From NCBI RefSeq assembly GCF_008121495.1, contig NZ_CP043051.1:496001-560000 (forward strand): a DNA stretch of 64,000 bases, written 5' to 3'. The position numbers and the translations under genes were made by a program. This document shows positions 1-64,000 of the stretch, piece by piece (the first letter of the stretch is position 1; each line of letters begins with the position of its first letter). Source of the DNA: Mediterraneibacter gnavus ATCC 29149. Lineage in GTDB: Bacteria; Bacillota; Clostridia; Lachnospirales; Lachnospiraceae. The notes under the pieces are model-generated. The model was not told where the DNA came from. It ran no database searches and was given only the letters and a program-made list of their open reading frames with translations.

Positions 1-655
1 TTTCATGCAGACTTTTCAGTGGATTGTAACACTGCTTACGAAGATCCTCTTCCAGATCTTCATAAGCATCCATAATGTAAATATATTTTCCCAAGAAAAA
101 TCCCATGCGCCGCAGTGTCTCTTCCCACATATCTTCCTTATATACAAACAGATCTGCCATCAGTCTTCCAAAGCAGCCTGCTGATCGGTCGATCTCCTGA
201 CTGTTCTCTTTTTCACAGTCTGAGAGTTCCTGCAAAGACTCCCTGATTGCTTTACTCTGCCTTGGATATTGCTCCGCAATCTTTTCTGCCTTTTTCTTGA
301 GCAGTCCGCCCCCTAACAGACCGCTTACTTTCTTCTCATCTGCCCAGTCATCTTTCATATGGTAATATGCAAGCAGAACGTTCATATCTGCTGCATACTG
401 TGTAATCTCATTCTCGATCATCGCCTGCTTCTTCACCGGATGCGCTTTACATCTGTGCTGATTCATCCGGTTTTTTGCCTCATACAAGGATGCCAGCAGA
501 ATAATCGCAAATGTCATATCATAAGTCAGCGTCATCTGTCCCATCGTCCCGTAATCCTCTTTTAATTTCCGGCAGAGTCCGCAATAATATGCCTTATATT
601 TTCGCAGATCTTTCATCTTCAGCTCCGGTTCGCAGATCGTCACATAGCCAAACAT
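1..655 (-). CDS. DUF5685 family protein, 3' end cut by window edge
   Basis: An open frame runs leftwards from an ATG at 655-653 to the window edge with no stop, giving 218 visible residues of a longer protein. It begins MFGYVTICEPELKMKD and then has a CGLC motif, which is the pattern I associate with the Clostridia family DUF5685. The visible part is soluble-looking, rich in charged residues and mostly helical. No catalytic motif can be assigned and the function is unknown. It is separated from the next leftward-reading gene by about 130 bases. Family assignment is from memory of the N-terminal pattern. Confidence 0.75.
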   Translation of the reverse strand, partial: MFGYVTICEPELKMKDLRKYKAYYCGLCRKLKEDYGTMGQMTLTYDMTFAIILLASLYEAKNRMNQHRCKAHPVKKQAMIENEITQYAADMNVLLAYYHMKDDWADEKKVSGLLGGGLLKKKAEKIAEQYPRQSKAIRESLQELSDCEKENSQEIDRSAGCFGRLMADLFVYKEDMWEETLRRMGFFLGKYIYIMDAYEDLEEDLRKQCYNPLKSLHE

Positions 656-784
656 GATTCACCTCTTCTTTCATAACATTTCCAAATACATGATGCTATC
701 TATTATACTCATTTCCTGCAAAAATGTACAGAAAAACAGACAGACACTTCAAAAAAGCATCTGCCTGTCCTTCTTACAGTCGTT

Positions 785-1771
785 TTATAACATTTCTGCA
801 CGCAGTTCTTCTGCACTCTTCGGACTTAAATATGCCGGAGCAATGTCAAATACCGTCTTGCATCCTGTCTGTCCTTCTTTATGCAGGCGATATGCTGCTC
901 TTGCATATGCCAGAATTACAGAAGAAGTAAATTCCGGATTGGAATCCAGTTTCAGACTGTATTCGATCAGATGTTTGTTTTCTTTTTCCCAGCCTGTCAC
1001 ACCACTTCTGAGTACAAATCCTCCGTGCGGGATTCCACTGTGATTTGCTTTTAATTCTTCCTCGCTGATAAAATGTACCGTTGTGTCATAATCTGCAAAG
1101 TAGTTCGGCATTGTCTTGATTTCCTCTTCCACTCTTGCAGCATCTGCGCCTTCCTCCAGCACAACAAAGCACTCTCTTGTGTGTTTCTGGCGTGTAGTCA
1201 GCTCCGGATTTTCACCGTTTCTTACTGCTTCCAGTGCAGACTCTACCGGAATTGTATACTGTTTTGCGTCTTTTACACCTGCGATCCGACGCACTGCGTC
1301 AGAATGTCCCTGGCTGACACCTTTTCCCCAGAACGTATAGTCTTTCCCTTCCGGAAGTACTACATTTGCATACAGTCTGTTCAATGAGAACATTCCCGGA
1401 TCCCAGCCCACAGAGATAATTCCGATGTGTCCGCCTTTTTTTGCAGCTGCGTCTACGTTTGCAAAGTGCTCCGGAATCTTTGCATGAGTATCAAAACTGT
1501 CTACTACATTGAACATCTTCGCATATTCCGGTGTCTGTACAGGAAGATCTGTCGCACTTCCTCCACACAGGATCATCACATCGATCTTATCTTTCCAGTC
1601 AGCAGCATCTGCAATGTTGCACACTGCTGCTGTCTCTGTCAATATTGTCACGTCTTCCGGATTTCTGCGGGTAAATACAGCCACCAGTTCCATATCCGGA
1701 TTCTGTCTGATCGCGCATTCCACTCCGCGTCCCAGATTTCCATATCCTAAAATACCAATTCTAATACTCAT
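785..1771 (-). CDS. ddh: meso-diaminopimelate D-dehydrogenase
   Basis: The 328-residue product has the family's usual length. It catalyses NADPH-dependent reductive amination of tetrahydrodipicolinate to meso-diaminopimelate, a one-step branch to lysine and the peptidoglycan cross-linking residue. The N-terminus IGILGYGNLGRGVE is the Rossmann dinucleotide-binding loop. The segments GWDPGMFSLNR and GVSQGHSDAVRRI are typical of the substrate-binding part of this family. The cytosolic enzyme stands alone, with an AGGAG-type site just upstream of the ATG at 1771. Recognition is strong over the full length. Confidence 0.95.
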   Translation of the reverse strand: MSIRIGILGYGNLGRGVECAIRQNPDMELVAVFTRRNPEDVTILTETAAVCNIADAADWKDKIDVMILCGGSATDLPVQTPEYAKMFNVVDSFDTHAKIPEHFANVDAAAKKGGHIGIISVGWDPGMFSLNRLYANVVLPEGKDYTFWGKGVSQGHSDAVRRIAGVKDAKQYTIPVESALEAVRNGENPELTTRQKHTRECFVVLEEGADAARVEEEIKTMPNYFADYDTTVHFISEEELKANHSGIPHGGFVLRSGVTGWEKENKHLIEYSLKLDSNPEFTSSVILAYARAAYRLHKEGQTGCKTVFDIAPAYLSPKSAEELRAEML

Positions 1772-1877
1772 CTTTTTTTCTCCTTTGCACTTTGTATTTT
1801 GTTACTTATTATAATCTCCATGTTCTATTTTTCAAGTTTTTATTTTTGATTTTTTGTATTTTTTTCAAATCCCATTT

Positions 1878-3062
1878 TTATGCTTTCTCATCATAGGATT
1901 CCAGAAAATGATGTTTGACTCCGTTTTCCTTGTATGCAATTACCGTACTCAAATTGACATTTTCCACACTCTTAAAAATATTTCCCTCTACATACGGGTT
2001 CGTTTCTTTCAGTTTTGCGATCAGGTGCTTGATTTCCATCCGTTTGGATGCACTGCTTCCATCCACACTGCAGGTACTGCATGTCTCGGTAAACCGGCAG
2101 GCGCACTGCAGAAAATGCAGATGATTGTAATCTCTCCAATGCTTGATATCATCTTCCCTTACCAGATACAGCGGACGAATCAGCTCCATCCCCTCAAAAT
2201 TCGTGCTGTGCAGCTTCGGCATCATGGTCTGTACCTGCGCACCATACAACATTCCCATCAGGATTGTCTCAATCACATCATCATAGTGGTGTCCAAGTGC
2301 GATCTTGTTGCATCCAAGTTCTTTTGCCTTACTGTAGAGATGCCCTCTTCGCATTCTGGCACATAAATAACACGGAGATTTTTCCACATCAAACACCGCA
2401 TCAAAAATATCAGACTCAAAAATTTTGATCGGAATCCCCATCATTTTTGCATTCTGTTCAATCAGTTTCCGGTTCAGTTCACTGTATCCCGGATCCATCA
2501 CCAGATATTCCACCTCAAACGGAAACTTGTTGTGCTTTTTTAATTCCTGAAACAGCTTTGCCATCAGCATCGAATCTTTTCCACCGGAAATACAGACTGC
2601 AATCCTGTCCCCCTCCTGCACCAGCTCATATTCCCGAACTGCCTTGGCAAATCGCGAGAACAGTCTTTTGTGAAATTTTTTGCGGATACTTTTCTCAATC
2701 TCTTCTGCCCGCAAAAGTTCTTCACCTGATTCTTCCTCTTCCTTCTTCTGCTCAGCTTCCATCCGCTCTAACAACCACCTCGTATATCCGCCTTCCAGAC
2801 TGACTGCATCATATCCTTTCTCCCGGAGCACTTCTGCACATTCTTCACTTAATGCCCCTCGCGTACAGTAAAGCACCAGCTTCTTTTCCTTATCCGCCGC
2901 ATCCAGATTCTGCTCGATTGTTTCTGTCGGAAGCCACTCTGCCCCCGGAATCATTCCGTATGACATGGAAGCTTCATCCCGAATATCGATCAGGCGATAA
3001 GACTGCTCCGGCATGGATAAGAGCTCTTTATATTGTATATCCCACTCTTCCATCTTTTTCAA
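1878..3062 (-). CDS. rhodanese domain fused to TtcA-like tRNA 2-thiocytidine synthetase
   Basis: The 394-residue protein has two parts. Residues about 5-110 form a rhodanese-like domain with CTRGALSEEC in the position of the active-site loop (Cys-Thr-Arg-Gly). Residues about 130-390 form a PP-loop ATPase like TtcA, with the signature SGGKDSM, a CYLC pair, and a further cysteine group CACRFTETCSTC. TtcA thiolates cytidine 32 of tRNA using an iron-sulfur cluster held by such cysteines. The fused rhodanese could deliver persulfide sulfur to the PP-loop site; this is inference. The frame starts with TTG at 3062 behind AAAGGA; an ATG nine bases later is an alternative start. Confidence 0.85.
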   Translation of the reverse strand: MKKMEEWDIQYKELLSMPEQSYRLIDIRDEASMSYGMIPGAEWLPTETIEQNLDAADKEKKLVLYCTRGALSEECAEVLREKGYDAVSLEGGYTRWLLERMEAEQKKEEEESGEELLRAEEIEKSIRKKFHKRLFSRFAKAVREYELVQEGDRIAVCISGGKDSMLMAKLFQELKKHNKFPFEVEYLVMDPGYSELNRKLIEQNAKMMGIPIKIFESDIFDAVFDVEKSPCYLCARMRRGHLYSKAKELGCNKIALGHHYDDVIETILMGMLYGAQVQTMMPKLHSTNFEGMELIRPLYLVREDDIKHWRDYNHLHFLQCACRFTETCSTCSVDGSSASKRMEIKHLIAKLKETNPYVEGNIFKSVENVNLSTVIAYKENGVKHHFLESYDEKA

Positions 3063-3285
3063 ATGTATCCTTTCTATATTCCTACCATAGAAATAAGTTT
3101 AATAACCTTTTTTATTATACGGGTATTCTAAACAGTTGACAAGTAGCAGTTTTGTATAATCCTTTTCTGTATTATCAGAAGCTTAATACTGTTTCACTTA
3201 TATCTGTGCTATAATATCAGTATAGTTGTGGATTTTTATTTTTCCACCGTACATTTAAAATATCATATATGAGAGGAGAATCAAC

Positions 3286-4077
3286 ATGACATTGAGAGAA
3301 AAATATGGAGAATGGGGAATTATTTTAGGCGCTACTGAAGGTGTCGGAAAAGCATTTTGTGAAAGGCTTGCCAAAGAAGGTATGAATGTCGTAATGGTCG
3401 GACGCCGTGAAGAAAAATTAAAAGAGCTCGGTGAGGAACTAAAAAACACTTATGAGATTGATTATAAAGTCGTAAAAGCAGACTTTTCGCTGCCAGATGC
3501 TACTGACAAAATTTTTGCTGCAACAGAAAATCTGGATATGGGATTTATGGCCTATGTAGCCTGCTTACACTCTTTTGGCAAAATCCAGGATACACCTTGG
3601 GAAAAGCATGAGGCAATGATCAACGTAAACGTTGTTACATTTATGAAATGCTTCTATCACTATATGAAAATCTTTGCTGCACAGGATCGCGGTGCTGTCA
3701 TCAACGTATCTTCTATGACTGGAATTTCCAGTTCACCATGGAATGGCCAATATGGTGCAGGAAAGGCATTCATTTTAAAAATGACAGAGGCTGTTGCCTG
3801 TGAAACGGAAAAGACCAATGTTGATGTGGAAGTCATCACTTTGGGAACTACTCTGACACCAAGTCTTTTAAGCAACCTGCCTGGCGGACCACAGGGGGAA
3901 GCTGTTATGAAGACTGCTCAAACACCGGAAGAAGTTGTGGACGAAGCTTTTGAAAAATTAGGAAAAGAACTGTCTGTCATTTCCGGAGAGCGTAATAAAG
4001 CCAGCGTCCATGACTGGAAAGCGAATCATACAGAAGATGACTATATCCGCTATATGGGATCTTTCTATCAAGAATAA
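3286..4077 (+). CDS. short-chain dehydrogenase/reductase (SDR) family oxidoreductase
   Basis: The 263-residue product is a classical-size SDR. Visible motifs are a Gly-rich cofactor loop GATEGVGKAF near residue 15, a VGRREEKL segment after strand 2 that suggests NADP(H) preference, catalytic Ser at about 142-143 (NVSSMTG), and the YxxxK pair Tyr156 and Lys160 (YGAGK). The substrate cannot be told from sequence. GAGAGGAG lies just before the ATG, and a strong hairpin terminator follows at 4106-4148, so the gene is probably monocistronic. It is the last chromosomal gene before the integrated elements. Confidence 0.9.
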   Translation: MTLREKYGEWGIILGATEGVGKAFCERLAKEGMNVVMVGRREEKLKELGEELKNTYEIDYKVVKADFSLPDATDKIFAATENLDMGFMAYVACLHSFGKIQDTPWEKHEAMINVNVVTFMKCFYHYMKIFAAQDRGAVINVSSMTGISSSPWNGQYGAGKAFILKMTEAVACETEKTNVDVEVITLGTTLTPSLLSNLPGGPQGEAVMKTAQTPEEVVDEAFEKLGKELSVISGERNKASVHDWKANHTEDDYIRYMGSFYQE

Positions 4078-4105
4078 TTATTGAAGTAATTAAATGAAAA
4101 ATCAG

Positions 4106-4148
4106 AAAGCCATAAAAGTATTGTTTTTCAGTACTTTTATGGCTTTAT
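4106..4148 (+). terminator. terminator of the SDR gene
   Basis: Perfect 15-bp inverted repeat (AAAGCCATAAAAGTA at 4106-4120 with its complement at 4132-4146) with an 11-base loop, 28 bases after the SDR stop codon. The T-run after the stem is short. Confidence 0.75.
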
Positions 4149-4163
4149 CACGCATCTTTATAC

Positions 4164-4203
4164 TAAAAAACCGTAAAGCCACATTTTATGTAACTTTACG
4201 GTT
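4164..4203 (-). terminator. probable original terminator of the tRNA-Gln/tRNA-Pro transcript
   Basis: On the minus strand a 10-bp perfect stem (AACCGTAAAG at 4194-4203, complement at 4169-4178) is followed by a T-run (4165-4170). It sits 12 bases outside the left tRNA-Pro 3' copy, where the terminator of an uninterrupted tRNA-Pro gene would be. The integrated element has separated it from the functional tRNA by about 15 kb. Confidence 0.7.
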
Positions 4204-4215
4204 CTTTTCCAAAAG

Positions 4216-4250
4216 TCGGAGTGACGTGATTCGAACACGCGACCTCTACG
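4216..4250. repeat. left attachment site (copy of the tRNA-Pro 3' segment)
   Basis: Thirty-five bases identical to 19095-19129, starting tcggagtgacgtgattcg. It is a partial tRNA (no D arm or 5' acceptor strand), so not a functional gene. It marks the chromosome/element junction opposite the intact tRNA. Confidence 0.92.
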
Positions 4251-4294
4251 GTCAACGAACAACGTATTTACGGGCTTTGTAAGGGGTATTTAAG

Positions 4295-4317
4295 AATCCC
4301 AACCAAAAGCCAACCAA
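4295..4317. repeat. outer-element end motif, left copy (candidate integrase arm site)
   Basis: Twenty-three bases beginning AATCCCAACCAAAAGCC match 19024-19045 with one single-base gap and in the same orientation. The two copies lie 44-50 bases inside the attachment sites and would flank the joined core in a circular form, as integrase arm sites do. An alternative is a leftover integrase 3' end from an earlier insertion. Confidence 0.6.
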
Positions 4318-4569
4318 TGACAAATATAAACAAGCGACCTAAACGGTCAGAAAGGAAAACTTGTATATCCGTTTGTTCTAAAAGTTTATTAAATTCAATA
4401 GATTAGCTAAAAAACACTAGCCATAGGTGTTCCCTGTGGCTAATTTCCGCCATTGTGCCAAGCAAGATTATGTACTTAATTTTGACAAACTGGAATTTAT
4501 ATAATTATCTCTCTAACTTTCCCTATTTTATAGGCTTTCCCGCATGTCCATTAGTGAAATGATATGTAG

Positions 4570-4619
4570 TTTCCCTTATTTTTGCCCTTATGAGATAATC
4601 ACAAGGGAAATAAGGGAAA
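4570..4619. repeat. inner-element end motif pair, left
   Basis: TTTCCCTTATTTTTGCCC at 4570-4587 and the inverted motif AAGGGAAATAAGGGAAA at 4603-4619, directly next to the integrase stop. The same pair in the same orientation recurs at 14179-14255. Probable integrase arm-binding sites. Confidence 0.6.
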
Positions 4620-4623
4620 TTTT

Positions 4624-5919
4624 TTAGTCATTGCCCACCACTTTATCAAGAAGCCGAACCGATTTTCGTTTCGCATCTCTTGTGGAGTGAGCATAGACGT
4701 TCATTGTGGTACTGACATCTGAGTGTCCCAACAATTCCTGCACATCTTTTGGGGCTGCTCCATTTGCTAAAAGGTTGCTTGTATAGGTGTGACGTAACTG
4801 GTGGAAATGAAAGCCTTCAAATCCCTCTAATGTTTTTGCCACCTTTCTGCATACCGTTCCCAAAGTAGTCGGAAGTTCCAGGCAACCATCCGGTCTTAAG
4901 CAAACAAAAGAAATTTCTTTATAATCTGCTGGGACTTCCTCTGTTCTGTCTAAGCAGTAATATTCGTAGTACACTCTGTTTTTCTCTTTGACCTCTTTGT
5001 AGTAGTTCGTGTGATAAAGTTCTCCGTACTGCATTCGATTTTTTAACTGCTCTTTCCGGGCATTACGGAAAATCTCTACCAGTGTATCTCCAAAATCAAC
5101 AACCCTTACTTTTTTCCGCTTGGTTGGTCCGATGATATATTTGCGCTTTGAGCCATCATATCGGATGCTGCGTCTTATGGTAAGGCATTGTTCTTCCAGA
5201 TTTACGTCCTGCCATGCCAAACCGCAGGCTTCTCCAATACGAAGCCCGGCATAATAGGCTATCTGGATTGGAAGTATTGCGGCTGGGTTCTTTTTTTGCA
5301 GATAAGCAAGCAATCTTTCATAATCTTCTCGTGAAATTGGTTGGACATTTCCGTCCATATCCTCATCGGAAAACAAATCCACTTCATCCGTCTGATACCG
5401 CAGTTTAATATACTGCATGGGATTGAACGTAATATACTGCTTTGGAAATACTGCAAAACGGAAGGACTGCTGCATGACTGCGGAAAAAGAATGGATATAA
5501 TCTTTGCTGTAACCCTTTCTCTCTTTTCCGTCGGGATGAACTCCCCCGAAGGAAAGCAAATCAAAGAAGGATTGCAAATGTTCAGAGGTTACATTTTTCA
5601 GTTTCCGTTCTGCCAATGGGTGTTTCTTGATATTTCGGATTGTTCCGAGGTAATTCTCCACCGTACCATTGCTGAGCGTACCTGTTTTTAATTCCTCCTC
5701 TGCCCACACATCCAAAAGCTGTCCGACTGTGAGATTTTCCGCTTTGGCAACAAATTTCTTTTTCTCATAATCATCCATTGCCTGACGGAGCAGCTTTTCA
5801 GTTTCACTTTTGCTTTCTGTTCCAACGCATTCTTTCTGAACAAGATTGCCGCTTGCGTCCTCTACATAGAAGCGGTAGTACCATTTCTTTCCTTTTTTTC
5901 TTACAGATCCTTTTGCCAT
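4624..5919 (-). CDS. tyrosine recombinase/integrase of the inner element
   Basis: The 431-residue product is a Tn916-Int-like site-specific recombinase. The N-terminus (MAKGSVRKKGKKWYYRFYVEDASGN) looks like the arm-binding AP2-type domain. A SAM-like core-binding domain follows at about 70-180, then the catalytic domain with GLRIGEA (box I Arg), HQLRHTY (HxxR), LGHSDVSTT, and the nucleophile in NVYAHS. All catalytic residues are present. I chose the ATG at 5919 because AAAGGAG lies 10 bases upstream; ten more codons are open upstream without a better site. It reads outward at the left end of the inner element, next to its own end motifs. Confidence 0.92.
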   Translation of the reverse strand: MAKGSVRKKGKKWYYRFYVEDASGNLVQKECVGTESKSETEKLLRQAMDDYEKKKFVAKAENLTVGQLLDVWAEEELKTGTLSNGTVENYLGTIRNIKKHPLAERKLKNVTSEHLQSFFDLLSFGGVHPDGKERKGYSKDYIHSFSAVMQQSFRFAVFPKQYITFNPMQYIKLRYQTDEVDLFSDEDMDGNVQPISREDYERLLAYLQKKNPAAILPIQIAYYAGLRIGEACGLAWQDVNLEEQCLTIRRSIRYDGSKRKYIIGPTKRKKVRVVDFGDTLVEIFRNARKEQLKNRMQYGELYHTNYYKEVKEKNRVYYEYYCLDRTEEVPADYKEISFVCLRPDGCLELPTTLGTVCRKVAKTLEGFEGFHFHQLRHTYTSNLLANGAAPKDVQELLGHSDVSTTMNVYAHSTRDAKRKSVRLLDKVVGND

Positions 5920-6005
5920 AATCGTATGTCTCCTTTCGATATTAGACAATCGGAACTGATGAAATGCTTCGTGCGTGTAAGTATATCATAACTCCGGTTG
6001 TCTTA

Positions 6006-6635
6006 CTATACCGATTCGGAATCTTCGTATAAGACTTCTGATAAAAGATTTGCAAGCCTTTGTTCTGCTGCTTTTGGTTTCTTGGAATAGAGCCTTACAA
6101 CGTCTGCCATCTCATTAAAAGCATTGATGGTGTGAGTGATTTCCCTTAAGAACATAATCTCATTATATTCCTCATTCGATTCAAACCCTATTGTTTTGGC
6201 AATATCCGTCTGACCAGCATTTCCCTTGAAGTTTTTGCAGGCGAACTGGAAGGAATCCAAAAACAGACCATATTGTTTTAACATCAGCAGTAATAAATCT
6301 TTTGAAAAAGCATCTTCTTCTTTGGTAAGGGCAAGCGGTAACTGTTCCAGAATATCTCCCATCGCATCACGAATCTGTAACTCTCTCTTATCCGTAATGT
6401 CGGTTTCATATTCATCTGTTTCCCCTTTGAGCCATTCCACAGATACATGGAGTGCTTCCGAAAGACCTTCCAGCACCATTTTTTTCGTATTGTCAATCGA
6501 ACCATTCTCATAACGCAGGATTGTAGAAGCGGTAACACCCATCTTTTCTGCGACATAAGGCTGTGTCAGATTCAATTCCAGACGGCGCTGTTTTACTCTG
6601 CTGCCTATCAGCTTGCGTAGTTCTTTATCTTTCAT
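6006..6635 (-). CDS. Xre-family transcriptional regulator (element repressor)
   Basis: The 209-residue protein has an N-terminal helix-turn-helix at about residues 5-60 (SRVKQRRLELNLTQ, then VTASTILRYENG) and a helical C-terminal region that may mediate dimerisation. It is divergent from the excisionase gene. The spacer carries two ATTGCA-NNN-TGCAAT palindromes that it probably binds, one over its own -35 box. AAGGAGG stands 8 bases before the ATG at 6635, so this start is preferred over an earlier in-frame one at 6701. Probable role: keeping excision genes silent. No LexA-like cleavage motif was seen. Confidence 0.85.
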   Translation of the reverse strand: MKDKELRKLIGSRVKQRRLELNLTQPYVAEKMGVTASTILRYENGSIDNTKKMVLEGLSEALHVSVEWLKGETDEYETDITDKRELQIRDAMGDILEQLPLALTKEEDAFSKDLLLLMLKQYGLFLDSFQFACKNFKGNAGQTDIAKTIGFESNEEYNEIMFLREITHTINAFNEMADVVRLYSKKPKAAEQRLANLLSEVLYEDSESV

Positions 6636-6665
6636 GCTGACTGCCTCCTTTTTCGGTATGTATGA

Positions 6666-6694
6666 ATTATAGCATTGTTTTTCTATAATTGCAA
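6666..6694 (-). promoter_or_regulatory. promoter of the inner-element repressor
   Basis: Minus strand TTGCAA (6689-6694), 17-bp spacer, TATAAT (6666-6671). The -35 box lies inside palindrome 6688-6702, which fits autorepression. Confidence 0.7.
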
Positions 6695-6702
6695 TATGCA
6701 AT
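6688..6702. promoter_or_regulatory. operator O1, inner element
   Basis: Perfect palindrome ATTGCA-ATA-TGCAAT over the repressor -35 box. The same half-sites recur at 6773-6789. Confidence 0.65.
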
Positions 6703-6732
6703 ATAATATTTGTTTTTAATATTTCGTAACGC

Positions 6733-6761
6733 TTGACAAAAAGATGTGAAAAGGATATACT
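6733..6761 (+). promoter_or_regulatory. promoter of the excisionase/mobilization genes
   Basis: TTGACA (6733-6738), 17-bp spacer, TATACT (6756-6761), about 45 bases before the excisionase start. Confidence 0.8.
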
Positions 6762-6772
6762 TACATCACAAG

Positions 6773-6789
6773 AATTGCATAATGCAATT
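6773..6789. promoter_or_regulatory. operator O2, inner element
   Basis: Perfect palindrome AATTGCA-TAA-TGCAATT just downstream of the expected start of the excisionase transcript. It shares the ATTGCA half-site with O1, so repressor binding here would block the rightward promoter. Confidence 0.65.
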
Positions 6790-6806
6790 TATAAGGAGGT
6801 GATTAT

Positions 6807-7037
6807 ATGACGCAAAGAAAAATTGCATTATCCATCGAAGAAGCTGCTGACTATACGGGAATCGGCAGAAATACCTTAAGACAGCTTGTAGAATGGAAGA
6901 AACTTCCAGTATTAAAGGTTGGTCGCAAAGTCCTGATTAAAACCGATATTCTGGAAATGTTTATGGAAGCTAATGAAGGTCGTGATTTGAGGGATAGAGG
7001 AAATGTAAAAGCCGTAACAAGAACTGCGGCAAATTAA
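6807..7037 (+). CDS. excisionase-type helix-turn-helix DNA-binding protein
   Basis: The 76-residue basic protein has the MerR-like winged helix of the excisionase family: SIEEAADYTGIGRNTLRQLV, then a LPVLKVGRKVLIKTDILEMFM wing region ending the domain at about residue 53. Such proteins bend attachment-site DNA and steer the integrase towards excision. It starts 10 bases after AAGGAGG. It is the first rightward gene after the divergent promoters and is probably repressed by the neighbouring Xre protein. A small hairpin with GGCGG/CCGCC arms (7041-7062) follows the stop codon, without a T-run. Confidence 0.85.
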   Translation: MTQRKIALSIEEAADYTGIGRNTLRQLVEWKKLPVLKVGRKVLIKTDILEMFMEANEGRDLRDRGNVKAVTRTAAN

Positions 7038-7177
7038 AAAGGCGGCTTCCCAAGAAACCGCCAAAGGTTCTATCAGACCGAAGCCATGATATACCTACAC
7101 GCAAGAAGATTATACCATGTGCTTCTTCTGATACGCAACCGAGAACTTATGTTTGTAAAAGAAAGGGGAATGTAATC

Positions 7178-7492
7178 ATGGCAAAATCAACAAAAAGTTA
7201 TGAAGAACGAATGCTTGAAATGGAAAAGAAGGAACAGGAAAGCCTTGAAAAAGCAAAACGATATGCAGTACAGAAGAAAGAACTTCTGAAACGAAAGAAA
7301 GCCGAAGAAAGTAAAAAACGAACCCATAGGCTCTGTCAGGTTGGCGGTGCGGTGGAATCCGTTCTCGGTGCGCCTATTGAGGAAGAGGACATCCCAAAGC
7401 TGATTGGTTTTCTGAAAAAGCAGGAAGCCAATGGGAAATTTTTTTCAAAGGCAATGCAGAAAGAAACAAATACCGATATGGAGGAAGTGTAA
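7178..7492 (+). CDS. DUF3847/TraD-like mobilization accessory protein
   Basis: The 104-residue protein has a long, highly charged coiled-coil N-terminus (residues about 5-50, rich in Lys and Glu) followed by KKRTHRLCQVGGAVESVLG. I recognise that segment from DUF3847/TraD-like proteins found upstream of MobA/MobL relaxases. It probably acts at the relaxosome, but this is not shown. GAAAGGGG precedes the ATG. The oriT region begins about 45 bases after its stop codon, which fits the usual order accessory gene, oriT, relaxase. Confidence 0.75.
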   Translation: MAKSTKSYEERMLEMEKKEQESLEKAKRYAVQKKELLKRKKAEESKKRTHRLCQVGGAVESVLGAPIEEEDIPKLIGFLKKQEANGKFFSKAMQKETNTDMEEV

Positions 7493-7536
7493 TGGCGGGG
7501 GATGAGTTTTTCATTCCCTTCATTGCTTTTTCATGA

Positions 7537-7568
7537 AGGGCGCACTTATGGACAACCAGAGGTCGTCC
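7537..7568 (-). other. oriT: origin of transfer (oriT), MOBQ/RSF1010 type
   Basis: On the minus strand TAAGTGCGCCCT (7537-7548) equals the nick region known for RSF1010-family MOBQ plasmids. Directly 5' of it is an inverted repeat, GGACGAC-CTCTG-GTTGTCC (7550-7568), pairing over 7 bp with one G-T wobble. Repeat-then-nick is the known RSF1010 layout. The site lies 250 bases before a MobA/MobL relaxase gene. By analogy the nick falls between TAAGTGCG and CCCT. Confidence 0.88.
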
Positions 7569-7817
7569 CAATAAGTTTGCCACAAGTGGCAACCGGTCTT
7601 CGCTCACGCTTGCCGGGCTCGTTCCGTCGGCGGGGCTTTCAGCCAGACCTGCTCATGCCGCAGGAGGCACTCTTCGCCAGAGAGGCGCATTCCATGCAGG
7701 CTGCTATGCGCAGGGCACTCTTACGCAGAGGGCGTTCCGGCAATACTGCTTTTTCTAAAACTGAAAGCAATGTTGCCGGAAATCTATGCCGGATGTGCAG
7801 AAAGGAGGAATCCAGAC
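7569..7817. other. GC-rich gene-free segment between oriT and relaxase gene
   Basis: Much richer in GC than its flanks. It holds a perfect hairpin TTGCCAC-AA-GTGGCAA (7577-7592) and an imperfect direct repeat starting GGCACTCTT (7666-7693 and 7714-7738). No open frame here has a credible start. It may be part of the transfer origin or a structured leader. Confidence 0.55.
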
Positions 7818-9539
7818 ATGGCGATTTTTCATTACACAGTCAAAATAGTCGGACGAAGTAAAGGGAAATCTGTTATCTCCGCTTCCGCATATCTCAATGG
7901 GGATGTGATGAAAAACGAGGAAACCGGGAGAATCAGTTATTACACTTCTAAAAAAGAAGTGATCTACACCAGTCTGATGATGTGCGAAAACGCACCTCCT
8001 GAATGGCAGATAGTACCAGAAGAAAATATAAAACGCTTTCAAAAATCTGTCCGATACAAAAGGTCAGAAGATAAAGAAGCTGCTTTAGAAAAATTTAAAA
8101 TCACATTTCAGAAACAACGGTTATGGAATGAGGTATTGAAGATTGAAAAAAGTGCAGATGCCCAACTTGGCAGGTCATTTGAATTTGCCCTCCCAAAAGA
8201 ATGGAGCAGACAGGAACAGATTCAATATACAGCCGACTATATCAAAAAAACATTTGTGGATAAGGGAATGTGTGCTGATTGGAGTATCCACGACAAAGGG
8301 GATGGCAATCCTCATGTCCATCTGCTTCTGACAATGCGCCCTTTTAACCCGGATCATTCTTGGGGGAAGAAAGAAGTCAAAGATTGGGGTTTTGTCAGAG
8401 ATAAAAGCGGAAATATCGTGATTGATGAATCCCATCCGAACTGGTGGCAGGATAAGAAAAACCCTGACCGTCATGGAATCCGTATCCCTGTATTAGATGA
8501 AAACGGAATCCAGAAGATTGGTGCAAGAAACCGCCTGCAATGGAAACGGGTACTGACCGATGCTACGGGATGGAACAATCCAAAAAACTGTGAACTGTGG
8601 CGGAGCGAGTGGGCAAAGGTGTGTAATGAACATCTGCCTTTGCATAATCAGGTCGATCACCGTTCTTATGAAAAGCAGGGAAAACTCCAGATTCCTACCA
8701 TCCATGAAGGTGCTGACGCAAGAAAGATTGAACAGAAGTTTCTTGCCGGGCAGGAAATAAAAGGTTCGTGGAAAGTAGCGGAAAATCAAATCATAAAACA
8801 ACAAAACACGTTATTGCAAAAGATACTGGACACCTTTGGGAAAGTATCTGGTGCATTATCATTATGGAAGGAGCGATTAAATGACATTAGAAGAAAGCCG
8901 GGAAATTATACCCTTAATGGAATCTATGATTGGGCAAATCGAAGAACAGCAGACCTTAATGGCAGAAATGCTTCTGGAAATGCAGAACCGGGACACCCAA
9001 CTCTCTCTTATGCAGGAACAGAATCAGAAATTGCAAAAATTAAACAGCGAGTTATCCGAGCTGCTCAACATTTTGCCAAATACCGAGGAACTGCTTTCCA
9101 AGATGGAAGAACAGAAAACGAAGATAGAACTTTTGGAAAACGAAAATCAGCAATGGCAGATATTGGCACAGAAGCTGAACAGCGAAAACAGTTTATTACT
9201 GAAACAGAACACCGAATTGCTGAACTGGAACAGCAGGTAGAGAAAGGACGTGATATAGATGAACGAATCCAGAGAATTAAAGAACGCCGAACAGTTGGAA
9301 GAACTTCTGCTCTTGACCGAGGAGATACAAGAAGAGTTGGAACAGAAAGACCAGCTTATCGTGGAACTGAAGACGCAGCTCAACGAATCTCTGACCTTGA
9401 ACGAGAAATTAAACAAAGAGAACAGAGCCGGGAATATTCAAGCATTAAAGAACGACTTGAAGCTGGCAGACAGAGCATTGCGGAGCGAGAAAGAGAAGCT
9501 GCGAAGCGCAAACGTCACGATAGAGGAATGTCAAGATAA
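7818..9539 (+). CDS. MobA/MobL-family (MOBQ) relaxase
   Basis: The 573-residue protein starts at ATG 7818, eight bases after AAGGAGG; an upstream in-frame extension to 7770 has no such site. The relaxase domain covers about residues 1-260. The probable nicking tyrosine is Tyr25 (SASAYLNGD). The metal-binding HUH motif is GNPHVHLLLT (His166, His168), preceded by a WSIHDKGD segment. The arginine- and glutamate-rich C-terminal half (about 350-573) looks like a coiled coil. It would nick the oriT upstream and pilot the strand into a helper system. Its last 660 bases also encode two other proteins in the +1 frame. Confidence 0.93.
   Translation: MAIFHYTVKIVGRSKGKSVISASAYLNGDVMKNEETGRISYYTSKKEVIYTSLMMCENAPPEWQIVPEENIKRFQKSVRYKRSEDKEAALEKFKITFQKQRLWNEVLKIEKSADAQLGRSFEFALPKEWSRQEQIQYTADYIKKTFVDKGMCADWSIHDKGDGNPHVHLLLTMRPFNPDHSWGKKEVKDWGFVRDKSGNIVIDESHPNWWQDKKNPDRHGIRIPVLDENGIQKIGARNRLQWKRVLTDATGWNNPKNCELWRSEWAKVCNEHLPLHNQVDHRSYEKQGKLQIPTIHEGADARKIEQKFLAGQEIKGSWKVAENQIIKQQNTLLQKILDTFGKVSGALSLWKERLNDIRRKPGNYTLNGIYDWANRRTADLNGRNASGNAEPGHPTLSYAGTESEIAKIKQRVIRAAQHFAKYRGTAFQDGRTENEDRTFGKRKSAMADIGTEAEQRKQFITETEHRIAELEQQVEKGRDIDERIQRIKERRTVGRTSALDRGDTRRVGTERPAYRGTEDAAQRISDLEREIKQREQSREYSSIKERLEAGRQSIAEREREAAKRKRHDRGMSR
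8881..9240 (+). CDS. coiled-coil protein encoded inside the relaxase gene
   Basis: A 119-residue frame lies wholly within the relaxase gene, shifted by one base. Support for it being real: AAGGAG stands 7 bases before its ATG, the frame is open for 360 bases, and the product is a regular acidic coiled coil rich in Leu, Glu and Gln (LMAEMLLEMQNRDTQLSLM and on). It ends 18 bases before another overlapping gene in the same frame. No family is recognised. A role with the relaxase is inferred from position only. Chance opening of a charged frame is the main alternative. Confidence 0.6.
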   Translation: MTLEESREIIPLMESMIGQIEEQQTLMAEMLLEMQNRDTQLSLMQEQNQKLQKLNSELSELLNILPNTEELLSKMEEQKTKIELLENENQQWQILAQKLNSENSLLLKQNTELLNWNSR

Positions 9540-10212
9540 AATACGATGCTTAACACAACAACGGGATTATGCCCGGACACATCAGAAAATCGTAGAGATA
9601 CCGGTAGAAAAGCCGGTACTCTATAAAAAATGCGAAGCCTGTGACCGGACAGCCTATCAGAATGCAAAAGCAAGATACGAAACACAAAAAGAGCAACTTG
9701 CAGGACAATATAAAGCAAAAACGGTAATGTTCCAAACAACCTTGTTCCTTCTTGCATGGTATTCGCTGACAACCACTCTTTTTCAGGCAGTACAGTCAGA
9801 TGTGTTCCTTTCCGATTGCAAATCATTCTTCCATGATGCAGCATCATTCATACAAACTTTTATTGGTTGGACGATTGATGCCGGGCAATCTGTGGCACAA
9901 ATCAGCACAAAAATTCCAAATGAGATTATAGCCGGAATCATATATTGGTTATTGCTGATATTGGTTGTGGGAATATGTGTGGCAGGGACAGGAATACTGG
10001 CGATACTGATAGAAATAAAGGTTATAGAATTATATAAGAAAAACTGTTGGGATGTTATTACCCTACTGATGATACTGACAAGTGCGGCTGTCATCATTTA
10101 TTTTGGAGAAGTAATTAAAAAAGCATTATCAATAAATCTGTTGTTCTTTTGGTTAATTTTACAAGGAATATATCTTACAATTCGACGCTATATAAGTCAA
10201 GATACTGATTGA
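9259..10212 (+). CDS. coiled-coil membrane protein overlapping the relaxase 3' end
   Basis: The 317-residue frame starts inside the relaxase gene in the +1 frame, shares 281 bases with it, and continues 670 bases beyond, which shows that it is coding. AAAGGA precedes the ATG by about 10 bases. Residues 1-150 form a coiled coil. A short CEACDRTAY segment sits near 135. At least three or four hydrophobic helices follow between about 158 and 310 (for example IIYWLLLILVVGICVAGTGI). The layout resembles RSF1010, where membrane protein MobB is encoded out of frame inside mobA. Homology to MobB is not claimed. Confidence 0.8.
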   Translation: MNESRELKNAEQLEELLLLTEEIQEELEQKDQLIVELKTQLNESLTLNEKLNKENRAGNIQALKNDLKLADRALRSEKEKLRSANVTIEECQDKIRCLTQQRDYARTHQKIVEIPVEKPVLYKKCEACDRTAYQNAKARYETQKEQLAGQYKAKTVMFQTTLFLLAWYSLTTTLFQAVQSDVFLSDCKSFFHDAASFIQTFIGWTIDAGQSVAQISTKIPNEIIAGIIYWLLLILVVGICVAGTGILAILIEIKVIELYKKNCWDVITLLMILTSAAVIIYFGEVIKKALSINLLFFWLILQGIYLTIRRYISQDTD

Positions 10213-10237
10213 CTAGATACAAAATATTTGATAAAAT
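10209..10237 (+). promoter_or_regulatory. promoter of the bacteriocin gene
   Basis: TTGACT (10209-10214), 17-bp spacer, TAAAAT (10232-10237), overlapping the previous stop codon and 38 bases before the bacteriocin start. Confidence 0.7.
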
Positions 10238-10275
10238 ATAAATAGAAATACAGCAGATCAAAGGAGGTAAAACTT

Positions 10276-10620
10276 ATGAGAGCAAAGAAAGTGATTGTAG
10301 GGGTAGCTATTAGTGCAATGTTAATTTCTTCATCAATTCCAGTAATGGCATTTTCTGTTACAAACGGGAATAAGACATTTGATAAAAAGTGGGAATTGAG
10401 CACTACATCTGATGGCGGAAAAGGTGTTTTGACTTATGGTTATAATACTCTTGCTATTAATGAAGATTATGCACACGCATATCATTCAACTAAAGATCAT
10501 TACGCATATGTCAAAAATGGAAATGGTTCTTTTTCGGGTTCAAATGTTGGTAAAGGTAATTGGTCTAAAATTGAGGTTGCTCATAAAGGAAATAGTATTA
10601 CCTACGGTAATAGCTACTAA
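10276..10620 (+). CDS. lactococcin 972 family bacteriocin precursor
   Basis: The 114-residue precursor begins with a Sec-type signal peptide: a basic start, a hydrophobic stretch to about residue 20, then SIPVMA with cleavage expected after Ala25. The mature part of about 89 residues is rich in Gly, Ser, Asn, Tyr and His and lacks cysteine, like lactococcin 972, a Sec-exported peptide that blocks septum formation by binding lipid II. AAAGGAGGT precedes the ATG. The identification leans on the downstream genes, a 7TM immunity-like protein and its ABC ATPase, which are the known partners of this family. Confidence 0.8.
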   Translation: MRAKKVIVGVAISAMLISSSIPVMAFSVTNGNKTFDKKWELSTTSDGGKGVLTYGYNTLAINEDYAHAYHSTKDHYAYVKNGNGSFSGSNVGKGNWSKIEVAHKGNSITYGNSY

Positions 10621-10642
10621 ACAAAGGTTCGGGATAATGGCT

Positions 10643-10672
10643 GAGTGGTTGGAATTCCAACCACTCTTTTTT
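10643..10672 (+). terminator. terminator/attenuator between bacteriocin and export-immunity genes
   Basis: Perfect 24-bp palindrome with arms GAGTGGTTGG and CCAACCACTC around AATT, followed by six T. It would limit readthrough, keeping bacteriocin mRNA above immunity mRNA. Positions 10643-10666 plus the T-run. Confidence 0.85.
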
Positions 10673-10687
10673 GTGGAGTGTATATAA

Positions 10688-11137
10688 ATGAAGAAAAAAA
10701 TAAAATATATAGGAATTGTTTTGGTTATTTTGTTCTGTTGCTATAATTTATTTTGGTACTTCGGGAGTTATAAACCATATAACGAATTTCAGAAAGACTT
10801 CCCTGAAATAGAAGAATCTGGAGTAAAAATTTACACAGATAAAGATGGATTCCAGTATAGTGTGTCTGTCCCTGATTATTTGCTTTGGAATGGAAATCTT
10901 GCGATAGCTGAGTCAGATGTTCGATATGCACTAATTATTTGGATAAAACCATTTCACCAAGGAATAAGTCAAGGCGTGCTATTTAATGACTATAAGGATT
11001 TGAATACTCAAATTATGTTGTCAAGTAGCAAAAAAGCTGAAGATCAAGAAGATCAATGGATTGTTGATGAAAATAGCACAATATTGACTACGATATTTGA
11101 AAAAGCAAATAAAGTATGGAATCTGGGGTTGAAATAA
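10688..11137 (+). CDS. membrane-anchored protein of the bacteriocin locus, unknown function
   Basis: The 149-residue protein has one N-terminal hydrophobic segment (residues about 6-26, IGIVLVILFCCYNLFWYFG) and an extracellular-looking domain of about 120 residues with no motif I recognise. Its stop codon abuts the start of the immunity-like gene, so the two are cotranscribed and probably translationally coupled. It could be an accessory immunity or delivery protein; this rests on position alone. Confidence 0.75.
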   Translation: MKKKIKYIGIVLVILFCCYNLFWYFGSYKPYNEFQKDFPEIEESGVKIYTDKDGFQYSVSVPDYLLWNGNLAIAESDVRYALIIWIKPFHQGISQGVLFNDYKDLNTQIMLSSSKKAEDQEDQWIVDENSTILTTIFEKANKVWNLGLK

Positions 11138-13078
11138 ATGAAAGCAATTAAAAACTTATGTTTGTTTTGTTTCCTGATTTTTGGAATACTTATGCAATCT
11201 GAAATATTTCAAGATCAGCTTTGGAACTTTTCTACAGCATATTTTACGTCATCACGCTATGAAGTTGCTAGTGAAGATATGTCGCAGTTTCTGAAAGATG
11301 TATCAGAAACTGCAACGGAGAATGATGTACATATTTTTTCTCAGTACAATGAAATCAATAATAAATACCTTTCAACACTTCATATTTATGGCGATGATAA
11401 AGTAATCAGACAAACATTAAAAAATACTGCAAACATAGAAGAATCAGAATATACCGCTTTAGTTTCCGGAATTACGAAAGTAAAATTTCATAATCTCTCA
11501 GAATTGCAAAGTACCTCTGTGGGTTATGAAAACTTTATCTCATACATAGGAAATGAGGACAATATTATCTCTGCATATCAGAAATTATCAGAAAAATATA
11601 GCTTAACTTATCCAGAATATTGGAATTCTACGGAAAAGGACATGATTTTTATTATATGGGGTATGATTATTGCATTGATGATTGTTCTAAATGTAATTGA
11701 AGTGGTTAGGCGAAAAAAAGAGGTTGTTGTACGAGTTTCCTTAGGAGAAAGTGCTGGTTTCATAGCATTTAAGGCTGCTTTATTCGATGTAACTTTTGAC
11801 ATTGCATTATTTATTGTTGCAAAAATATTGCTGTCAAATTATATATCGGGAGCATATGAGAATAGACTCGTCACAATTTTATATTCCATTGGAATTATTC
11901 TTTCCACTATTCCATATTGTTCTTTTTGCTTTTTTGATATTAGAAAGGCATTCGCAAATGCAACACACAAAAGAGGAGTGGATTTTTTAATTTATTCGTT
12001 AAAATTTATAGCAGGGGTAGCCGCTGTTTTTACAATTATCACTAATATTAGTAGTATTCATAATAACCTATTTACAAATGAACATTTGTTAGAAGAATAT
12101 TATGATGCAAATTATTTTACCGTAAAGACTACTGATTTTAATGCTGAAAAAGAAGAAGCTTTTTGGAATAAACTATACAAGAATGAATATAACACATTAA
12201 AGCCTGTAATATGCTTGAATATTTTAAATGATAAAAATGATGTGATATATGTAAATAATCATGCAAAAGATATGTTACAAGGTTTTACGAAGCAGATAAA
12301 TGCAGTAGAGAATGAATCTTCTGATTTGATTATTTTCATTCCAAAGAATAGATATTTTGCTAAAAACAAGCAATTAGCCTATGACTCCTTGAGCCATGTT
12401 TTAAATCATGATAATTTACAACAATTAAATATTCAGTACATAGAGTATAGCGAAACAGAATACTTTTCCTATTTAGATACAAGTAGAATAAATGGTATCG
12501 AAAAAAGCAAAAATCCGATAATTATTTATCAGGCAAACAAAGATTTAGCAGTCAATGGTGGGTATCTTGAAAGCTATAAAGCAGGAGCAGTTTTATTTCA
12601 ATGTGATGAAAAACAGCTAAGAAATATCAGCAAAAAGTATGAAGATATGCTTGGAAATTATCAGCTAGTAATTACAAACGTACATGAACAGTATTTATAT
12701 AATCACACATTTTTAATAAAACTCGTGGGATTTTTAAGTTCTCTTTGTACGATTGTATTGCTTTTAAATATTATGATTATTGTTACCGTAAGTAGACTAG
12801 AGTTCCGAGAAAATGCAATGAAAATTTCCTTGATGAAAATCTTTGGATATAGTTTATTTGAACGGCACAAAACACTTCTTAAAATGATTGTAGTGGAAAA
12901 TTTTGTGATATTAGTAGGTATGCTTATCTATTCTTTATTATCGGTACAGACTGAAGTAGGAATTAGCATTCTTGTTAGTTCATTTATGGCACTAATAGAA
13001 TTTACAATTATTTTCTTTAATATCACAATTGTTGAAAAAACAAACATACCGAAATCATTAAAAGGAGGTTGCTTATGA
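11138..13078 (+). CDS. bacteriocin-associated 7TM integral membrane protein (putative immunity/export)
   Basis: The 646-residue protein matches in size and layout the integral membrane family found beside lactococcin 972-like genes. It has an N-terminal membrane segment, an extracellular loop to about 165, a membrane cluster at about 170-310, a second large extracellular domain, and C-terminal helices at about 525-640. The overall form recalls FtsX-like ABC permeases. The last helices, with the KMIVVENFVILVGMLIYSLL region, precede a short basic tail. Its stop overlaps the start of the ABC ATPase gene as ATGA (13075-13078), consistent with one complex. Codon use is strongly AT-biased. Confidence 0.82.
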   Translation: MKAIKNLCLFCFLIFGILMQSEIFQDQLWNFSTAYFTSSRYEVASEDMSQFLKDVSETATENDVHIFSQYNEINNKYLSTLHIYGDDKVIRQTLKNTANIEESEYTALVSGITKVKFHNLSELQSTSVGYENFISYIGNEDNIISAYQKLSEKYSLTYPEYWNSTEKDMIFIIWGMIIALMIVLNVIEVVRRKKEVVVRVSLGESAGFIAFKAALFDVTFDIALFIVAKILLSNYISGAYENRLVTILYSIGIILSTIPYCSFCFFDIRKAFANATHKRGVDFLIYSLKFIAGVAAVFTIITNISSIHNNLFTNEHLLEEYYDANYFTVKTTDFNAEKEEAFWNKLYKNEYNTLKPVICLNILNDKNDVIYVNNHAKDMLQGFTKQINAVENESSDLIIFIPKNRYFAKNKQLAYDSLSHVLNHDNLQQLNIQYIEYSETEYFSYLDTSRINGIEKSKNPIIIYQANKDLAVNGGYLESYKAGAVLFQCDEKQLRNISKKYEDMLGNYQLVITNVHEQYLYNHTFLIKLVGFLSSLCTIVLLLNIMIIVTVSRLEFRENAMKISLMKIFGYSLFERHKTLLKMIVVENFVILVGMLIYSLLSVQTEVGISILVSSFMALIEFTIIFFNITIVEKTNIPKSLKGGCL

Positions 13079-13683
13079 TAATAATTGAAAATCTATGCAA
13101 AGCATATAATGATAAAATTTTGTTCAAAAATTTTCATTTGGAAATTCCAGATAGCAGTTTTTTGGTAATTAGTGGCGAAAGTGGATGCGGAAAAAGTACT
13201 TTACTTAATATGATTGGAGGTATTGAAACTCCTGACAAAGGTTCTATTATTGTGAATGGTTTTGATGTGACAAAAAAAGGAAAAAAGCAGAAATATTTCA
13301 AAGAAGTTGTTGGATTTTTATTTCAAAATTTTGCCCTTTTGGAAAACAAAACAGTAAAAGAAAATCTAGAAATAATAAAAAAATCAGGTAGAACGGATAT
13401 TTTAATAAATGAAGCTCTTGAAAAAGTTGGTTTACAGAAAGTAATTAACAAAAAAGTCTATCAATTATCTGGTGGCGAACAGCAGAGAGTTGCGTTAGCT
13501 CGTTTAATGCTAAAGAAATGTTCGATTGTATTAGCAGACGAACCAACTGGTTCCTTAGACAAAAAAAATAGTGAGATTGTTATGAATATATTGCATGAGT
13601 TAAGTGAACAGGGAAAAACAGTTATTGTTGTAACTCATAGTGAAGAAATTGTAGCACAAGAAAAGCATGTTCTATATTTATAA
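13075..13683 (+). CDS. ABC transporter ATPase of the lactococcin 972-type system
   Basis: The 202-residue ATP-binding protein is short and compact, as in the L_ocin_972_ABC group. Motifs seen: Walker A GESGCGKST near residue 35, Q-loop FLFQNFALLE, signature LSGGEQQRVALARL, Walker B IVLADEPTGSLD, and H-loop VVTHSEE. I start it at ATG 13075 because AAGGAGG lies 6 bases upstream. It partners the preceding membrane protein for bacteriocin export or self-protection. A terminator follows at 13696-13741. Confidence 0.9.
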   Translation: MIIIENLCKAYNDKILFKNFHLEIPDSSFLVISGESGCGKSTLLNMIGGIETPDKGSIIVNGFDVTKKGKKQKYFKEVVGFLFQNFALLENKTVKENLEIIKKSGRTDILINEALEKVGLQKVINKKVYQLSGGEQQRVALARLMLKKCSIVLADEPTGSLDKKNSEIVMNILHELSEQGKTVIVVTHSEEIVAQEKHVLYL

Positions 13684-13695
13684 TACCCATAATAG

Positions 13696-13741
13696 AAGAA
13701 TATGTTCTTTCGGGAGACACCTCCTCTAAGAACATATTCTT
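13696..13741 (+). terminator. terminator of the bacteriocin locus
   Basis: Perfect 14-bp stem (AAGAATATGTTCTT at 13696-13709, complement at 13728-13741) with an 18-base loop, 13 bases after the ABC gene. Confidence 0.85.
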
Positions 13742-13833
13742 TTGGTTAAAATTGATTATAAAGATACTTTTACTTCAGTATATTCGCTATATTGATGGGA
13801 TATATATTTGCATATTATTTATATGGATAAGAA

Positions 13834-14070
13834 TTATAACTCTAGTGAGTCTTCTGCATCTACCCACATCTGTAAATTACCCTCAAGATATAATCTTGCA
13901 TATTCCAAAGGCTCATCCACAGCCAATGAAGTAAGCGCACATTCTGATCCGTATGTGGTTTTTAGATTTTTTTCAGCTTTCCAGCAATCAATGCGAAGCA
14001 TATATCCGGCACTTGTGTAAACATCAATACTATCGTGATTTATGTTGTATTCTGCATAAATTGTTCTCAT
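13834..14070 (-). CDS. small DUF6061-like protein
   Basis: The 78-residue acidic protein reads against the bacteriocin locus. Segments SIDVYTSAGYMLRIDCW and EYARLYLEGNLQMWVDAE fit small proteins, DUF6061 as I recall, common on mobile elements of Clostridia. GGAG lies 10 bases before the ATG. No function is known. It is the last gene before the right end motifs of the inner element. Confidence 0.65.
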   Translation of the reverse strand: MRTIYAEYNINHDSIDVYTSAGYMLRIDCWKAEKNLKTTYGSECALTSLAVDEPLEYARLYLEGNLQMWVDAEDSLEL

Positions 14071-14401
14071 CGTATCTTATCTCCATTTTCTTTTAATAAT
14101 CAGTTATAGAGTTAAATATCGAAAACATTTCAATCAGTTCACCATGTCGTTATTGTTATACTGTGTTATGAAATTTTCTTTCCCTTATTTTTTCCCATAT
14201 TAAGGTTCATGAAAACCAATGTGAGAATATAACACAAGGGAAAGAGTAAGGGAAAGCTCACTTGCTACAAACTTAGTATTTTCAAGGGTTTGCGAAGAAT
14301 TTGATAATTAAATATAACAGTTATTAAATTTCCTAAAATATGTGAAATATCAACTGTAAGTTGTCGAGTTTTATATATTGACCAAAAGTTTGATTTAAGA
14401 A
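14071..14401. other. gene-free AT-rich segment at the inner/outer element junction
   Basis: No credible gene. It contains the right inner-element motif pair (14179-14255). To the right of it is AT-rich sequence that should belong to the outer element. The only match to the left end is a short TTATTAAATT shared with about 4387, too weak to call a core site. Confidence 0.55.
14179..14255. repeat. inner-element end motif pair, right
   Basis: TTTCCCTTATTTTTTCCC (14179-14196) and the inverted AAGGGAAAGAGTAAGGGAAA (14236-14255), in the same order and orientation as 4570-4619. With the left pair they would flank the joined ends of a circular form. Confidence 0.6.
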
Positions 14402-14815
14402 CTATAAGACTTTTTTCAAATAATATCTATAATGCTTTTCTGGACAATTTTCTAATATACCAAATACAATATACCCTTGCTTCTCATAAAATTCTTTGGC
14501 TTGAAAATCAAATGTATCAAGATGAATAAGTTTAGCACCTTTTGATTTAGCATCATTTTCAACTTCTTCTAAAAGTAAGCTACCAAGTTTTTTCCCTCTA
14601 TAACTAGAATCGACCCACAATGTATCAACATAAACTACATTCCAACAATACATCCTTGCTACAATACCAGCAACAATCTTATCATCCTTACCGATTTTCT
14701 TGCTTAAATCTATGAAATTTTCTTTCTGTTTAGCCTCAACCTGAGATAGATTATATTCCACCAGTCTTTCAATAATATAATCCTGTTCTTTCTTTGAACA
14801 TACATCAATTTTCAT
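14402..14815 (-). CDS. GNAT-family N-acetyltransferase
   Basis: The 137-residue protein has the single GNAT fold: VDTLWVDSSYRGKKLGSLLLEEVE is the acetyl-CoA pyrophosphate loop (R-G-K-K-L-G form), followed by GAKLIHLDTFDFQAKEFYEKQGY, the usual last helix and strand. The acceptor is unknown; family members acetylate small amines, aminoglycosides or proteins. I start it at the second ATG (14815), 8 bases after AAAGGAAA, rather than at 14833. It lies in the outer element as probable cargo. Confidence 0.88.
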   Translation of the reverse strand: MKIDVCSKKEQDYIIERLVEYNLSQVEAKQKENFIDLSKKIGKDDKIVAGIVARMYCWNVVYVDTLWVDSSYRGKKLGSLLLEEVENDAKSKGAKLIHLDTFDFQAKEFYEKQGYIVFGILENCPEKHYRYYLKKVL

Positions 14816-14923
14816 AATATAATTTCCTTTCATATAATAAATCGGATTTGTCCAGATTTACAAATTCTATTTGCTTAACTTTCACTACTCACAGTATAAT
14901 TCGATTTTATAAAATACACAAGT

Positions 14924-14965
14924 AAAAAGGTATGAGAGACTTTCACACCTCCGCATACCCTTTTA
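14924..14965 (-). terminator. terminator of the small HTH gene
   Basis: On the minus strand AAAAGGGTATG pairs with CATACCTTTT across a 19-base loop and the T-run continues, 32 bases after the HTH gene stop. Confidence 0.7.
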
Positions 14966-14996
14966 TCCATTCCATGCCAATAACAGCAACAGCTCG

Positions 14997-15212
14997 TTAT
15001 TCTTTTACATAACAAATCAATTCGCCAACTTCACAATCAAAATAATCACATAACTTACAAATCAAATTTGCATCCAGCCTTTGAAATTCATTTCTGCAAT
15101 ATCTGTTAAAATTTGACCTCGGAATATCCAACTCTTTGCAAATGGTATTCTTACTGATATCCCGTTCTTTCAACAGTTCTTCTATCCTTAACTCTAAATG
15201 TCCATAATTCAT
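14997..15212 (-). CDS. small Xre-like helix-turn-helix protein
   Basis: The 71-residue protein is a single HTH of the Cro/Xre type with little else: LRIEELLKERDISKNTICKE, IPRSNFNRYCRNE as recognition helix, then LICKLCDYFDCEVGELICYV. ATG 15212 is preferred over upstream starts because AGGGG lies 8 bases before it. It could be a Cro-like antagonist or a second regulator of the outer element. No matching operator was found next to it. Confidence 0.75.
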   Translation of the reverse strand: MNYGHLELRIEELLKERDISKNTICKELDIPRSNFNRYCRNEFQRLDANLICKLCDYFDCEVGELICYVKE

Positions 15213-15326
15213 ATACATCACCCCTACACAAAGTATATTTAATAAATCTTTATGTAGTAATTCACTATACAGCGAGGTACTATATAGTTATCCCCTTAGG
15301 GATTTAAGAAAGAGAGGTGCATACAC

Positions 15327-15635
15327 ATGAAAATAAAAGTCATAACTACATTTTTATTGTTCTGTCTAATTGCCGGAATCTGCTATTACATCAGTCTGCC
15401 CGATTACCATGTCCGTAACAGCATGTCATTCAGTAATCAAGGCACACGAGACACGGAGCTAACTGTTATTGTTTACAAATATTGGGGAATTGATGAGACT
15501 ATTCGTAAAATCGAAACAGAACACAACAAGATTAACGGCACTCCTACTACCCTTGAAATCAATCTCTATTATTCTGCATGGCTGATTCGTTATGGAGAGA
15601 AACCCTTTAAAACCGTTGTTTTTGAATATGACTAA
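15327..15635 (+). CDS. small exported or membrane-anchored protein, unknown
   Basis: The 102-residue protein has one hydrophobic N-terminal segment (residues about 4-24, VITTFLLFCLIAGICYYISL) and a polar remainder with no recognised motif. AGAGAGG precedes the ATG by about 10 bases, and a hairpin follows directly. It stands alone between two leftward regulators in the outer element. No function can be assigned. Confidence 0.6.
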   Translation: MKIKVITTFLLFCLIAGICYYISLPDYHVRNSMSFSNQGTRDTELTVIVYKYWGIDETIRKIETEHNKINGTPTTLEINLYYSAWLIRYGEKPFKTVVFEYD

Positions 15636-15641
15636 GAAAAA

Positions 15642-15683
15642 GAATAACAGACAACACTTTCGCAATCGTGCTGTCTGCTATTC
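15642..15683 (+). terminator. hairpin after the small exported gene
   Basis: Arms GAATAACAGACAACAC (15642-15657) and GTGCTGTCTGCTATTC (15668-15683) pair over 16 positions with mismatches. The T-run is weak, so it is only a probable terminator. Confidence 0.55.
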
Positions 15684-15734
15684 TCTGTATACTTTCCACA
15701 TCTAGTTCTTTCTTGTTCGTGTTCTTTCAAAAAC

Positions 15735-15806
15735 CAACGTTCCGAAGGATGCCCAGAGCGACGGTTCCTAACAGGGCGGCGGGTCGGCTGGGCAAGTGGA
15801 CGCCTT
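15735..15806. other. GC-rich island with hairpin
   Basis: About 70 bases of clearly higher GC than the AT-rich flanks. TGCCCAG (15750-15756) pairs with CTGGGCA (15788-15794), continued by CGAC/GTCG. No gene fits. It could be a replication or transfer site, or a structured RNA. Confidence 0.45.
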
Positions 15807-15818
15807 AGATTACTTCTG

Positions 15819-16235
15819 CTATTTCGTCACATATTCGATTGGACTATCTTCAATTCCCTCATATTTCTTTATAGTAAGAAGATTGTTAATAAAGTCTAAT
15901 ACCTTGTTTGTATCTTCATCATCCAGTAGGTCCAACTTAGTCAAGATATCAATGTCTGTTTGATTTTCCACTTGTATTGATATGGGTTCTGACATATCCA
16001 CAACCGCTTTAAATTTTTTCTTTCTGTGAACCACATCAATATCTGTAGTCAATCCCATAACATGACTTTTGCTTACGCCAAACAGTTGTGATAACCTATC
16101 CCATATAGAATCATCCCTTGGAGTTCCATTCCCATTTTCATAGTTAGTCAGCATACTTTGTGAAATTCCCAACTCTTTTGCCAATTCCGCAACTGTGATG
16201 TTATTTTCTTTTCTCAATTCTTTTATTTTATTCAT
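15819..16235 (-). CDS. Xre-family repressor of the outer element
   Basis: The 138-residue protein has an N-terminal HTH at residues 1-60 (IKELRKENNITVAELAKELG, ISQSMLTNYENG) and a C-terminal region of about 70 residues ending in a helical segment. AAGGAGG lies just before the ATG. It is divergent from the gene set leading to rep and int. Two 17-bp operator-like palindromes lie in the divergent spacer. It probably acts like a phage or ICE immunity repressor that keeps replication and integration genes off. Confidence 0.85.
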   Translation of the reverse strand: MNKIKELRKENNITVAELAKELGISQSMLTNYENGNGTPRDDSIWDRLSQLFGVSKSHVMGLTTDIDVVHRKKKFKAVVDMSEPISIQVENQTDIDILTKLDLLDDEDTNKVLDFINNLLTIKKYEGIEDSPIEYVTK

Positions 16236-16293
16236 CGCAATCCTCCTTGTTTATGCTCATTATATTTCAATGTTTTCACTCTGTCAATCTTTT

Positions 16294-16310
16294 TATCGGA
16301 TATTAAGATA
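16294..16310. promoter_or_regulatory. operator-like palindrome 1, outer element
   Basis: TATCGGA-TAT-TAAGATA, differing at two outer positions from the perfect palindrome at 16352-16368. It lies just upstream of the rightward -35 box. Confidence 0.55.
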
Positions 16311-16316
16311 TTTCTC

Positions 16317-16345
16317 TTGACATCGCTTATTCTGTGCTGTATTAT
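16317..16345 (+). promoter_or_regulatory. promoter of the rep/int transcript
   Basis: TTGACA (16317-16322), 17-bp spacer, TATTAT (16340-16345), between the two palindromes and 52 bases before the first rightward gene. Confidence 0.65.
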
Positions 16346-16351
16346 AATAAA

Positions 16352-16368
16352 TATCTGAATATCAGATA
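16352..16368. promoter_or_regulatory. operator-like palindrome 2, outer element
   Basis: Perfect TATCTGA-ATA-TCAGATA at the expected start of the rightward transcript. Likely bound by the divergent Xre repressor. Confidence 0.65.
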
Positions 16369-16396
16369 ATCAAATATTTTAAGGAGGTCATATTTA

Positions 16397-16717
16397 TTGA
16401 TTAGAGGAACTGATTTCATTTTAAACCCGGACAAACTGGAGGAACAATTTCAATTAGTCGAAGTATCTGAATGGATTGACTACAACACCAAAGAGAAACT
16501 AGGCTTCTACTACACTGTTCTTTTTCCAAAGCTGAAATTTGAGAAAATCAAAGTTGGCGTTAAAAATGCCAATCAGCTTGTGTCTAATGAAGAATTGGAG
16601 CAAAGAGGACAAGTGACCGTTTCATTTGAGGGACTACATACATGGGCGAGTCTTTATAATGGACGCTTATCCGTCAAAGCAGAAGCTGCCAATATCAGAA
16701 AAGCCGGAACAAAATAG
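16397..16717 (+). CDS. small protein upstream of rep, unknown
   Basis: The 106-residue frame starts with TTG at 16397, nine bases after a perfect AAGGAGG; no ATG is available nearby. The protein is strand-rich (LGFYYTVLFPKLKFEKIKVGV, GQVTVSFEGLHTWASLYNG). Small beta-rich proteins before rolling-circle initiators are sometimes single-stranded-DNA-binding proteins, but no such motif is certain here. It ends at the foot of the large hairpin before rep and is probably cotranscribed with rep and int. Confidence 0.7.
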   Translation: MIRGTDFILNPDKLEEQFQLVEVSEWIDYNTKEKLGFYYTVLFPKLKFEKIKVGVKNANQLVSNEELEQRGQVTVSFEGLHTWASLYNGRLSVKAEAANIRKAGTK

Positions 16718-16789
16718 TTCCCTAAAGGGGGCAGATAGTCAGTGCCGGACAACGTCATAAGGTGCTGACTATCTGCACCATTTAAGGAA
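16718..16789 (+). other. large hairpin before rep, candidate double-strand replication origin
   Basis: Arms of 29 bases (16718-16746 and 16761-16789) match at 24 positions, including an unbroken core GCAGATAGTCAG/CTGACTATCTGC. The 14-base loop is GGACAACGTCATAA. It lies 90 bases before the HUH Rep gene, where rolling-circle origins often sit with the nick site in a loop. A terminator or attenuator role is possible, but there is no T-run. Confidence 0.55.
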
Positions 16790-16879
16790 ACAGATATCGT
16801 TCTATCTTTACTTGATATATAAAACAACATCTTCCGAAAAATCGGAGTAGAAACAAGCACATACAAAATAGGATACGAG

Positions 16880-17713
16880 GTGAATTTCGTGGGCAAAGCA
16901 AAACAATGTTTTGTATACAATACGAAAATCATTGAAACTCCTACTACGAAAGAAGTGTATTTCTATGAAACTCCAATTTACAGCCATTCAAATTCAGATT
17001 CAAAAACAAGTAATACACAAGCACATAAACGTAAAGTATTTGATGAAATGTCGGCTCATAAGCAATATGACAGTTTAAAGCGCAAGCAAAAACACTATGA
17101 GCAAACCCGTTGGGAGATTGCCCGTATTGTTGACTGCAATTTTGATAACAAGACCAAATTTTTAACGCTGACATTCCGAGAGAATATTCAAGACATCACT
17201 ATAACCAACAAGGAATTTAAGTATTTTATACAACGATTAAATTACTATCTGTATCAAACCAAAGTCCAGACATTGAAATATATTGCAACGTGGGAGAAAC
17301 AGAAACGTGGAGCAATCCACTACCATGTTATTTTCTTTGATTTTCCGTTTGTGGCAAAGGAAAAACTACAAGATTTATGGACGTATGGATTTATCAAAAT
17401 AAACCGCATTGATGTAGACAGCATGGAGAACAGAGGACGTTATTTAAGCAAATATTTTGGTAAAGACCTAGAGTTAAAGGAACACAAAAAAAAGGCATTT
17501 TTCAAATCTCAAAACCTTAAAATGCCAATTGAACAAAAGTTAATGCTTACAGATGATATTCTACAGGATTTAACACAAGAGAATGTCGTCTTTCAGAAAG
17601 AATATACCAGACAGGTGTATGATACAAAATCTATCATTACAAACGGCTCACCCCTTAAAGACAGCAGTGTTACATATCTGAAAATTAAAAAGGGGCGTGA
17701 TTGTACTGGCTAA
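16880..17713 (+). CDS. HUH rolling-circle replication initiator Rep
   Basis: The 277-residue protein carries the three rolling-circle motifs in order: motif 1 FLTLTF (residues 94-99), motif 2 GAIHYHVIFF with metal-binding His147 and His149, and motif 3 RYLSKYFGK with candidate nicking Tyr188 or Tyr192. This is the single-domain layout of plasmid and filamentous-phage-like Reps, without a helicase domain. The frame starts with GTG at 16880; a second GTG at 16889 has an equally good GAGGTG upstream. It overlaps the integrase frame by 17 bases. It suggests that the excised outer element replicates as a small rolling circle. Confidence 0.85.
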   Translation: MNFVGKAKQCFVYNTKIIETPTTKEVYFYETPIYSHSNSDSKTSNTQAHKRKVFDEMSAHKQYDSLKRKQKHYEQTRWEIARIVDCNFDNKTKFLTLTFRENIQDITITNKEFKYFIQRLNYYLYQTKVQTLKYIATWEKQKRGAIHYHVIFFDFPFVAKEKLQDLWTYGFIKINRIDVDSMENRGRYLSKYFGKDLELKEHKKKAFFKSQNLKMPIEQKLMLTDDILQDLTQENVVFQKEYTRQVYDTKSIITNGSPLKDSSVTYLKIKKGRDCTG

Positions 17714-19025
17714 ACTGAACGCCCTTGAAATCCTGCAATATGAGAAAGCCATTATGTCGAGAGCAGATTCAATAAAGATATTGTATCAAGAATTAAAAAC
17801 TGGTATACTTTCGCTAACGGATATACAAGAACAGGTTGATATGAATAAAAAACAAGTTCTTGATTTACACAAAAAAATGTATAACTACTGGCAAGGAAAA
17901 AATGGTAAGTGGTACAGCTATTTACCAAAAGAGGGGGTTGAACCGCCAAAGGGAAAGCAGATTGAGAGTGTCAACGAGGAAAAATTGAATAGTAAAATCA
18001 TAGAGTATTATGTCATTGAGGAATCCCGAAAAAAGCAGGAAAAGACTTGCCCTACTTTCCTAGAAGTCTATTACATGTGGCGAAGTATTAAGGATTTAGA
18101 ATTAGACGATAACTCAATCTATAAGTTTAATACTGACTGCAAACGTTTCTTTGTTGGTACAGACTTTGCTGAGATGCCTATTAATCAGATTAATGAGAAC
18201 ACAATAAAAGTTTTTATGTTGGAAACCATCAAGCGACTTGAATTGTGCAAAGAAACCACACGTAAGTTTTTCAGCTATATAAAAAACGTGATTAGATACG
18301 CAAGAATTGAAAAAATTATCACAGATAATCCAGTGGAATTTCTTGAGCCTAAGGACTTTACAAAACATTGTGGAGAAATTGAAGTATCTGACTGCGATAA
18401 ATACTATACCGATACTGAACTTGCTATTATCTTAAAAGCCTTGCATGGATATTATAGGGAGAACCCTTTATATATGCCGCCTTATGCCATAGAATTAGCA
18501 ATGTACACGGGTATGAGGGTTAGTGAGCTATCAACCTTGAAATGGTCTGATATCAATGATATCTGCATCAGTATCAATAAATCTGCAAAACACAATCGGT
18601 TAAAAAATGAATTTTCTGTTGGTAAGACTAAAACCAAGAAATCAAGAGCCTATCCGGTTGACGGACAGATTAATCACTTATTGGCACGCATCAAGCGAGT
18701 ACAAGAAGAACATGGAATTTTATGTGAATGGATTTTCACGGATGGCAATGGAAGTTATACCCATGCAAGAAACATAACTGACTGCATGACACGGTTATGC
18801 CGGGAAAACAAATTAAACGGTGGTGGTATCACTAAGCTACGGAAAACAACCAGTTCCGACTTACAAGCTAAAGGCACACCAAAATCAGTGGTCGCAAGTA
18901 TGTTAGGACATACTACCGAGGTCAACGAGAAGTATTATACCTATGACACTTCAAACCTTGCCGAAAAGAAAAAGATTATCCAAGAGCGAAATGCCAAATT
19001 TAAGAATCTGGCACACACTGGATAA
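17697..19025 (+). CDS. tyrosine integrase of the outer element
   Basis: The frame encodes up to 442 residues from a GTG at 17697. ATG 17754 is an alternative start, giving 423 residues, with a weak GAGAAAG upstream. A helical N-terminal region is followed by a core-binding domain (about 130-230) and the catalytic domain with YTGMRVSELSTLKW (box I Arg), TKLRKTTSSDL (box II), and MLGHTTEVNEKYYTYD with the nucleophile tyrosine. In box II the usual histidine of HxxR is threonine, while Arg is kept. The gene ends 70 bases from the tRNA-Pro 3' end, the normal place for the integrase that uses this site. Confidence 0.9.
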   Translation: MIVLAKLNALEILQYEKAIMSRADSIKILYQELKTGILSLTDIQEQVDMNKKQVLDLHKKMYNYWQGKNGKWYSYLPKEGVEPPKGKQIESVNEEKLNSKIIEYYVIEESRKKQEKTCPTFLEVYYMWRSIKDLELDDNSIYKFNTDCKRFFVGTDFAEMPINQINENTIKVFMLETIKRLELCKETTRKFFSYIKNVIRYARIEKIITDNPVEFLEPKDFTKHCGEIEVSDCDKYYTDTELAIILKALHGYYRENPLYMPPYAIELAMYTGMRVSELSTLKWSDINDICISINKSAKHNRLKNEFSVGKTKTKKSRAYPVDGQINHLLARIKRVQEEHGILCEWIFTDGNGSYTHARNITDCMTRLCRENKLNGGGITKLRKTTSSDLQAKGTPKSVVASMLGHTTEVNEKYYTYDTSNLAEKKKIIQERNAKFKNLAHTG

Positions 19026-19045
19026 TCCCAACCAAAGCCAACCAA
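19024..19045. repeat. outer-element end motif, right copy
   Basis: Twenty-two bases matching 4295-4317 apart from one missing A, same orientation, starting in the last codons of the integrase and ending 49 bases before the attachment site. Candidate arm-binding site. Confidence 0.6.
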
Positions 19046-19071
19046 CTTTTTCAACACCTAAAAAATGAAAA

Positions 19072-19090
19072 ACCCCCATAAAATGGGGGT
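19072..19090 (-). terminator. element-borne terminator for the tRNA transcript
   Basis: On the minus strand ACCCCCAT-TTT-ATGGGGGT is followed by TTTTCATTTTTT, directly after the tRNA-Pro 3' end. It lies inside the element and replaces the displaced terminator at 4164-4203. Confidence 0.85.
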
Positions 19091-19094
19091 AAAA

Positions 19095-19168
<74 letters not shown>

Positions 19169-19198
19169 ATATAAGATAAGAAATTCTTATCTTATAAC

Positions 19199-19269
19199 CT
19201 ACGGATAGAGGACTCGAACCTCTACTAACAGAGTCAGAGTCTGCTGTGCTGCCATTACACCAATCCGCA
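19199..19269 (-). tRNA. tRNA-Gln (anticodon CTG)
   Basis: Minus-strand cloverleaf: acceptor TGCGGAT/ATCCGTA, anticodon stem GCAGA/TCTGT around loop CTCTGAC (anticodon CTG), T arm AGAGG-TTCGAGT-CCTCT. It lies 30 bases upstream of tRNA-Pro and is probably cotranscribed with it. Confidence 0.93.
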
Positions 19270-19307
19270 TCACCTCATGTTTCGTCTCTGTCAGACGCAA
19301 CATAGTT

Positions 19308-19336
19308 ATTATATCCACATGTATAAAAAAAGTCAA
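19308..19336 (-). promoter_or_regulatory. promoter of the tRNA-Gln/tRNA-Pro unit
   Basis: Minus strand TTGACT (19331-19336), 17-bp spacer, perfect TATAAT (19308-19313), 39 bases before tRNA-Gln. Confidence 0.85.
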
Positions 19337-19399
19337 TACCTTTTTTATATTTTTTGTTTTTATTTAATAAAGGTGATTGAGTGTGAACAGTAACGAATA

Positions 19400-19421
19400 G
19401 GGCCGACCATCACGCCGGCCC
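19400..19421 (-). terminator. hairpin after the GH2 gene
   Basis: GGGCCG pairs with CGGCCC across a 10-base loop, six bases after the GH2 stop. There is no T-run on the minus strand, so it may be a weak terminator or a 3' stabilising hairpin. Confidence 0.5.
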
Positions 19422-19426
19422 ATTCT

Positions 19427-21670
19427 TTAAGAATTTTTTACATGCCTTAATTGCTCATTGAGCATATTTAACATTTCAGGTGTAATTGCTGGTCCGATCA
19501 TTTTCGCAAGCTCTACGAATGTCAACGAACGAATTGAATTCTGCACACTCTCAGTCAGTAACGCTTTACCACCTTCTCCAAACGAGATAAACAACCCATT
19601 CAGAATTTCATTGCCTTTCTCTGTATCCAGTATTGTCCCTATCTCATCATATACAGACAGAAAGCCCTGTGTTGCTTCAAGCTTCTTTTTTTCTCCATAC
19701 TCATCCAGGAACCAGTTGACTCCGTCATTTTCGCCGGACTCCAGAATATACTCTGCCTCCAATCCATCTGTATGAGTAAAAGCGGCCTCGTCTTCGCAAA
19801 CCTTCTCATCTCCGCAATAACCATAAATTGTAATTTGGTGATTTTGAGTTAATTTAATACCTTCAAACAGGAAACAATATGTCCCTTTTTGTTCTTGGAT
19901 CCGTTTTCCATCCATCCAAAGTTCCGCCTTTTCGATTCCTGTGGCGTATACTTTTATTGTTGTAGTGTCTCCCGGTCTTTTTTGAAAACGCTTTGAACAG
20001 ATGTGCACAAACGGTTTTTCTGTCCAATATGCTTTATAAAGATAAAATGCATCCTTTTTAATTTTCCGATCATATGTAACCAGACCTTTTGTATTACGCC
20101 CTTGTGTGCCACCTTCTTTTCTCTTATCTGCCGCAAAATCGAACATATTCCACACAAAGCTGCACCAGAGATACGGTCGTTCCTGTATTGCCTGAAGCAT
20201 TTTTTCGTGATAATAAGACTGGTACTCTTCCGTATAATCCTGACGTTTCGGAGCATCCGAATGATATTGAACATTGGTATCTGCGCCATATTCCGAAATT
20301 CCCATGCACATATCAGAATTTTCTTTATGGAGAGAGTCCATCCACGCTCCGCAGTCCTCTACTTTTCCTGCATACCATCCCATATAAACATTATAGGCCG
20401 ATAAATCTGTAATCTTGTTCTGTTCACTTTGGCTCTCCACAGTTGTCAGATTTGCAAGCACTGTTTTTCGGGACGGGTCCAGCTTGTGGCATAATTTCTG
20501 CAGAATCCTCTGATTTTCCACAAGTTCATCAGACTCTTCCCCCATCGTGATTTCATTACTGATCCCCCAAAAGCAAATACTTGGATGATTATAATTCTGC
20601 ATAATCAATTCCCGCATCTGTCGTACAGTATCCTCTTTTGCTTCTTTCGTATTTATAAAACGAGAAATAAATGGAATTTCCGCCCAAACTACCATACCTA
20701 ACTCATCACAAAAATCATAAAAACTCTGTGCATGCTGATAATGTGCCAGTCTTACTGCTGTAGCTCCTATTTCATGAATCAACATCGCATCTTCTCTTTG
20801 ATCTTCCTCGCTGATTGCCCATCCTTTTCCTTGTCGGTCCTGATGTCTGGAAACTCCGCGCAAAGGATAACTCTCCTGATTCAGGAAGAATCCTGTTTCA
20901 GCATCCACATAAAATTCCCGAATACCAAATCGGGTACTTACCTCATCACCGGAACCTTCCATGATCATTTTCGCTGTATATAAATAGGGATCTTTTTTCC
21001 CATTCCATACTCTTGGATTATCTATGAAAAACACTTTTTCAGGTTTCTCTGTATTTGCTTCCAGAATAATCTCCCCTTCTCCATTCCGTATCTGCACCTT
21101 ATATGCTTCACTTTGCCCGCCTGATACCTTTCCCTGCACCAGAACTTCTGCTTTTCCATCTTCGTTTAGGTGTGAAGTCACATAAATCCCGGGACCTCCA
21201 TATTCTTCCAATTCAAAATGCCGTTCAGGTACAACCAGTAAATTTACACCTCGATACAAACCACCGAAAAAGGTAAAGTCCGCAAATTGCGGATATGTAT
21301 CCTGACTTTCCGAATTATCTACTGCAATTGCAAGAATATTCTCCTTTTCTTCCAATCTTTCCGTCAAACGAATCCGAAACAGCGAAAATCCTCCGATATG
21401 ATGCCCGATCTCTGCTCCATTGAGATACACATGTGCAGTCTGACTTGCAGCCGGAACCTCCAAATAAATTTCATCGCCCTGAGGACGCTCCAGTTTTCGA
21501 ACATACCAGCATTCTCTTCTGTCATAATAATCGTCCCCATCTGCCCCGTCTTCTGCATTCCACGTATGAGGCAGTGTTATCTCCTGCATTGCCGAAAAAT
21601 CGGGTGCTGTCAGATTTGGTCTTTCTTTTGTAAAAAACCAATTTTCATTAATTTCTATTTTTCGTCTCAT
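19427..21670 (-). CDS. glycoside hydrolase family 2, probable beta-galactosidase
   Basis: The 747-residue protein is a cytosolic GH2 retaining glycosidase with no signal peptide. The order is sugar-binding jelly-roll domain (about 1-155), immunoglobulin-like domain (about 160-250), TIM barrel (about 255-560) and a C-terminal extension. The acid/base is Glu373 (WGISNEI) and the nucleophile Glu460 (GISEYGAD). An N-T-K at 526-528 in GRNTKGLVTYDR recalls the NxK motif of glucuronidases, but the surrounding sequence is also usual in GH2 beta-galactosidases. It is last in the licT-PTS-transporter operon and overlaps the transporter frame by four bases. The exact sugar is uncertain. Confidence 0.88.
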   Translation of the reverse strand: MRRKIEINENWFFTKERPNLTAPDFSAMQEITLPHTWNAEDGADGDDYYDRRECWYVRKLERPQGDEIYLEVPAASQTAHVYLNGAEIGHHIGGFSLFRIRLTERLEEKENILAIAVDNSESQDTYPQFADFTFFGGLYRGVNLLVVPERHFELEEYGGPGIYVTSHLNEDGKAEVLVQGKVSGGQSEAYKVQIRNGEGEIILEANTEKPEKVFFIDNPRVWNGKKDPYLYTAKMIMEGSGDEVSTRFGIREFYVDAETGFFLNQESYPLRGVSRHQDRQGKGWAISEEDQREDAMLIHEIGATAVRLAHYQHAQSFYDFCDELGMVVWAEIPFISRFINTKEAKEDTVRQMRELIMQNYNHPSICFWGISNEITMGEESDELVENQRILQKLCHKLDPSRKTVLANLTTVESQSEQNKITDLSAYNVYMGWYAGKVEDCGAWMDSLHKENSDMCMGISEYGADTNVQYHSDAPKRQDYTEEYQSYYHEKMLQAIQERPYLWCSFVWNMFDFAADKRKEGGTQGRNTKGLVTYDRKIKKDAFYLYKAYWTEKPFVHICSKRFQKRPGDTTTIKVYATGIEKAELWMDGKRIQEQKGTYCFLFEGIKLTQNHQITIYGYCGDEKVCEDEAAFTHTDGLEAEYILESGENDGVNWFLDEYGEKKKLEATQGFLSVYDEIGTILDTEKGNEILNGLFISFGEGGKALLTESVQNSIRSLTFVELAKMIGPAITPEMLNMLNEQLRHVKNS

Positions 21671-23085
21671 TCTTCGTCTCCTGTTTCACCAATCAATTCC
21701 ACATTGGAACGTCCCAGTTTCTTTTCCAGCTCTAATGTCTTGTTTTTATCCAGCGGATACACAAACCGCAAACAAATGTATTGGGCAGCAACACAAACTG
21801 CATATACCAGACCGATCAGAATCAATACATTTCTTGCCACATCTACACTCTGCTGTGCCCCCAGATTCTCATCATATCCTGTTAAGATCAACAAGAACGA
21901 AACAATCGATACTCCCACTCCCTGAGCCAGTTTTCTTCCCAGAGAATACGTTGCATATATAGTTCCCTCTTCTCATTTTCCTGTCTGTAATTCTTGATAA
22001 TCCACACTGTCCGCCACAAGTGCCCACACAACAGTCGAGAAAAAAATACAGGAACTGTTTATGAGTACTGCTAAGATAATATAAATCATCATTCCCGTAT
22101 TGTCAGGTGTTATCGGAAGAAATACAATTCCTGCTGCCGCCAAAATTCCAATCAGCATTGGGGCTGCTGCAGCTTCACGTTTTCCGAAGCGCTGTACTGT
22201 CGGTTTTACCAGTGGTATTACAATTAAAGATGGAATCATTGTTGCAAGCCCCAGAATACCGGATAATTTTGCATTTTTAAAATAACTCTGAAATACAATC
22301 TGGTTCGCGCTGGAAAGCCCTATCTGCATGATGATCAGCGCAATGGATGCAATCGTAATCGCTACAACTGCTTTATTTTTCAAAAAAGCGCTTAATGACT
22401 CGAAATAATTAAATTTCACTTTTTCCTGAGGTTCATGGGAGACAGCCACTCTCTCCACAGTCCCTTTGATCAGAATCTGAAATGCCGCAAAACCAATGAT
22501 TCCAAGCACTAACGCCACAATAAACATTCTGCTTCCGATCAGATTGTTATCCTTATCGTAACATAATAACGGTAAAGTAATCAAAACAACAATATTCGCG
22601 ATCATTGATCCGATTCCGCGGTAAGTTGACAACTGTGCTCTCTCTGTCGGATCTGTAGTAATAGCTGCATTCATTGCTCCATAAGGTACATTGACAACAG
22701 TATATGCCATATCCCAGATCAGGTATCCCACAACACATACCAGTACCTTAATCGGATAAGGTGCACTTGGGATCGGCAGAAAACATAACGCTCCTGAAAA
22801 TAACAGTACAAAAGATCCATAATAAATATAAGTTTTAAATTTTCCTCTTTTTCCCGGTTTCAACGCATCCATTAATGCTCCCATGATCGGATCATTAATC
22901 GCATCCCAGATTTTCAAAAGCAAAATAATGATTCCCCATGTTCCTAAATCCAGCCCAATATACTGTGTATAAAACAGCATCAAATAGCTGTTCAGCGCAA
23001 AACTCATATTGCACCCTAAATCTCCCATTGCATATGACCATTTATCCTTCGCTCCAAACGGTCTTTGTCTGTTGACTTTGTTCAT
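21667..23085 (-). pseudogene. GPH/MFS-type sugar:cation symporter interrupted by an in-frame TGA
   Basis: The frame encodes a 12-helix glycoside-pentoside-hexuronide family symporter (FGAKDKWSYAMGDLGCN start, KIWDAINDPIMGALMD motif, NVPYGAMNAA). One TGA at 21973-21975 stops it after about 370 residues. The same frame then continues without shift (EEGTIYATYSLGRKLAQG) for about 100 more residues to 21667, completing the usual length. Relatives have arginine at this point (CGA to TGA would be one transition). I start it at ATG 23085, nine bases after AGGAGG. The truncated product lacks the last two or so helices and is probably inactive unless read through or miscalled. Confidence 0.85.
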
Positions 23086-23108
23086 TTTCATCTTCCTCCT
23101 AATCATAT

Positions 23109-24917
23109 TTAAACATTGGTTTTCTTTTTCAGCCTGAAAATTTCTTCTCCTTTCTTATAATTTCTGTATGTCGGCTCTCCTGACATTTCATACATCTCCA
23201 TATTAGTCACAACCATCGGTATCTCACAGTTATAGCCTTGCGCTTCTATCTCTTTTTTATCGAACTCAGCTAAAATCTGGCCTGCTTTCACTTCATCCTT
23301 CTCTTTCACATGCACAGTAAAATATTTTCCATTCAGAGCCACCGTATTATTTCCCATATGGATCAAAATCTCGCTTCCGTCTGTGCTTTCTATCCCAATT
23401 GCATGTTTCGTCGGAAACACGGTTTGTATAATCCCATCACACGGTGCATAGACTTTTCCATCATCAGAATGTAACAGTACACCATCTCCTAATGCCTTGC
23501 TTGCAAACACTGTATCCTCAGCATTCTCCAATTGTTCCACAGACCCATTGACCGACATCACAATTATTTCTTCACTTTCCACGGCTTTTTCTTGTCTGTA
23601 TAACAGCATCTCTATCAACCATGTAAATCCAAACGGCAATACTGCCATCAGCAATACTCCCACCAGCTTTACATCTCCTGTTTGAAAAAATCCAAAAAGA
23701 CCCGTTATTCCCATTCCTGCATATGCATGCATTGAAATTCCAAAAAATCCTGCTGTCGCACCCCCAAGCGCGCCTCCGGCACAACACAGTGCAAACCGCT
23801 TTTTATCAGGTTTGATCAGTGCATACATCGCCGGTTCTGTTGCTCCCATGATCGCAGAAACTGCACCCGCTTTGGCTGTCTGTTTTTCTCCACTATTTCT
23901 GGATCTCATAAATACCGCAAATGCAACTCCGCTGACAGCAAAGGATGCACTATAAGAAAGTGCTAACAATGGACTGCTGTTTCCTGCAAGAACATCAGCA
24001 AATGCCAATACGGTAATAATTCCATGTATCCCGACAGATACCAGAACCTGCCACAATCCACCTATCAAAACTCCCATCAAAACAGGCGAGAATCCACACA
24101 ATGCCATAATTCCTCTGTGAAGCCATTCTGCCATCCAGTTTCCAAACGGACCTGCCACCAGAATGCCGAATGGAAATGCCACCAAAAGCGTCAAAAGCGG
24201 AATCACAAGATTTTTCCTTGTTTCCGACATCCGTTTTTCCAGGAAACGATAAATCAGTGACGCAATTAATACCGAAAATATAATTGGTAAAAAAGTCGAT
24301 GTATAGTGGACTGTATTGTTCATTCCCAATATACTGATCTCAAGTCCCTGTATTTTGGGATAACACATGGCCGCTGCCAGCCACACACCAACAAAAGGTT
24401 CGATTTTACAATATTTTGCCAGATTATACCCCAACACCAAAGGCAGAAAATATAAAAGGCCATCTCCCAATGCATACATTACCGTATAAACAGTTGTATC
24501 TGCTGATAATCCCAGCATAACACATACAGCAAGTATTCCTTTGATCATTCCACTTGCTCCGAGCAGATACAGCGTAGGGCCAATTCCCGCCATCACGGTC
24601 AGAAGTGCTGTTTCCAACCCGCTTTTTTTCTCCGGCTTTTCACAAGTATTCTCTTTTGCAGTATCCAGCCCCGCCTGGATGCATACTTCTTTGTATACTT
24701 CCCCTACATGCTGCCCGATAACTACCATATATTCACTCAACGCCTGGACTACTGTAATCACACCATCTGTTGCTTCCAGCCCCTTTGTATCTGCCTTTTC
24801 AACATCTTTCAATTGAAATCTGAGACGTGTCACACAATGTCTCAAACTGATAATATTTTCCTTTCCTCCTACTTTTTTCACAATTTCCTGTGCCAGTTTT
24901 TCATATTTCCGCCTCAT
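23109..24917 (-). CDS. beta-glucoside-type PTS transporter, EIIBCA
   Basis: The 602-residue single-chain PTS permease phosphorylates a beta-linked sugar during import. EIIB covers residues about 1-90 with phospho-Cys28 (LRHCVTRLRF). EIIC with about 10 membrane helices covers about 100-440 (GATEPAMYALIKP is typical). EIIA covers about 460-600 with the phospho-His site at about 520 (ILIHMGNNTVALNG). The gene overlaps licT by 17 bases, so it is translationally linked. The order licT-PTS-hydrolase is usual, but this operon also has a second type of sugar transporter. Confidence 0.92.
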   Translation of the reverse strand: MRRKYEKLAQEIVKKVGGKENIISLRHCVTRLRFQLKDVEKADTKGLEATDGVITVVQALSEYMVVIGQHVGEVYKEVCIQAGLDTAKENTCEKPEKKSGLETALLTVMAGIGPTLYLLGASGMIKGILAVCVMLGLSADTTVYTVMYALGDGLLYFLPLVLGYNLAKYCKIEPFVGVWLAAAMCYPKIQGLEISILGMNNTVHYTSTFLPIIFSVLIASLIYRFLEKRMSETRKNLVIPLLTLLVAFPFGILVAGPFGNWMAEWLHRGIMALCGFSPVLMGVLIGGLWQVLVSVGIHGIITVLAFADVLAGNSSPLLALSYSASFAVSGVAFAVFMRSRNSGEKQTAKAGAVSAIMGATEPAMYALIKPDKKRFALCCAGGALGGATAGFFGISMHAYAGMGITGLFGFFQTGDVKLVGVLLMAVLPFGFTWLIEMLLYRQEKAVESEEIIVMSVNGSVEQLENAEDTVFASKALGDGVLLHSDDGKVYAPCDGIIQTVFPTKHAIGIESTDGSEILIHMGNNTVALNGKYFTVHVKEKDEVKAGQILAEFDKKEIEAQGYNCEIPMVVTNMEMYEMSGEPTYRNYKKGEEIFRLKKKTNV

Positions 24918-25773
24918 TTTCGTTCTTTTTTCCTTTCATTCCTTTTTCTGTTACCCGTTCAATGTGAATTGTCAAATATAACTTTTCTTCCCCGGAAAGA
25001 CCACAGTGATATTCTTCCTGTATAAACTTTGCAATTCGCTCTACACACTGGTACGATTGATCATATTTATCTCTGACCATGGTAAACAGTTCACTTTCTT
25101 CCTCATCATATGTCGTTTTTGTCACCAGCCTCTGTGCCAGAAATTTTAAATGTGTTACAAAGCGGTAATAATATACTGACTCATTTTCAAATTCCATCCG
25201 ATAATATCTTTTGACAATCGTCTCAATTTCTCCGATAAGCTTTGTAATTTCCAAAACTTTTGTCATATCACTTCCATCTGCAGATGCATTGACGATATGA
25301 AGCGCTATAAAAGCTGCCTCATCCTGCAACAAAGATACATTCAATTTTTTCTGAATCATTCCCAATGCTTTTTCACCCAGATGAAATTCTTCCGGGTAAA
25401 ACCGCTGAATATCCCACATCATGGCATTTCTCACCTGTATCCCTTTTTCGCTCCTCTGGACTGCCATATAAATGTGGTCTATAAGAGAAATATAAAGTGT
25501 GTCGCTGATTTTCTTTCCAAGCTCCAGTTTTATCATCCCTACAACATCATCTGCAACCTTAAAATATTCCACCGGAATCTCTTCCCATAATTCCTGAAAA
25601 TATTCTAATTCTTTTCTCCCGCGAAGCGTAAACACCTTATTGATTGCGGAAACATCTACAAACTCACCAACTTTTTTCTTAAACGCAATTCCTTTTCCAC
25701 ACACGATTTCTTCTTGTCCCTTTTTATTTTTCACAATTACAACATTGTTGTTTAAAATCCTTTGAATTATCAC
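24901..25773 (-). CDS. BglG/LicT-family transcriptional antiterminator
   Basis: The 290-residue protein starts with GTG at 25773, matching the family N-terminus (RILNNNVVIV). Residues 1-55 form the RNA-binding CAT domain. Two PTS regulatory domains follow, PRD1 at about 65-170 (with SLIDHIYMAV and FIALHIVNA) and PRD2 at about 175-280 (with LYLTIHIERV). It binds a ribonucleic antiterminator in its own leader and is controlled by phosphorylation from HPr and its EII. A matching terminator and RAT-like hairpin lie at 25816-25881. Confidence 0.93.
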   Translation of the reverse strand: MIIQRILNNNVVIVKNKKGQEEIVCGKGIAFKKKVGEFVDVSAINKVFTLRGRKELEYFQELWEEIPVEYFKVADDVVGMIKLELGKKISDTLYISLIDHIYMAVQRSEKGIQVRNAMMWDIQRFYPEEFHLGEKALGMIQKKLNVSLLQDEAAFIALHIVNASADGSDMTKVLEITKLIGEIETIVKRYYRMEFENESVYYYRFVTHLKFLAQRLVTKTTYDEEESELFTMVRDKYDQSYQCVERIAKFIQEEYHCGLSGEEKLYLTIHIERVTEKGMKGKKNENEAEI

Positions 25774-25815
25774 GACTCTCGCCCACTCCTAAAACACCAT
25801 TACTTACATACAGAC

Positions 25816-25881
25816 AAAAAGAGACCTATTTACCCCGTTGTACAAGAAATCTGCTCTCATAGCAACAATGTAAATAGGTCT
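25816..25881 (-). promoter_or_regulatory. leader terminator with RAT-like antiterminator site
   Basis: On the minus strand AGACCTATTTAC (25870-25881) pairs with GTAAATAGGTCT (25822-25833), followed by CTTTTTG: an intrinsic terminator 43 bases before licT. The loop begins with CATTGTTGCTATGAGAGCAG (25851-25870), which resembles the RAT elements bound by LicT/SacY proteins and overlaps the 5' arm. Binding would prevent termination. Confidence 0.75.
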
Positions 25882-26002
25882 AGCTTGTAAAACAATTACC
25901 ACCCTAAGTTTTAAATCATTATACCATATTTTCACAAAATGTCAACATGTAAACAAAATATATATCCGCATTTTCGCCAACACTTCTTTGTTTTTCTATT
26001 TT

Positions 26003-26482
26003 TTACAAGAAATGTTGCACAAATTCATATTTTTCTTCTCCATCTGTCTCCAGAATCATGTAACTGCTCTTTCTTCCTTCCTGCCTCGGAAAAGACAGAC
26101 TTCCCGGATTTAACACAGTAATCCCGTCTCTTTCTTCAAAATACGGGCGATGGGTGTGACCGAACATAATAATGTCCGCATTTCTTGCAGCCCCTTCCTC
26201 CCGAATCTGCTCTGTCTCCATTGAAACATAATAACTGTGTCCATGAGTAATAAACACTTTCTTCTTTCCGATCCAGAACTCTTCTTCCGCCGGAAGATAG
26301 GAGAAAAAGTCATTATTTCCTCTTATCATATGTTTTTCACATTCTACAACAGCCTCAATATAATCTTCTCCGCCTTCTACATCTCCCAGATGGATAAACA
26401 TGTCGATCTCTCCGGCCTCTTTCAGCGCCCTGTCAAGACTTGTATGTCTTCCATGAGTATCACTGACGATCAATACTCTCAT
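26003..26482 (-). CDS. YfcE/MJ0936-type metallophosphoesterase
   Basis: The 159-residue protein is a calcineurin-like phosphodiesterase of minimal size. Metal-binding motifs are all present: VSDTHG (DxH), HLGDVEG (GDxxx), RGNNDFF (GNND), THGHSYY, and FGHTHRPYF (GHTH). Relatives hydrolyse model phosphodiesters; the natural substrate is unknown. GAGGG precedes the ATG. It lies 12 bases after rdgB and is probably cotranscribed with it. Confidence 0.92.
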   Translation of the reverse strand: MRVLIVSDTHGRHTSLDRALKEAGEIDMFIHLGDVEGGEDYIEAVVECEKHMIRGNNDFFSYLPAEEEFWIGKKKVFITHGHSYYVSMETEQIREEGAARNADIIMFGHTHRPYFEERDGITVLNPGSLSFPRQEGRKSSYMILETDGEEKYEFVQHFL

Positions 26483-26494
26483 AAAATACGCCCT

Positions 26495-27103
26495 CTATTC
26501 TTCTCTCTCTTTTACTTCCATAATCGCACGCATGGCACGAAGTGCACGTCCCCTGTGACTGAGTTCATTTTTCTGTACCGGGTCCATCTCTGCTGTTGTG
26601 CAGCCATACTCTGGAACATAGAAAATCGGATCGTATCCGAATCCATGTTCTCCTGCAATCTCATATCCGATCATTCCTTCGATCGTACCACGAACAGTTT
26701 CTACTGTACCATCCGGAAATGCCGCCGCAATGGCACAGACAAACCTTGCGGTACGCTTTTCATCCGGCACTCCTTTAAGCCTGTCCAGAAGCATCTGATT
26801 CTTGATATCATAGGAAGTATCAACTCCCGCATATCTGGCCGAATAAATTCCCGGCTCCTTATTCAGATAATCAATCTCAAGCCCGGAATCATCTGCCAGA
26901 ATAATATCATCCGGCAAGTACTTTGCGATTGCCTTTGCCTTAATCTGTGCGTTTTCCTCAAATGTGGTTCCATCCTCTACGATATCAATATCAATTCCAG
27001 CTTCTTTCATAGAATAGATCGGCATTCCCAGATCAGCCAGGATCATATGGATCTCTTTCATCTTATTCTGATTTCCGGTTGCAAAAATAATTCTCTTTTC
27101 CAT
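26495..27103 (-). CDS. rdgB: XTP/dITP diphosphatase (RdgB/HAM1)
   Basis: The 202-residue protein hydrolyses dITP, XTP and related deaminated purine nucleotides to monophosphates, keeping them out of DNA and RNA. Signatures: FATGNQNKMKEI at the N-terminus, ADDSGLEIDYLNKEPGIYSARYAG, RTARFVCAIA, and EHGFGYDPIFYVPE, with SHRGRAL near the end. Length is usual. It follows the methyltransferase gene by 11 bases. Confidence 0.95.
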   Translation of the reverse strand: MEKRIIFATGNQNKMKEIHMILADLGMPIYSMKEAGIDIDIVEDGTTFEENAQIKAKAIAKYLPDDIILADDSGLEIDYLNKEPGIYSARYAGVDTSYDIKNQMLLDRLKGVPDEKRTARFVCAIAAAFPDGTVETVRGTIEGMIGYEIAGEHGFGYDPIFYVPEYGCTTAEMDPVQKNELSHRGRALRAMRAIMEVKEREE

Positions 27104-27114
27104 CTGTTATTCCT

Positions 27115-28263
27115 CTATTTCTTTGCTTTTGGCGGTCTCGGTCCCATAAACTGGTAAAAATATGTCTTCAGCATTCCATTGTAGATTTTTCTGTTTTTGT
27201 CTGCTTTTCTTCCAAAATAGCGCTCTGCATCTTCATAGCTTGTGATCATATACGCTGACCATGAATCCAGAATACGGAAACTTTCTCCAAAATCAGAGTA
27301 TAACTTCGGAAGTTCCTTTTTCTCCTCAAGACGCTCTCCATACGGCGGATTTGTGATGATAAAACCGTATTTCTTCGGATGGCGCAGATCCTGCACGGCT
27401 CTCTGCTGAAAATGGATCATATGATCCACGCCTGCATCTTCTGCATTCTTTCTCGCCGCTCTTACCACGTCCGGATCAATATCATATCCCTGGATGTCTA
27501 CTTCCACGTCGTCCTGTATCAGGTCATTCGCCTCATTGACAGCGTCATACCATTCTTTCTTTGGAATCAGATTGGTCCATTCCTCGGCAGTAAAAGAACG
27601 ATTCATACCCGGCGCAATGTTTGCTGCCATCATCGCCGCTTCAATCGGAAATGTTCCGCTTCCACAGAACGGATCCACCAGGATACGATCTTTCTTCCAT
27701 GGCGTCAGCATGATCAGTGCCGCCGCCAGTGTCTCTGTGATCGGCGCTTTGCTTGACAGCTGCCGGTATCCTCTCTTATGAAGTGAAACCCCGGATGTAT
27801 CAATCCCTACCGTGACAATATCTTTCATAAGAAACACTCTCACCGGGTAGGATGCTCCACTTTCCTCAAACCAGGAAATATGGTAGCAGCTCTTCAACCG
27901 CTCCACCATCGCTTTCTTCATGATTGACTGAATATCCGATGGACTGAACAGCTTGCTTTTTACCGATGCAGCCTTCGTCACCCAGAACTTTCCATCTCGC
28001 GGGATATAATGCTCCCAGGGGATCTGCTTGGTCTTTTCAAACAATTCATCAAATGTAACCGCCTTAAATGATCCTGCCTTGATCAAAATACGCTCTGCTG
28101 TCCGCAAAAATACATTCGCTCTGCATACGGCTTCTGCATCTCCATAAAAAGTAACACGTCCGTCTTCCACCTGGGAGATTTCATATCCCAGATCCAGAAT
28201 TTCTCTTTTGAGCACCGCTTCGAGTCCAAAATGACACGGTGCTATCAATTCAAATCTTTCCAT
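27115..28263 (-). CDS. THUMP-domain class I SAM-dependent rRNA methyltransferase (RlmL/YpsC type)
   Basis: The product has 382 residues from ATG 28263; an in-frame ATG at 28275 is less likely because GGAGG lies within its first codons. An N-terminal THUMP domain (about 1-155) binds RNA. The C-terminal Rossmann methyltransferase has LVDPFCGSGTFPIEAAMMA (SAM loop) and IITNPPYGERL (NPPY catalytic motif of N2-guanine methyltransferases). It probably methylates 23S rRNA as in the YpsC/RlmL group; the exact nucleotide is not shown. It begins a cluster with rdgB and the phosphoesterase gene. Confidence 0.9.
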   Translation of the reverse strand: MERFELIAPCHFGLEAVLKREILDLGYEISQVEDGRVTFYGDAEAVCRANVFLRTAERILIKAGSFKAVTFDELFEKTKQIPWEHYIPRDGKFWVTKAASVKSKLFSPSDIQSIMKKAMVERLKSCYHISWFEESGASYPVRVFLMKDIVTVGIDTSGVSLHKRGYRQLSSKAPITETLAAALIMLTPWKKDRILVDPFCGSGTFPIEAAMMAANIAPGMNRSFTAEEWTNLIPKKEWYDAVNEANDLIQDDVEVDIQGYDIDPDVVRAARKNAEDAGVDHMIHFQQRAVQDLRHPKKYGFIITNPPYGERLEEKKELPKLYSDFGESFRILDSWSAYMITSYEDAERYFGRKADKNRKIYNGMLKTYFYQFMGPRPPKAKK

Positions 28264-28349
28264 ATATTCCTCCATATGTATCCGAATACACGCATTGCGT
28301 GTGTCAAATATCTGTACTCATATTACTATAATTCACACGTATAGTAAAG

Positions 28350-28404
28350 AAGAGGATACGATTCTGCTGCTGTCTGCACACTAAAATCGTATCCTCTTTT
28401 TTTC
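28350..28404 (-). terminator. terminator after the Asn-rich small gene
   Basis: AGAGGATACGAT (28351-28362) pairs perfectly with 28386-28397. The plus strand continues with seven T and the minus strand with TCTTTACT, so it may work both ways. Confidence 0.75.
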
Positions 28405-28428
28405 ACTTACATGAGTCCCGCTCTGATA

Positions 28429-28623
28429 TTATCTGGCGTTATTCATGTTTTCGCTGGAATTCGTGCCGTTTCTATGGCAGTTTTTCGATGTTGTCTTATT
28501 TGTATTTCTGCTGTTTTTACTGTTTCTGTTCTGTTCATCTGCATATGATGAATATCCGTTTTCTGATGCATTGTTGTTTGCCATGTTTCTGTTGTTTTCT
28601 TTATTGCTGTAGTTCTTAGCCAT
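28429..28623 (-). CDS. small Asn-rich protein, unknown
   Basis: The 64-residue protein is low-complexity and hydrophilic: Asn and Ser dominate, with Lys and few hydrophobic residues, and it is predicted disordered. It starts MAKNYSNKENNRN at 28623 behind AGGAGGA. It has its own TATAAT promoter and a terminator, which argues for expression despite its odd composition. Similar short Asn-rich proteins occur in Lachnospiraceae. A spore or matrix role can be imagined but nothing here shows it. Confidence 0.65.
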   Translation of the reverse strand: MAKNYSNKENNRNMANNNASENGYSSYADEQNRNSKNSRNTNKTTSKNCHRNGTNSSENMNNAR

Positions 28624-28728
28624 GAGTATTCCTCCTGAAAAATTTATTTGGTACACTCATAGTATCTCTGCATCTTTCAATTTTATTCGGAATTTTTGTA
28701 TTTTTGCTTGCATTTTCCAATTTCTTAT

Positions 28729-28765
28729 ATTATACTTGTGCTTGTAGAAAGTAGTCTTTCTACAA
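28729..28765 (-). promoter_or_regulatory. promoter with palindromic operator of the Asn-rich gene
   Basis: Minus-strand TATAAT at 28729-28734. The -35 region lies within a perfect palindrome, TTGTAGAAAG-TAGT-CTTTCTACAA on the plus strand (28742-28765). No good -35 box is seen, so an activator or repressor may bind here. Confidence 0.6.
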
Positions 28766-28793
28766 CCCCTTATTAATTATTTATACTCCCCTC

Positions 28794-28824
28794 AAAAGAC
28801 CGATGGCTCCCCCATCGGTCTTTT
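28794..28824 (-). terminator. terminator of the DUF1700 gene
   Basis: AAAAGACCGATGG (28794-28806) pairs with CCATCGGTCTTTT (28812-28824), five-base loop, 12 bases after the stop codon. The A-run at its left gives a T-run on the minus strand. Confidence 0.85.
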
Positions 28825-28836
28825 ACTTTATCTCTA

Positions 28837-29292
28837 TCAACGTTTTCCCTTGAAAAACTGCACGATCAGACACACGATCAGAATTGGAACAAGAACCGGG
28901 AGCAGAAGTCTGATGAGCCCCGTGATCACAGAAATAACCAGAACAATTCCAAGGATCACAGCCAGAATGATCAGCGCGATCTTCCACCACGGAAATCTCA
29001 ATTCCTGAAAATGCATGTCCTGTCTGCCGGTCTCTTCTCCGTAAGCACCATAATCGCTGCCGCCCGCTTCATTTACAATCGAATCATCCGTACCATCCTG
29101 CGCATCTGAGATCGTCCTTGCCAGAATCCACGGATCTCCGAGCATCTCCAACACCTGAGCTTCGGATTTGCCACTTCGCACTTCTCCTTCTATATAATTA
29201 CGATAATACTCTATATTCTCTAAAACAGCCTGAGCACTCAGTTTTCCGCTCAACGCTGTGCGCAGCTCTTCCAGAAATTCTTTCTGTGACAT
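28837..29292 (-). CDS. DUF1700/HAAS-domain membrane protein
   Basis: The 151-residue protein has an N-terminal three-helix HAAS-like domain (residues 1-70: KEFLEELRTALSG, YYRNYIEGEVRSGKSEAQVLEMLGDPWILA), then a polar linker and two adjacent hydrophobic segments at about 103-148. Such proteins are often paired with PadR regulators and act in envelope-stress or transport control. No PadR gene is adjacent here, so its partner is unknown. GGGAGG precedes the ATG. Confidence 0.85.
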   Translation of the reverse strand: MSQKEFLEELRTALSGKLSAQAVLENIEYYRNYIEGEVRSGKSEAQVLEMLGDPWILARTISDAQDGTDDSIVNEAGGSDYGAYGEETGRQDMHFQELRFPWWKIALIILAVILGIVLVISVITGLIRLLLPVLVPILIVCLIVQFFKGKR

Positions 29293-29538
29293 CTCTTATC
29301 CTCCCTTTCCTTTCACATCTGTCATTTTGTCCATTATATCAAGTTCTCTTTCCCCTTACAACCGCGACTTTGCTGTTCATAATTTGTTCATTTATCATTC
29401 AAAATTCTTTCATTTTATTAACATTGTTTCTTCATTTCTCCTGACTATACTATAAATATCAAATGAAGATAAAACATTTGATAGCAAAAGATGCCGCATA
29501 GTAGTGATACTATTCGAATAAACTTTTTCATAATACTC

Positions 29539-29567
29539 GCCAGGGACCGTGACAACGGTCACCTGGC
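29539..29567 (-). terminator. strong hairpin after the pseudokinase gene
   Basis: A 12-bp stem with one bulge (GCCAGG plus GACCGT against ACGGTC plus CCTGGC) and a GACA-type tetraloop, 11 bases past the stop. No T-run follows on the minus strand, so it may be a weak terminator or an mRNA 3' end. Confidence 0.5.
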
Positions 29568-29577
29568 ATCCTCCCTG

Positions 29578-30360
29578 TTATAGGGCTTTTTTTATTTTAC
29601 GGAAACAGGATTTCCGCCTGTCGCCTCTTGGCAGTTCCCGCAGGATCTGATCAAATTCCCGGTATGTTTTCTTTCCATTTTCCCCTGTACATTTTTGGAT
29701 CACCAATGACATCATAAACTCCTCCTTCCAGGTAAGCGGCGGAACCACACTCGTATATGCCAGCATAAACTGAAACAATTTGCCGAGACCATACAAGTCT
29801 ATTCCGACTGCCATGCCGCTTCGTTTCTTTCCTGCTGGCATCACGAAATGCGCGCGGACAGCCGGTATCTGCATTTTCTTCATCACAAATCCGTTGCCGG
29901 GTACACTCAGATCCAGTAAAAGCAGCTTCTCCTCCCGCGTTACGATCACACTGTACGGGCTCAAATACCGGTAACACTGCATCCCTTTACTTCGATGATA
30001 ACAATCCAGCTGAGTACACAGCATCCGAAACCATTGAAATAAAAGCTTTTTTGGTATCTTTTTCTCCGTCTGAAGACGTCCAATTAAAGTTTGCCCTCTC
30101 ACATAGTCCATGGCAGGCCTGCATTTTCCTCCATGTTCAATAAAACGAACTACATCATATCCTTTCTCGTCTTTCACTCCTTCTCCTCTCTGCATCCTTG
30201 CTCTCTTTTTAACTACTGTTCTGTGAAAAATAGATTCGACCGAATCTGTATCTGATGACAGAAAACTTCCTGCCGTCATATGAATTAAAGAATATAAAAA
30301 GTAATTGTATCTTACTCGATTTCCATAAAAAATGCAAGCACTTTTCTGTGCCTGCATCAT
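29578..30360 (-). CDS. probable pseudokinase (protein-kinase-like fold)
   Basis: The frame encodes up to 260 residues. Residues about 66-95 (YDVVRFIEHGG, AMDYVRGQTLIGRL) look like the kinase hinge region. YRYLSPYSVIV (130-140) sits where HRDLKPENI should be, with the catalytic Asp replaced by Tyr, Lys by Ser and Asn by Ser. LLLLDLSVPG follows in the place of DFG. The fold is therefore kinase-like but the active site is lost. Start is uncertain: GTG 30177 behind AGGAG would remove the first 61 residues and most of the N-lobe. It follows gtrA by about 13 bases in a leftward run. Confidence 0.7.
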   Translation of the reverse strand: MMQAQKSACIFYGNRVRYNYFLYSLIHMTAGSFLSSDTDSVESIFHRTVVKKRARMQRGEGVKDEKGYDVVRFIEHGGKCRPAMDYVRGQTLIGRLQTEKKIPKKLLFQWFRMLCTQLDCYHRSKGMQCYRYLSPYSVIVTREEKLLLLDLSVPGNGFVMKKMQIPAVRAHFVMPAGKKRSGMAVGIDLYGLGKLFQFMLAYTSVVPPLTWKEEFMMSLVIQKCTGENGKKTYREFDQILRELPRGDRRKSCFRKIKKAL

Positions 30361-30372
30361 GTGTTTCTGTCT

Positions 30373-30771
30373 CTATTTTTCCAGAAACAGTTTTCTCGTA
30401 ATAAAATTATATACCATTACAATTGCTGTTACCCCGATCTTTGCGATCATGTAGAACATTCTAAAAATATCGACTGCGATCCACATCACGAGCTGGTTGA
30501 TTCCTAGTCCGATCACACTAAGTATGATGAAAATGACAAACTCTGCTCTCTTGCTTCTGTCCTCCGCCACATCAAATACCCAGTGTACACTCAAAATATA
30601 ATTGTAAATAACCGAAACCGAAAATGAAATTCCGCTGGAAATCAGATAATTGATTCCGATCATCTCTGTCAGAAAGATCATCACTCCATAGTCAATGACG
30701 AATGCACTTCCGCCTACAAATGCAAAACGGATGATCTGACGCATCAGATTTTTTTTCTTGTTTTCTTCCAT
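30373..30771 (-). CDS. GtrA-family membrane protein
   Basis: The 132-residue protein has four membrane helices at about 12-32, 38-58, 80-98 and 103-122, with the family start QIIRFAFVGGSAFVIDYGVM. GtrA proteins are thought to flip lipid-linked sugars or assist cell-surface glycosylation. It lies 14 bases after the UDP-galactopyranose mutase gene, consistent with a role in galactofuranose-containing surface glycans; this link is inferred. Confidence 0.92.
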   Translation of the reverse strand: MEENKKKNLMRQIIRFAFVGGSAFVIDYGVMIFLTEMIGINYLISSGISFSVSVIYNYILSVHWVFDVAEDRSKRAEFVIFIILSVIGLGINQLVMWIAVDIFRMFYMIAKIGVTAIVMVYNFITRKLFLEK

Positions 30772-30785
30772 CTTCTCACCCTTTT

Positions 30786-31886
30786 CTATTCCATTGTTTC
30801 CAGTCGATTCAGTGCTGCTTCGATCACTTTATCCATATCGTAATACTTATAATCGCCGAGACGACCTCCAAAAATGACATTTCCTTCCGCTTTTGCCAGC
30901 TCCTGATATTTTTCGAACAATCTGGTATTCTTTTCATCATTTACCGGATAGTACGGTTCCATCCCCACTTTCCACTCAGAAGAGTATTCTCTGGAAATTA
31001 CGGTTTTCTCCTGCTGTCCGAATTCAAAATGCTTGTGCTCGATAATTCTTGTGTACGGAACTTCCCGCTCTGTATAATTGACCACTGCATTTCCCTGATA
31101 GTTATCACAGTCTAATACTTCTGTTTCAAATCTCACCGAACGATACTCAAGTGCTCCCAGCCGATACTCAAAATACTCGTCGATCATTCCTGTAAAAATA
31201 ATCTTTTCTGCAATATCCGCCTGTTCTTTTCGGAATTCAAAGAAATCAACACCTGTTCTGACTTCCACCCCCTCTAACATCTTCTCGATGATTCCATTAT
31301 AACCGCCGATCGGAATTCCCTGATAGCGGTCATTGAAATAATTGTTGTCATAAGTAAAACGGAACGGAAGCCGTTTGATAATAAATGCCGGGAGTTCTTT
31401 GCAGTCACGTCCCCACTGCTTTTCTGTATACCCTTTGATCAATTTTTCATAAACATCACGACCGCCCAGAGACAATGCCTGTTCTTCCAGATTCTTTGGC
31501 TCTGTAATCTGACATTCTGCCACCTGTTTTGCAATCATTTCTTTCGCTTCCCCGGGTGTACGGATTCCCCACATTTTGCTGAATGTATTCATATTAAACG
31601 GGAGATTGTATAATTCATCCTTGTATACAGCAATCGGAGAATTGATATAGTTGTTAAACTCGGCAAACTGATTGATATACTCCCACACTTTTTGATTGGA
31701 AGTATGGAAGATATGGGCACCATATTTGTGTACATGGATTCCTTCGATCTCCTCACAGTAAATATTTCCAGCGATGTGGTCTCTTCTGTCGATCACAAGA
31801 CAGTGTTTCCCTTTTTTATGCAGCTCATGTGCCATCACTGCTCCATATAATCCGGCTCCTACGATTAAATAATCATACTGATACAT
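30786..31886 (-). CDS. glf: UDP-galactopyranose mutase
   Basis: The 366-residue flavoenzyme interconverts UDP-galactopyranose and UDP-galactofuranose, the donor for galactofuranose polymers. It begins with the FAD-binding loop YLIVGAGLYGAVMAHEL. It also has GAHIFHTSNQKVWEYIN, YTEKQWG and the C-terminal VIFGGRLGDYKYYDMDKVI typical of bacterial mutases. ATG 31886 follows GGAGGACAAAAG; an in-frame start at 31931 has no site and would add 15 residues. It is cotranscribed with gtrA. Confidence 0.95.
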   Translation of the reverse strand: MYQYDYLIVGAGLYGAVMAHELHKKGKHCLVIDRRDHIAGNIYCEEIEGIHVHKYGAHIFHTSNQKVWEYINQFAEFNNYINSPIAVYKDELYNLPFNMNTFSKMWGIRTPGEAKEMIAKQVAECQITEPKNLEEQALSLGGRDVYEKLIKGYTEKQWGRDCKELPAFIIKRLPFRFTYDNNYFNDRYQGIPIGGYNGIIEKMLEGVEVRTGVDFFEFRKEQADIAEKIIFTGMIDEYFEYRLGALEYRSVRFETEVLDCDNYQGNAVVNYTEREVPYTRIIEHKHFEFGQQEKTVISREYSSEWKVGMEPYYPVNDEKNTRLFEKYQELAKAEGNVIFGGRLGDYKYYDMDKVIEAALNRLETME

Positions 31887-32004
31887 CTTTTGTCCTCCAT
31901 AGTTTCTAAGGCAGAATTCTGCCTCATACAATCTGGATTATTATAGCACCTTCTTACGTCTCTGTACATATCTCAAAATTTTTTAAATTTTTTCAAAAAA
32001 GTTG

Positions 32005-32033
32005 TTGACAAATCGATTGCTTCAGGTTATACT
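32005..32033 (+). promoter_or_regulatory. promoter of tRNA-Arg
   Basis: TTGACA (32005-32010), 17-bp spacer, TATACT (32028-32033), 35 bases before the tRNA. Confidence 0.88.
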
Positions 32034-32067
32034 TAATTTCGTTGTGAACGACATTTGTTCTTAACGG

Positions 32068-32141
32068 GTGCGATTAGCTCAGCTGGATAGAGCGTCTGGC
32101 TACGGACCAGAAGGTCGGGAGTTCGAATCTTCTATCGCACG
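32068..32141 (+). tRNA. tRNA-Arg (anticodon ACG)
   Basis: Acceptor GTGCGAT/ATCGCAC with discriminator G, D arm AGCTCAGCTGGATAGAGC, anticodon stem TCTGG/CCAGA around CTACGGA (anticodon ACG), T loop TTCGAAT. No CCA is encoded. Confidence 0.95.
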
Positions 32142-32143
32142 CT

Positions 32144-32174
32144 AACCTCTGCAGGATATCTGCAGAGGTTTTTT
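32144..32174 (+). terminator. terminator of tRNA-Arg
   Basis: Perfect stem AACCTCTGCAG/CTGCAGAGGTT with five-base loop and a following T-run, two bases after the tRNA. Confidence 0.92.
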
Positions 32175-32228
32175 GTGTTCTCAATTATTTTTCTCACTGA
32201 TCACTTTTTTCAAATCCGGACTAGAATT

Positions 32229-32274
32229 ATCCAATATCTTGTGTTATAATTTCCAAATCCACTATATTTTGTAT
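32229..32274 (+). promoter_or_regulatory. nrdAB promoter with two NrdR-box-like sites
   Basis: An extended -10, TGTTATAAT (TATAAT at 32245-32250), is flanked by two 16-bp sites resembling the NrdR box: ATCCAATATCTTGTGT (32229-32244) and CCACTATATTTTGTAT (32259-32274), 30 bp apart start to start, about three helical turns. NrdR normally represses ribonucleotide reductase genes through such paired boxes. Confidence 0.65.
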
Positions 32275-32306
32275 TTTTACAACTTAAAACGAAAAGGAGA
32301 CACTAC

Positions 32307-34598
32307 ATGCAAACGACCGATCCTACAGGAATTTTTAATAGAAATAAACTCTCAGAGGAGTTTTCAAACGTTCTTCCTGATGAAGCCCGTTTAAAACTGG
32401 ATGCGATTTTGCTTGAGATCCAGACTGATTTCCCTGAAATCTGCTACTCTTTGGAGTATCTGAATACAAAATTTCGCAGTTTTCTCACACCGCAGAGTAC
32501 CTGCGGGCAGAAGCTTGAAAGTCTGTTTCAGGCCGCAGCAGAACTTACCACCGCAGAAGCTCCGAAATGGGAGTTTATTGCTGCAAGACTATTATATTTT
32601 CAATTCAGTTTTCACTTAAAACAGGAAGAAACACGCAGAGAACTTTCTGATTTTTACAAAAAACTCGTATATCTGACCCGGCAGAATCTGTACGGTTCCT
32701 ACATTCTGGAGCATTACTCCCGGGAAGAGCTGTTACTTGCCGAAACTTATTTAAAAGCGGAACGCAACAATTTATTTACTTTTTCCGGACTCGATCTGCT
32801 CCTGAAACGCTACGTCATCCGCACACATGACCATATTCCACTGGAATCTCCACAGGAGATGTTTCTCGGAATCGCACTGCATCTGGCCATGAATGAAAGA
32901 AACGATCGGATGCTCTGGGTAAAAAAATTCTATGATATGCTGAGTCGTCTGGAAGTGACTATGGCTACACCGACACTTTCCAATGCACGTAAGCCATATC
33001 ATCAGCTCTCCAGCTGCTTCATCGATACCGTGCCAGACAGTCTGGAAGGGATTTACCGAAGTATCGATAATTTTGCCCAGGTCAGCAAATTCGGCGGCGG
33101 TATGGGAATGTATTTCGGAAAAGTACGGGCAAGCGGAAGTAATATCCGCGGATTCGAAGGTGCCGCAGGCGGTGTGATCCGCTGGATCCGTCTGGTCAAT
33201 GACACGGCTGTTGCCGTAGACCAGCTCGGTATGCGTCAGGGTGCGGTTGCCGTCTATCTGGATGTATGGCACCGGGATCTCCCGGAATTTCTACAGCTCC
33301 GTACGAACAACGGAGATGACCGCATGAAAGCGCATGACGTATTTCCGGCAGTCTGCTATCCGGATTTATTCTGGAAAATGGCAAAAGAAGATATGGATCA
33401 AAACTGGTACTTAATGTGTCCGCATGAGATTTTTCAGGCAAAGGGATACCATCTGGAAGACTACTTTGGAGAAGAATGGGAACGCCGCTATCTGGATTGT
33501 GTACAGGATGCCCGTATTTCCAAACGGACAGTCACACTCAAAGATATCATCCGCCTGGTTCTTCGGTCTGCTGCCGAAACCGGAACTCCGTTTACATTTA
33601 ACAGAGATACGGTCAACCGCATGAATCCGAACGGACATGCCGGAATGATCTACTGCTCCAACCTCTGTACCGAGATTGCCCAGAATATGCAGGCAATTGA
33701 AGAAGTAAGCAAAGAAGTACAGACCACAGACGGAGACACCGTCGTTGTCACTGTGACCAGACCCGGAGAATTCGTGGTGTGCAATCTCGCCAGTCTCTCC
33801 CTCGGTCATCTTCCGGTTACGGATACCTCTTATATGGAAGAGATTGTTTCTACCGCTGTCCGCGCACTGGACAATGTGATTGATCTGAACTTCTATCCCA
33901 CTCCGTATGCAAAGCTGACCAATCAAAAATACCGAAGCATCGGACTTGGCGTCAGCGGCTACCACCACATGCTGGCAAAGCACGGAATTATCTGGGAAAG
34001 TGAAGAACATCTGAAATTTGCTGACACTGTATTTGAGACGATCAATTATGCGGCAATTCTTGCAAGTACCAATCTCGCCGAGGAAAAGGAAAGTTATTCT
34101 CTTTTTAATGGAAGTGACTGGCAAAGCGGCGCCTACTTTGAAAAAAGAGACTATCATTCAGAAAAATGGCTTGCCCTGCAAAAAAAGGTTGCCACACAGG
34201 GCATGAGAAATGCGTATCTGCTCGCCGTTGCACCTACCAGCAGCACCAGTATCATCTCCGGGACGACTGCCGGACTAGATCCTATCCTGAAACGTTATTT
34301 TCTGGAAGAGAAAAAAGGCAGTATGCTCCCACGAGTCGCACCGGAATTGTCACCGGCTACTTACTGGTATTACAAAAACGCCCATCTGATCGATCAGACT
34401 TACAGCATTCGTGCCTGCGGAGTGCGCCAAAGGCACATTGACCAGGCGCAAAGCATGAACATCTACATCACCAATGATTTCACCATGCGTCAGATTTTCA
34501 ACCTGTATTTGAAAGCATGGGAAGAAGGTGTAAAAACCATTTACTATGTACGAAGCAAATCTCTGGAAGTAGAAGAATGCGAAAGCTGCTCTTCCTGA
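32307..34598 (+). CDS. nrdA: class I ribonucleoside-diphosphate reductase, large (alpha) subunit
   Basis: The 763-residue catalytic subunit reduces ribonucleoside diphosphates, using a radical passed from NrdB. Landmarks: PTLSNARKPYHQLSSCF with a redox-active cysteine, FAQVSKFGGGMGMYFGKVR, the N-x-C-x-E active-site motif in SNLCTEI, PTSSTSIISGTTAGLDP, and the C-terminal shuttle pair CESC in the last six residues. No clear N-terminal ATP-cone was recognised, so overall activity regulation may be absent. AAAGGAG precedes the ATG. The gene is followed by nrdB after 29 bases. Confidence 0.94.
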   Translation: MQTTDPTGIFNRNKLSEEFSNVLPDEARLKLDAILLEIQTDFPEICYSLEYLNTKFRSFLTPQSTCGQKLESLFQAAAELTTAEAPKWEFIAARLLYFQFSFHLKQEETRRELSDFYKKLVYLTRQNLYGSYILEHYSREELLLAETYLKAERNNLFTFSGLDLLLKRYVIRTHDHIPLESPQEMFLGIALHLAMNERNDRMLWVKKFYDMLSRLEVTMATPTLSNARKPYHQLSSCFIDTVPDSLEGIYRSIDNFAQVSKFGGGMGMYFGKVRASGSNIRGFEGAAGGVIRWIRLVNDTAVAVDQLGMRQGAVAVYLDVWHRDLPEFLQLRTNNGDDRMKAHDVFPAVCYPDLFWKMAKEDMDQNWYLMCPHEIFQAKGYHLEDYFGEEWERRYLDCVQDARISKRTVTLKDIIRLVLRSAAETGTPFTFNRDTVNRMNPNGHAGMIYCSNLCTEIAQNMQAIEEVSKEVQTTDGDTVVVTVTRPGEFVVCNLASLSLGHLPVTDTSYMEEIVSTAVRALDNVIDLNFYPTPYAKLTNQKYRSIGLGVSGYHHMLAKHGIIWESEEHLKFADTVFETINYAAILASTNLAEEKESYSLFNGSDWQSGAYFEKRDYHSEKWLALQKKVATQGMRNAYLLAVAPTSSTSIISGTTAGLDPILKRYFLEEKKGSMLPRVAPELSPATYWYYKNAHLIDQTYSIRACGVRQRHIDQAQSMNIYITNDFTMRQIFNLYLKAWEEGVKTIYYVRSKSLEVEECESCSS

Positions 34599-34627
34599 TC
34601 TGAATAAGAAAAACAAGGAGAATTTTT

Positions 34628-35671
34628 ATGTCTGAATTAAAGAAAAAGCCTCTGTTCAATCCCGGCGGCGACACGGATATCCGTCTCCGCCGCATGATCG
34701 GCGGCAATACAACCAACTTAAATGATTTCAACAATCTGCGCTACACCTGGGTGAACAACTGGTACCGGCAGGCCATGAATAATTTCTGGATTCCGGAGGA
34801 GATCAACCTGTCCCAGGATATCAAGGATTATCCGAATCTGACTGAGAACGAACGCACTGCATACAACAAGATCTTAAGCTTTCTTGTGTTTCTGGATTCC
34901 ATCCAGACTGCAAACCTCCCGTGCATCGGTGAATACATTACCGCAAACGAGATTAATCTCTGTCTCTCGATCCAGACATTTCAGGAATGTGTACACAGCC
35001 AGAGTTACAGTTATATGCTGGACTCCATCTGCAGTCCAGTAGAACGAAACGATATTCTCTACCAGTGGAAGAACGATGCGCATTTACTAAGAAGAAACAC
35101 CTTTATCGGAGATTTGTACAATGAATTTCAGGAGAAAAAAGACGATTTCACCTTGCTGAAAGTTATGATGGCAAACTATATTCTGGAAGGGATTTACTTC
35201 TACAGCGGATTTATGTTTTTCTACAACCTAAGCCGAAACGGGAAAATGCCAGGCTCCGCTCAGGAAATTCGCTATATCAACCGGGATGAGAACACGCATC
35301 TCTGGCTGTTCCGCAATATGATCCTGGAAATGAAGAAAGAACTGCCGGAGTTATTTACACCGGAGCATATCGAAATATTAAAGGAAATGTTAAAAGAAGG
35401 GGTTCGTCAGGAAATCGCCTGGGGGCATTATGTGATCGGGAATCAGATTGCCGGACTGACAAAAGAAATGATCACGGAATATATCCAGTATCTCGGAAAT
35501 CTGCGGTTCACAAATCTGGGGTTTGATCCGATCTATCCGGATCAAACACAGGAACCGGACAGTATGCGCTGGGTGAGCCAGTATTCCAATGCCAACATGG
35601 TAAAAACTGACTTCTTTGAAGCCAAAAGTACCGCCTATGCAAAAAGTACCGCACTGATCGACGATCTGTAA
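34628..35671 (+). CDS. nrdB: class I ribonucleotide reductase, small (beta) subunit
   Basis: The 347-residue subunit houses the metal-radical cofactor. All expected residues are visible: metal ligands Asp90, Glu120, His123, Glu187, Glu221, His224, and radical Tyr127 in the ECVHSQSY segment. It is therefore a tyrosyl-radical enzyme, not a Tyr-less class Ic. The C-terminal tail SKSTALIDDL-like end fits docking to NrdA. The set is class I and oxygen-dependent in most bacteria, which is of note in an otherwise anaerobe-like genome. AAGGAG precedes the ATG. Confidence 0.95.
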   Translation: MSELKKKPLFNPGGDTDIRLRRMIGGNTTNLNDFNNLRYTWVNNWYRQAMNNFWIPEEINLSQDIKDYPNLTENERTAYNKILSFLVFLDSIQTANLPCIGEYITANEINLCLSIQTFQECVHSQSYSYMLDSICSPVERNDILYQWKNDAHLLRRNTFIGDLYNEFQEKKDDFTLLKVMMANYILEGIYFYSGFMFFYNLSRNGKMPGSAQEIRYINRDENTHLWLFRNMILEMKKELPELFTPEHIEILKEMLKEGVRQEIAWGHYVIGNQIAGLTKEMITEYIQYLGNLRFTNLGFDPIYPDQTQEPDSMRWVSQYSNANMVKTDFFEAKSTAYAKSTALIDDL

Positions 35672-35719
35672 AAAAGATACCGGGAACCTCCTGTTTTCAC
35701 AGGATTCCCGGTATCTTTT
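35671..35719. terminator. bidirectional terminator between nrdB and trpS
   Basis: GATACCGGGAA (35676-35686) pairs with TTCCCGGTATC (35705-35715), flanked by A-run and T-run, so it can serve both converging genes. Confidence 0.9.
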
Positions 35720-36808
35720 CTATTCTTCTCTGAACTTTTCAGCCTGTGCTGCAATCAGTTCCTGATCGTTAAAATAGTTAATCTTCATGGATGCTTTCAC
35801 TTCCTGAAGTGTCTTCTCTGCAACAGCTTCAGCCTTTTCGCTTCCTTTTTTCAGAATCTCATATACATATGGAATATCCTTCTGATATTCTTTTCTGAGG
35901 TTTCTGATCGGCTCCAGTTCTGCCTGCAGTACGTTATTCAGGAAACGTTTTACTTTCATGTCTCCAAGACCGCCTCTTGTATAATGATCTTTTAATTCCT
36001 GCAGATTTGCATAGTCCGGCAGGAATTCTGCAAAATACTCTGGTCTGCAGAATGCATCCAGATAAGTAAATACTGTATTGCCTTCCAGCTTTCCAGGATC
36101 TGACACTTTGATGTGTGTCGGGTCTGTAAACATGCCGAATACTTTTTTCTGGATCTCATCCGGCTCCTCTGAAAGATAGATACAGTTTCCGAGTGATTTA
36201 CTCATCTTCGCTTTTCCGTCTGTTCCCGGAAGACGCAGACATGCCTGATTTTCAGGAAGAAGGATCTCCGGCTCTACCAGTGTATCTCCATAAACAGAGT
36301 TGAACTTTCTTACAATCTCTTTTGTCTGCTCCAGCATCGGAAGCTGATCCTCTCCTACCGGAACTACGTTCGCCTTAAATGCAGTGATATCTGCTGCCTG
36401 GCTGATCGGATAAGTAAAGAATCCGACCGGAATACTTGCCTCAAAATTCCGCATCTGAATCTCAGATTTTACCGTAGGGTTTCTCTGAAGCCTGGAAACT
36501 GTCACCAGATTCATATAATAAAATGAAAGCTCACACAGCTGTGGAATCTGTGACTGGATAAACAGTGTACACTTTTGGGGATCCAGTCCGCATGCCAGAT
36601 AGTCCAGCGCCACCTCAATAATATTCTGACGTACCTTTTCCGGATTGTCCGCATTGTCTGTCAGTGCCTGTGCATCTGCGATCATCACGAACATCTCATC
36701 AAAATCTCCTGTATTCTGCAGCTCTACTCTGCGCTTTAAAGAACCTACATAGTGTCCCACATGGAGTCTTCCCGTAGGTCTGTCACCTGTCAGCATAATC
36801 TTTCCCAT
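35720..36808 (-). CDS. trpS: tryptophanyl-tRNA synthetase
   Basis: The 362-residue class Ic synthetase charges tRNA-Trp. The HIGH-like motif appears as [10 protein letters not shown] near residue 15 and the KMSKS loop as AKMSKSLGN near residue 205; [14 protein letters not shown] is also characteristic. Length is somewhat above the common 330 but normal for this family variant. No T-box leader was seen in the short upstream region. It converges with nrdB. Confidence 0.95.
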
Positions 36809-36890
36809 AATTAGATACGCTCCTTTATTACATTTTTCTCATAGTCTGCATCCATTATAACACCATTGCAGAGACTTTGCCAGCGAAGAT

Positions 36891-37703
36891 TCAAAGGCCA
36901 TCCATTCCCGGGAAATTCTCCAGAAATTTTCCAAACTTTTCCGCCGCAAACGTATCTTTCGCTGTCTCATCCAATTTTTCCATTTGAATATATTTTCGTG
37001 CCATCTTTTCCACCTCCGGCAAATAGTCTGCCCGTACGGTCTGAAGAAACTCAAAATTGCCCCGCTCTTTCTCTGCATGATCAAAGCGGCTTACATAGAC
37101 TTCTGCAACCCTTTGCAGCAGGGCTCGAATATTAGACTCCTCAATTTCTCCTGCCAGCTCCTGCAGTTCTTCTGCCTGCTGTTTTCCCAAAAGAAATGCC
37201 TCCTGCTCTTCCAGAGATACCCCGACTGCTCTGTACACATTCTGTTTTTGATTCCACTGACTCCATGCTTTCTGATACGATGCTTTCACCTCTTCGCCAA
37301 ACAGAATCATGCCTTCCTGCACATCCAGAACCGCTCCCGTAAGCAAGTGCTTTTTCAACATCTGTTTCGTGCTTCGAAGCGCAGAACTTGGAGAACATCG
37401 TCCTTCCCGGGCAATTTCTTCAATCTCTACATATTCCCTTCCGGCACAGATACTTTTAAAAAGCTGATATCTGCGATATCGTCTGAAATCCCGGGGCCCT
37501 CTGTAGATCAGGAACACACCAAGCAGAAAGCAGAACACACCAAATACAAGTGGAATCATCTTGTCGCGCATCGTACCGAGCATATAAATCTTATCCCCTA
37601 CCTGATACATATATTCCAGACCGACCATCATTCCATTTACGATCACCAGAAGAACTCCCAGAATCATACCGAGAATATCAAGAATTTTTCTTTTTCTGCT
37701 CAT
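36891..37703 (-). CDS. membrane protein with winged-helix-like segment, XpaC-related paralog
   Basis: The 270-residue protein has two N-terminal membrane helices (about 8-30 and 50-68), then a segment like a winged helix (FKSICAGREYVEIEEIAREGRCSPSSALRSTKQML, about 80-115), and a helical C-terminal half. The order matches the next upstream gene product, with which it overlaps by 26 bases. The XpaC-like end is less clear here. Function unknown; a paired role with the upstream paralog is inferred from overlap and shared layout. Confidence 0.75.
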   Translation of the reverse strand: MSRKRKILDILGMILGVLLVIVNGMMVGLEYMYQVGDKIYMLGTMRDKMIPLVFGVFCFLLGVFLIYRGPRDFRRYRRYQLFKSICAGREYVEIEEIAREGRCSPSSALRSTKQMLKKHLLTGAVLDVQEGMILFGEEVKASYQKAWSQWNQKQNVYRAVGVSLEEQEAFLLGKQQAEELQELAGEIEESNIRALLQRVAEVYVSRFDHAEKERGNFEFLQTVRADYLPEVEKMARKYIQMEKLDETAKDTFAAEKFGKFLENFPGMDGL

Positions 37704-38652
37704 CCGTTCCTGCTCCTTTCCTGCTGTTTTGAGCCATCAATACTTCCAAAACCGTAATATCCTGGAAAATATTGATTTCCATCTTATCACACATCCGAAT
37801 TGCAATCTGTTCAAATGCTTCCGCAAGCTCCCTCACTCCCTGTGGGATATCTTGTTTCAGACTCTCCATATTTTCCCCGAAATTTTCATACCCAAGAAGC
37901 TGCTCATACTCTCTTGCAAACTTTTCAGCCGTAGGAAGATAATAATTCAAAAACATGCTCATCTCCTGCAAATTTGCCGGATTATGACTACATACGGAAA
38001 TCAGCTTTTTCACGCCGCACTCCAGCTTGTGCAGATCTTCCAGAAATACTTCCTTTCCTTCTCTTTTCGCAGAAATGACTGCCACAGACTCCTGAATCCT
38101 GGAAAGACAGCTCTGTGCACGCTCCACGATCTTTCGTTTTTCTTCGTCAAATCCCAGTTCTTCCCATTCTTTCTTCTCCTGCTCCAACGTCTCAAGCACC
38201 TGCAGATATTCCTTGTATTTTTGATCCGTTGTGATCAAACACGGGAACTCCTGATTCACATGCCCCTGCAACAAATAATTGTGTTGAATCATCATCTCCA
38301 GTTCACTGCGGATTTTCGTCTTTGATGTATGAAACTTTTCTGCAAGTTCCTCAAGAGCCACGATCTCACGATCTCCGATAAACTTTTTAAACCGGTAAAA
38401 CCGGATCACACGCACAATCTTACGAACTCCCCATATCAGCAAAATCAGACACAAAATCGCCAGACATACATCTTTTGCCGTAAAAACCATCTGCGTCCGT
38501 GCAAGTTCCGGAAGTTCTTCGTTCTGAAACTCCTGCATCAGCAGAATATCCATCCATACCAGAAGGATTTTATATGCCATCCCCAAACCTCCCAGCAAGA
38601 TCAGTAAAACTCCGGATATCCTTCCAGGCACTCTTTTATTATATTTTTCCAT
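37678..38652 (-). CDS. XpaC-like membrane protein with winged-helix segment
   Basis: The 324-residue protein has two N-terminal membrane helices, a winged-helix-like segment (GDREIVALEELAEKFHTSKTKIRSELEMM), and a long helical region ending with FQDITVLEVLMAQ, which recalls the conserved end of XpaC, the so-called 5-bromo-4-chloroindolyl phosphate hydrolysis protein. The biochemical role of XpaC is not established. I start it at ATG 38652 behind GGAGGAGCGAAA, not at 38679. It overlaps the downstream paralog. Confidence 0.78.
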   Translation of the reverse strand: MEKYNKRVPGRISGVLLILLGGLGMAYKILLVWMDILLMQEFQNEELPELARTQMVFTAKDVCLAILCLILLIWGVRKIVRVIRFYRFKKFIGDREIVALEELAEKFHTSKTKIRSELEMMIQHNYLLQGHVNQEFPCLITTDQKYKEYLQVLETLEQEKKEWEELGFDEEKRKIVERAQSCLSRIQESVAVISAKREGKEVFLEDLHKLECGVKKLISVCSHNPANLQEMSMFLNYYLPTAEKFAREYEQLLGYENFGENMESLKQDIPQGVRELAEAFEQIAIRMCDKMEINIFQDITVLEVLMAQNSRKGAGTDEQKKKNS

Positions 38653-38678
38653 TTTCGCTCCTCCGCCTGCACTCTCCA

Positions 38679-40082
38679 TTACCTGGTCAAAATGGAATAC
38701 AGCTTATCCCCATAATTTTTCGTTCCGTATCCATCTGTATCGCCAAATACCATAAACCCATCTTCCATTTGATAGGTGGCTCTTGCAGTACGGTTCGGCG
38801 GATATAGATTCTGTTCTTTCGCCTGACACACTGCCCAGTCCAGATTATCCCATCCGATGACAGAGATCTCCTGATCCGGATACAGCTTCTCTGCATCAAT
38901 TGCCAAGGCATAAGAAATCGGATATTCCTGTGTACTGTAATTCTCGTTTCTATGGAACAGCAAGGTCTGATCAAACTCCCATCCCGAGAGCTCTTTTTCT
39001 GCCAAATCACGGACTTCCTCTGGAGGTTTTGTTGTTTTACAGGTATACCCTGTCATGCGTCTTCTCCCATTGGTTGAGAATACATACACACCTTCTGCTG
39101 CCTTTTCCGCTTTCGGTTCAAACACCTGATCATAAGATAAGCTCAGAAGTGTATATGCCGGACTGAAAAATGTCTCCCCTTTTCCATACTCCATCCATGT
39201 CGTCGGAAAAATCGAATAAGACTCCTTTTCCGTCACTGCCTGTTTCATCTCCAGAAATACCCTTTGAAACAAAACAGCAGATGCAATATCGATCTGATAT
39301 TTCTCTTCTATCGCTTTTAGCCCTGTTTCAAACTGTTCTCGGTAATCTACATTTGGATTTTGAATCCGTTCACGCATGGTCGGTACGGCAGAATCTCCAA
39401 AATACAGTGCAAAAGCCCCATTAATCCGAAGTTCTCCCAATTTTTCTATATCAGGCAAAGCTTGACGCACCTTCACCTCTTCTGTAAAAAACTGCTTCAG
39501 ATTTCCTTCATATTCTGTCATGTATGCCCCTGCAGCCACCCATGGACAATAGTAATAAGGCTCACTCAGCTCCACACTCGAATACTGCATCGTGTCACAG
39601 CACACCTGATCAATTCCAGTCTTCTCAGCAGCTTCCTGCATCAGATCTTCTGAAATCTCCTCCCACTGAAAAGTATCCAGATACACAACTTTCTCTTTCG
39701 ACAAATACAGCATATAGATCACCTTGCCCGGATCCTCCTCTGATTCGGCCCGAAACCCCAGATAAGATCGGAGATTGGATGGATCCCAGGGAGAGACGGA
39801 TAACTCTCCGGAACTGCACACCTCTTCTCCATATTTTTCATTCACATACTGTGACATCCTGACTGCCGCCAGTCTGAAATCATACTGATCCGCTGCGCGC
39901 TTCAATTTTCCATAATCACTTCTATAAAATCGTACCATAGAAATCCCGCCTGCAAGAAATACCAATGCAAGCAGTCCACTTATACCGGCAATCCATATGC
40001 GCCGCTTTTTCTTTCTCTGTTTCTGTATTTTCTGCCGCTCAATCTCCCGCCTCAGAAAATACAATTCCCACTGTGTATTCAT
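38679..40082 (-). CDS. single-pass membrane protein with large extracellular part, unknown
   Basis: The 467-residue protein has a basic cytoplasmic start (residues 1-27), one membrane helix at about 28-48 (IWIAGISGLLALVFLAGGISM), and about 415 residues outside the cell. The N-terminal topology, KKKRR before the helix, is of the positive-inside type. No domain is recognised. It lies four bases after the lipoprotein gene and just before the XpaC-like pair, so the four genes probably form one operon. Confidence 0.75.
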   Translation of the reverse strand: MNTQWELYFLRREIERQKIQKQRKKKRRIWIAGISGLLALVFLAGGISMVRFYRSDYGKLKRAADQYDFRLAAVRMSQYVNEKYGEEVCSSGELSVSPWDPSNLRSYLGFRAESEEDPGKVIYMLYLSKEKVVYLDTFQWEEISEDLMQEAAEKTGIDQVCCDTMQYSSVELSEPYYYCPWVAAGAYMTEYEGNLKQFFTEEVKVRQALPDIEKLGELRINGAFALYFGDSAVPTMRERIQNPNVDYREQFETGLKAIEEKYQIDIASAVLFQRVFLEMKQAVTEKESYSIFPTTWMEYGKGETFFSPAYTLLSLSYDQVFEPKAEKAAEGVYVFSTNGRRRMTGYTCKTTKPPEEVRDLAEKELSGWEFDQTLLFHRNENYSTQEYPISYALAIDAEKLYPDQEISVIGWDNLDWAVCQAKEQNLYPPNRTARATYQMEDGFMVFGDTDGYGTKNYGDKLYSILTR

Positions 40083-40086
40083 AGGC

Positions 40087-41466
40087 TCACCACCTAAAAT
40101 CAGAAAACAGTTCTTTTATCAGGGCTTCCTCATTCATGCCAAGCATCAGCTCATATCCCGGAGATGCCACATCGCTGATATAGCATTTTACCAGATATTT
40201 TCCCCCTACTTCTGCCACTGCCTGATAGGAAATCTGCTGTGTTCCGCCTTCCGTCACCTCTTTTTCAGCAAGATAAAAAACGGTGAGGTCTTCCTTGACG
40301 GAAAGTGACTTGATTTCCCCTGCTTCATAAGTACCGCCCTTCTTTTCTGCATTTTCCTTCTCTTGTGCATTTCCTTCTGTCCAATATTTTTTTTGCAATT
40401 CTGCATTGTTCCTGTCATCCAGAAATTCTGCCTGATAACTGATATAGATGCTGTCTCCATCCCCACATGGTTTGGTAAATTTGGTATTTTCATACTCTTC
40501 ATAATCTTCTTTGTCAAACACATATTCTTCCGGAAGACGTACCTGAACACTTTCTGTATCTGTACATCGGATGGGAACATATCCATCTGACATTTCATAC
40601 GCTTTGCGTTCTTCTTTCCGTTTCTCCCCATCTTTCCAGGTATTCTCCAATTTGGTATCATACGCAACCGAATATGGACTGTTTTCCATTTCTACTAATT
40701 CCGCATAGGCCTGAATTCGAAACTTCGTTTCTACATCGTCCGCTGTTTCATTCTGCCAGAACGCATATCCATATATATAGCTGTCTGCCAGTTCTTCCCA
40801 GCTCGTAAATGCACTCTGAAGCTTTTTTGCGATCGGAAGAGACAGATCCAGACATTCTTCCAGATTGATATAATCTGCAAGATAACAGTCCCCCAGCACT
40901 TGAAGCGCTCTGCTGTAATCCCAGCCATCCATTCCATGCTCTCCATATTGCGTGTACATCTCATGAGCATCCTGATATCGCGCAAATTCCTCGTCATCCT
41001 CGGAAAAATTTGTCATAGCCTCTTCTGTGGAAAGCTCCAGCAAGCCTTTCTTCTCCAATTTTTTCACCGTTTTTAAATAGGTTTCCCTGTGACCTTTTAT
41101 AAGCAGCTTATTGATGACTTCTGTCACATCGTCTCTGCCATTGATTCCCCAGCCCTCTGAAAGTGTCAGTTTGATTCTGTCCTGCGAAGATTCCTTTTCC
41201 TGGTCTGATAATCCGCCTATCACACCCAGAGTCTTATGATTATATTGCGTATATACGGCATACGCTGCACAAATCCACTCTACCGTATCGCTGTTGATCT
41301 CAGCCTGCACAAAAGGCGATGCCTGATACTCTCCTTTGAGTTCGACAGTTTCTGCCGATTGGCTGTTTTCAGATGCTCCACATCCTGTCAGCATGGACAT
41401 CCCCATTGTCACTGCAAGCACTACTGAAAGAATCCGTTTTCTTTTTTTCTTTTTTTCCTCTCGCAT
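40087..41466 (-). CDS. large lipoprotein, unknown
   Basis: The 459-residue protein has a basic start followed by a hydrophobic signal and lipobox (SMLTGC, with Cys about residue 29), predicting a lipid-anchored surface protein. ATG 41466 follows GGAGGTATATGCA, whereas the open frame begins 6 codons earlier. The mature part is acidic and alpha-rich at first (LGVIGGLSDQEKESSQDRIKL) and beta-rich near the end. No family is recognised. It reads with the membrane protein and XpaC-like genes downstream. Confidence 0.75.
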   Translation of the reverse strand: MREEKKKKRKRILSVVLAVTMGMSMLTGCGASENSQSAETVELKGEYQASPFVQAEINSDTVEWICAAYAVYTQYNHKTLGVIGGLSDQEKESSQDRIKLTLSEGWGINGRDDVTEVINKLLIKGHRETYLKTVKKLEKKGLLELSTEEAMTNFSEDDEEFARYQDAHEMYTQYGEHGMDGWDYSRALQVLGDCYLADYINLEECLDLSLPIAKKLQSAFTSWEELADSYIYGYAFWQNETADDVETKFRIQAYAELVEMENSPYSVAYDTKLENTWKDGEKRKEERKAYEMSDGYVPIRCTDTESVQVRLPEEYVFDKEDYEEYENTKFTKPCGDGDSIYISYQAEFLDDRNNAELQKKYWTEGNAQEKENAEKKGGTYEAGEIKSLSVKEDLTVFYLAEKEVTEGGTQQISYQAVAEVGGKYLVKCYISDVASPGYELMLGMNEEALIKELFSDFRW

Positions 41467-41531
41467 TGCATATACCTCCGACATGTTTTTCTTTCATTAT
41501 AATCGAAAATATTGCAATACTCTATTTATTT

Positions 41532-42479
41532 TTATTCCTTTTGCATAAATTTTTCTACTTTTTTCATTTCTAATGTAAAACGCAGTTTTGGTATGATCTC
41601 TCCTTTCCCACCTCCAGGCTCTCTGATCAGTTCTGCAGTCAATTTTGCTTCCATTGCTTCTGCCAGCTGCTTTGCTACCGTAAGTCCCAGACCGGTTCCT
41701 TCCTGTGTTCTTGCCCGGTCTTTCCTGTAAAATCGTTCAAACAAATGCTCCACATCTGCCTCTGTCACATTGAAGGCATCATTTTCAAAACAGATCCACA
41801 CCTGCTGCTTTTGCTCTCTTACAAACACATGCAAAAAACTTTGTGCATATCGTCCTGCATTCTGAATCAAATTTAAAAAAATACGCTCCAACGCCGATGC
41901 ATCCCCTAACACTTCTATGATATGCTCCGGAATCTCCGCCTCCAGCTCCAACGCGCGTTTTTCTAAAATATGATAACTATCCATCAGTGATTCCCTAAGA
42001 ATCCTTCCTACATCTGTTTCCTTGATCTCCACTTCATAATCTCTGGCACTAAGTCGGGACAAATCATAGAAATCTGTCACCAGTCTTTGCATGGTCTTTG
42101 CTTTCCGCTCGATCGTCTCCACCATCTCCATGTCCGTCTCCTTTTGTCCCTTCATCAGCTTTAAATATCCCAATATCACAGTCAACGGGGTACGCAGATC
42201 ATGACTGATATTCTCAATCTCTGACTGAAATGCCCGCTCTCGCTTTTCATACTCCTGACGCTCTGTTCGAATCTGTTCCAATGCCTGATTGACAGATTGC
42301 GCCATATTTTCCAGCTCTTTATCCGGCATCGCCATGTGAAGGATCTGATTCTGCTGTATATCTTTCAGAATATCCTGAAACTCCCGATTTGCCTCTTTCA
42401 TTGCTTTTTTTAATAAGAAAAAACGAGTGGCAAAGTAAACTGCGATCACGATTGCAACGCTAAATAATACCCATAGCAC
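41532..42479 (-). CDS. sensor histidine kinase
   Basis: The 315-residue kinase has one N-terminal membrane helix (about 3-23) and no extracellular sensor domain. A HAMP-like/coiled linker leads to the DHp domain with phospho-His in NISHDLRTPLTV (about residue 95) and a HATPase domain with NLIQNAGRYA (N-box) and EGTGLGLTVAKQL (G2 box). The lack of a sensor suggests that it reads its signal from the membrane or from a partner, perhaps the adjacent ABC exporter. Its likely response regulator is five genes upstream, at 45737-46435. Confidence 0.9.
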   Translation of the reverse strand: MLWVLFSVAIVIAVYFATRFFLLKKAMKEANREFQDILKDIQQNQILHMAMPDKELENMAQSVNQALEQIRTERQEYEKRERAFQSEIENISHDLRTPLTVILGYLKLMKGQKETDMEMVETIERKAKTMQRLVTDFYDLSRLSARDYEVEIKETDVGRILRESLMDSYHILEKRALELEAEIPEHIIEVLGDASALERIFLNLIQNAGRYAQSFLHVFVREQKQQVWICFENDAFNVTEADVEHLFERFYRKDRARTQEGTGLGLTVAKQLAEAMEAKLTAELIREPGGGKGEIIPKLRFTLEMKKVEKFMQKE

Positions 42480-42481
42480 AT

Positions 42482-43345
42482 CTATTCCTCCATCGCTTCT
42501 GAACTTACTGTGATCACTCTCATTCGTTCGCCAAATTCCTCATCTGTCATTTTCCCCGCTGCAAATTCTGCCATTGCCAGATACATTTTTTCCCTTTTTG
42601 TATGTGGTCCGCTGATGCATCGCTCCAACAATTCCATCTCATTTTCTATCGGCTTTAGCACATGCTCTCTTTTAACAAATGCTTCATAATAGCGCACACC
42701 AAATCTTCTCTGCGAAACCGCATCCATATGAATTCCATCCGGATTGGGAGTCAGACCTTCTGCAGTCACAAAGCAGCTATTCTCCTGTTCTCTCGCAAAC
42801 TTTAACAACTGTTCATTCACAAGTTCATATTCTGTACAATTCAGACCAAATCCGTTCTTTCCTAAAAAATCCCCTAATCCACCAATAATCAAAGGAACTT
42901 CGAATGCGTTTAATTCTTTTCGGAGTGACTCAATAATCACCTGTAATTTTTTATAATACGTCTGATAACCACCTCCGTAACTGTCACTTTCGCCCTGATG
43001 CCACAAGATACCGATCAGTTCACTGTCCTGCATCGCAAATCCAGCCTGTATCACTGCATTCTTGAACAGATTTTTGTCCACTGCCCAATCATCCAGTGAA
43101 CTTCCCCCTTCCGCACATGGAATCAGCCCGATCTGTTCTCCCTCATGCTCCATACACCACATCGCAGCAAAGGAACCCGCAAGCCCGATTCCTGCATTCG
43201 GACGGTCATAGTTGATGGGTTCCGCCATCATCTGCCATCCTGCATTGCGAAGCATTAGGATTCTTTCATTACAGATCATCGGTACTTCATTTATAAATCC
43301 TCTTCCTGCCATATTTGACTGACCGATCATTAAAATAGATTTCAT
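42482..43345 (-). CDS. sialate O-acetylesterase-like SGNH hydrolase (SASA domain)
   Basis: The 287-residue protein has the GQSNM motif at residues 8-12 (catalytic Ser), WHQGESD (the second conserved block) near 115, and PDGIHMD (the Asp-x-x-His dyad region) near 205. It lacks a signal peptide, so it should act in the cytosol, unlike many secreted family members. Likely substrates are O-acetylated sugars, for example sialic acids, but no sialic acid genes are close. It lies three bases before the kinase gene in the same operon. Confidence 0.85.
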   Translation of the reverse strand: MKSILMIGQSNMAGRGFINEVPMICNERILMLRNAGWQMMAEPINYDRPNAGIGLAGSFAAMWCMEHEGEQIGLIPCAEGGSSLDDWAVDKNLFKNAVIQAGFAMQDSELIGILWHQGESDSYGGGYQTYYKKLQVIIESLRKELNAFEVPLIIGGLGDFLGKNGFGLNCTEYELVNEQLLKFAREQENSCFVTAEGLTPNPDGIHMDAVSQRRFGVRYYEAFVKREHVLKPIENEMELLERCISGPHTKREKMYLAMAEFAAGKMTDEEFGERMRVITVSSEAMEE

Positions 43346-43424
43346 GATTTTCTCTTTCCCTCCTTCGTAAATATCTGATGTAATTTGATCTCTCTCATCC
43401 CTTTCTCGCTCAAATTAGAATTGT

Positions 43425-43904
43425 CTATTGTTTTATCACAAAAGACTTGTTATCAATTGCCCGCATTGTGGCCAGGATACCATCCAAATGATCGTACTCA
43501 TGCTGAATCAGTTCAGACATATCGTCTTCCAGATACATTTCCTGTTCTTTCCAGTTCTCGTCCAGATAGTGTAAAATACAGCGGCGATAGCGTCTGACCC
43601 GAACCAGAAGATTTGGAAATGACATACAATCATCCATCAGCTCCATCATTTCATTACCCACAAATTCTAACCGGGGATTGATAATGACATAAGGCTGATC
43701 TGTCAAAATACAAATCAGCCGCTTCTGTACCCCAATCTGTGGTGCCGCAATTGCCCGTCCAAACCCATAATCTCGTCGGATACCTCTGATACAATCAAAC
43801 ATATCCGTAAAAACAGAGCGCAGTTCTTCTAATTCCTCACGTTTCACCTCCTCTGAAATCTCATACAATCTGGGATTGCCAAGCAATAAAATATCTCGTT
43901 CCAT
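43425..43904 (-). CDS. divergent peptide deformylase
   Basis: The 159-residue protein has the three deformylase motifs with changes. Motif 1 is GRAIAAPQIG (usual GxGxAAPQ). Motif 2 is DDCMSFPN in place of EGCLS, keeping the metal-ligand Cys. Motif 3 is HEYDHLDG (usual HExxH). All metal ligands and the catalytic Glu remain, so an active metalloprotein is plausible. The motif 2 change and its place in a two-component/ABC operon suggest a specialised paralog rather than the housekeeping enzyme, which is not in this window. Confidence 0.85.
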   Translation of the reverse strand: MERDILLLGNPRLYEISEEVKREELEELRSVFTDMFDCIRGIRRDYGFGRAIAAPQIGVQKRLICILTDQPYVIINPRLEFVGNEMMELMDDCMSFPNLLVRVRRYRRCILHYLDENWKEQEMYLEDDMSELIQHEYDHLDGILATMRAIDNKSFVIKQ

Positions 43905-43919
43905 GTTTTCATTCTCCTT

Positions 43920-44720
43920 TTATACCTCTTTTTTCCGCAGCATTACAATTCCTGCCACTATCGCAAGCACTGTTCCCACGATTCCCACAATCACACATTT
44001 TGTCATTCCCTGGGAAGTCTTCCACAGCACTTCACAATGAGACATATTGACCTTGGCTCCAAACTGAAACAGATTCGCAGGCAGAAGCTGTGCAAAATCC
44101 CACAAAAATTCTATGCCCCATTGTCCCAGTAAAACCATTCCAGCCAACAGTAACACTCTCGGTATCGCATATACAATTACTGCCCACAGCATTGCTGCCA
44201 TCACCTCATTTTTGAAATATGCCAGAAGTGCGATCCCCAGGATCATAGATGCAACTGCTGTTCCATACACTGCCGGAATCTCGGTTAAAATAATTTTCAG
44301 GCTTGTCGGTCCCGTATGCTCTAACAAGAACCATGCACTTCCTATATAGGCAGTCAATACCAGCGCCATTATAACCGTTGCCGTCAAAACTGCAGTTATG
44401 CATTTCCCCAAAAACAGCTTTTCTCTGGAAATCCCAAACGCCACTGCATTTTTCATATTTCCGTTTTTATGTTCCTCCTCATACAAAACTGCTGCAACAA
44501 TCAGCCCTGCATAAGTAAAAAGCATCGGACTTCCTGCCAGAAAACTGAATGAAAAAGAAGTAATATCATAGGGAAAATCCTGCGTTGTACTACTGGCCAC
44601 ACCTGTCACATACAAAATAATATGAAACAACACCGGCAATACTGCCATAATTCCTGTCATCACATAAGTCGAGCGGCTGTGCATCACTCTGTAGCATTCA
44701 CTTTTTATATAATTTAACAT
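43920..44720 (-). CDS. ABC-2-type transporter permease
   Basis: The 266-residue protein has six membrane helices (about 18-38, 58-78, 100-125, 140-165, 170-195, 238-258), the ABC-2 layout. KSECYRVMHSRSTYVMTG at the N-terminus is typical of such exporter permeases. It overlaps the ATPase gene by seven bases, so the two form one transporter. Related systems next to histidine kinases often give resistance to antimicrobial peptides; the substrate here is unknown. Confidence 0.88.
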   Translation of the reverse strand: MLNYIKSECYRVMHSRSTYVMTGIMAVLPVLFHIILYVTGVASSTTQDFPYDITSFSFSFLAGSPMLFTYAGLIVAAVLYEEEHKNGNMKNAVAFGISREKLFLGKCITAVLTATVIMALVLTAYIGSAWFLLEHTGPTSLKIILTEIPAVYGTAVASMILGIALLAYFKNEVMAAMLWAVIVYAIPRVLLLAGMVLLGQWGIEFLWDFAQLLPANLFQFGAKVNMSHCEVLWKTSQGMTKCVIVGIVGTVLAIVAGIVMLRKKEV

Positions 44721-45640
44721 CCCTGATTCCCCCCCTTCTTCAGATTCATGTAATACGCTTCCAAAGATGCCTGTTTTCTGGTCAGCTCCCGGATAAAAAT
44801 TCCATGTTCTGCTGCAAGCCTGCTGTAGACTTCAATATCCTGTTTTGGATTTACAATACGGATTTTCCCATCCGAAAGTACTTTGTATCCTTCTCCTGAT
44901 AACTGTTCTTCCAGAAATACGGCATACTGCTGCACGTCTGACACTGTAATCTCCACAGAATCCGTACATCGTTCATGCAGGGTTTCCGCAGTGATCTGTT
45001 CCAGTAATCTTCCCTTACTTAAAAAGCCATATACCGTTGCCAGCTGCTGCAGTTCTGTCAGAATATGACTGGAAAGCAGAATCGTGATCTTCTTTTCTTC
45101 GTTCAGACGCTTTAAAAGCTGTCTGAATTCTACAATCCCACTGGGGTCCAGTCCGTTGATCGGTTCATCTAAGATCAACAGCTCCGGCTCTCCGAGCATC
45201 GCCATCGCCAGTCCCAGTCTTTGTTTCATTCCCATGGAAAGAGTCTTGCACCGGCACTTTCTTTTTTCCCAGATGCCCGTCATGCGAAGCATCTCTTCTA
45301 CTTTTTCTTTTCCCGGAACTCCCTTCTGGATCCGATAATATTCCATATTATTTTCCACTGTCAGGTTTCCGAAAAAGCCCGGCTGTTCGATCATCACTCC
45401 ACTGCGCCGTCTCGCCCTTTGCAGTTCCTTCTCTCCCTGTTCTCCCAACAGCCTGATCTCTCCTGTGGATGCCGCACTATGCCCTGCCAGAAGCTTCAAA
45501 AGTGTTGACTTTCCGGCTCCGTTATCCCCGATCAGCCCGTAAATATCTCCTCGCTTTACGCAGATATCCACATGATCGAGTGCCAGGACTTTTCCATATG
45601 TCTTTGTAATCTGTGTTGTTTCTATGACTCGTTCTCTCAA
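44714..45640 (-). CDS. ABC transporter ATPase
   Basis: The 308-residue ATP-binding subunit has Walker A GDNGAGKST near 40, signature LSMGMKQRLGLAMAM, Walker B LLILDEPINGLDP, and the H-loop SSHILTEL. The C-terminal extension of about 90 residues is usual in the bacteriocin/antibiotic exporter group (BcrA-like). It is cotranslated with the permease downstream. It lies between the response regulator and kinase genes of the same leftward set. Confidence 0.92.
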   Translation of the reverse strand: MRERVIETTQITKTYGKVLALDHVDICVKRGDIYGLIGDNGAGKSTLLKLLAGHSAASTGEIRLLGEQGEKELQRARRRSGVMIEQPGFFGNLTVENNMEYYRIQKGVPGKEKVEEMLRMTGIWEKRKCRCKTLSMGMKQRLGLAMAMLGEPELLILDEPINGLDPSGIVEFRQLLKRLNEEKKITILLSSHILTELQQLATVYGFLSKGRLLEQITAETLHERCTDSVEITVSDVQQYAVFLEEQLSGEGYKVLSDGKIRIVNPKQDIEVYSRLAAEHGIFIRELTRKQASLEAYYMNLKKGGNQGC

Positions 45641-45736
45641 CTTTCCTTCTCCTTTTTGTGTTTCTCTGTTTCCATTCGTAGTATACCGTTTTCTGTTTTA
45701 AGGAGTCCTCAAGAAAGTTTAAAGAAACTATAAAGA

Positions 45737-46435
45737 TTACTCCAGCTTAAACCCGATTCCCCAGACTGTTTTAATATAAGATTCTTCTTTGTCTGCCTTC
45801 TGGATCTTTTTGCGCAGATTGCTGACATGCACATTGACCGTATTGTCTTCCCCATAGTACCCGCCTTTCCAGACCTGCTCATAGAGATGTTCTCTGGAAT
45901 ATACCTTCTGTGGATTCTGGATCAGCAAATACAAAATATCATATTCATGCATGGTCAGTGGAAGCTCAATGCCTGATACTTCAACTTTTCGGGATTGTGG
46001 ATATAAGCTCAGATTTTTGTATCGGAAAACCTCCTGTTCTGCTTCCATATTCTGTGCTTCTTTTGTATAACGCCGCATGGCAGCTTCTACTCTTGCAATT
46101 ACTTCCTCTGGATCAAATGGTTTTGTAATATAATCATCAGCGCCAAGCCTAAGAAGCTTCACCTTGTCCTGCACTGACACTTTCGCTGATAAGATCAGCA
46201 CGGGCATCTCTTTTTTCTGTTTCTGTCGGATCTGATCCAACACCGCTTCTCCTGTCATCCCCGGAAGCATCAGATCCAACAGCACACAGTCCGGTAATTC
46301 CCGTTCCATACAAAACAATGCCTCTGTTCCGGAAAATACCTGTCTCACCTGATATCCTGCCCCTTCCATAATTTTGACCAGCAGACCACTGATATCCGCA
46401 TCATCCTCTACGATCAATATCTTCTGTCGTTCCAT
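45737..46435 (-). CDS. OmpR/PhoB-family response regulator
   Basis: The 232-residue regulator has a receiver domain (about 1-115) with the phospho-Asp in VLLDLMLPGM, acidic pair EDD, and Lys in ITKPFDPEE, followed by a winged-helix DNA-binding domain (about 135-230) ending in SYIKTVWGIGFKLE. ATG 46435 follows GGAGG closely; ten further codons are open upstream. It probably controls the ABC exporter genes that follow, with the kinase at 41532-42479 as partner. Confidence 0.92.
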   Translation of the reverse strand: MERQKILIVEDDADISGLLVKIMEGAGYQVRQVFSGTEALFCMERELPDCVLLDLMLPGMTGEAVLDQIRQKQKKEMPVLILSAKVSVQDKVKLLRLGADDYITKPFDPEEVIARVEAAMRRYTKEAQNMEAEQEVFRYKNLSLYPQSRKVEVSGIELPLTMHEYDILYLLIQNPQKVYSREHLYEQVWKGGYYGEDNTVNVHVSNLRKKIQKADKEESYIKTVWGIGFKLE

Positions 46436-46567
46436 AAACTCCTCCATATTGTACACTTTTTCCACATTGTATCATTTTCGCAGTGTTCTTTCAATTTCTG
46501 TTTCTGCACAACAAAAAGAGCCATTGCTCCATTTCACAATGACCCTTGTTATGATACTCTGAACTTC

Positions 46568-47248
46568 CTATCCAAACTCTCTGCTTCTTGACACGCTTGG
46601 CACTTTCTTTTTCTCTGTCGCATACACAAACTGATACAGTGTATATGCCATCAGCACAGCTCCCATCACATCAATGACGGAGTGCTGTTTTAAAAACATC
46701 GTCGCAAGGATGATCAGTCCTGCTAAAATATAGGCTCCGTTGCTGATCACCGGATGCTTCTTCAGCTGCTCACTCTGTGCGATTGCAATACATGCAGCCA
46801 GAGAATTGAACACATGAAGACTCGGAAATACATTCGTCGGGGTATCTGCCAGATACAACATCCTGACCATATCTGTAAATATATTATCCCGTGGAAATAC
46901 GACCGGTCTTAATGTCAGTCCGTTCGGAAATACTGTAGAAATCAAAAGAAAAATCGTCATTCCGATAAAACTGAGCTTCGCCAGCTTATAAAACCCTTCT
47001 ACATCTGTAAAGAAAAAATAGAGGAATACCGCAGCAATAAAGACAAACCAGAGCAGATACGGCACAATAAAATACTCAACAAACGGAATCTTATCATCCA
47101 GTACGGAGTGGATCACATGATACTCCGACTCTGCTGTAATATGCTTTTCCAGATACATGAACCACGGCATATAGATAAACGCATACAGGAATACCCATGC
47201 ATGTTTATATTTTTTTATAAAATTTTTCAATGCACTGCTCCTGCTCAT
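46568..47248 (-). CDS. PAP2-family membrane phosphatase
   Basis: The 226-residue protein has six membrane helices. It has the conserved phosphatase motifs NVFPSLHVFNSLA (motif 2, PSLH) and QHSVIDVMGAVL (motif 3 with His and Asp). Motif 1 is weak. Related enzymes dephosphorylate phosphatidic acid, undecaprenyl pyrophosphate or inositol lipids. ATG 47248 behind GGGAG is preferred over an in-frame start at 47326. It neighbours other lipid genes (GDPD, lipid kinase). Confidence 0.85.
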   Translation of the reverse strand: MSRSSALKNFIKKYKHAWVFLYAFIYMPWFMYLEKHITAESEYHVIHSVLDDKIPFVEYFIVPYLLWFVFIAAVFLYFFFTDVEGFYKLAKLSFIGMTIFLLISTVFPNGLTLRPVVFPRDNIFTDMVRMLYLADTPTNVFPSLHVFNSLAACIAIAQSEQLKKHPVISNGAYILAGLIILATMFLKQHSVIDVMGAVLMAYTLYQFVYATEKKKVPSVSRSREFG

Positions 47249-47375
47249 TCTGACCGCTCCCTTAATTTGTAAAACATAATTCTTTTTAACTGCCCCGATT
47301 ATAGCACGATTTTTTTTAATCAACAAGGCGATTCATAAAACCTTAACAAATCTTTTGATTTTCTTTCTATTTCTT

Positions 47376-48185
47376 CTAATTTTTTTCGAAAATATACATA
47401 TCAAATCTGCTCTTTGCACGCTGAAGCATCTCTTCTCCATGCAGTGTCCATGCCGCAATCGGTACATGAAAAATATGTTTTTGCATCCACAGACTCAGGT
47501 TTTTGCTGTCCTCCATTTTATAAGAGATGAAATCCGGTCTGCAGATACAGTTGCTCAATAAATATTTTACGCAGAATCTGAAAAAATAATGCGGTGTCTT
47601 TTCACTTTTTACAAGATCGGAAGACAACTGCCCCCGTAAAATCTGCTTTTGATTCTTTCTCATCCACTGCAGTACCAGGCTGTTAAATGACTGAACCAGG
47701 AACGTTCCCTTGTAATCTTCCATCGTCTTTGCCAGACAACGGCAGATTTCCATATCTTCTGTCAGTAGCTTTACCTCGATCAGGATCGGAACTTTCCCCT
47801 GCACAAGATGCAGAACATCCTCAAGCAGCGGAATTGGCTCTGCAGTCTCCAGAAGCCGGAGTTTTTTCAGCTCTTCCCATGTCTTCTCCTCTATTGTTCC
47901 GGAGACTTTGCACATCCGCTTCAGAGAATCATCATGAAATACTGCTATCTTCTTATCTTTTGTCAAATGTACATCCAGCTCAATTCCTTTGTTTGCCCGT
48001 ATTGCTTCCCGAAAAGCCGCCATCGAATTTTCCGGAATTCCGCTCTTTTTATCATGCAGCCCTCTGTGTGCCCACTGTGTTCCTCTGAATTTCCAGATCT
48101 CCCGTTTTCTTTCCATTCCCGGGAAAATCATATAAAAATACGCGCCAATTACGATCAGGATACATCCTGTCAGATATCTCCACAT
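47376..48185 (-). CDS. glycerophosphodiester phosphodiesterase
   Basis: The 269-residue protein has one N-terminal membrane helix (about 3-20) and a GDPD domain. Key parts: AHRGLHDKKSGIPENSMAAF (catalytic His-Arg-Gly), GIELDVHLTKDKKIAVFHDDSLKRM (metal-binding Glu and Asp and second His), and ILIEVKLL. It splits deacylated phospholipids to glycerol-3-phosphate and an alcohol, probably at the membrane face. The next upstream gene, a lipid kinase, is 15 bases away. Confidence 0.9.
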   Translation of the reverse strand: MWRYLTGCILIVIGAYFYMIFPGMERKREIWKFRGTQWAHRGLHDKKSGIPENSMAAFREAIRANKGIELDVHLTKDKKIAVFHDDSLKRMCKVSGTIEEKTWEELKKLRLLETAEPIPLLEDVLHLVQGKVPILIEVKLLTEDMEICRCLAKTMEDYKGTFLVQSFNSLVLQWMRKNQKQILRGQLSSDLVKSEKTPHYFFRFCVKYLLSNCICRPDFISYKMEDSKNLSLWMQKHIFHVPIAAWTLHGEEMLQRAKSRFDMYIFEKN

Positions 48186-48200
48186 ATTCCTCGCACTCCT

Positions 48201-49121
48201 TTATGATGTGATCACCCGCACCTGCTGCGGCAGTATATGCATCCGGATTTCTTTTTTCAAAAATACTGCCTCTCCGTCCGTGTGCACCGCTCTTGCCTGA
48301 GAAAACCGGATTTTTACTTCTTCGCACCGGAAAATGGAAATGCCTTTATGTCCTACATGCTTTCCCTGAAATGCCAGAAGCAGTGTTCTGATCACCTGCC
48401 ATCTTTTCAGACCGGATACTACGATCACATCCAGTTTTCTGTCTCCCGGATCCGCCTCCGGACAGAATTTAAATCCACCGCCTTCATACGGCTGATTCTG
48501 GACTGCCACAAAATAGGTATCTCGAAATACCTGTGTCTCTCCTTTGTCCAGTTCGACCTCCGCCCGCACGGAATCATCTTTGATCAATCTGTCGATTGCG
48601 ATTCCTGCATAAGTCAGCTTTCCAAGTCTGATCTTATTCAGCGCCGCCTTCAACTTCGAAACACTTGCCTGATGACAAATGATCGCATCAAATCCGATTC
48701 CCGCACTGACTGCAAACCGTCTGCTTTTCTCTCCATAATCTACGACACCGATATCCATCTTCTGTATTGCCTGCGGATGCAGAACAAGATGAAGTGCTTT
48801 GACGGGATCTTTTGGAATCTTCATTCCTCTTGCAAAATCATTACTGGATCCAGTCGGAATATATCCCAGGATCACATTTTCAAAATTTTGTATTCCGTTT
48901 AACACTTCATTTACCGTTCCGTCTCCACCCAGAACGACCAGAGTCTTTTCCTCCTGGTCAGCCGTAAGCATCGCTGCGATCGCTGTCGCATTTTTTCTCC
49001 GTTCCGTCAGATAAATCTCATATTTTATCTGACTCTTTTCTAATTCTTTTTGTACCTCTTCCCAGATTGCCCTTCCTCTTTGGGAGCGGGAATTTGGATT
49101 TATAATAAAACAACATCTCAT
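48201..49121 (-). CDS. diacylglycerol kinase family lipid kinase
   Basis: The 306-residue protein is of the YegS/BmrU type. It has a catalytic domain with VLGGDGTVNEVLNGI (nucleotide-binding GGDGT) and GYIPTGSSNDFARGM near residues 60-110. The C-terminal beta-sandwich holds YEGGGFKFCPEADPGDRKLDV and a last KIRFSQARAVHTDGE. It phosphorylates a lipid such as diacylglycerol. It forms an operon with the phosphodiesterase gene and probably the TetR gene 17 bases upstream. Confidence 0.92.
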   Translation of the reverse strand: MRCCFIINPNSRSQRGRAIWEEVQKELEKSQIKYEIYLTERRKNATAIAAMLTADQEEKTLVVLGGDGTVNEVLNGIQNFENVILGYIPTGSSNDFARGMKIPKDPVKALHLVLHPQAIQKMDIGVVDYGEKSRRFAVSAGIGFDAIICHQASVSKLKAALNKIRLGKLTYAGIAIDRLIKDDSVRAEVELDKGETQVFRDTYFVAVQNQPYEGGGFKFCPEADPGDRKLDVIVVSGLKRWQVIRTLLLAFQGKHVGHKGISIFRCEEVKIRFSQARAVHTDGEAVFLKKEIRMHILPQQVRVITS

Positions 49122-49138
49122 TCCAGAAACCTCCGGAT

Positions 49139-49741
49139 CTAATCTAATGTACTGTCCAGATATTTTCCGAGCGAACGTACCATATTTCCCTCAAAATCTG
49201 CTTCTCCATTTCGCAGACACCATTCAAACACATTTCCGATCACGATCATACGAATGTCCGTGGTAAATGCCTCGATTTCCACGTTCATCTGAATCCTTCC
49301 TTCTTTTATGGCTTTTTCCACATAGTTCTGTACCGTCACGATCGGATACGGACGCTCCGTCCGGCTGACCGGATTGAGCGCCTGATTCTTCGTATCATAG
49401 TATCCTGCCATAAACTCAACACCCAGTTCCTTGCAATAAGAAACATAATTTAAATATACCTGGATGATCGTTCTTTTTGCATCCTCTGCATTTTCCGGCA
49501 GATCCAGAAGATCCGGATTGATGCTCGGCTGATCTTCGATATAATAAGACAAAAGATCATCCTTTGTTTTGAAATGGTGATAAAAGCTGCCGTTGGACAC
49601 ACCGGCCTCTTCACATATATTTTTAATTGATAATGTCTCATATCCACTGCGCTGCAGAATCCGCTTTGCCGCCTTGAAAATCTTTGCCTTTGTTTCCATG
49701 GACTTTTTCTGCTGCTTGGATAATCCTGTTGTTTCTTCCAT
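49139..49741 (-). CDS. TetR/AcrR-family regulator
   Basis: The 200-residue protein has an N-terminal HTH at about residues 10-60 (KIFKAAKRILQRSGYETLSI, VSNGSFYHHFKTKDDLL) and a helical ligand-binding domain. The start at ATG 49741 follows AAGGAG by eight bases; GTG 49750 is also in frame. Its closeness to the lipid kinase and phosphodiesterase genes suggests that it regulates lipid metabolism, but no operator was found. Confidence 0.9.
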   Translation of the reverse strand: MEETTGLSKQQKKSMETKAKIFKAAKRILQRSGYETLSIKNICEEAGVSNGSFYHHFKTKDDLLSYYIEDQPSINPDLLDLPENAEDAKRTIIQVYLNYVSYCKELGVEFMAGYYDTKNQALNPVSRTERPYPIVTVQNYVEKAIKEGRIQMNVEIEAFTTDIRMIVIGNVFEWCLRNGEADFEGNMVRSLGKYLDSTLD

Positions 49742-49816
49742 GATAATCACTCCTTATTCGCACCCAAGTATATCACAAATCGAAAAGTCATTCAAGAAAA
49801 CAGAGCACACTCTAAT

Positions 49817-51550
49817 CTATTTTTGTTTCCACACACAATATGCCTCAAACGCAGATGGAATCGAATACTTTTCCTTTAATACTTCTTCTTTTGCAAAAAT
49901 CATTTCCTTGCTGCAGTTTTTCTCCAGCTCATCCACCTGGATCTCATACCCTTTCATTTGCCATTCTACATGACTGAAAATATGCTTCGCAGCCGGAAGT
50001 TTTTTGATACGGATCGGAGAAAGCCCGATGGACTTGCTGTACTCGATCACTTCTTGTTGACTCAGCCAGCCTTCCAGATTCGGCAGTTCGTATAATCCCG
50101 CGAGAAGTCCTTTGTCCGGACGTTTCTGAATTGCCAGAGTATCACTGTCATGAAATACAAGTACCGTCCTCTTTTCGATTTTTCTTCCCTTTGCTTTTGT
50201 TTTGACCGGAAGCTCCATTGCGATTCCTTCTTTTCTGGCACGGCAGATCTCTGCTGCCGGACAGATCTCGCACTTTGGCTCTCCGTTTGGCACACATACG
50301 ATCGCACCAAGCTCGATCAATCCCTGATTAAAGTCTCCCGGACAATCTTTTGGAATCACTTCCTCCAGTGCCGTCTCTATCGCCGTACGGACTTTGGCTT
50401 TCATAATATCTTCTCTGCTTGCCAGAATCCGGGACACCACACGCAGCACATTTCCATCCACCGCCGGTTTTGGTATTCCAAACGCAAAAGATCCGATAGC
50501 TCCCGCCGTATAATTTCCAATTCCTGTCAGTGCATGGATTTCTTCATATGATTCCGGAAACTGACCGCCATACTGCTCAACCATCTGGATCGCAGCTTTC
50601 TGCATATTGCGGACCCGGTTGTAATATCCAAGCCCTTCCCACAGCTTCATCAGCCGGTCCTCTTTTGCATTGGCCAGATCCGTGATCGTCGGAAGTTCCT
50701 TTAAAAACCGGTCATAGTACGGCTTCACTGCTTCCACCCTAGTCTGCTGCAGCATAATCTCAGACACCCACACTCGGTACGGCGTCACATCATGCCTCCA
50801 CGGCAGATCCCGCTTATTTTCACGATACCAGGCTACAATCGGATCTACGGTTTCCCACAAAATCGGTTTCTCTAATACAACCGGAACTTCTTCATCGATT
50901 TTGATCGAATCTTCTGTCACCTGACAGTCATACGCCAGAATCTTTACCCCTGCTGCTTTTGCTTTTTTCAGTACTTCACCAAATTCCGGCTGTGTATCCA
51001 TATTCGGTGTAAAATAGCGGACGCCTTTCATCTGGATCACCAGAAATACATAAGCATCGTATCCTTCCTTTTTTGCACGGATCAGTTCTTCCATATGCTT
51101 TACTGCCCGCTCACTCGGCGCATCCGGAAAACGCACAACACCATCCTCTTCCAGGGTCACTCCCTTGACCTCGATAAACGCTTTCTTTTCTCCCGACTCC
51201 ACATAAAAATCAAATCGGGAGTTGCCGTATGTTGTCTCCGGGCGAACCGTCACCGGTTCAAGAAACAAATTGCCTGCACGCAGCCATTCTTCCACGACTT
51301 TGTTTGGAATCTGGGAATCCATATTGATCAGACGATTTCCTTTTCTCACCCCGATCAGATCCCATTTTGTCTTTCGCTCCGGGTTGTCACTCTCCTGCAC
51401 AAAAATCTCTGCTTCGGGCACAAGAAGTTCCGCGCACCTGCCTGTATTCTTCACGTGGATCGTCTCTTGTTTTCCTGCAATCCTGGCATACGCAATAAAA
51501 CGGTTCGGCCGTTCCAGAAATGTCGCCCGCTCTATTCTCTCATATTTCAT
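49817..51550 (-). CDS. fusion of SfsA nuclease and adenine glycosylase MutY
   Basis: The 577-residue protein joins two normally separate enzymes. Residues about 1-232 form SfsA (start MKYERIERATFLERPNRFIA, with TTYGNSRFDFYVE and AFIEVKGVTLE), a DNA-binding protein reported to act as a nuclease. Residues about 235-577 form MutY, which removes adenine opposite 8-oxoguanine. It has LQQTRVEAV with the catalytic Glu before it, the HhH region ALTGIGNYTAGAIGSFA, PAVDGNVLRV with catalytic Asp, a four-Cys cluster (C-x7-C-x2-C-x5-C) and a C-terminal NUDIX-like 8-oxoG domain. ATG 51550 fits the SfsA start. The gene begins two bases after the GTPase gene. Confidence 0.93.
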   Translation of the reverse strand: MKYERIERATFLERPNRFIAYARIAGKQETIHVKNTGRCAELLVPEAEIFVQESDNPERKTKWDLIGVRKGNRLINMDSQIPNKVVEEWLRAGNLFLEPVTVRPETTYGNSRFDFYVESGEKKAFIEVKGVTLEEDGVVRFPDAPSERAVKHMEELIRAKKEGYDAYVFLVIQMKGVRYFTPNMDTQPEFGEVLKKAKAAGVKILAYDCQVTEDSIKIDEEVPVVLEKPILWETVDPIVAWYRENKRDLPWRHDVTPYRVWVSEIMLQQTRVEAVKPYYDRFLKELPTITDLANAKEDRLMKLWEGLGYYNRVRNMQKAAIQMVEQYGGQFPESYEEIHALTGIGNYTAGAIGSFAFGIPKPAVDGNVLRVVSRILASREDIMKAKVRTAIETALEEVIPKDCPGDFNQGLIELGAIVCVPNGEPKCEICPAAEICRARKEGIAMELPVKTKAKGRKIEKRTVLVFHDSDTLAIQKRPDKGLLAGLYELPNLEGWLSQQEVIEYSKSIGLSPIRIKKLPAAKHIFSHVEWQMKGYEIQVDELEKNCSKEMIFAKEEVLKEKYSIPSAFEAYCVWKQK

Positions 51551-51552
51551 AA

Positions 51553-54255
51553 TCATCTTTCTCCTGTTTTGCCGGGCATCTCTCCCAGCCTGACTTTTTC
51601 AAGCTGCCTTGCGTCTTCCTTTGTCAGATAATCAAACAGATAGTTTCTGTCATTTTCTGCTTTTCCAAGATGTTCTCTTCGAATTTCCAAAAGCGCAAGC
51701 TCCACTTCCTCTTTCAATCCCAAAGCAGACATACGCGCTGCGCCGTGCCCCAGAATGATCACCTGTTCCAGCGCATCTGATGTAGCAACTGTCACATGAT
51801 GATTTCTTCCGATCCTGCGGACTGTCTTTTCAATATACTGATCCGCAGTCTCGGCCTCTTTTGTATATACCACATGAATGTTGTGATATTTCATCACAGA
51901 TCCCGGACCGCCTTCTACCTTGTAGGCATCAAAAACCAGGATCAATGTACATTTTTTATATCCCTGATAATTACACAGCACGTCCATCAGCTTGTCTCGG
52001 GCACTTTTCAAATCTGACTTTGCCAGCTCTTTTAACTCTTCCCATGCAAAAATAATATTGTATCCATCTACAAGGAGATATTCTTCCTTTTTTTCTTCTT
52101 TGCGTGATGTCCACTTATCATCCGCTGCCGGCTGTGCTTTTGCCCTTACCATTACGGGTGTCCGGTTCTTTTTCACCGGATCCGGTGTTCTTGCGTAAAT
52201 CGCATCCAGTTCTTCCCGGGTCAGTTCGATCTGGGAAGAAGTACTGCGTGTCTGACGCACCACCGGGCGCTTCTTCTCTTCGGAAACCTCATTGCTCTCC
52301 AGCGTGTTTTCCAGATGCATATACGCTTCCACTTCATCCCAGTTCACTACAAATCCGGCTCCATGCGCGCAGAACACCGAGCCTGTCGGATTTTCCAGAT
52401 CTGCCTCAGGGTCATATCCGATTTCTTCCACGATAGGCTCCTGATCCGGACATTTTTCATAGCCTTTTAACCGACAGGACATCCGTCCTCTCCCTCCGGT
52501 ATACGAAGTGAGCTCTGTCTGATATCCGCGCATCTGAGACACCGGGGCACACCCTTTTAAAATGGAGATTTCCCCGTCTGCGACAGGCGGCTCAAATGTC
52601 CCGCTTCTTTTCTGGATATCCATCATAGCCCGTCCCACGTGCTCTGGAAGGAGCTCCATCTCGAACTCATAATACGGCTCCAGAAGGACACTCTTTGCTT
52701 TTCTAAGCCCCTGACGCACTGCACGATAGGTCGCCTGTCTGAAATCTCCGCCTTCTGTATGTTTCTGATGAGCACGACCGGATACCAGTGTAATCTTCAT
52801 ATCTGTGACCGCCGATCCGGTCAGTACCCCTTTATGCTCTTTTTCTTCCAGATGAGTAAGAATCAGACGCTGCCAGTTGCGGGTGAGAATATCTTCACTG
52901 CAGTCTGTAAAAAACTGCAAACCGCTCCCACGCTCTCCCGGCTCCAGTAAAAGATGTACCTCCGCATAATGACGCAGAGGTTCAAAGTGTCCGACCCCTT
53001 CGACAGGATCCTCAATCGTCTCTTTATAGACCACTTTCCCTGTTCCAAATTCCACACGTACTTTAAACCGATCCCAGATAATGCTTTTCAGAATTTCGAT
53101 CTGCACTTCTCCCATCAGCTGCGCATGGATCTCACAAAGCCGCTCTTCCCATACAATATGAAGCTCGGGCTCTTCCTCTTCCAGCTCTTTTAGATTGAGA
53201 AGCATCTTGTGTATATCACAATCCGGCGGCAATTCAATCCGATAATTCAGGACCGGTTCTAAAATCGGCATATCAGACTCCGACTCTGCTCCCAGCCCCT
53301 GTCCCGGATACGTATCAGAAAGCCCGGTAACTGCACAGACTTCCCCTGCATGTACCTCTGAAAGCATCTCATATTTTGCACCGGAATAGCGGCGGATCTG
53401 ATTGATCTTCTCCTCCGTATCCGTGATGATCTCCCTGACCTTTATACTTCCTCCTGTCACTTTTAAATATGTCAGTCTGTTCCCCTGCTCATCCCGTCCA
53501 ATCTTGTATACTTTCGCACCAAATTTTGCGGGATACTGTCTCTCCTCGGTCAAACTCTCAAGCGCATCCAACAGTTCTTCCACACCTTCTGTGTGCAGTG
53601 CTGAGCCAAAATAACACGGAAATACCCGTCTCTGACTGATCAAATCTGCTACCTGCTCTCTCGGAAGTTCTCCGTTCTCCAGATACTGCTCCAGCAGCCC
53701 TTCATCACACATGGCTAGCTGCTCTGCTGCCTCTTCACTGCTTTCACTTCCAAACACTTTTTCAAAATCAATACAGTGATCTCCAAATCGCTTTTTCAAT
53801 TCTGCCAGAACGCGTTCTCTGTCTGTTCCCGCCTGGTCCATCTTATTCACAAAAAGAAACACCGGGATCTTGTACTGTCCAAGAAGTCTCCACAGTGTCT
53901 CTGTATGTCCCTGTACTCCGTCTGCACCACTGATCACAAGCACTGCATAATCCAGAACCTGCAGTGTCCGCTCCATCTCCGCAGAGAAATCCACATGCCC
54001 CGGTGTATCCAGCAGAGTTATCCCCATATCCTTCCAGGAAAGCACTGCCTGTTTTGAAAAAATAGTGATTCCTCTGGAACGTTCCAGATCATAGGTATCC
54101 AGAAATGCGTCCTTATGATCCACCCGTCCCATTTTCCGGATACTTCCGCTTATATAGAGCATACTTTCCGACAGTGTCGTCTTTCCTGCGTCTACATGAG
54201 CGAGGATGCCAAGACAGATATGTTTTTTTACTTTTTCAGACTCTTTTGAGCTCAT
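51553..54255 (-). CDS. Tet(M)/EF-G-like ribosome GTPase fused to a YacP/Rae1-type NYN ribonuclease
   Basis: The 900-residue protein has residues about 1-650 like ribosomal protection proteins and EF-G. The GTPase motifs are AHVDAGKTT (19-27), RGITIF, LDTPGH and VNKMD, followed by EF-G-like domains 2 to 5. After a polar linker (about 650-720) comes a NYN/PIN-like domain (about 724-870): LLVDGYNIIFAW, VFDAYKV, ETADQYIEK and VATSDALEQ match B. subtilis YacP/Rae1, an endonuclease that cuts mRNA in the ribosomal A site. The expected acidic active-site residues are present. The fusion would bring an A-site nuclease to ribosomes by means of a translocase-like GTPase. Tetracycline resistance itself is not shown. 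Confidence 0.9.
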   Translation of the reverse strand: MSSKESEKVKKHICLGILAHVDAGKTTLSESMLYISGSIRKMGRVDHKDAFLDTYDLERSRGITIFSKQAVLSWKDMGITLLDTPGHVDFSAEMERTLQVLDYAVLVISGADGVQGHTETLWRLLGQYKIPVFLFVNKMDQAGTDRERVLAELKKRFGDHCIDFEKVFGSESSEEAAEQLAMCDEGLLEQYLENGELPREQVADLISQRRVFPCYFGSALHTEGVEELLDALESLTEERQYPAKFGAKVYKIGRDEQGNRLTYLKVTGGSIKVREIITDTEEKINQIRRYSGAKYEMLSEVHAGEVCAVTGLSDTYPGQGLGAESESDMPILEPVLNYRIELPPDCDIHKMLLNLKELEEEEPELHIVWEERLCEIHAQLMGEVQIEILKSIIWDRFKVRVEFGTGKVVYKETIEDPVEGVGHFEPLRHYAEVHLLLEPGERGSGLQFFTDCSEDILTRNWQRLILTHLEEKEHKGVLTGSAVTDMKITLVSGRAHQKHTEGGDFRQATYRAVRQGLRKAKSVLLEPYYEFEMELLPEHVGRAMMDIQKRSGTFEPPVADGEISILKGCAPVSQMRGYQTELTSYTGGRGRMSCRLKGYEKCPDQEPIVEEIGYDPEADLENPTGSVFCAHGAGFVVNWDEVEAYMHLENTLESNEVSEEKKRPVVRQTRSTSSQIELTREELDAIYARTPDPVKKNRTPVMVRAKAQPAADDKWTSRKEEKKEEYLLVDGYNIIFAWEELKELAKSDLKSARDKLMDVLCNYQGYKKCTLILVFDAYKVEGGPGSVMKYHNIHVVYTKEAETADQYIEKTVRRIGRNHHVTVATSDALEQVIILGHGAARMSALGLKEEVELALLEIRREHLGKAENDRNYLFDYLTKEDARQLEKVRLGEMPGKTGER

Positions 54256-54260
54256 GAAAA

Positions 54261-54311
54261 CGCCTCCTCTTGTGATTACATTGATGTTGTATTATATCAC
54301 AAAAGGAGGCG
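54261..54311 (-). promoter_or_regulatory. inverted repeat with extended -10 and Shine-Dalgarno of the GTPase-nuclease gene
   Basis: On the minus strand CGCCTCCTTTTGTGAT (54296-54311) pairs with ATCACAAGAGGAGGCG (54261-54276), one position wobbling. The second arm holds the ribosome binding site AGGAGG five bases before ATG. An extended -10, TGATATAAT (TATAAT at 54291-54296), lies between the arms. It could be an operator, an intrinsic terminator of the upstream amino acid operon, or, on readthrough RNA, a hairpin that hides the binding site. Confidence 0.7.
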
Positions 54312-54342
54312 ATAGTCGAGATACGTTCTCGTTTTCACTCTT

Positions 54343-55086
54343 CTATAAAATTTTTGACAAAAATTCTTTCAGTCTCGGATCCTTCGGATGCTCAAAGAAC
54401 TCCTTCGGATTTCCTTCTTCTTTGATCTGCCCTTCATCCACAAACACAACTCTTGTGGCAACTTCTTTTGCAAATCCCATTTCGTGTGTTACCACAACCA
54501 TAGTCATTCCGTCTCTTGCAAGCTGTTTCATTAGCTCCAGAACTTCTCCTACCATCTCCGGATCCAGCGCAGAAGTCGGCTCATCGAACAACATCACATC
54601 CGGATTCATTGCCAGAGACCGCACGATCGCAATACGCTGTTTCTGTCCACCGGAAAGCTGATCCGGATATGCATCTGCCTTGTCTGCAAGTCCAACCCTC
54701 TGCAGCAGTTCTTTTGCTTTTTTCTCTGCCTCTTCTTTCGACATCTTTTTCAATGTCACAGGTGCAAGCATGATATTTTCCAGGATCGTCTTATGTGGAA
54801 ACAGATGGAAATGCTGGAACACCATTCCGATCTTCTGACGATGAACATCAATATCGGTCTTTGGGTCTGTAATATCCGTCCCTTCAAATAAAACAGTTCC
54901 TCCTGTTGGAACCTCCAACAGATTCAGAGACCGCAAAAATGTAGATTTTCCTGATCCAGACGGTCCGATCACAACAACGACCTCTCCTTTTTTGATCTCT
55001 GTAGAAATCCCACGCAGTACTTCCAACTTTCCAAATGCCTTTTTCAGATCCTGAACCTGGATCAATACTTCGTTCTTATCGTTCAT
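54343..55086 (-). CDS. polar amino acid ABC transporter ATPase (GlnQ type)
   Basis: The 247-residue ATPase has Walker [13 protein letters not shown]-loop [12 protein letters not shown], signature [15 protein letters not shown], Walker [15 protein letters not shown] and H-loop [12 protein letters not shown], a typical GlnQ-class sequence. It overlaps the permease gene by 11 bases. With the permease and binding protein it forms a complete importer for a polar amino acid such as glutamine or cystine. Confidence 0.94.
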
Positions 55087-55762
55087 TTGTGCGCAGTCTC
55101 CTTTCCAGTTTGTTCATAAAGAATGTAAGCAGCATCACCAGTGCCAGATAGATCACTGCCGCTGTGATTAATGGAATAAATGCCTCAAATGTACGGCTCT
55201 GAATTACCATTGCCGCCTTTGTCAGATCCTGTTCTCCAATATATCCGATGATCGCAGTCTCTTTGATCAGCACGATCATCTCATTGACCAACGCCGGGAG
55301 TACATTTTTAAATGCCTGCGGCATAATGATCAGACGCATCGTCTGTCCATAGCTGAGCCCAAGACTTCTTCCAGCCTCTGTCTGTCCTTCCGGAATCGCC
55401 ATAATACCGGACCGCACGATCTCAGCTACATAGGCTCCGGAGTTGATACCAAATGCCAGCCCTCCGATAACGATGGAATTCAGGGAAGAAGCCCCGAACA
55501 CAACGAGATACATGAACAATACCTGGATCATGCTCGGTGTTCCCCTGATAATGGTCAGATACACTTTACAGATTGCATTTAAAATTTTGAATTTTCCGGT
55601 CTTATCATGCAGAGAACGAATGATCGCCACAGTAAAACCAATGATCACACCTACTAAAAGTGCAAACAATGTTACAAGGATCGTAACTTTCAGACCGTTT
55701 ACCAGCAAAAGCCACCGGTCATCTTCAATAAAGTTCTGATATAACTTTTCTGAAAAGCTCAT
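55076..55762 (-). CDS. amino acid ABC transporter permease
   Basis: The 228-residue HisM/GlnP-family permease has five membrane helices and the EAA loop in [32 protein letters not shown], which contacts the ATPase. A hairpin at 55800-55835 separates it from the binding protein gene, as is common for lowering permease levels relative to the binding protein. Confidence 0.93.
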
Positions 55763-55799
55763 GTTTTTACCTCTCTTGTATGTTTCTTTAACAGTTCAA

Positions 55800-55835
55800 A
55801 ACAGGGCTGCCTGATTTTTGTCCCGCACCCCTGTT
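55800..55835 (-). terminator. attenuating hairpin between binding protein and permease genes
   Basis: AACAGGG pairs with CCCTGTT (55829-55835 and 55800-55806) across a 22-base loop; the minus strand continues TTGAACTG. Probably partial termination or a 3' end that protects the binding protein mRNA. Confidence 0.55.
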
Positions 55836-55860
55836 ATTGTATCTCATTACCATTCTGTGA

Positions 55861-56655
55861 TTATTTTCTTACGATCACTACCTGGCTTGCATTTGCATAT
55901 GTGTCTGTGAAATCTGCATTTTTCTGACGCTCTGCATCCACTGTCATGCCGGCTGCACCGAAATCTGCCTTTCCTGCTGCAATGGATGGAAGAATAGAAT
56001 CAAATTCCATATCCAGAATCTCCAGATCATATCCCATTTTATCACAGATCGCTCTGGAAAGATCCACATCGATTCCTACAATTCCGTCACCTTCATGATA
56101 CTCGTATGGTTCAAATTCTGCATTCGTAGCCATAACAAGTGTTCCCTTGGAGTGATCCACATCTGCCGGAGATTCATACTGATATTTTCCGGTGTCATCT
56201 CCAATATAGTTTCCGATGATCTTATCAACTGTACCGTCTTCTTTCAGTTCTTCAAGCGCTTTGTTCATCTCATCCAGCAATTCCGTGTTTCCTTTTTTCA
56301 CACACATTGCATATTCTTCTGTTTCAAAAACGCCGTCGATAATCTTCAGATCCTGATTCTTTTCTCCAAATTTTGCTGCCGGCTCAGAATCGATTACAAC
56401 ACAGTCGATCTTTCCGTTTTTCAGCGCCTGTATTGCAGTTGATCCTTTCGGATAACGCTTCATCTGAGAGTCTTTCTCTACCTGATCGGAGCTTAAGATA
56501 TCTCCTGTCGTTCCCTGCTGAACACCGATCGTCAGTGTCTTAAGATCTTCCGGTTTCTCAACATTCACTTCTTTTTTCTCTGAAGAACCACATCCTGCAA
56601 GCGAAACCATACATGCCGCTGCCAGAACGATTCCTGTCAACTTTTTCATTTTCAT
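55861..56655 (-). CDS. amino acid ABC transporter substrate-binding lipoprotein
   Basis: The 264-residue protein has a signal with lipobox SLAGC (Cys about residue 21) and the type 2 periplasmic binding fold. The segments LTIGVQQGTTGDILSS, YPKGSTAIQALKNGKIDCVVIDSEPA and LVMATNAEFEPYEYHEGD, then GIDVDLSRAI, belong to the polar amino acid group (SBP_bac_3). The order of the two lobes is slightly unusual: a binding-loop NAEFEPYE segment appears after residue 170. The start follows GGAGG by eight bases. Confidence 0.92.
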   Translation of the reverse strand: MKMKKLTGIVLAAACMVSLAGCGSSEKKEVNVEKPEDLKTLTIGVQQGTTGDILSSDQVEKDSQMKRYPKGSTAIQALKNGKIDCVVIDSEPAAKFGEKNQDLKIIDGVFETEEYAMCVKKGNTELLDEMNKALEELKEDGTVDKIIGNYIGDDTGKYQYESPADVDHSKGTLVMATNAEFEPYEYHEGDGIVGIDVDLSRAICDKMGYDLEILDMEFDSILPSIAAGKADFGAAGMTVDAERQKNADFTDTYANASQVVIVRK

Positions 56656-56801
56656 CTTTCATTCCTCCCAAAACAAAATACACATAGTCTGTATAATCAT
56701 TCATTTTATACATATATGATACCATGTTTTTACGAAATTGCAAGACTAATTATGCATAAATTATCATTTTTATACGTATATTTTTTGTATATAATTCATT
56801 T

Positions 56802-57629
56802 TTATGCAAGCAGTGCATGAATCCCGAAATACAGGAACACAATAATTCCAAGTACGATACGATAATATCCAAATGCCTTAAAATCATGATTCTGAATGTA
56901 TTTTAATAAAAACTTGATCGCCAGAATGGACACAACAAATGAAACAACACATCCAAGCAGAAGAAGCCCAAGCTCAGTCCCTGTAAAGTCAAATCCAAAG
57001 TGACGAAGTTTTACAAGGCTGGCACCTGCCATTGCCGGAATCGCCAGAAAGAATGTAAAATCCGCTGCTGCAGTTCTTGACACGCCCAGTGCCAGTGCTC
57101 CGATGATCGTTGCTCCTGAACGGGAAGTTCCCGGAATCATAGCAAGCATCTGGAATACTCCGATCCAGATCAGGACCGGAACTCCCATCTGGGAAATCTT
57201 GGTGATCTGAGGTTTCCTTCCTTTGTGTCTGTTCTCGATCACAATAAACAGAACACCGACTACGATCAGCATCGTAGCAACTACATAAGAATTATTAAAT
57301 TTTTCTTCAATAAAATCATTAAACAGGATTCCTACCACTCCTGCCGGTATGGAAGCGATCACTACTTTCACCCAGAGCTGCAGCGTCATTTTTTTCTGCT
57401 TTTCTGTCTTTTTCGGTGAAAACGGATTCAGCCGGTGAAAATAAATCACAACAACTGCCATGATCGCACCAAGCTGGATCACCACGTTAAACATATCCAG
57501 ATACGACTGGCTGAAATTCAGCTTCACAAATTCTTCTACCAGGATCAAATGTCCTGTACTGCTGATCGGGAGCCATTCTGTAATTCCTTCCACAATCCCC
57601 AGTATGATTACTTTTAATGCTTCTAACAT
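56802..57629 (-). CDS. uppP: undecaprenyl-diphosphatase UppP (BacA)
   Basis: The 275-residue membrane enzyme recycles undecaprenyl pyrophosphate to the monophosphate used for peptidoglycan and other polymers. It gives basal bacitracin tolerance. Conserved motifs: GIVEGITEWLPISSTGH at residues 10-26 (with the catalytic Glu pair) and PGTSRSGATI near 165-175. About eight membrane helices. It follows the HAD gene by 10 bases and is probably cotranscribed with it. Confidence 0.95.
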   Translation of the reverse strand: MLEALKVIILGIVEGITEWLPISSTGHLILVEEFVKLNFSQSYLDMFNVVIQLGAIMAVVVIYFHRLNPFSPKKTEKQKKMTLQLWVKVVIASIPAGVVGILFNDFIEEKFNNSYVVATMLIVVGVLFIVIENRHKGRKPQITKISQMGVPVLIWIGVFQMLAMIPGTSRSGATIIGALALGVSRTAAADFTFFLAIPAMAGASLVKLRHFGFDFTGTELGLLLLGCVVSFVVSILAIKFLLKYIQNHDFKAFGYYRIVLGIIVFLYFGIHALLA

Positions 57630-57639
57630 ATCTCTCCTC

Positions 57640-58467
57640 CTATCTCAAAGCAAACTTTTCGACTGCTTTTGCCACGCCTTCTTCCTCATTCGTATCCGTC
57701 ACATAATCTGCTACCGCTTTTACACTTTCCTCTGCATTGCCCATGGCAACTCCAAATCCCACGGCCTTTAACATTTCAAGATCATTGTCCCCGTCTCCGC
57801 ATGCCATAATCTCATCTCTGTCAATTCCAAGTCTGTGCCCAAGCTCAATCATTCCAATTCCCTTATCGATTCCCTGAGCATTAATCTCAATGTTATTTCC
57901 AAGCGATCCCGTCAATACCAGCCCCGGAATCTCTTCCAGCTCTTTTCTGGCACGCTCTATATCCTGCATATCCGCAAACATAAGCTGCAGTTTGTCTGCA
58001 TCGCGCTCTGCTTCGCCATACCATTTTACAATAGACGGAACTACAGTCCTGGTAGACCTTACATACTCCCACATATGCGGATTCTTGTGATAACGCCAAA
58101 TTTCCTGTAGCTGATTTTCCTGCGCATATACCTCCCGGTCAAAGTACGCCTCTTGTAATGTATCATACTTTTCTGTGATTTCCAACGCTTTCTTTCCTTT
58201 TTCATAAGGAACCGGATGCGAAAGAATCGTTTTTTCATGGATCAAATCGTAGATTCTCGCCCCATTGGTCGTCAGCGCATACTGCATTCCCTGTATCGCT
58301 CTTACCTGTCCTGGAATACCGGTAAGCGGCCGCCCGGTCGCTACCAGCACAATGATCCCCTGCGCGATGGCCTCCTCCAGTACACTCTTTGTATGATCAG
58401 TTACCTCTTTTTTTGAATTGAGCAAAGTCCCGTCCAAATCCAGTCCTATCATTTTTATCTTTTTCAT
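57640..58467 (-). CDS. Cof-type HAD-IIB phosphatase
   Basis: The 275-residue HAD-superfamily hydrolase has motif I GLDLDGTLLNSKK (Asp nucleophile), motif II VATGRP, Lys in the HAD-IIB cap/motif III region (QGIDKGIG), and motif IV ACGDGDNDLEMLKAVGFGVAMGNA. Substrates are sugar phosphates or nucleotides; not determinable here. AGGAG precedes the ATG. Confidence 0.92.
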   Translation of the reverse strand: MKKIKMIGLDLDGTLLNSKKEVTDHTKSVLEEAIAQGIIVLVATGRPLTGIPGQVRAIQGMQYALTTNGARIYDLIHEKTILSHPVPYEKGKKALEITEKYDTLQEAYFDREVYAQENQLQEIWRYHKNPHMWEYVRSTRTVVPSIVKWYGEAERDADKLQLMFADMQDIERARKELEEIPGLVLTGSLGNNIEINAQGIDKGIGMIELGHRLGIDRDEIMACGDGDNDLEMLKAVGFGVAMGNAEESVKAVADYVTDTNEEEGVAKAVEKFALR

Positions 58468-58544
58468 GAAGCCTACTCCTCATCTTTCTGTTACTGCTCA
58501 CAGTAACCTCTTTCTTAAAGTTTTGTAACTTATTTTATCAAAAT

Positions 58545-58573
58545 TTGCGTTATTTCGCAATTTATAGTATAAT
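58545..58573 (+). promoter_or_regulatory. promoter of the wall hydrolase gene
   Basis: TTGCGT (58545-58550), 17-bp spacer, TATAAT (58568-58573). The -35 box opens a small palindrome TTGCG-TTATTT-CGCAA. Confidence 0.75.
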
Positions 58574-58610
58574 AGCGAAACAGACTTTTTTATAGAAAGG
58601 AATTAAAGTT

Positions 58611-59744
58611 ATGAAATCAGGCTTAAAACGCAGGCTGCAAACAGGTACTGCACTTATTTGCTCCCTCGCAATGGCTTTTTCTGTTCTCCCTGTTTCCGCA
58701 GAGGAAAGCACCCAAAGCCTCGAAAGCAAAACTTCTGATCTGGCAGGCCAGCTGGCCGGTATCAATCAGGAACTTGTCGCCATCAGCGATCAGATATCTA
58801 CGACTGAGATGCAGGTTGAGATTACGAATGGCGAGATTCAAAGGACAAAAGATTCCTTAGCCGACGCACAGGCAAAAGAAGCTCAACAGTATAATGACAT
58901 GAAGACACGTATTAAGTATATGTACGAGACCGGAAGCGCATCACTTCTGGAAATGCTCTTTTCTGCAGAGGATATGACTGACTTTCTGAACAAAGCAGAT
59001 TTTATCCAGAACATCAGCGACTATGACCGCAAGATGCTCACTGAACTGCAGGAGACGAAAAATCAAATCGCAGAAGAGGAAAAGACTCTTCAGGCACAGC
59101 AGGATTCTCTGGTCTCACTCCAGACAAGTCTGGATAAGAAGCAGTCTGATCTCGAAGCGAAAGCCGCTGCTACTTCTACTGATCTGGCTACATTTCAGGC
59201 ACAGCTTGCAGCACTTAGAGCACAGGAAGCTGCAGAACTGGAAGCAAAAAGACAGCAGGAACTTCAGCAGCAACAGCAGCAGAAATCGGACAAGCCTTCA
59301 TCCGGTGACGGTAACTCAACAGTGACTCCGACACCTCCGACTACACCGGATTCCGGCGGAGATATCATTCAGGGAGGAGGCTCTGATGCAACCCATGATG
59401 AGCTCACTACCTTTGCCGCTTTATTGGACTGCGAGGCCATACATGATTATAATTCCATGCTGGCTGTAGCGACCGTGATCATGAATCGTGTGGAAAGTCC
59501 GCTTTTCCCGAATTCAATTCACGGTGTCATCTATGCAACCGGACAGTTTGAACCGGTCTGGAGCGGAAGACTTGATTCTGTTCTGAATTCCGGTCCGTCC
59601 AGCCTGGCACTTCAGGTTACCCAGGACGCAGTCAACGGAGCAAGACTTTCTTCTGTCATTGACTGCTACTACTTCCTGTATGCAGGTGCTACCGATCGTC
59701 CGGGAGTCAATGTCGGCGGGAATCTTTTCTTCCAGAGCTGGTAG
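58611..59744 (+). CDS. coiled-coil peptidoglycan hydrolase with SleB/CwlJ-type catalytic domain
   Basis: The 377-residue secreted protein has a signal peptide (cleavage after VSAEE region, about residue 27), a long PcsB/CwlO-like coiled coil (about 30-215) with a hinge segment YMYETGSASLLEMLFSAEDMTDFLNK, a Gln-rich then Pro/Thr/Gly-rich linker (about 220-260), and a C-terminal Hydrolase_2 domain (about 265-377). The catalytic Glu is probably in LLDCEAIHDYNSMLAVATVIMNR. The coiled coil resembles that of FtsEX-controlled hydrolases. AAAGGAA precedes the ATG. Confidence 0.9.
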   Translation: MKSGLKRRLQTGTALICSLAMAFSVLPVSAEESTQSLESKTSDLAGQLAGINQELVAISDQISTTEMQVEITNGEIQRTKDSLADAQAKEAQQYNDMKTRIKYMYETGSASLLEMLFSAEDMTDFLNKADFIQNISDYDRKMLTELQETKNQIAEEEKTLQAQQDSLVSLQTSLDKKQSDLEAKAAATSTDLATFQAQLAALRAQEAAELEAKRQQELQQQQQQKSDKPSSGDGNSTVTPTPPTTPDSGGDIIQGGGSDATHDELTTFAALLDCEAIHDYNSMLAVATVIMNRVESPLFPNSIHGVIYATGQFEPVWSGRLDSVLNSGPSSLALQVTQDAVNGARLSSVIDCYYFLYAGATDRPGVNVGGNLFFQSW

Positions 59745-59765
59745 AAATTTATACGTACATAAAAA

Positions 59766-59811
59766 GAAGGCTGAAAATCGGTTTGTTAATACCGATCTTC
59801 AGCCTCTTTTC
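59766..59811. terminator. bidirectional terminator after the wall hydrolase
   Basis: AGGCTGAAAATCGGT pairs with ACCGATCTTCAGCCT (one mismatch) across an eight-base loop, flanked by an A-run and CTTTTC, between two converging genes. Confidence 0.85.
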
Positions 59812-60566
59812 TATTGGTAATCCATAACATCAATCCATCTCATCAGGAAATCTTTCTCAAGCGCATTTTCCTTGGAAAGCTGTGCTGCTGCGACGATCGG
59901 AAGCCACTGCTGTACATACTGCATTGCTGTATCACTCTTCTTACAGAAAATCTTCAGGTACAGATCTGCTTTTTCCTGACTTTCCAGTGCAAACAAAAGA
60001 TAGGTCATAGCTGCATCCGCACTTGCATTTCCCTGTGTCACATGAGCCCAGTCAATCACAGTCATCTTACCGTTCTTTCCAACGATCACGTTGCTCGGAT
60101 TAAAATCTCCGTGACAGATCTTGTCATGCTTCGGCATACTTTCCAGTCGTGTCATCAGTTCATATCTTGTCGTCGCATCCAGGACTTTTAATCCATTGAT
60201 CTGCCGGGCAAATTTATCTTTCATCTTGTTTAAAAGAGGTGCCTTTTTACTTGTAACACTCAGCTGCAGATCCACAAAATCATTCATATATTTCTCCAGA
60301 TTTGTAGGATCGACCTTCATCATCTCTTCCATTGTCTTACCATCTTTGTACTCGATCACCAGAGCCCATTTTCCATCGATCTGTGTCACTTCTTTTACAC
60401 TCGGGATATCCAGTCCTGCTTCTTCAACACGGGCAGTATTTAAAGCCTCATTCAGTACGTCTGACTTCGGATGCTCTTTTGCAAATACTTTTACAATTCC
60501 TTCTTCACATTTGTACACTTCTTTGTAAGAACGTTTTACGATTAAGTTTTTTTCTTCCAGTTTCAT
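59811..60566 (-). CDS. aminoglycoside/choline-kinase-like phosphotransferase
   Basis: The 251-residue protein has a kinase-like fold: VKVFAKEHPKSD with the ATP lysine, EYKDGKTMEEMM (hinge), and catalytic CHGDFNPSNVIVGKNGKMTVIDWAHVTQGN (HGDxxxxN and IDW). It belongs to the APH/choline kinase group. The substrate is unknown; it need not be an antibiotic. It starts at 60566 behind AGGAGG and stands alone. Confidence 0.85.
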   Translation of the reverse strand: MKLEEKNLIVKRSYKEVYKCEEGIVKVFAKEHPKSDVLNEALNTARVEEAGLDIPSVKEVTQIDGKWALVIEYKDGKTMEEMMKVDPTNLEKYMNDFVDLQLSVTSKKAPLLNKMKDKFARQINGLKVLDATTRYELMTRLESMPKHDKICHGDFNPSNVIVGKNGKMTVIDWAHVTQGNASADAAMTYLLFALESQEKADLYLKIFCKKSDTAMQYVQQWLPIVAAAQLSKENALEKDFLMRWIDVMDYQ

Positions 60567-60778
60567 AAAAATTGCCTCCTGTCATACATTCTATCCCGCC
60601 CGGTAAATCCTTCCGGTGTGGTATCTGTTTTTCTTTTACTGACCTTATTATAGCTCCTGCTTTTTTGAAATGTAAGCCCCTAAAGTTAACTTTGTGCAAT
60701 TTTTCACGATATTTTTTTACTGAATATAATTGTTAATTTCTTAACTTTTTTTAACGATTTTCTTCTTTTATATTTTCA

Positions 60779-60825
60779 CAAAAAGAGGACACTCCTCCCG
60801 TCATTTCTGGCGTTTGGAATGTCCT
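60779..60825 (-). terminator. terminator of adhE
   Basis: On the minus strand AGGACATTCC pairs with GGAGTGTCCT across a long loop and is followed by CTTTTTG, 26 bases after the adhE stop. Confidence 0.8.
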
Positions 60826-60850
60826 TCTCTCTTATTTTCCTTACCGGAAA

Positions 60851-63472
60851 TTATTTTCCATAGTAGCATTTCAGGTAAAGTTCTTTGATCTCTTTCATCA
60901 GTGGGTATCTTGGGTTTGCTCCTGTACACTGGTCATTGAATGCCTGCTCTACCATGTCATCCAGTGTGTCAAGGAAGTATTTCTCATCGATACCATACTC
61001 TTTGATGGATTTCTTGATTCCGATCTGTTCTTTTAATACTTCCAGTTTTGCAAGGAAGTTCTCAAATACTTCTTTGTCATCTTTTCCTGTGCATCCTGCA
61101 AAACGTCCTAACTCAGCGTATCTTGCAAGTGCATGTGGATACTGATACTGAGAGAATGTTCCCATCTTAGTTGGAACCTCAGATGCATTGTATCTCATAA
61201 CTTCTGTCAGAAGTACTGCGTTTGCAACACCGTGTGGCAGATGGTGGAATGCTCCCAGTTTATGAGCCATAGAGTGGTTCAATCCAAGGAATGCATTTGC
61301 GAATGCCATACCAGCCATACAAGAAGCGTTTGCCATCTCTTCACGTGCTTTCGGATCATTTGCTCCGTTCTCATATGCAGATGGAAGGTTTTCAAATACC
61401 ATCTTCACTGCTTTCATAGCAAGACCATCTGTGTAGTCTGTAGCCATGATAGATACAAATGCTTCGATCGCATGTGTCATAACGTCGATACCTGATGCAC
61501 TTGTCAGTCCTTTTGGCTGTGTCATCATGTTGTCAACATCAACGATTGCCATGTTCGGAAGTAACTGGTAATCAGCCAGCGGCCATTTTACACCTGTCTC
61601 TGCGTCTGTAATGATCGCAAATGGTGTTACCTCAGAACCTGTTCCTGAAGATGTCGGGATTGCTACGAAGTATGCTTTTTTACCCATCTCAGGGAATGTG
61701 TATACTCTCTTACGGATATCCATGAAGTCCATAGCCATATCTTCAAAGTTTGCATCCGGATATTCGTACATTACCCACATAATCTTAGCAGCGTCCATTG
61801 CAGATCCACCACCAAGAGCAATAATTGTATCAGGCTCGAAAGAACGCATCATGTCTGCACCTTTCTGTGCACACTGCAGTGTCGGGTCCGGAGCTACTTC
61901 ATAGAAGCATGTGTGCTGGATTCCCATAGCATCCAGTTTCTCTTCGATTCCTTTTACATATCCGTTTTTGTACAGGAATGAGTCTGTTACGATGAATGCT
62001 TTTTTCTTGTGCATGATTGTTCCAAGTTCATCCAGTGCAACCGGCATGCTGCCTTTCTTGAAGTATACTTTTTCAGGTGTTCTGAACCAGAGCATGTTCT
62101 CTCTCCTCTCTGCAACTGTCTTCACGTTAATCAGGTGTTTTACTCCAACGTTTTCTGATACGGAGTTTCCGCCCCATGAACCACATCCCAGTGTAAGAGA
62201 TGGAGCCAGTTTGAAGTTGTAAAGATCTCCGATACCACCCTGAGCTGCAGGAGTGTTGATCAGAACACGGCATGTCTTCATTGCTGCATAGTGTTTTTCA
62301 ATCTTTTCTGTCTGTGCCGGATGAACGTACAGAGCAGATGTATGTCCATATCCACCGTCTGCTACAAGCTGTTCTGCTTTTGCAAGTGCTTCGTCAAATG
62401 TTTTTGCTTTATACATAGCAAGTACAGGAGATAATTTTTCGTGAGCAAATTCTTCTGAAATATCTACAGACTCTACTTCACCGATCAGGATTTTTGTATT
62501 CTCAGGAACATCTACACCTGCCATTTTTGCAATCTCATATGCAGATTTTCCAGGAATCTTGCTGTTTAATGCACCATTGATGATAATTGTCTTACGAACC
62601 TTATCAAGCTCAGCGCCTTTTTTCAGGAAGTAGCATCCACGATACTGGAATTCTTTCTTCACTTCTTCATAAATGCTATCCAGAACAGTAACTGACTGCT
62701 CAGAAGCACAGATCATACCATTGTCAAATGTTTTAGAATGGATGATAGAGTTTACTGCCATCTTGATATCTGCTGTATCATCAATGATAACAGGTGTATT
62801 TCCAGGTCCAACACCAAGTGCTGGTTTTCCTGAAGAATATGCAGCCTTCACCATTCCAGGACCACCTGTAGCCAGGATGATGTCAGAATCTCTCATAACC
62901 TGATTTGTCAGTTCCAGAGATGGAACATCGATCCATCCGATGATTCCTTCCGGTGCTCCGGCTTTTACGGCTGCATCCAATACTACCTTTGCAGCTTCGA
63001 TCGTACATGCTTTTGCACTTGGGTGTGGACTGATGATAATTGCATTTCTTGTTTTCAAGCAGATCAGTGTTTTAAAGATTGCTGTAGATGTCGGGTTTGT
63101 TGTCGGGATAACAGCCGCAACAAGTCCAATCGGCTCTGCCACTTTTTTGATTCCGTATGCAGTGTCTTCTTCGATCACCCCACAAGTTTTTGTATCTTTA
63201 TATGCATTATAGATGTACTCTGCTGCATAATGATTTTTAATGATTTTATCTTCAAGAACACCTCTCTGTGTCTCTTCAACTGCCATTTTAGCGAGTGGAA
63301 TACGCATTTTGTTCGCTGCCATTGCTGCTTCATAGAAAATCTTATCAACCTGCTCCTGAGAGAATTTTGCAAATTCTTTCTGAGCTTCGCGCATTGCTTT
63401 CATCTTCGCTTCCAGTGTTTCTACGCTGTCTACGATTGCAGGTACTCCCATCTCTTCTTTTTTCTTCGCCAT
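60851..63472 (-). CDS. adhE: bifunctional acetaldehyde-CoA/alcohol dehydrogenase
   Basis: The 873-residue enzyme turns acetyl-CoA to ethanol, oxidising two NADH and balancing fermentation. The N-terminal aldehyde dehydrogenase part (about 1-440) has [25 protein letters not shown] and catalytic Cys in [10 protein letters not shown]. The C-terminal iron alcohol dehydrogenase part (about 455-873) has [14 protein letters not shown] and the metal-binding region [17 protein letters not shown]. Family members form helical filaments (spirosomes). AGGAGG lies before the ATG. Confidence 0.97.
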
Positions 63473-63519
63473 TTCAATAATCCTCCTGTAATTGACTTGG
63501 TTTCTTAATTACAGGTATT

Positions 63520-63548
63520 AGTATACTTTCTTGTTAAATAATTGTCAA
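63520..63548 (-). promoter_or_regulatory. promoter of adhE
   Basis: Minus strand TTGACA (63543-63548), 17-bp spacer, TATACT (63520-63525), about 48 bases before the ATG. Confidence 0.88.
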
Positions 63549-63574
63549 TATAGCTTTTGACAAATATTTAACGT
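63531..63574. promoter_or_regulatory. two candidate Rex operators before adhE
   Basis: Minus-strand TTGACAATTATTTAACAA (63531-63548) matches the clostridial Rex site TTGTTAA-N4-TTAACAA except at two positions and covers the -35 box. TTGACAAATATTTAACGT (63557-63574, plus strand) is a weaker second site. Rex represses adhE in many Clostridia when NADH is low. Confidence 0.6.
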
Positions 63575-63623
63575 TATCTTTTTAACATCAATTGGTACAT
63601 TTGCACAAAAAATTAATTTTTTA

Positions 63624-64000
63624 TCACCAATGGAAGATTACCGGTGTCCCTGGTTCGATCATATTGAAGAGCGCCCCCGCCTGATCTAACGGCATATTGA
63701 TACAGCCATGAGACCCTGTTCCCGGAATCTGATACAATGTCCCGCCAAATGCAGTCTGCCAGGTCGCATCATGAAAACCGACTCCGCTTGACGTCACCTG
63801 CATCCAGTATTTTACCTTTGTTCTGTATGCCGGTTCTCCGGTATCTGGATTAATATCTCCGACCAGAACAGAATTTGGCTGCTTCCACATCAGGGAATAC
63901 ACTCCTTCCGGTGTAATCTTGGACGGAATCGGCTCTCCTGTCACAACATCCGTCTCCAGCACCACCTGTCCATTCTGAACATACCACATATGCTGTGCAC
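63624..64000 (-). CDS. L,D-transpeptidase (YkuD domain), 5' end cut by window edge
   Basis: The frame stays open to the window edge, so only the C-terminal 124 or so residues are visible. They hold the YkuD catalytic block: GVGFHDATWQTAFGG and GSHGCINMPLDQAGALF, with catalytic Cys in HGCIN. Such enzymes make 3-3 cross-links in peptidoglycan or attach proteins to it, outside the membrane. The N-terminal part, expected to have a membrane anchor and perhaps a PG-binding domain, is outside the window. Confidence 0.93.
   Translation of the reverse strand, partial: AQHMWYVQNGQVVLETDVVTGEPIPSKITPEGVYSLMWKQPNSVLVGDINPDTGEPAYRTKVKYWMQVTSSGVGFHDATWQTAFGGTLYQIPGTGSHGCINMPLDQAGALFNMIEPGTPVIFHW

Follow-up and report, generated by a model that had tools for sequence, protein, structure and literature searches.

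Rae1 is described as an endoribonuclease of the ribosomal A site (PMC6613710); it attacks mRNA there, and such cleavage readies complexes for tmRNA (PMC12320835). Atkinson 2015 (PMC4342817) describes the gain of a YacP-like NYN RNase domain by Tet proteins in ten Clostridiales species and suggests that these proteins may be a new mechanism of antibiotic resistance. The locus considered here lies in a window (the whole stretch of DNA that was analysed) of 64,000 nucleotides from Mediterraneibacter gnavus ATCC 29149. It encodes a protein of this very architecture, so that the architecture of the system, presented as 'undescribed' in the earlier note, had already been reported. We found no functional study of the fusion in the literature searched; the two main Rae1 papers, outside it, may hold a remark on the fusion. 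New here are the counts in Clostridia, the near-exclusion of a separate YacP and the fusion as a replacement of Rae1.

A GTPase and a Rae1-type domain in one frame

The gene starts with an ATG preceded by GAGGAGG and continues for 900 codons and a stop (Table 1). The uninterrupted 900-codon frame proposed earlier is thus exact at 51,553-54,255 and belongs to the minus strand; the plus strand carries many stops across the same interval. Pfam families above their cut-offs are GTP_EFTU (residues 10-236), EFG_IV (406-521), EFG_C (523-605) and NYN_YacP (727-889), the last with 179.4 bits for a cut-off of 24.6 (E 7e-53); EFG_III and EF-G_D2 are marginally under their own cut-offs. The EF-G-like domain set of Tet-type ribosomal protection proteins is present, and the set of GTPase motifs announced by the earlier note is complete from G1 to G5. 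The NYN part aligns with B. subtilis YacP (5mq9, also 5mq8) at E 1.4e-26, with VDGYN, VFDA, ETAD and ATSD in register. Residues D7, D53, D81 and D104 of 5mq9 (numbered on the alignment), which we take to be the catalytic residues of Rae1/YacP, match the acidic site of the fusion. The YacP/Rae1-like domain noticed earlier is therefore well founded, its four aspartates being intact, and it is the sole NYN_YacP match in a search of its own genome.

Table 1. Features of the fusion gene, its leader and its downstream neighbour (positions in the window)
Feature	Coordinates	Strand	Basis
Fusion gene, 900 aa: EF-G/Tet-type translational GTPase, linker and NYN_YacP nuclease	51553..54255	-	single ORF, Pfam
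G domain, residues 10-236, G1-G5 motifs and His87	53548..54228	-	Pfam GTP_EFTU, motifs, alignment
EF-G domains II-V, residues 245-605; domain IV tip GRAHQKHTEGGDFR, where Tet(M) has GLYYSPVSTPADFR	52441..53523	-	
C-terminal extension, residues 606-655, common to unfused relatives	52291..52440	-	alignment; pLDDT 84-88 at 611-650
Linker, residues 656-724; disorder over most of its length, short conserved motif E682-L-x-x-I686	52084..52290	-	
NYN_YacP (Rae1-type) endonuclease domain, residues 727-889; acidic site D730, D776, D805, D827	51589..52077	-	
Downstream neighbour, SfsA-MutY fusion protein, overlaps fusion gene stop (ATGA)	49817..51556	-	
Leader hairpin, 14-bp; 5' arm 54311-54298, 3' arm 54274-54261 with Shine-Dalgarno	54261..54311	-	MFE -34.8 kcal/mol, z -7.1
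Predicted promoter TCGACT-17-TATAAT, TG before -10 (extended -10), nested in hairpin	54291..54319	-	motif search

Conservation was counted in 79 rows, made of the window and 78 of the 80 relatives kept from genome contigs. These 78 carry both domains in one frame, and the frames of the other two exit the contig end; the nearest DNA relatives found have a protein identity of about 70%. On the GTPase side K25, T26, T64, D83, H87, N137 and D140 are invariant (79/79). Loss of the catalytic NYN aspartates, which would have spoken against an active nuclease, is not seen: D730, D776 and D805 are kept in 79/79 rows, and D827 in all 77 rows extending that far.

The same organization is widespread. Among 293 Clostridia genomes of 95% completeness or more, an NYN_YacP domain is present in 193, of which 97 have it in one frame of more than 800 aa with an EF-G-like GTPase (both searches agree), 90 as a separate YacP, and 6 as interrupted or split copies, set aside from the final count (G040, G137, G141, G142, G058 and G172). 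One genome (G170), with a frame of 865 in one search and 1190 in the other, is counted as fused. The search for this architecture across Clostridia called for by the earlier note thus has a clear outcome, and separate production of the two domains, then seen as a possible objection, is not what these frames display. A chance open frame or an assembly join is ruled out by the one frame shared by the 97 Clostridia and the 78 relatives. The remaining 100 genomes have no match to the domain, and a Rae1-type function is therefore dispensable. Within the genus, the gene is present in 38 of 41 genomes, and 35 of these 38 matches are frames above 800 aa without internal stop, and many Lachnospiraceae records contain the fusion. 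In a Bacillota sample (299 genomes, 167 matching) the separate form of YacP predominates, with at least 18 among the matches listed sitting in frames of more than 800 aa.

A mobile resistance gene was considered and rejected. Only 2 of 1360 matching plasmid records cover at least 80% of the query, one of them a 518-kb Monoglobus replicon, and 2 of 114 phage records cover 80%, both unannotated faecal sequences, one marked UNVERIFIED. Nor is the protein a known anti-phage defence protein, with 0 PADLOC families at E 0.01. In the downstream neighbour the N-terminal and RE domains of SfsA are joined to a MutY-like glycosylase that has NUDIX_4; this neighbour was not found beside the fusion gene in the 80 relatives. 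More generally, conserved operon partners were looked for in flanks of at most 4 kb, many of them shorter, and none of eight window neighbours recurs in the 80 relatives at E 1e-20, the sole matches being two distant ABC ATPase ones.

The structure model used, built from 104 rows, has a mean pLDDT of 80.9 (61 for an earlier one from 54 close sequences) and superposes on ribosome-bound TetM over residues 10-641. Foldseek and VIA-align lists for it are full of EF-G-like chains, and the identity of the NYN domain comes from sequence. Residues C629 and H647 of the C-terminal extension and C602, immediately ahead of it (52,315-52,452), are near-invariant in fused proteins (79, 76 and 77 of 79 rows), recur in unfused relatives in the alignment and possibly form a metal site. 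Residues 656-719 have a pLDDT below 50 in the 104-row model, and the linker varies from 58 to 108 aa with poor conservation (33 rows). Its E682 is invariant in 104 rows; it opens an E-L-x-x-I motif (residues 682-690), often followed by TYG in relatives, the rest of the linker being variable. This motif may be a docking site.

The separate Rae1 gene and the relatives of the fusion

A separate YacP above cut-off is found in 1 of 97 fused genomes and in 90 of 190 others (Fisher p ~3e-19, relatedness ignored). The replacement is not strict, because the one fused genome concerned (G253) retains a separate rae1 above cut-off; in three other fused genomes (G109, G159 and G188) second NYN_YacP matches occur below threshold only. 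The separate gene has a stable place, adjoining sigH in 25 of 26 loci and rlmB in 22 of 26. The order in M. gnavus is cysS, a small gene, rlmB and sigH (cysS, rlmB and sigH being named by NCBIfam), yacP being absent; the small gene ahead of rlmB, for which no NCBIfam model was found at E 1e-20, is presumably mrnC.

The rlmB loci of 27 other fused genomes contain no intact NYN gene at E 1e-5. In 13 of them rlmB is followed by sigH; the remainder have no sigH in the stretch or an incomplete stretch. Eight of these 13 rlmB-sigH slots were searched again singly, with more queries, for traces of yacP. The slot of G020 (L122:2217-2849) holds a decayed yacP with several stops at E 1.4e-14, where the best of 40 shuffles, a control made for this slot only, reached E 0.003. 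Short, likely traces are present in G265 (E 2e-5) and G126 (E 7e-5), the two loci being L126 and L134, and a doubtful one in G173 (E 7e-4); all four run in the operon direction. The best E in the remaining four slots was no better than 0.02. Therefore, in G020 at least, a separate gene once existed and then decayed. The fusion has replaced the separate gene, a finding that not only bears out but strengthens the tie to Rae1 drawn in the earlier note.

In those 22 loci the neighbour of separate yacP, rlmB, is a gene for a ribosomal RNA methylase, which would also suit a ribosome or tRNA maturation factor, whose NYN domain processes rRNA or tRNA while its GTPase probes the subunits. This was the first prediction for NYN domains, as cited in PMC4342817. 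However, the characterised member of the family, Rae1, is described as a translation-dependent mRNase, and we consider maturation very unlikely.

Phylogeny was examined for each part of the protein. In a GTPase tree of 72 rows rooted on EF-G (leaving out duplicates, partial copies and three rows that are broken or truncated, L074, L076 and L115), the 33 fused GTPases form one clade (starred support 99), joined at low support by an unfused Ligilactobacillus salivarius plasmid protein. Two unfused clades stand beside it, of 19 rows (starred 96) and 2 rows (starred 99), and the order of the three clades is not settled by the tree. Fused and close unfused GTPases together make a clade of 55 rows (starred 100), apart from Tet(M), Tet(W), Tet(S), Tet(Q), Tet(36) and the Tet-like gene of the same genome. 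In the NYN tree of 61 rows, where the badly cut domains of L033, L054 and L076 have a meaningless placement, 31 of 34 fused domains form one clade (starred 96/98), and L081 lies outside on a long branch. This clustering suggests that the fusion probably has a single origin.

The L. salivarius protein (L032:3983-5917, plasmid pA17A) is an unfused relative with 50% identity, labelled tetracycline resistance and encoded beside rpsN. Its place inside the fused clade, with an unstarred support of 84, makes a loss of its NYN domain possible. The unfused GTPases of Clostridia (~650 aa) have the domains, the tip consensus HxKHTxGGDF and the C-terminal extension of the fusion, but they stop where its linker starts and are without NYN. 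Close unfused GTPases (44-53% identity) occur in 18 genomes, of which 12 have a separate YacP and 6 have none; therefore the GTPase also does something without NYN. The association of the two separate genes is not significant (12/18 against 78/172, p 0.13, relatedness again ignored), and the p of 0.02 for co-occurrence obtained by adding three looser unfused genomes is not relied on. In G189, a Lachnospiraceae genome, a separate NYN gene of 173 aa (L112:6787-7308) is nested next to the NYN of the window (starred 98/93), with its active site kept. It lies away from rlmB, and an unfused-type GTPase is encoded elsewhere in this genome, an apparent case of natural re-splitting of the fusion.

The modules might then keep independent ribosome functions, the tether only co-localising or co-expressing them. 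The predicted long disordered linker, the 6 of 18 genomes with the unfused GTPase and without YacP, and the apparently re-split NYN gene of G189 with its unfused-type GTPase all agree with such a fusion of convenience. Against it, the one-frame fusion is maintained in 97 of 293 Clostridia and in 35 of 38 genus matches free of internal stops, and the linker motif has its invariant E682; we regard this alternative as improbable.

Antibiotic ribosome protection combined with an RNase, along the lines of Atkinson 2015, is another alternative, in which the GTPase would expel tetracycline, or a different drug, from the A site while the NYN domain clears away the stalled message. The Tet-like domain architecture, with about 31% identity to Tet(M), goes in this direction, as do the suggestion made in PMC4342817 and the annotation of some relatives, among the best 120 of 7971 records, as tetracycline resistance proteins. 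The usual name in these 120 is 'translation factor GTPase family protein'. Yet the fusion scores 440.8 bits with the NCBIfam tet_protect model NF012153, below its cut-off of 775, and falls outside the Tet rows in the tree. It is equally below the cut-off of the EF-G model TIGR00484 (342.4 bits for 659.4), and its EFG_IV score is 78.6 bits, when two other genes of the same genome (709 and 696 aa) have 152.5 and 150.5.

Loop III of domain IV reads YYSPVSTPADF in 6/6 Tet rows. This is not found in the consensus of the 33 fused and 21 unfused rows, which is HxKHTxGGDF (GRAHxKHTEGGDFR) with a loop length equal to that of Tet, single rows such as L043 and L032 deviating from it. Pro509 of Tet(M) loop III lies in the drug site (PMC8161019). 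Loop III of Tet(M) tolerates substitutions (PMC4750697), and since the lengths are also equal the tip is not decisive on resistance. In addition, a Tet(W)-like protein for ribosomal protection is already encoded by another gene of the genome, at ~2.336 Mb (L109; 643 aa, 77% identical to Tet(W)). Taken together, tree, cut-off, tip and this second gene make a resistance role less likely, and we hold it to be unlikely. As to the earlier label of 'Tet(M)-type', the EF-G/Tet-like GTPase domains stand, but the term is too narrow, as tree, NCBIfam cut-off and domain IV tip set the protein beside Tet.

A leader hairpin with a predicted nested promoter

The fusion gene is preceded by a hairpin whose 5' arm sits in the spacer of a predicted promoter. 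The promoter search found 1 where shuffles gave a mean of 1.0, which alone is not significant; TGTGnTAT of the -10 region is invariant in 23 aligned leaders. These comprise 9 of 121 examined, 13 of 18 others of the genus and the window. In them 91.8% of cells pair, a percentage biased because leaders were picked partly by visible pairing; the compensatory changes, less subject to this bias, amount to 19 cells with a change in both partners, where sliding the partner as a control gives 5 at most. When the longest ORF is taken, a crude rule, as the gene upstream of each leader, 14 families are represented and 19 of 22 such genes run in the direction of the fusion gene, and by this sequence comparison the conserved leader is tied to the fusion gene, not to upstream neighbours. 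Its exact pattern occurs once in the genome, and the region has no Rfam family at E 1.

RNA from the predicted promoter would be without the 5' arm. The hairpin is thus predicted to act on read-through transcripts alone, in which it would mask the ribosome-binding site. Phage T4 gene e has a similar leader arrangement.

Possible mode of action and relation to known systems

We propose, with an about even chance of being right, that the protein is a ribosome factor whose GTPase module would deliver the Rae1-type nuclease to the A site and so take over the job of Rae1. We infer ribosome binding, A-site cleavage, the order of events and a control of cleavage by the GTPase cycle as follows. On ribosomes whose A site is empty or obstructed, the EF-G-like module would bind the factor site, and the tethered NYN domain would then cut mRNA in or beside the A site. 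GTP hydrolysis would release the factor, leaving behind a truncated mRNA, and tmRNA, the gene of which is present in the genome, could rescue the complex. Domain IV of Tet/EF-G and a docked Rae1 would overlap in the A site; therefore the two modules would have to act in turn, or NYN to reach the mRNA elsewhere. Domain IV and NYN probably act in turn, over the linker of 58-108 aa. The mechanism offered in the earlier note, in which the protein would sense ribosomes, clear the A site and cut the message, is likewise hypothetical.

A more extended reading, which we advance tentatively and at somewhat less than even chance, is that of a self-contained GTP-gated surveillance enzyme. It would select a ribosome state, carry its own endonuclease and stand in for free Rae1 in many Clostridia, and its leader would limit translation to RNA from its own promoter. 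The choice of ribosomes cut by Rae1 is, to our knowledge, unsettled, and its natural fusion to a factor-site-type GTPase points to a GTPase step as a possible source of this choice. If true, many Lachnospiraceae records would contain a translational GTPase that has mRNA cleavage built in. As the fusion is labelled tetracycline resistance in places, mending this label would matter for resistance-gene surveys.

With regard to known systems, the 'Tet with YacP-like NYN domain' of Atkinson 2015 (PMC4342817) has the same architecture, and the accessible part of that paper describes neither a link to Rae1 replacement nor a test. Tet(M), Tet(O) and Tet(W) resemble the fusion in being EF-G-like GTPases, and its identity to Tet(M) and Tet(W) is 31-33%. 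The fusion differs from them by its own clade, another tip, another C-terminal extension, the NYN domain and a mostly chromosomal location among the records seen. B. subtilis Rae1/YacP has the same NYN_YacP domain with the four aspartates, and is like it usually present in one copy per genome. Rae1/YacP stands alone, with ~170 aa and a gene that typically adjoins rlmB and sigH, whereas the NYN of the fusion forms the C-terminal part of a GTPase whose gene lies elsewhere; judging from sequence, it seems to fill the same role.
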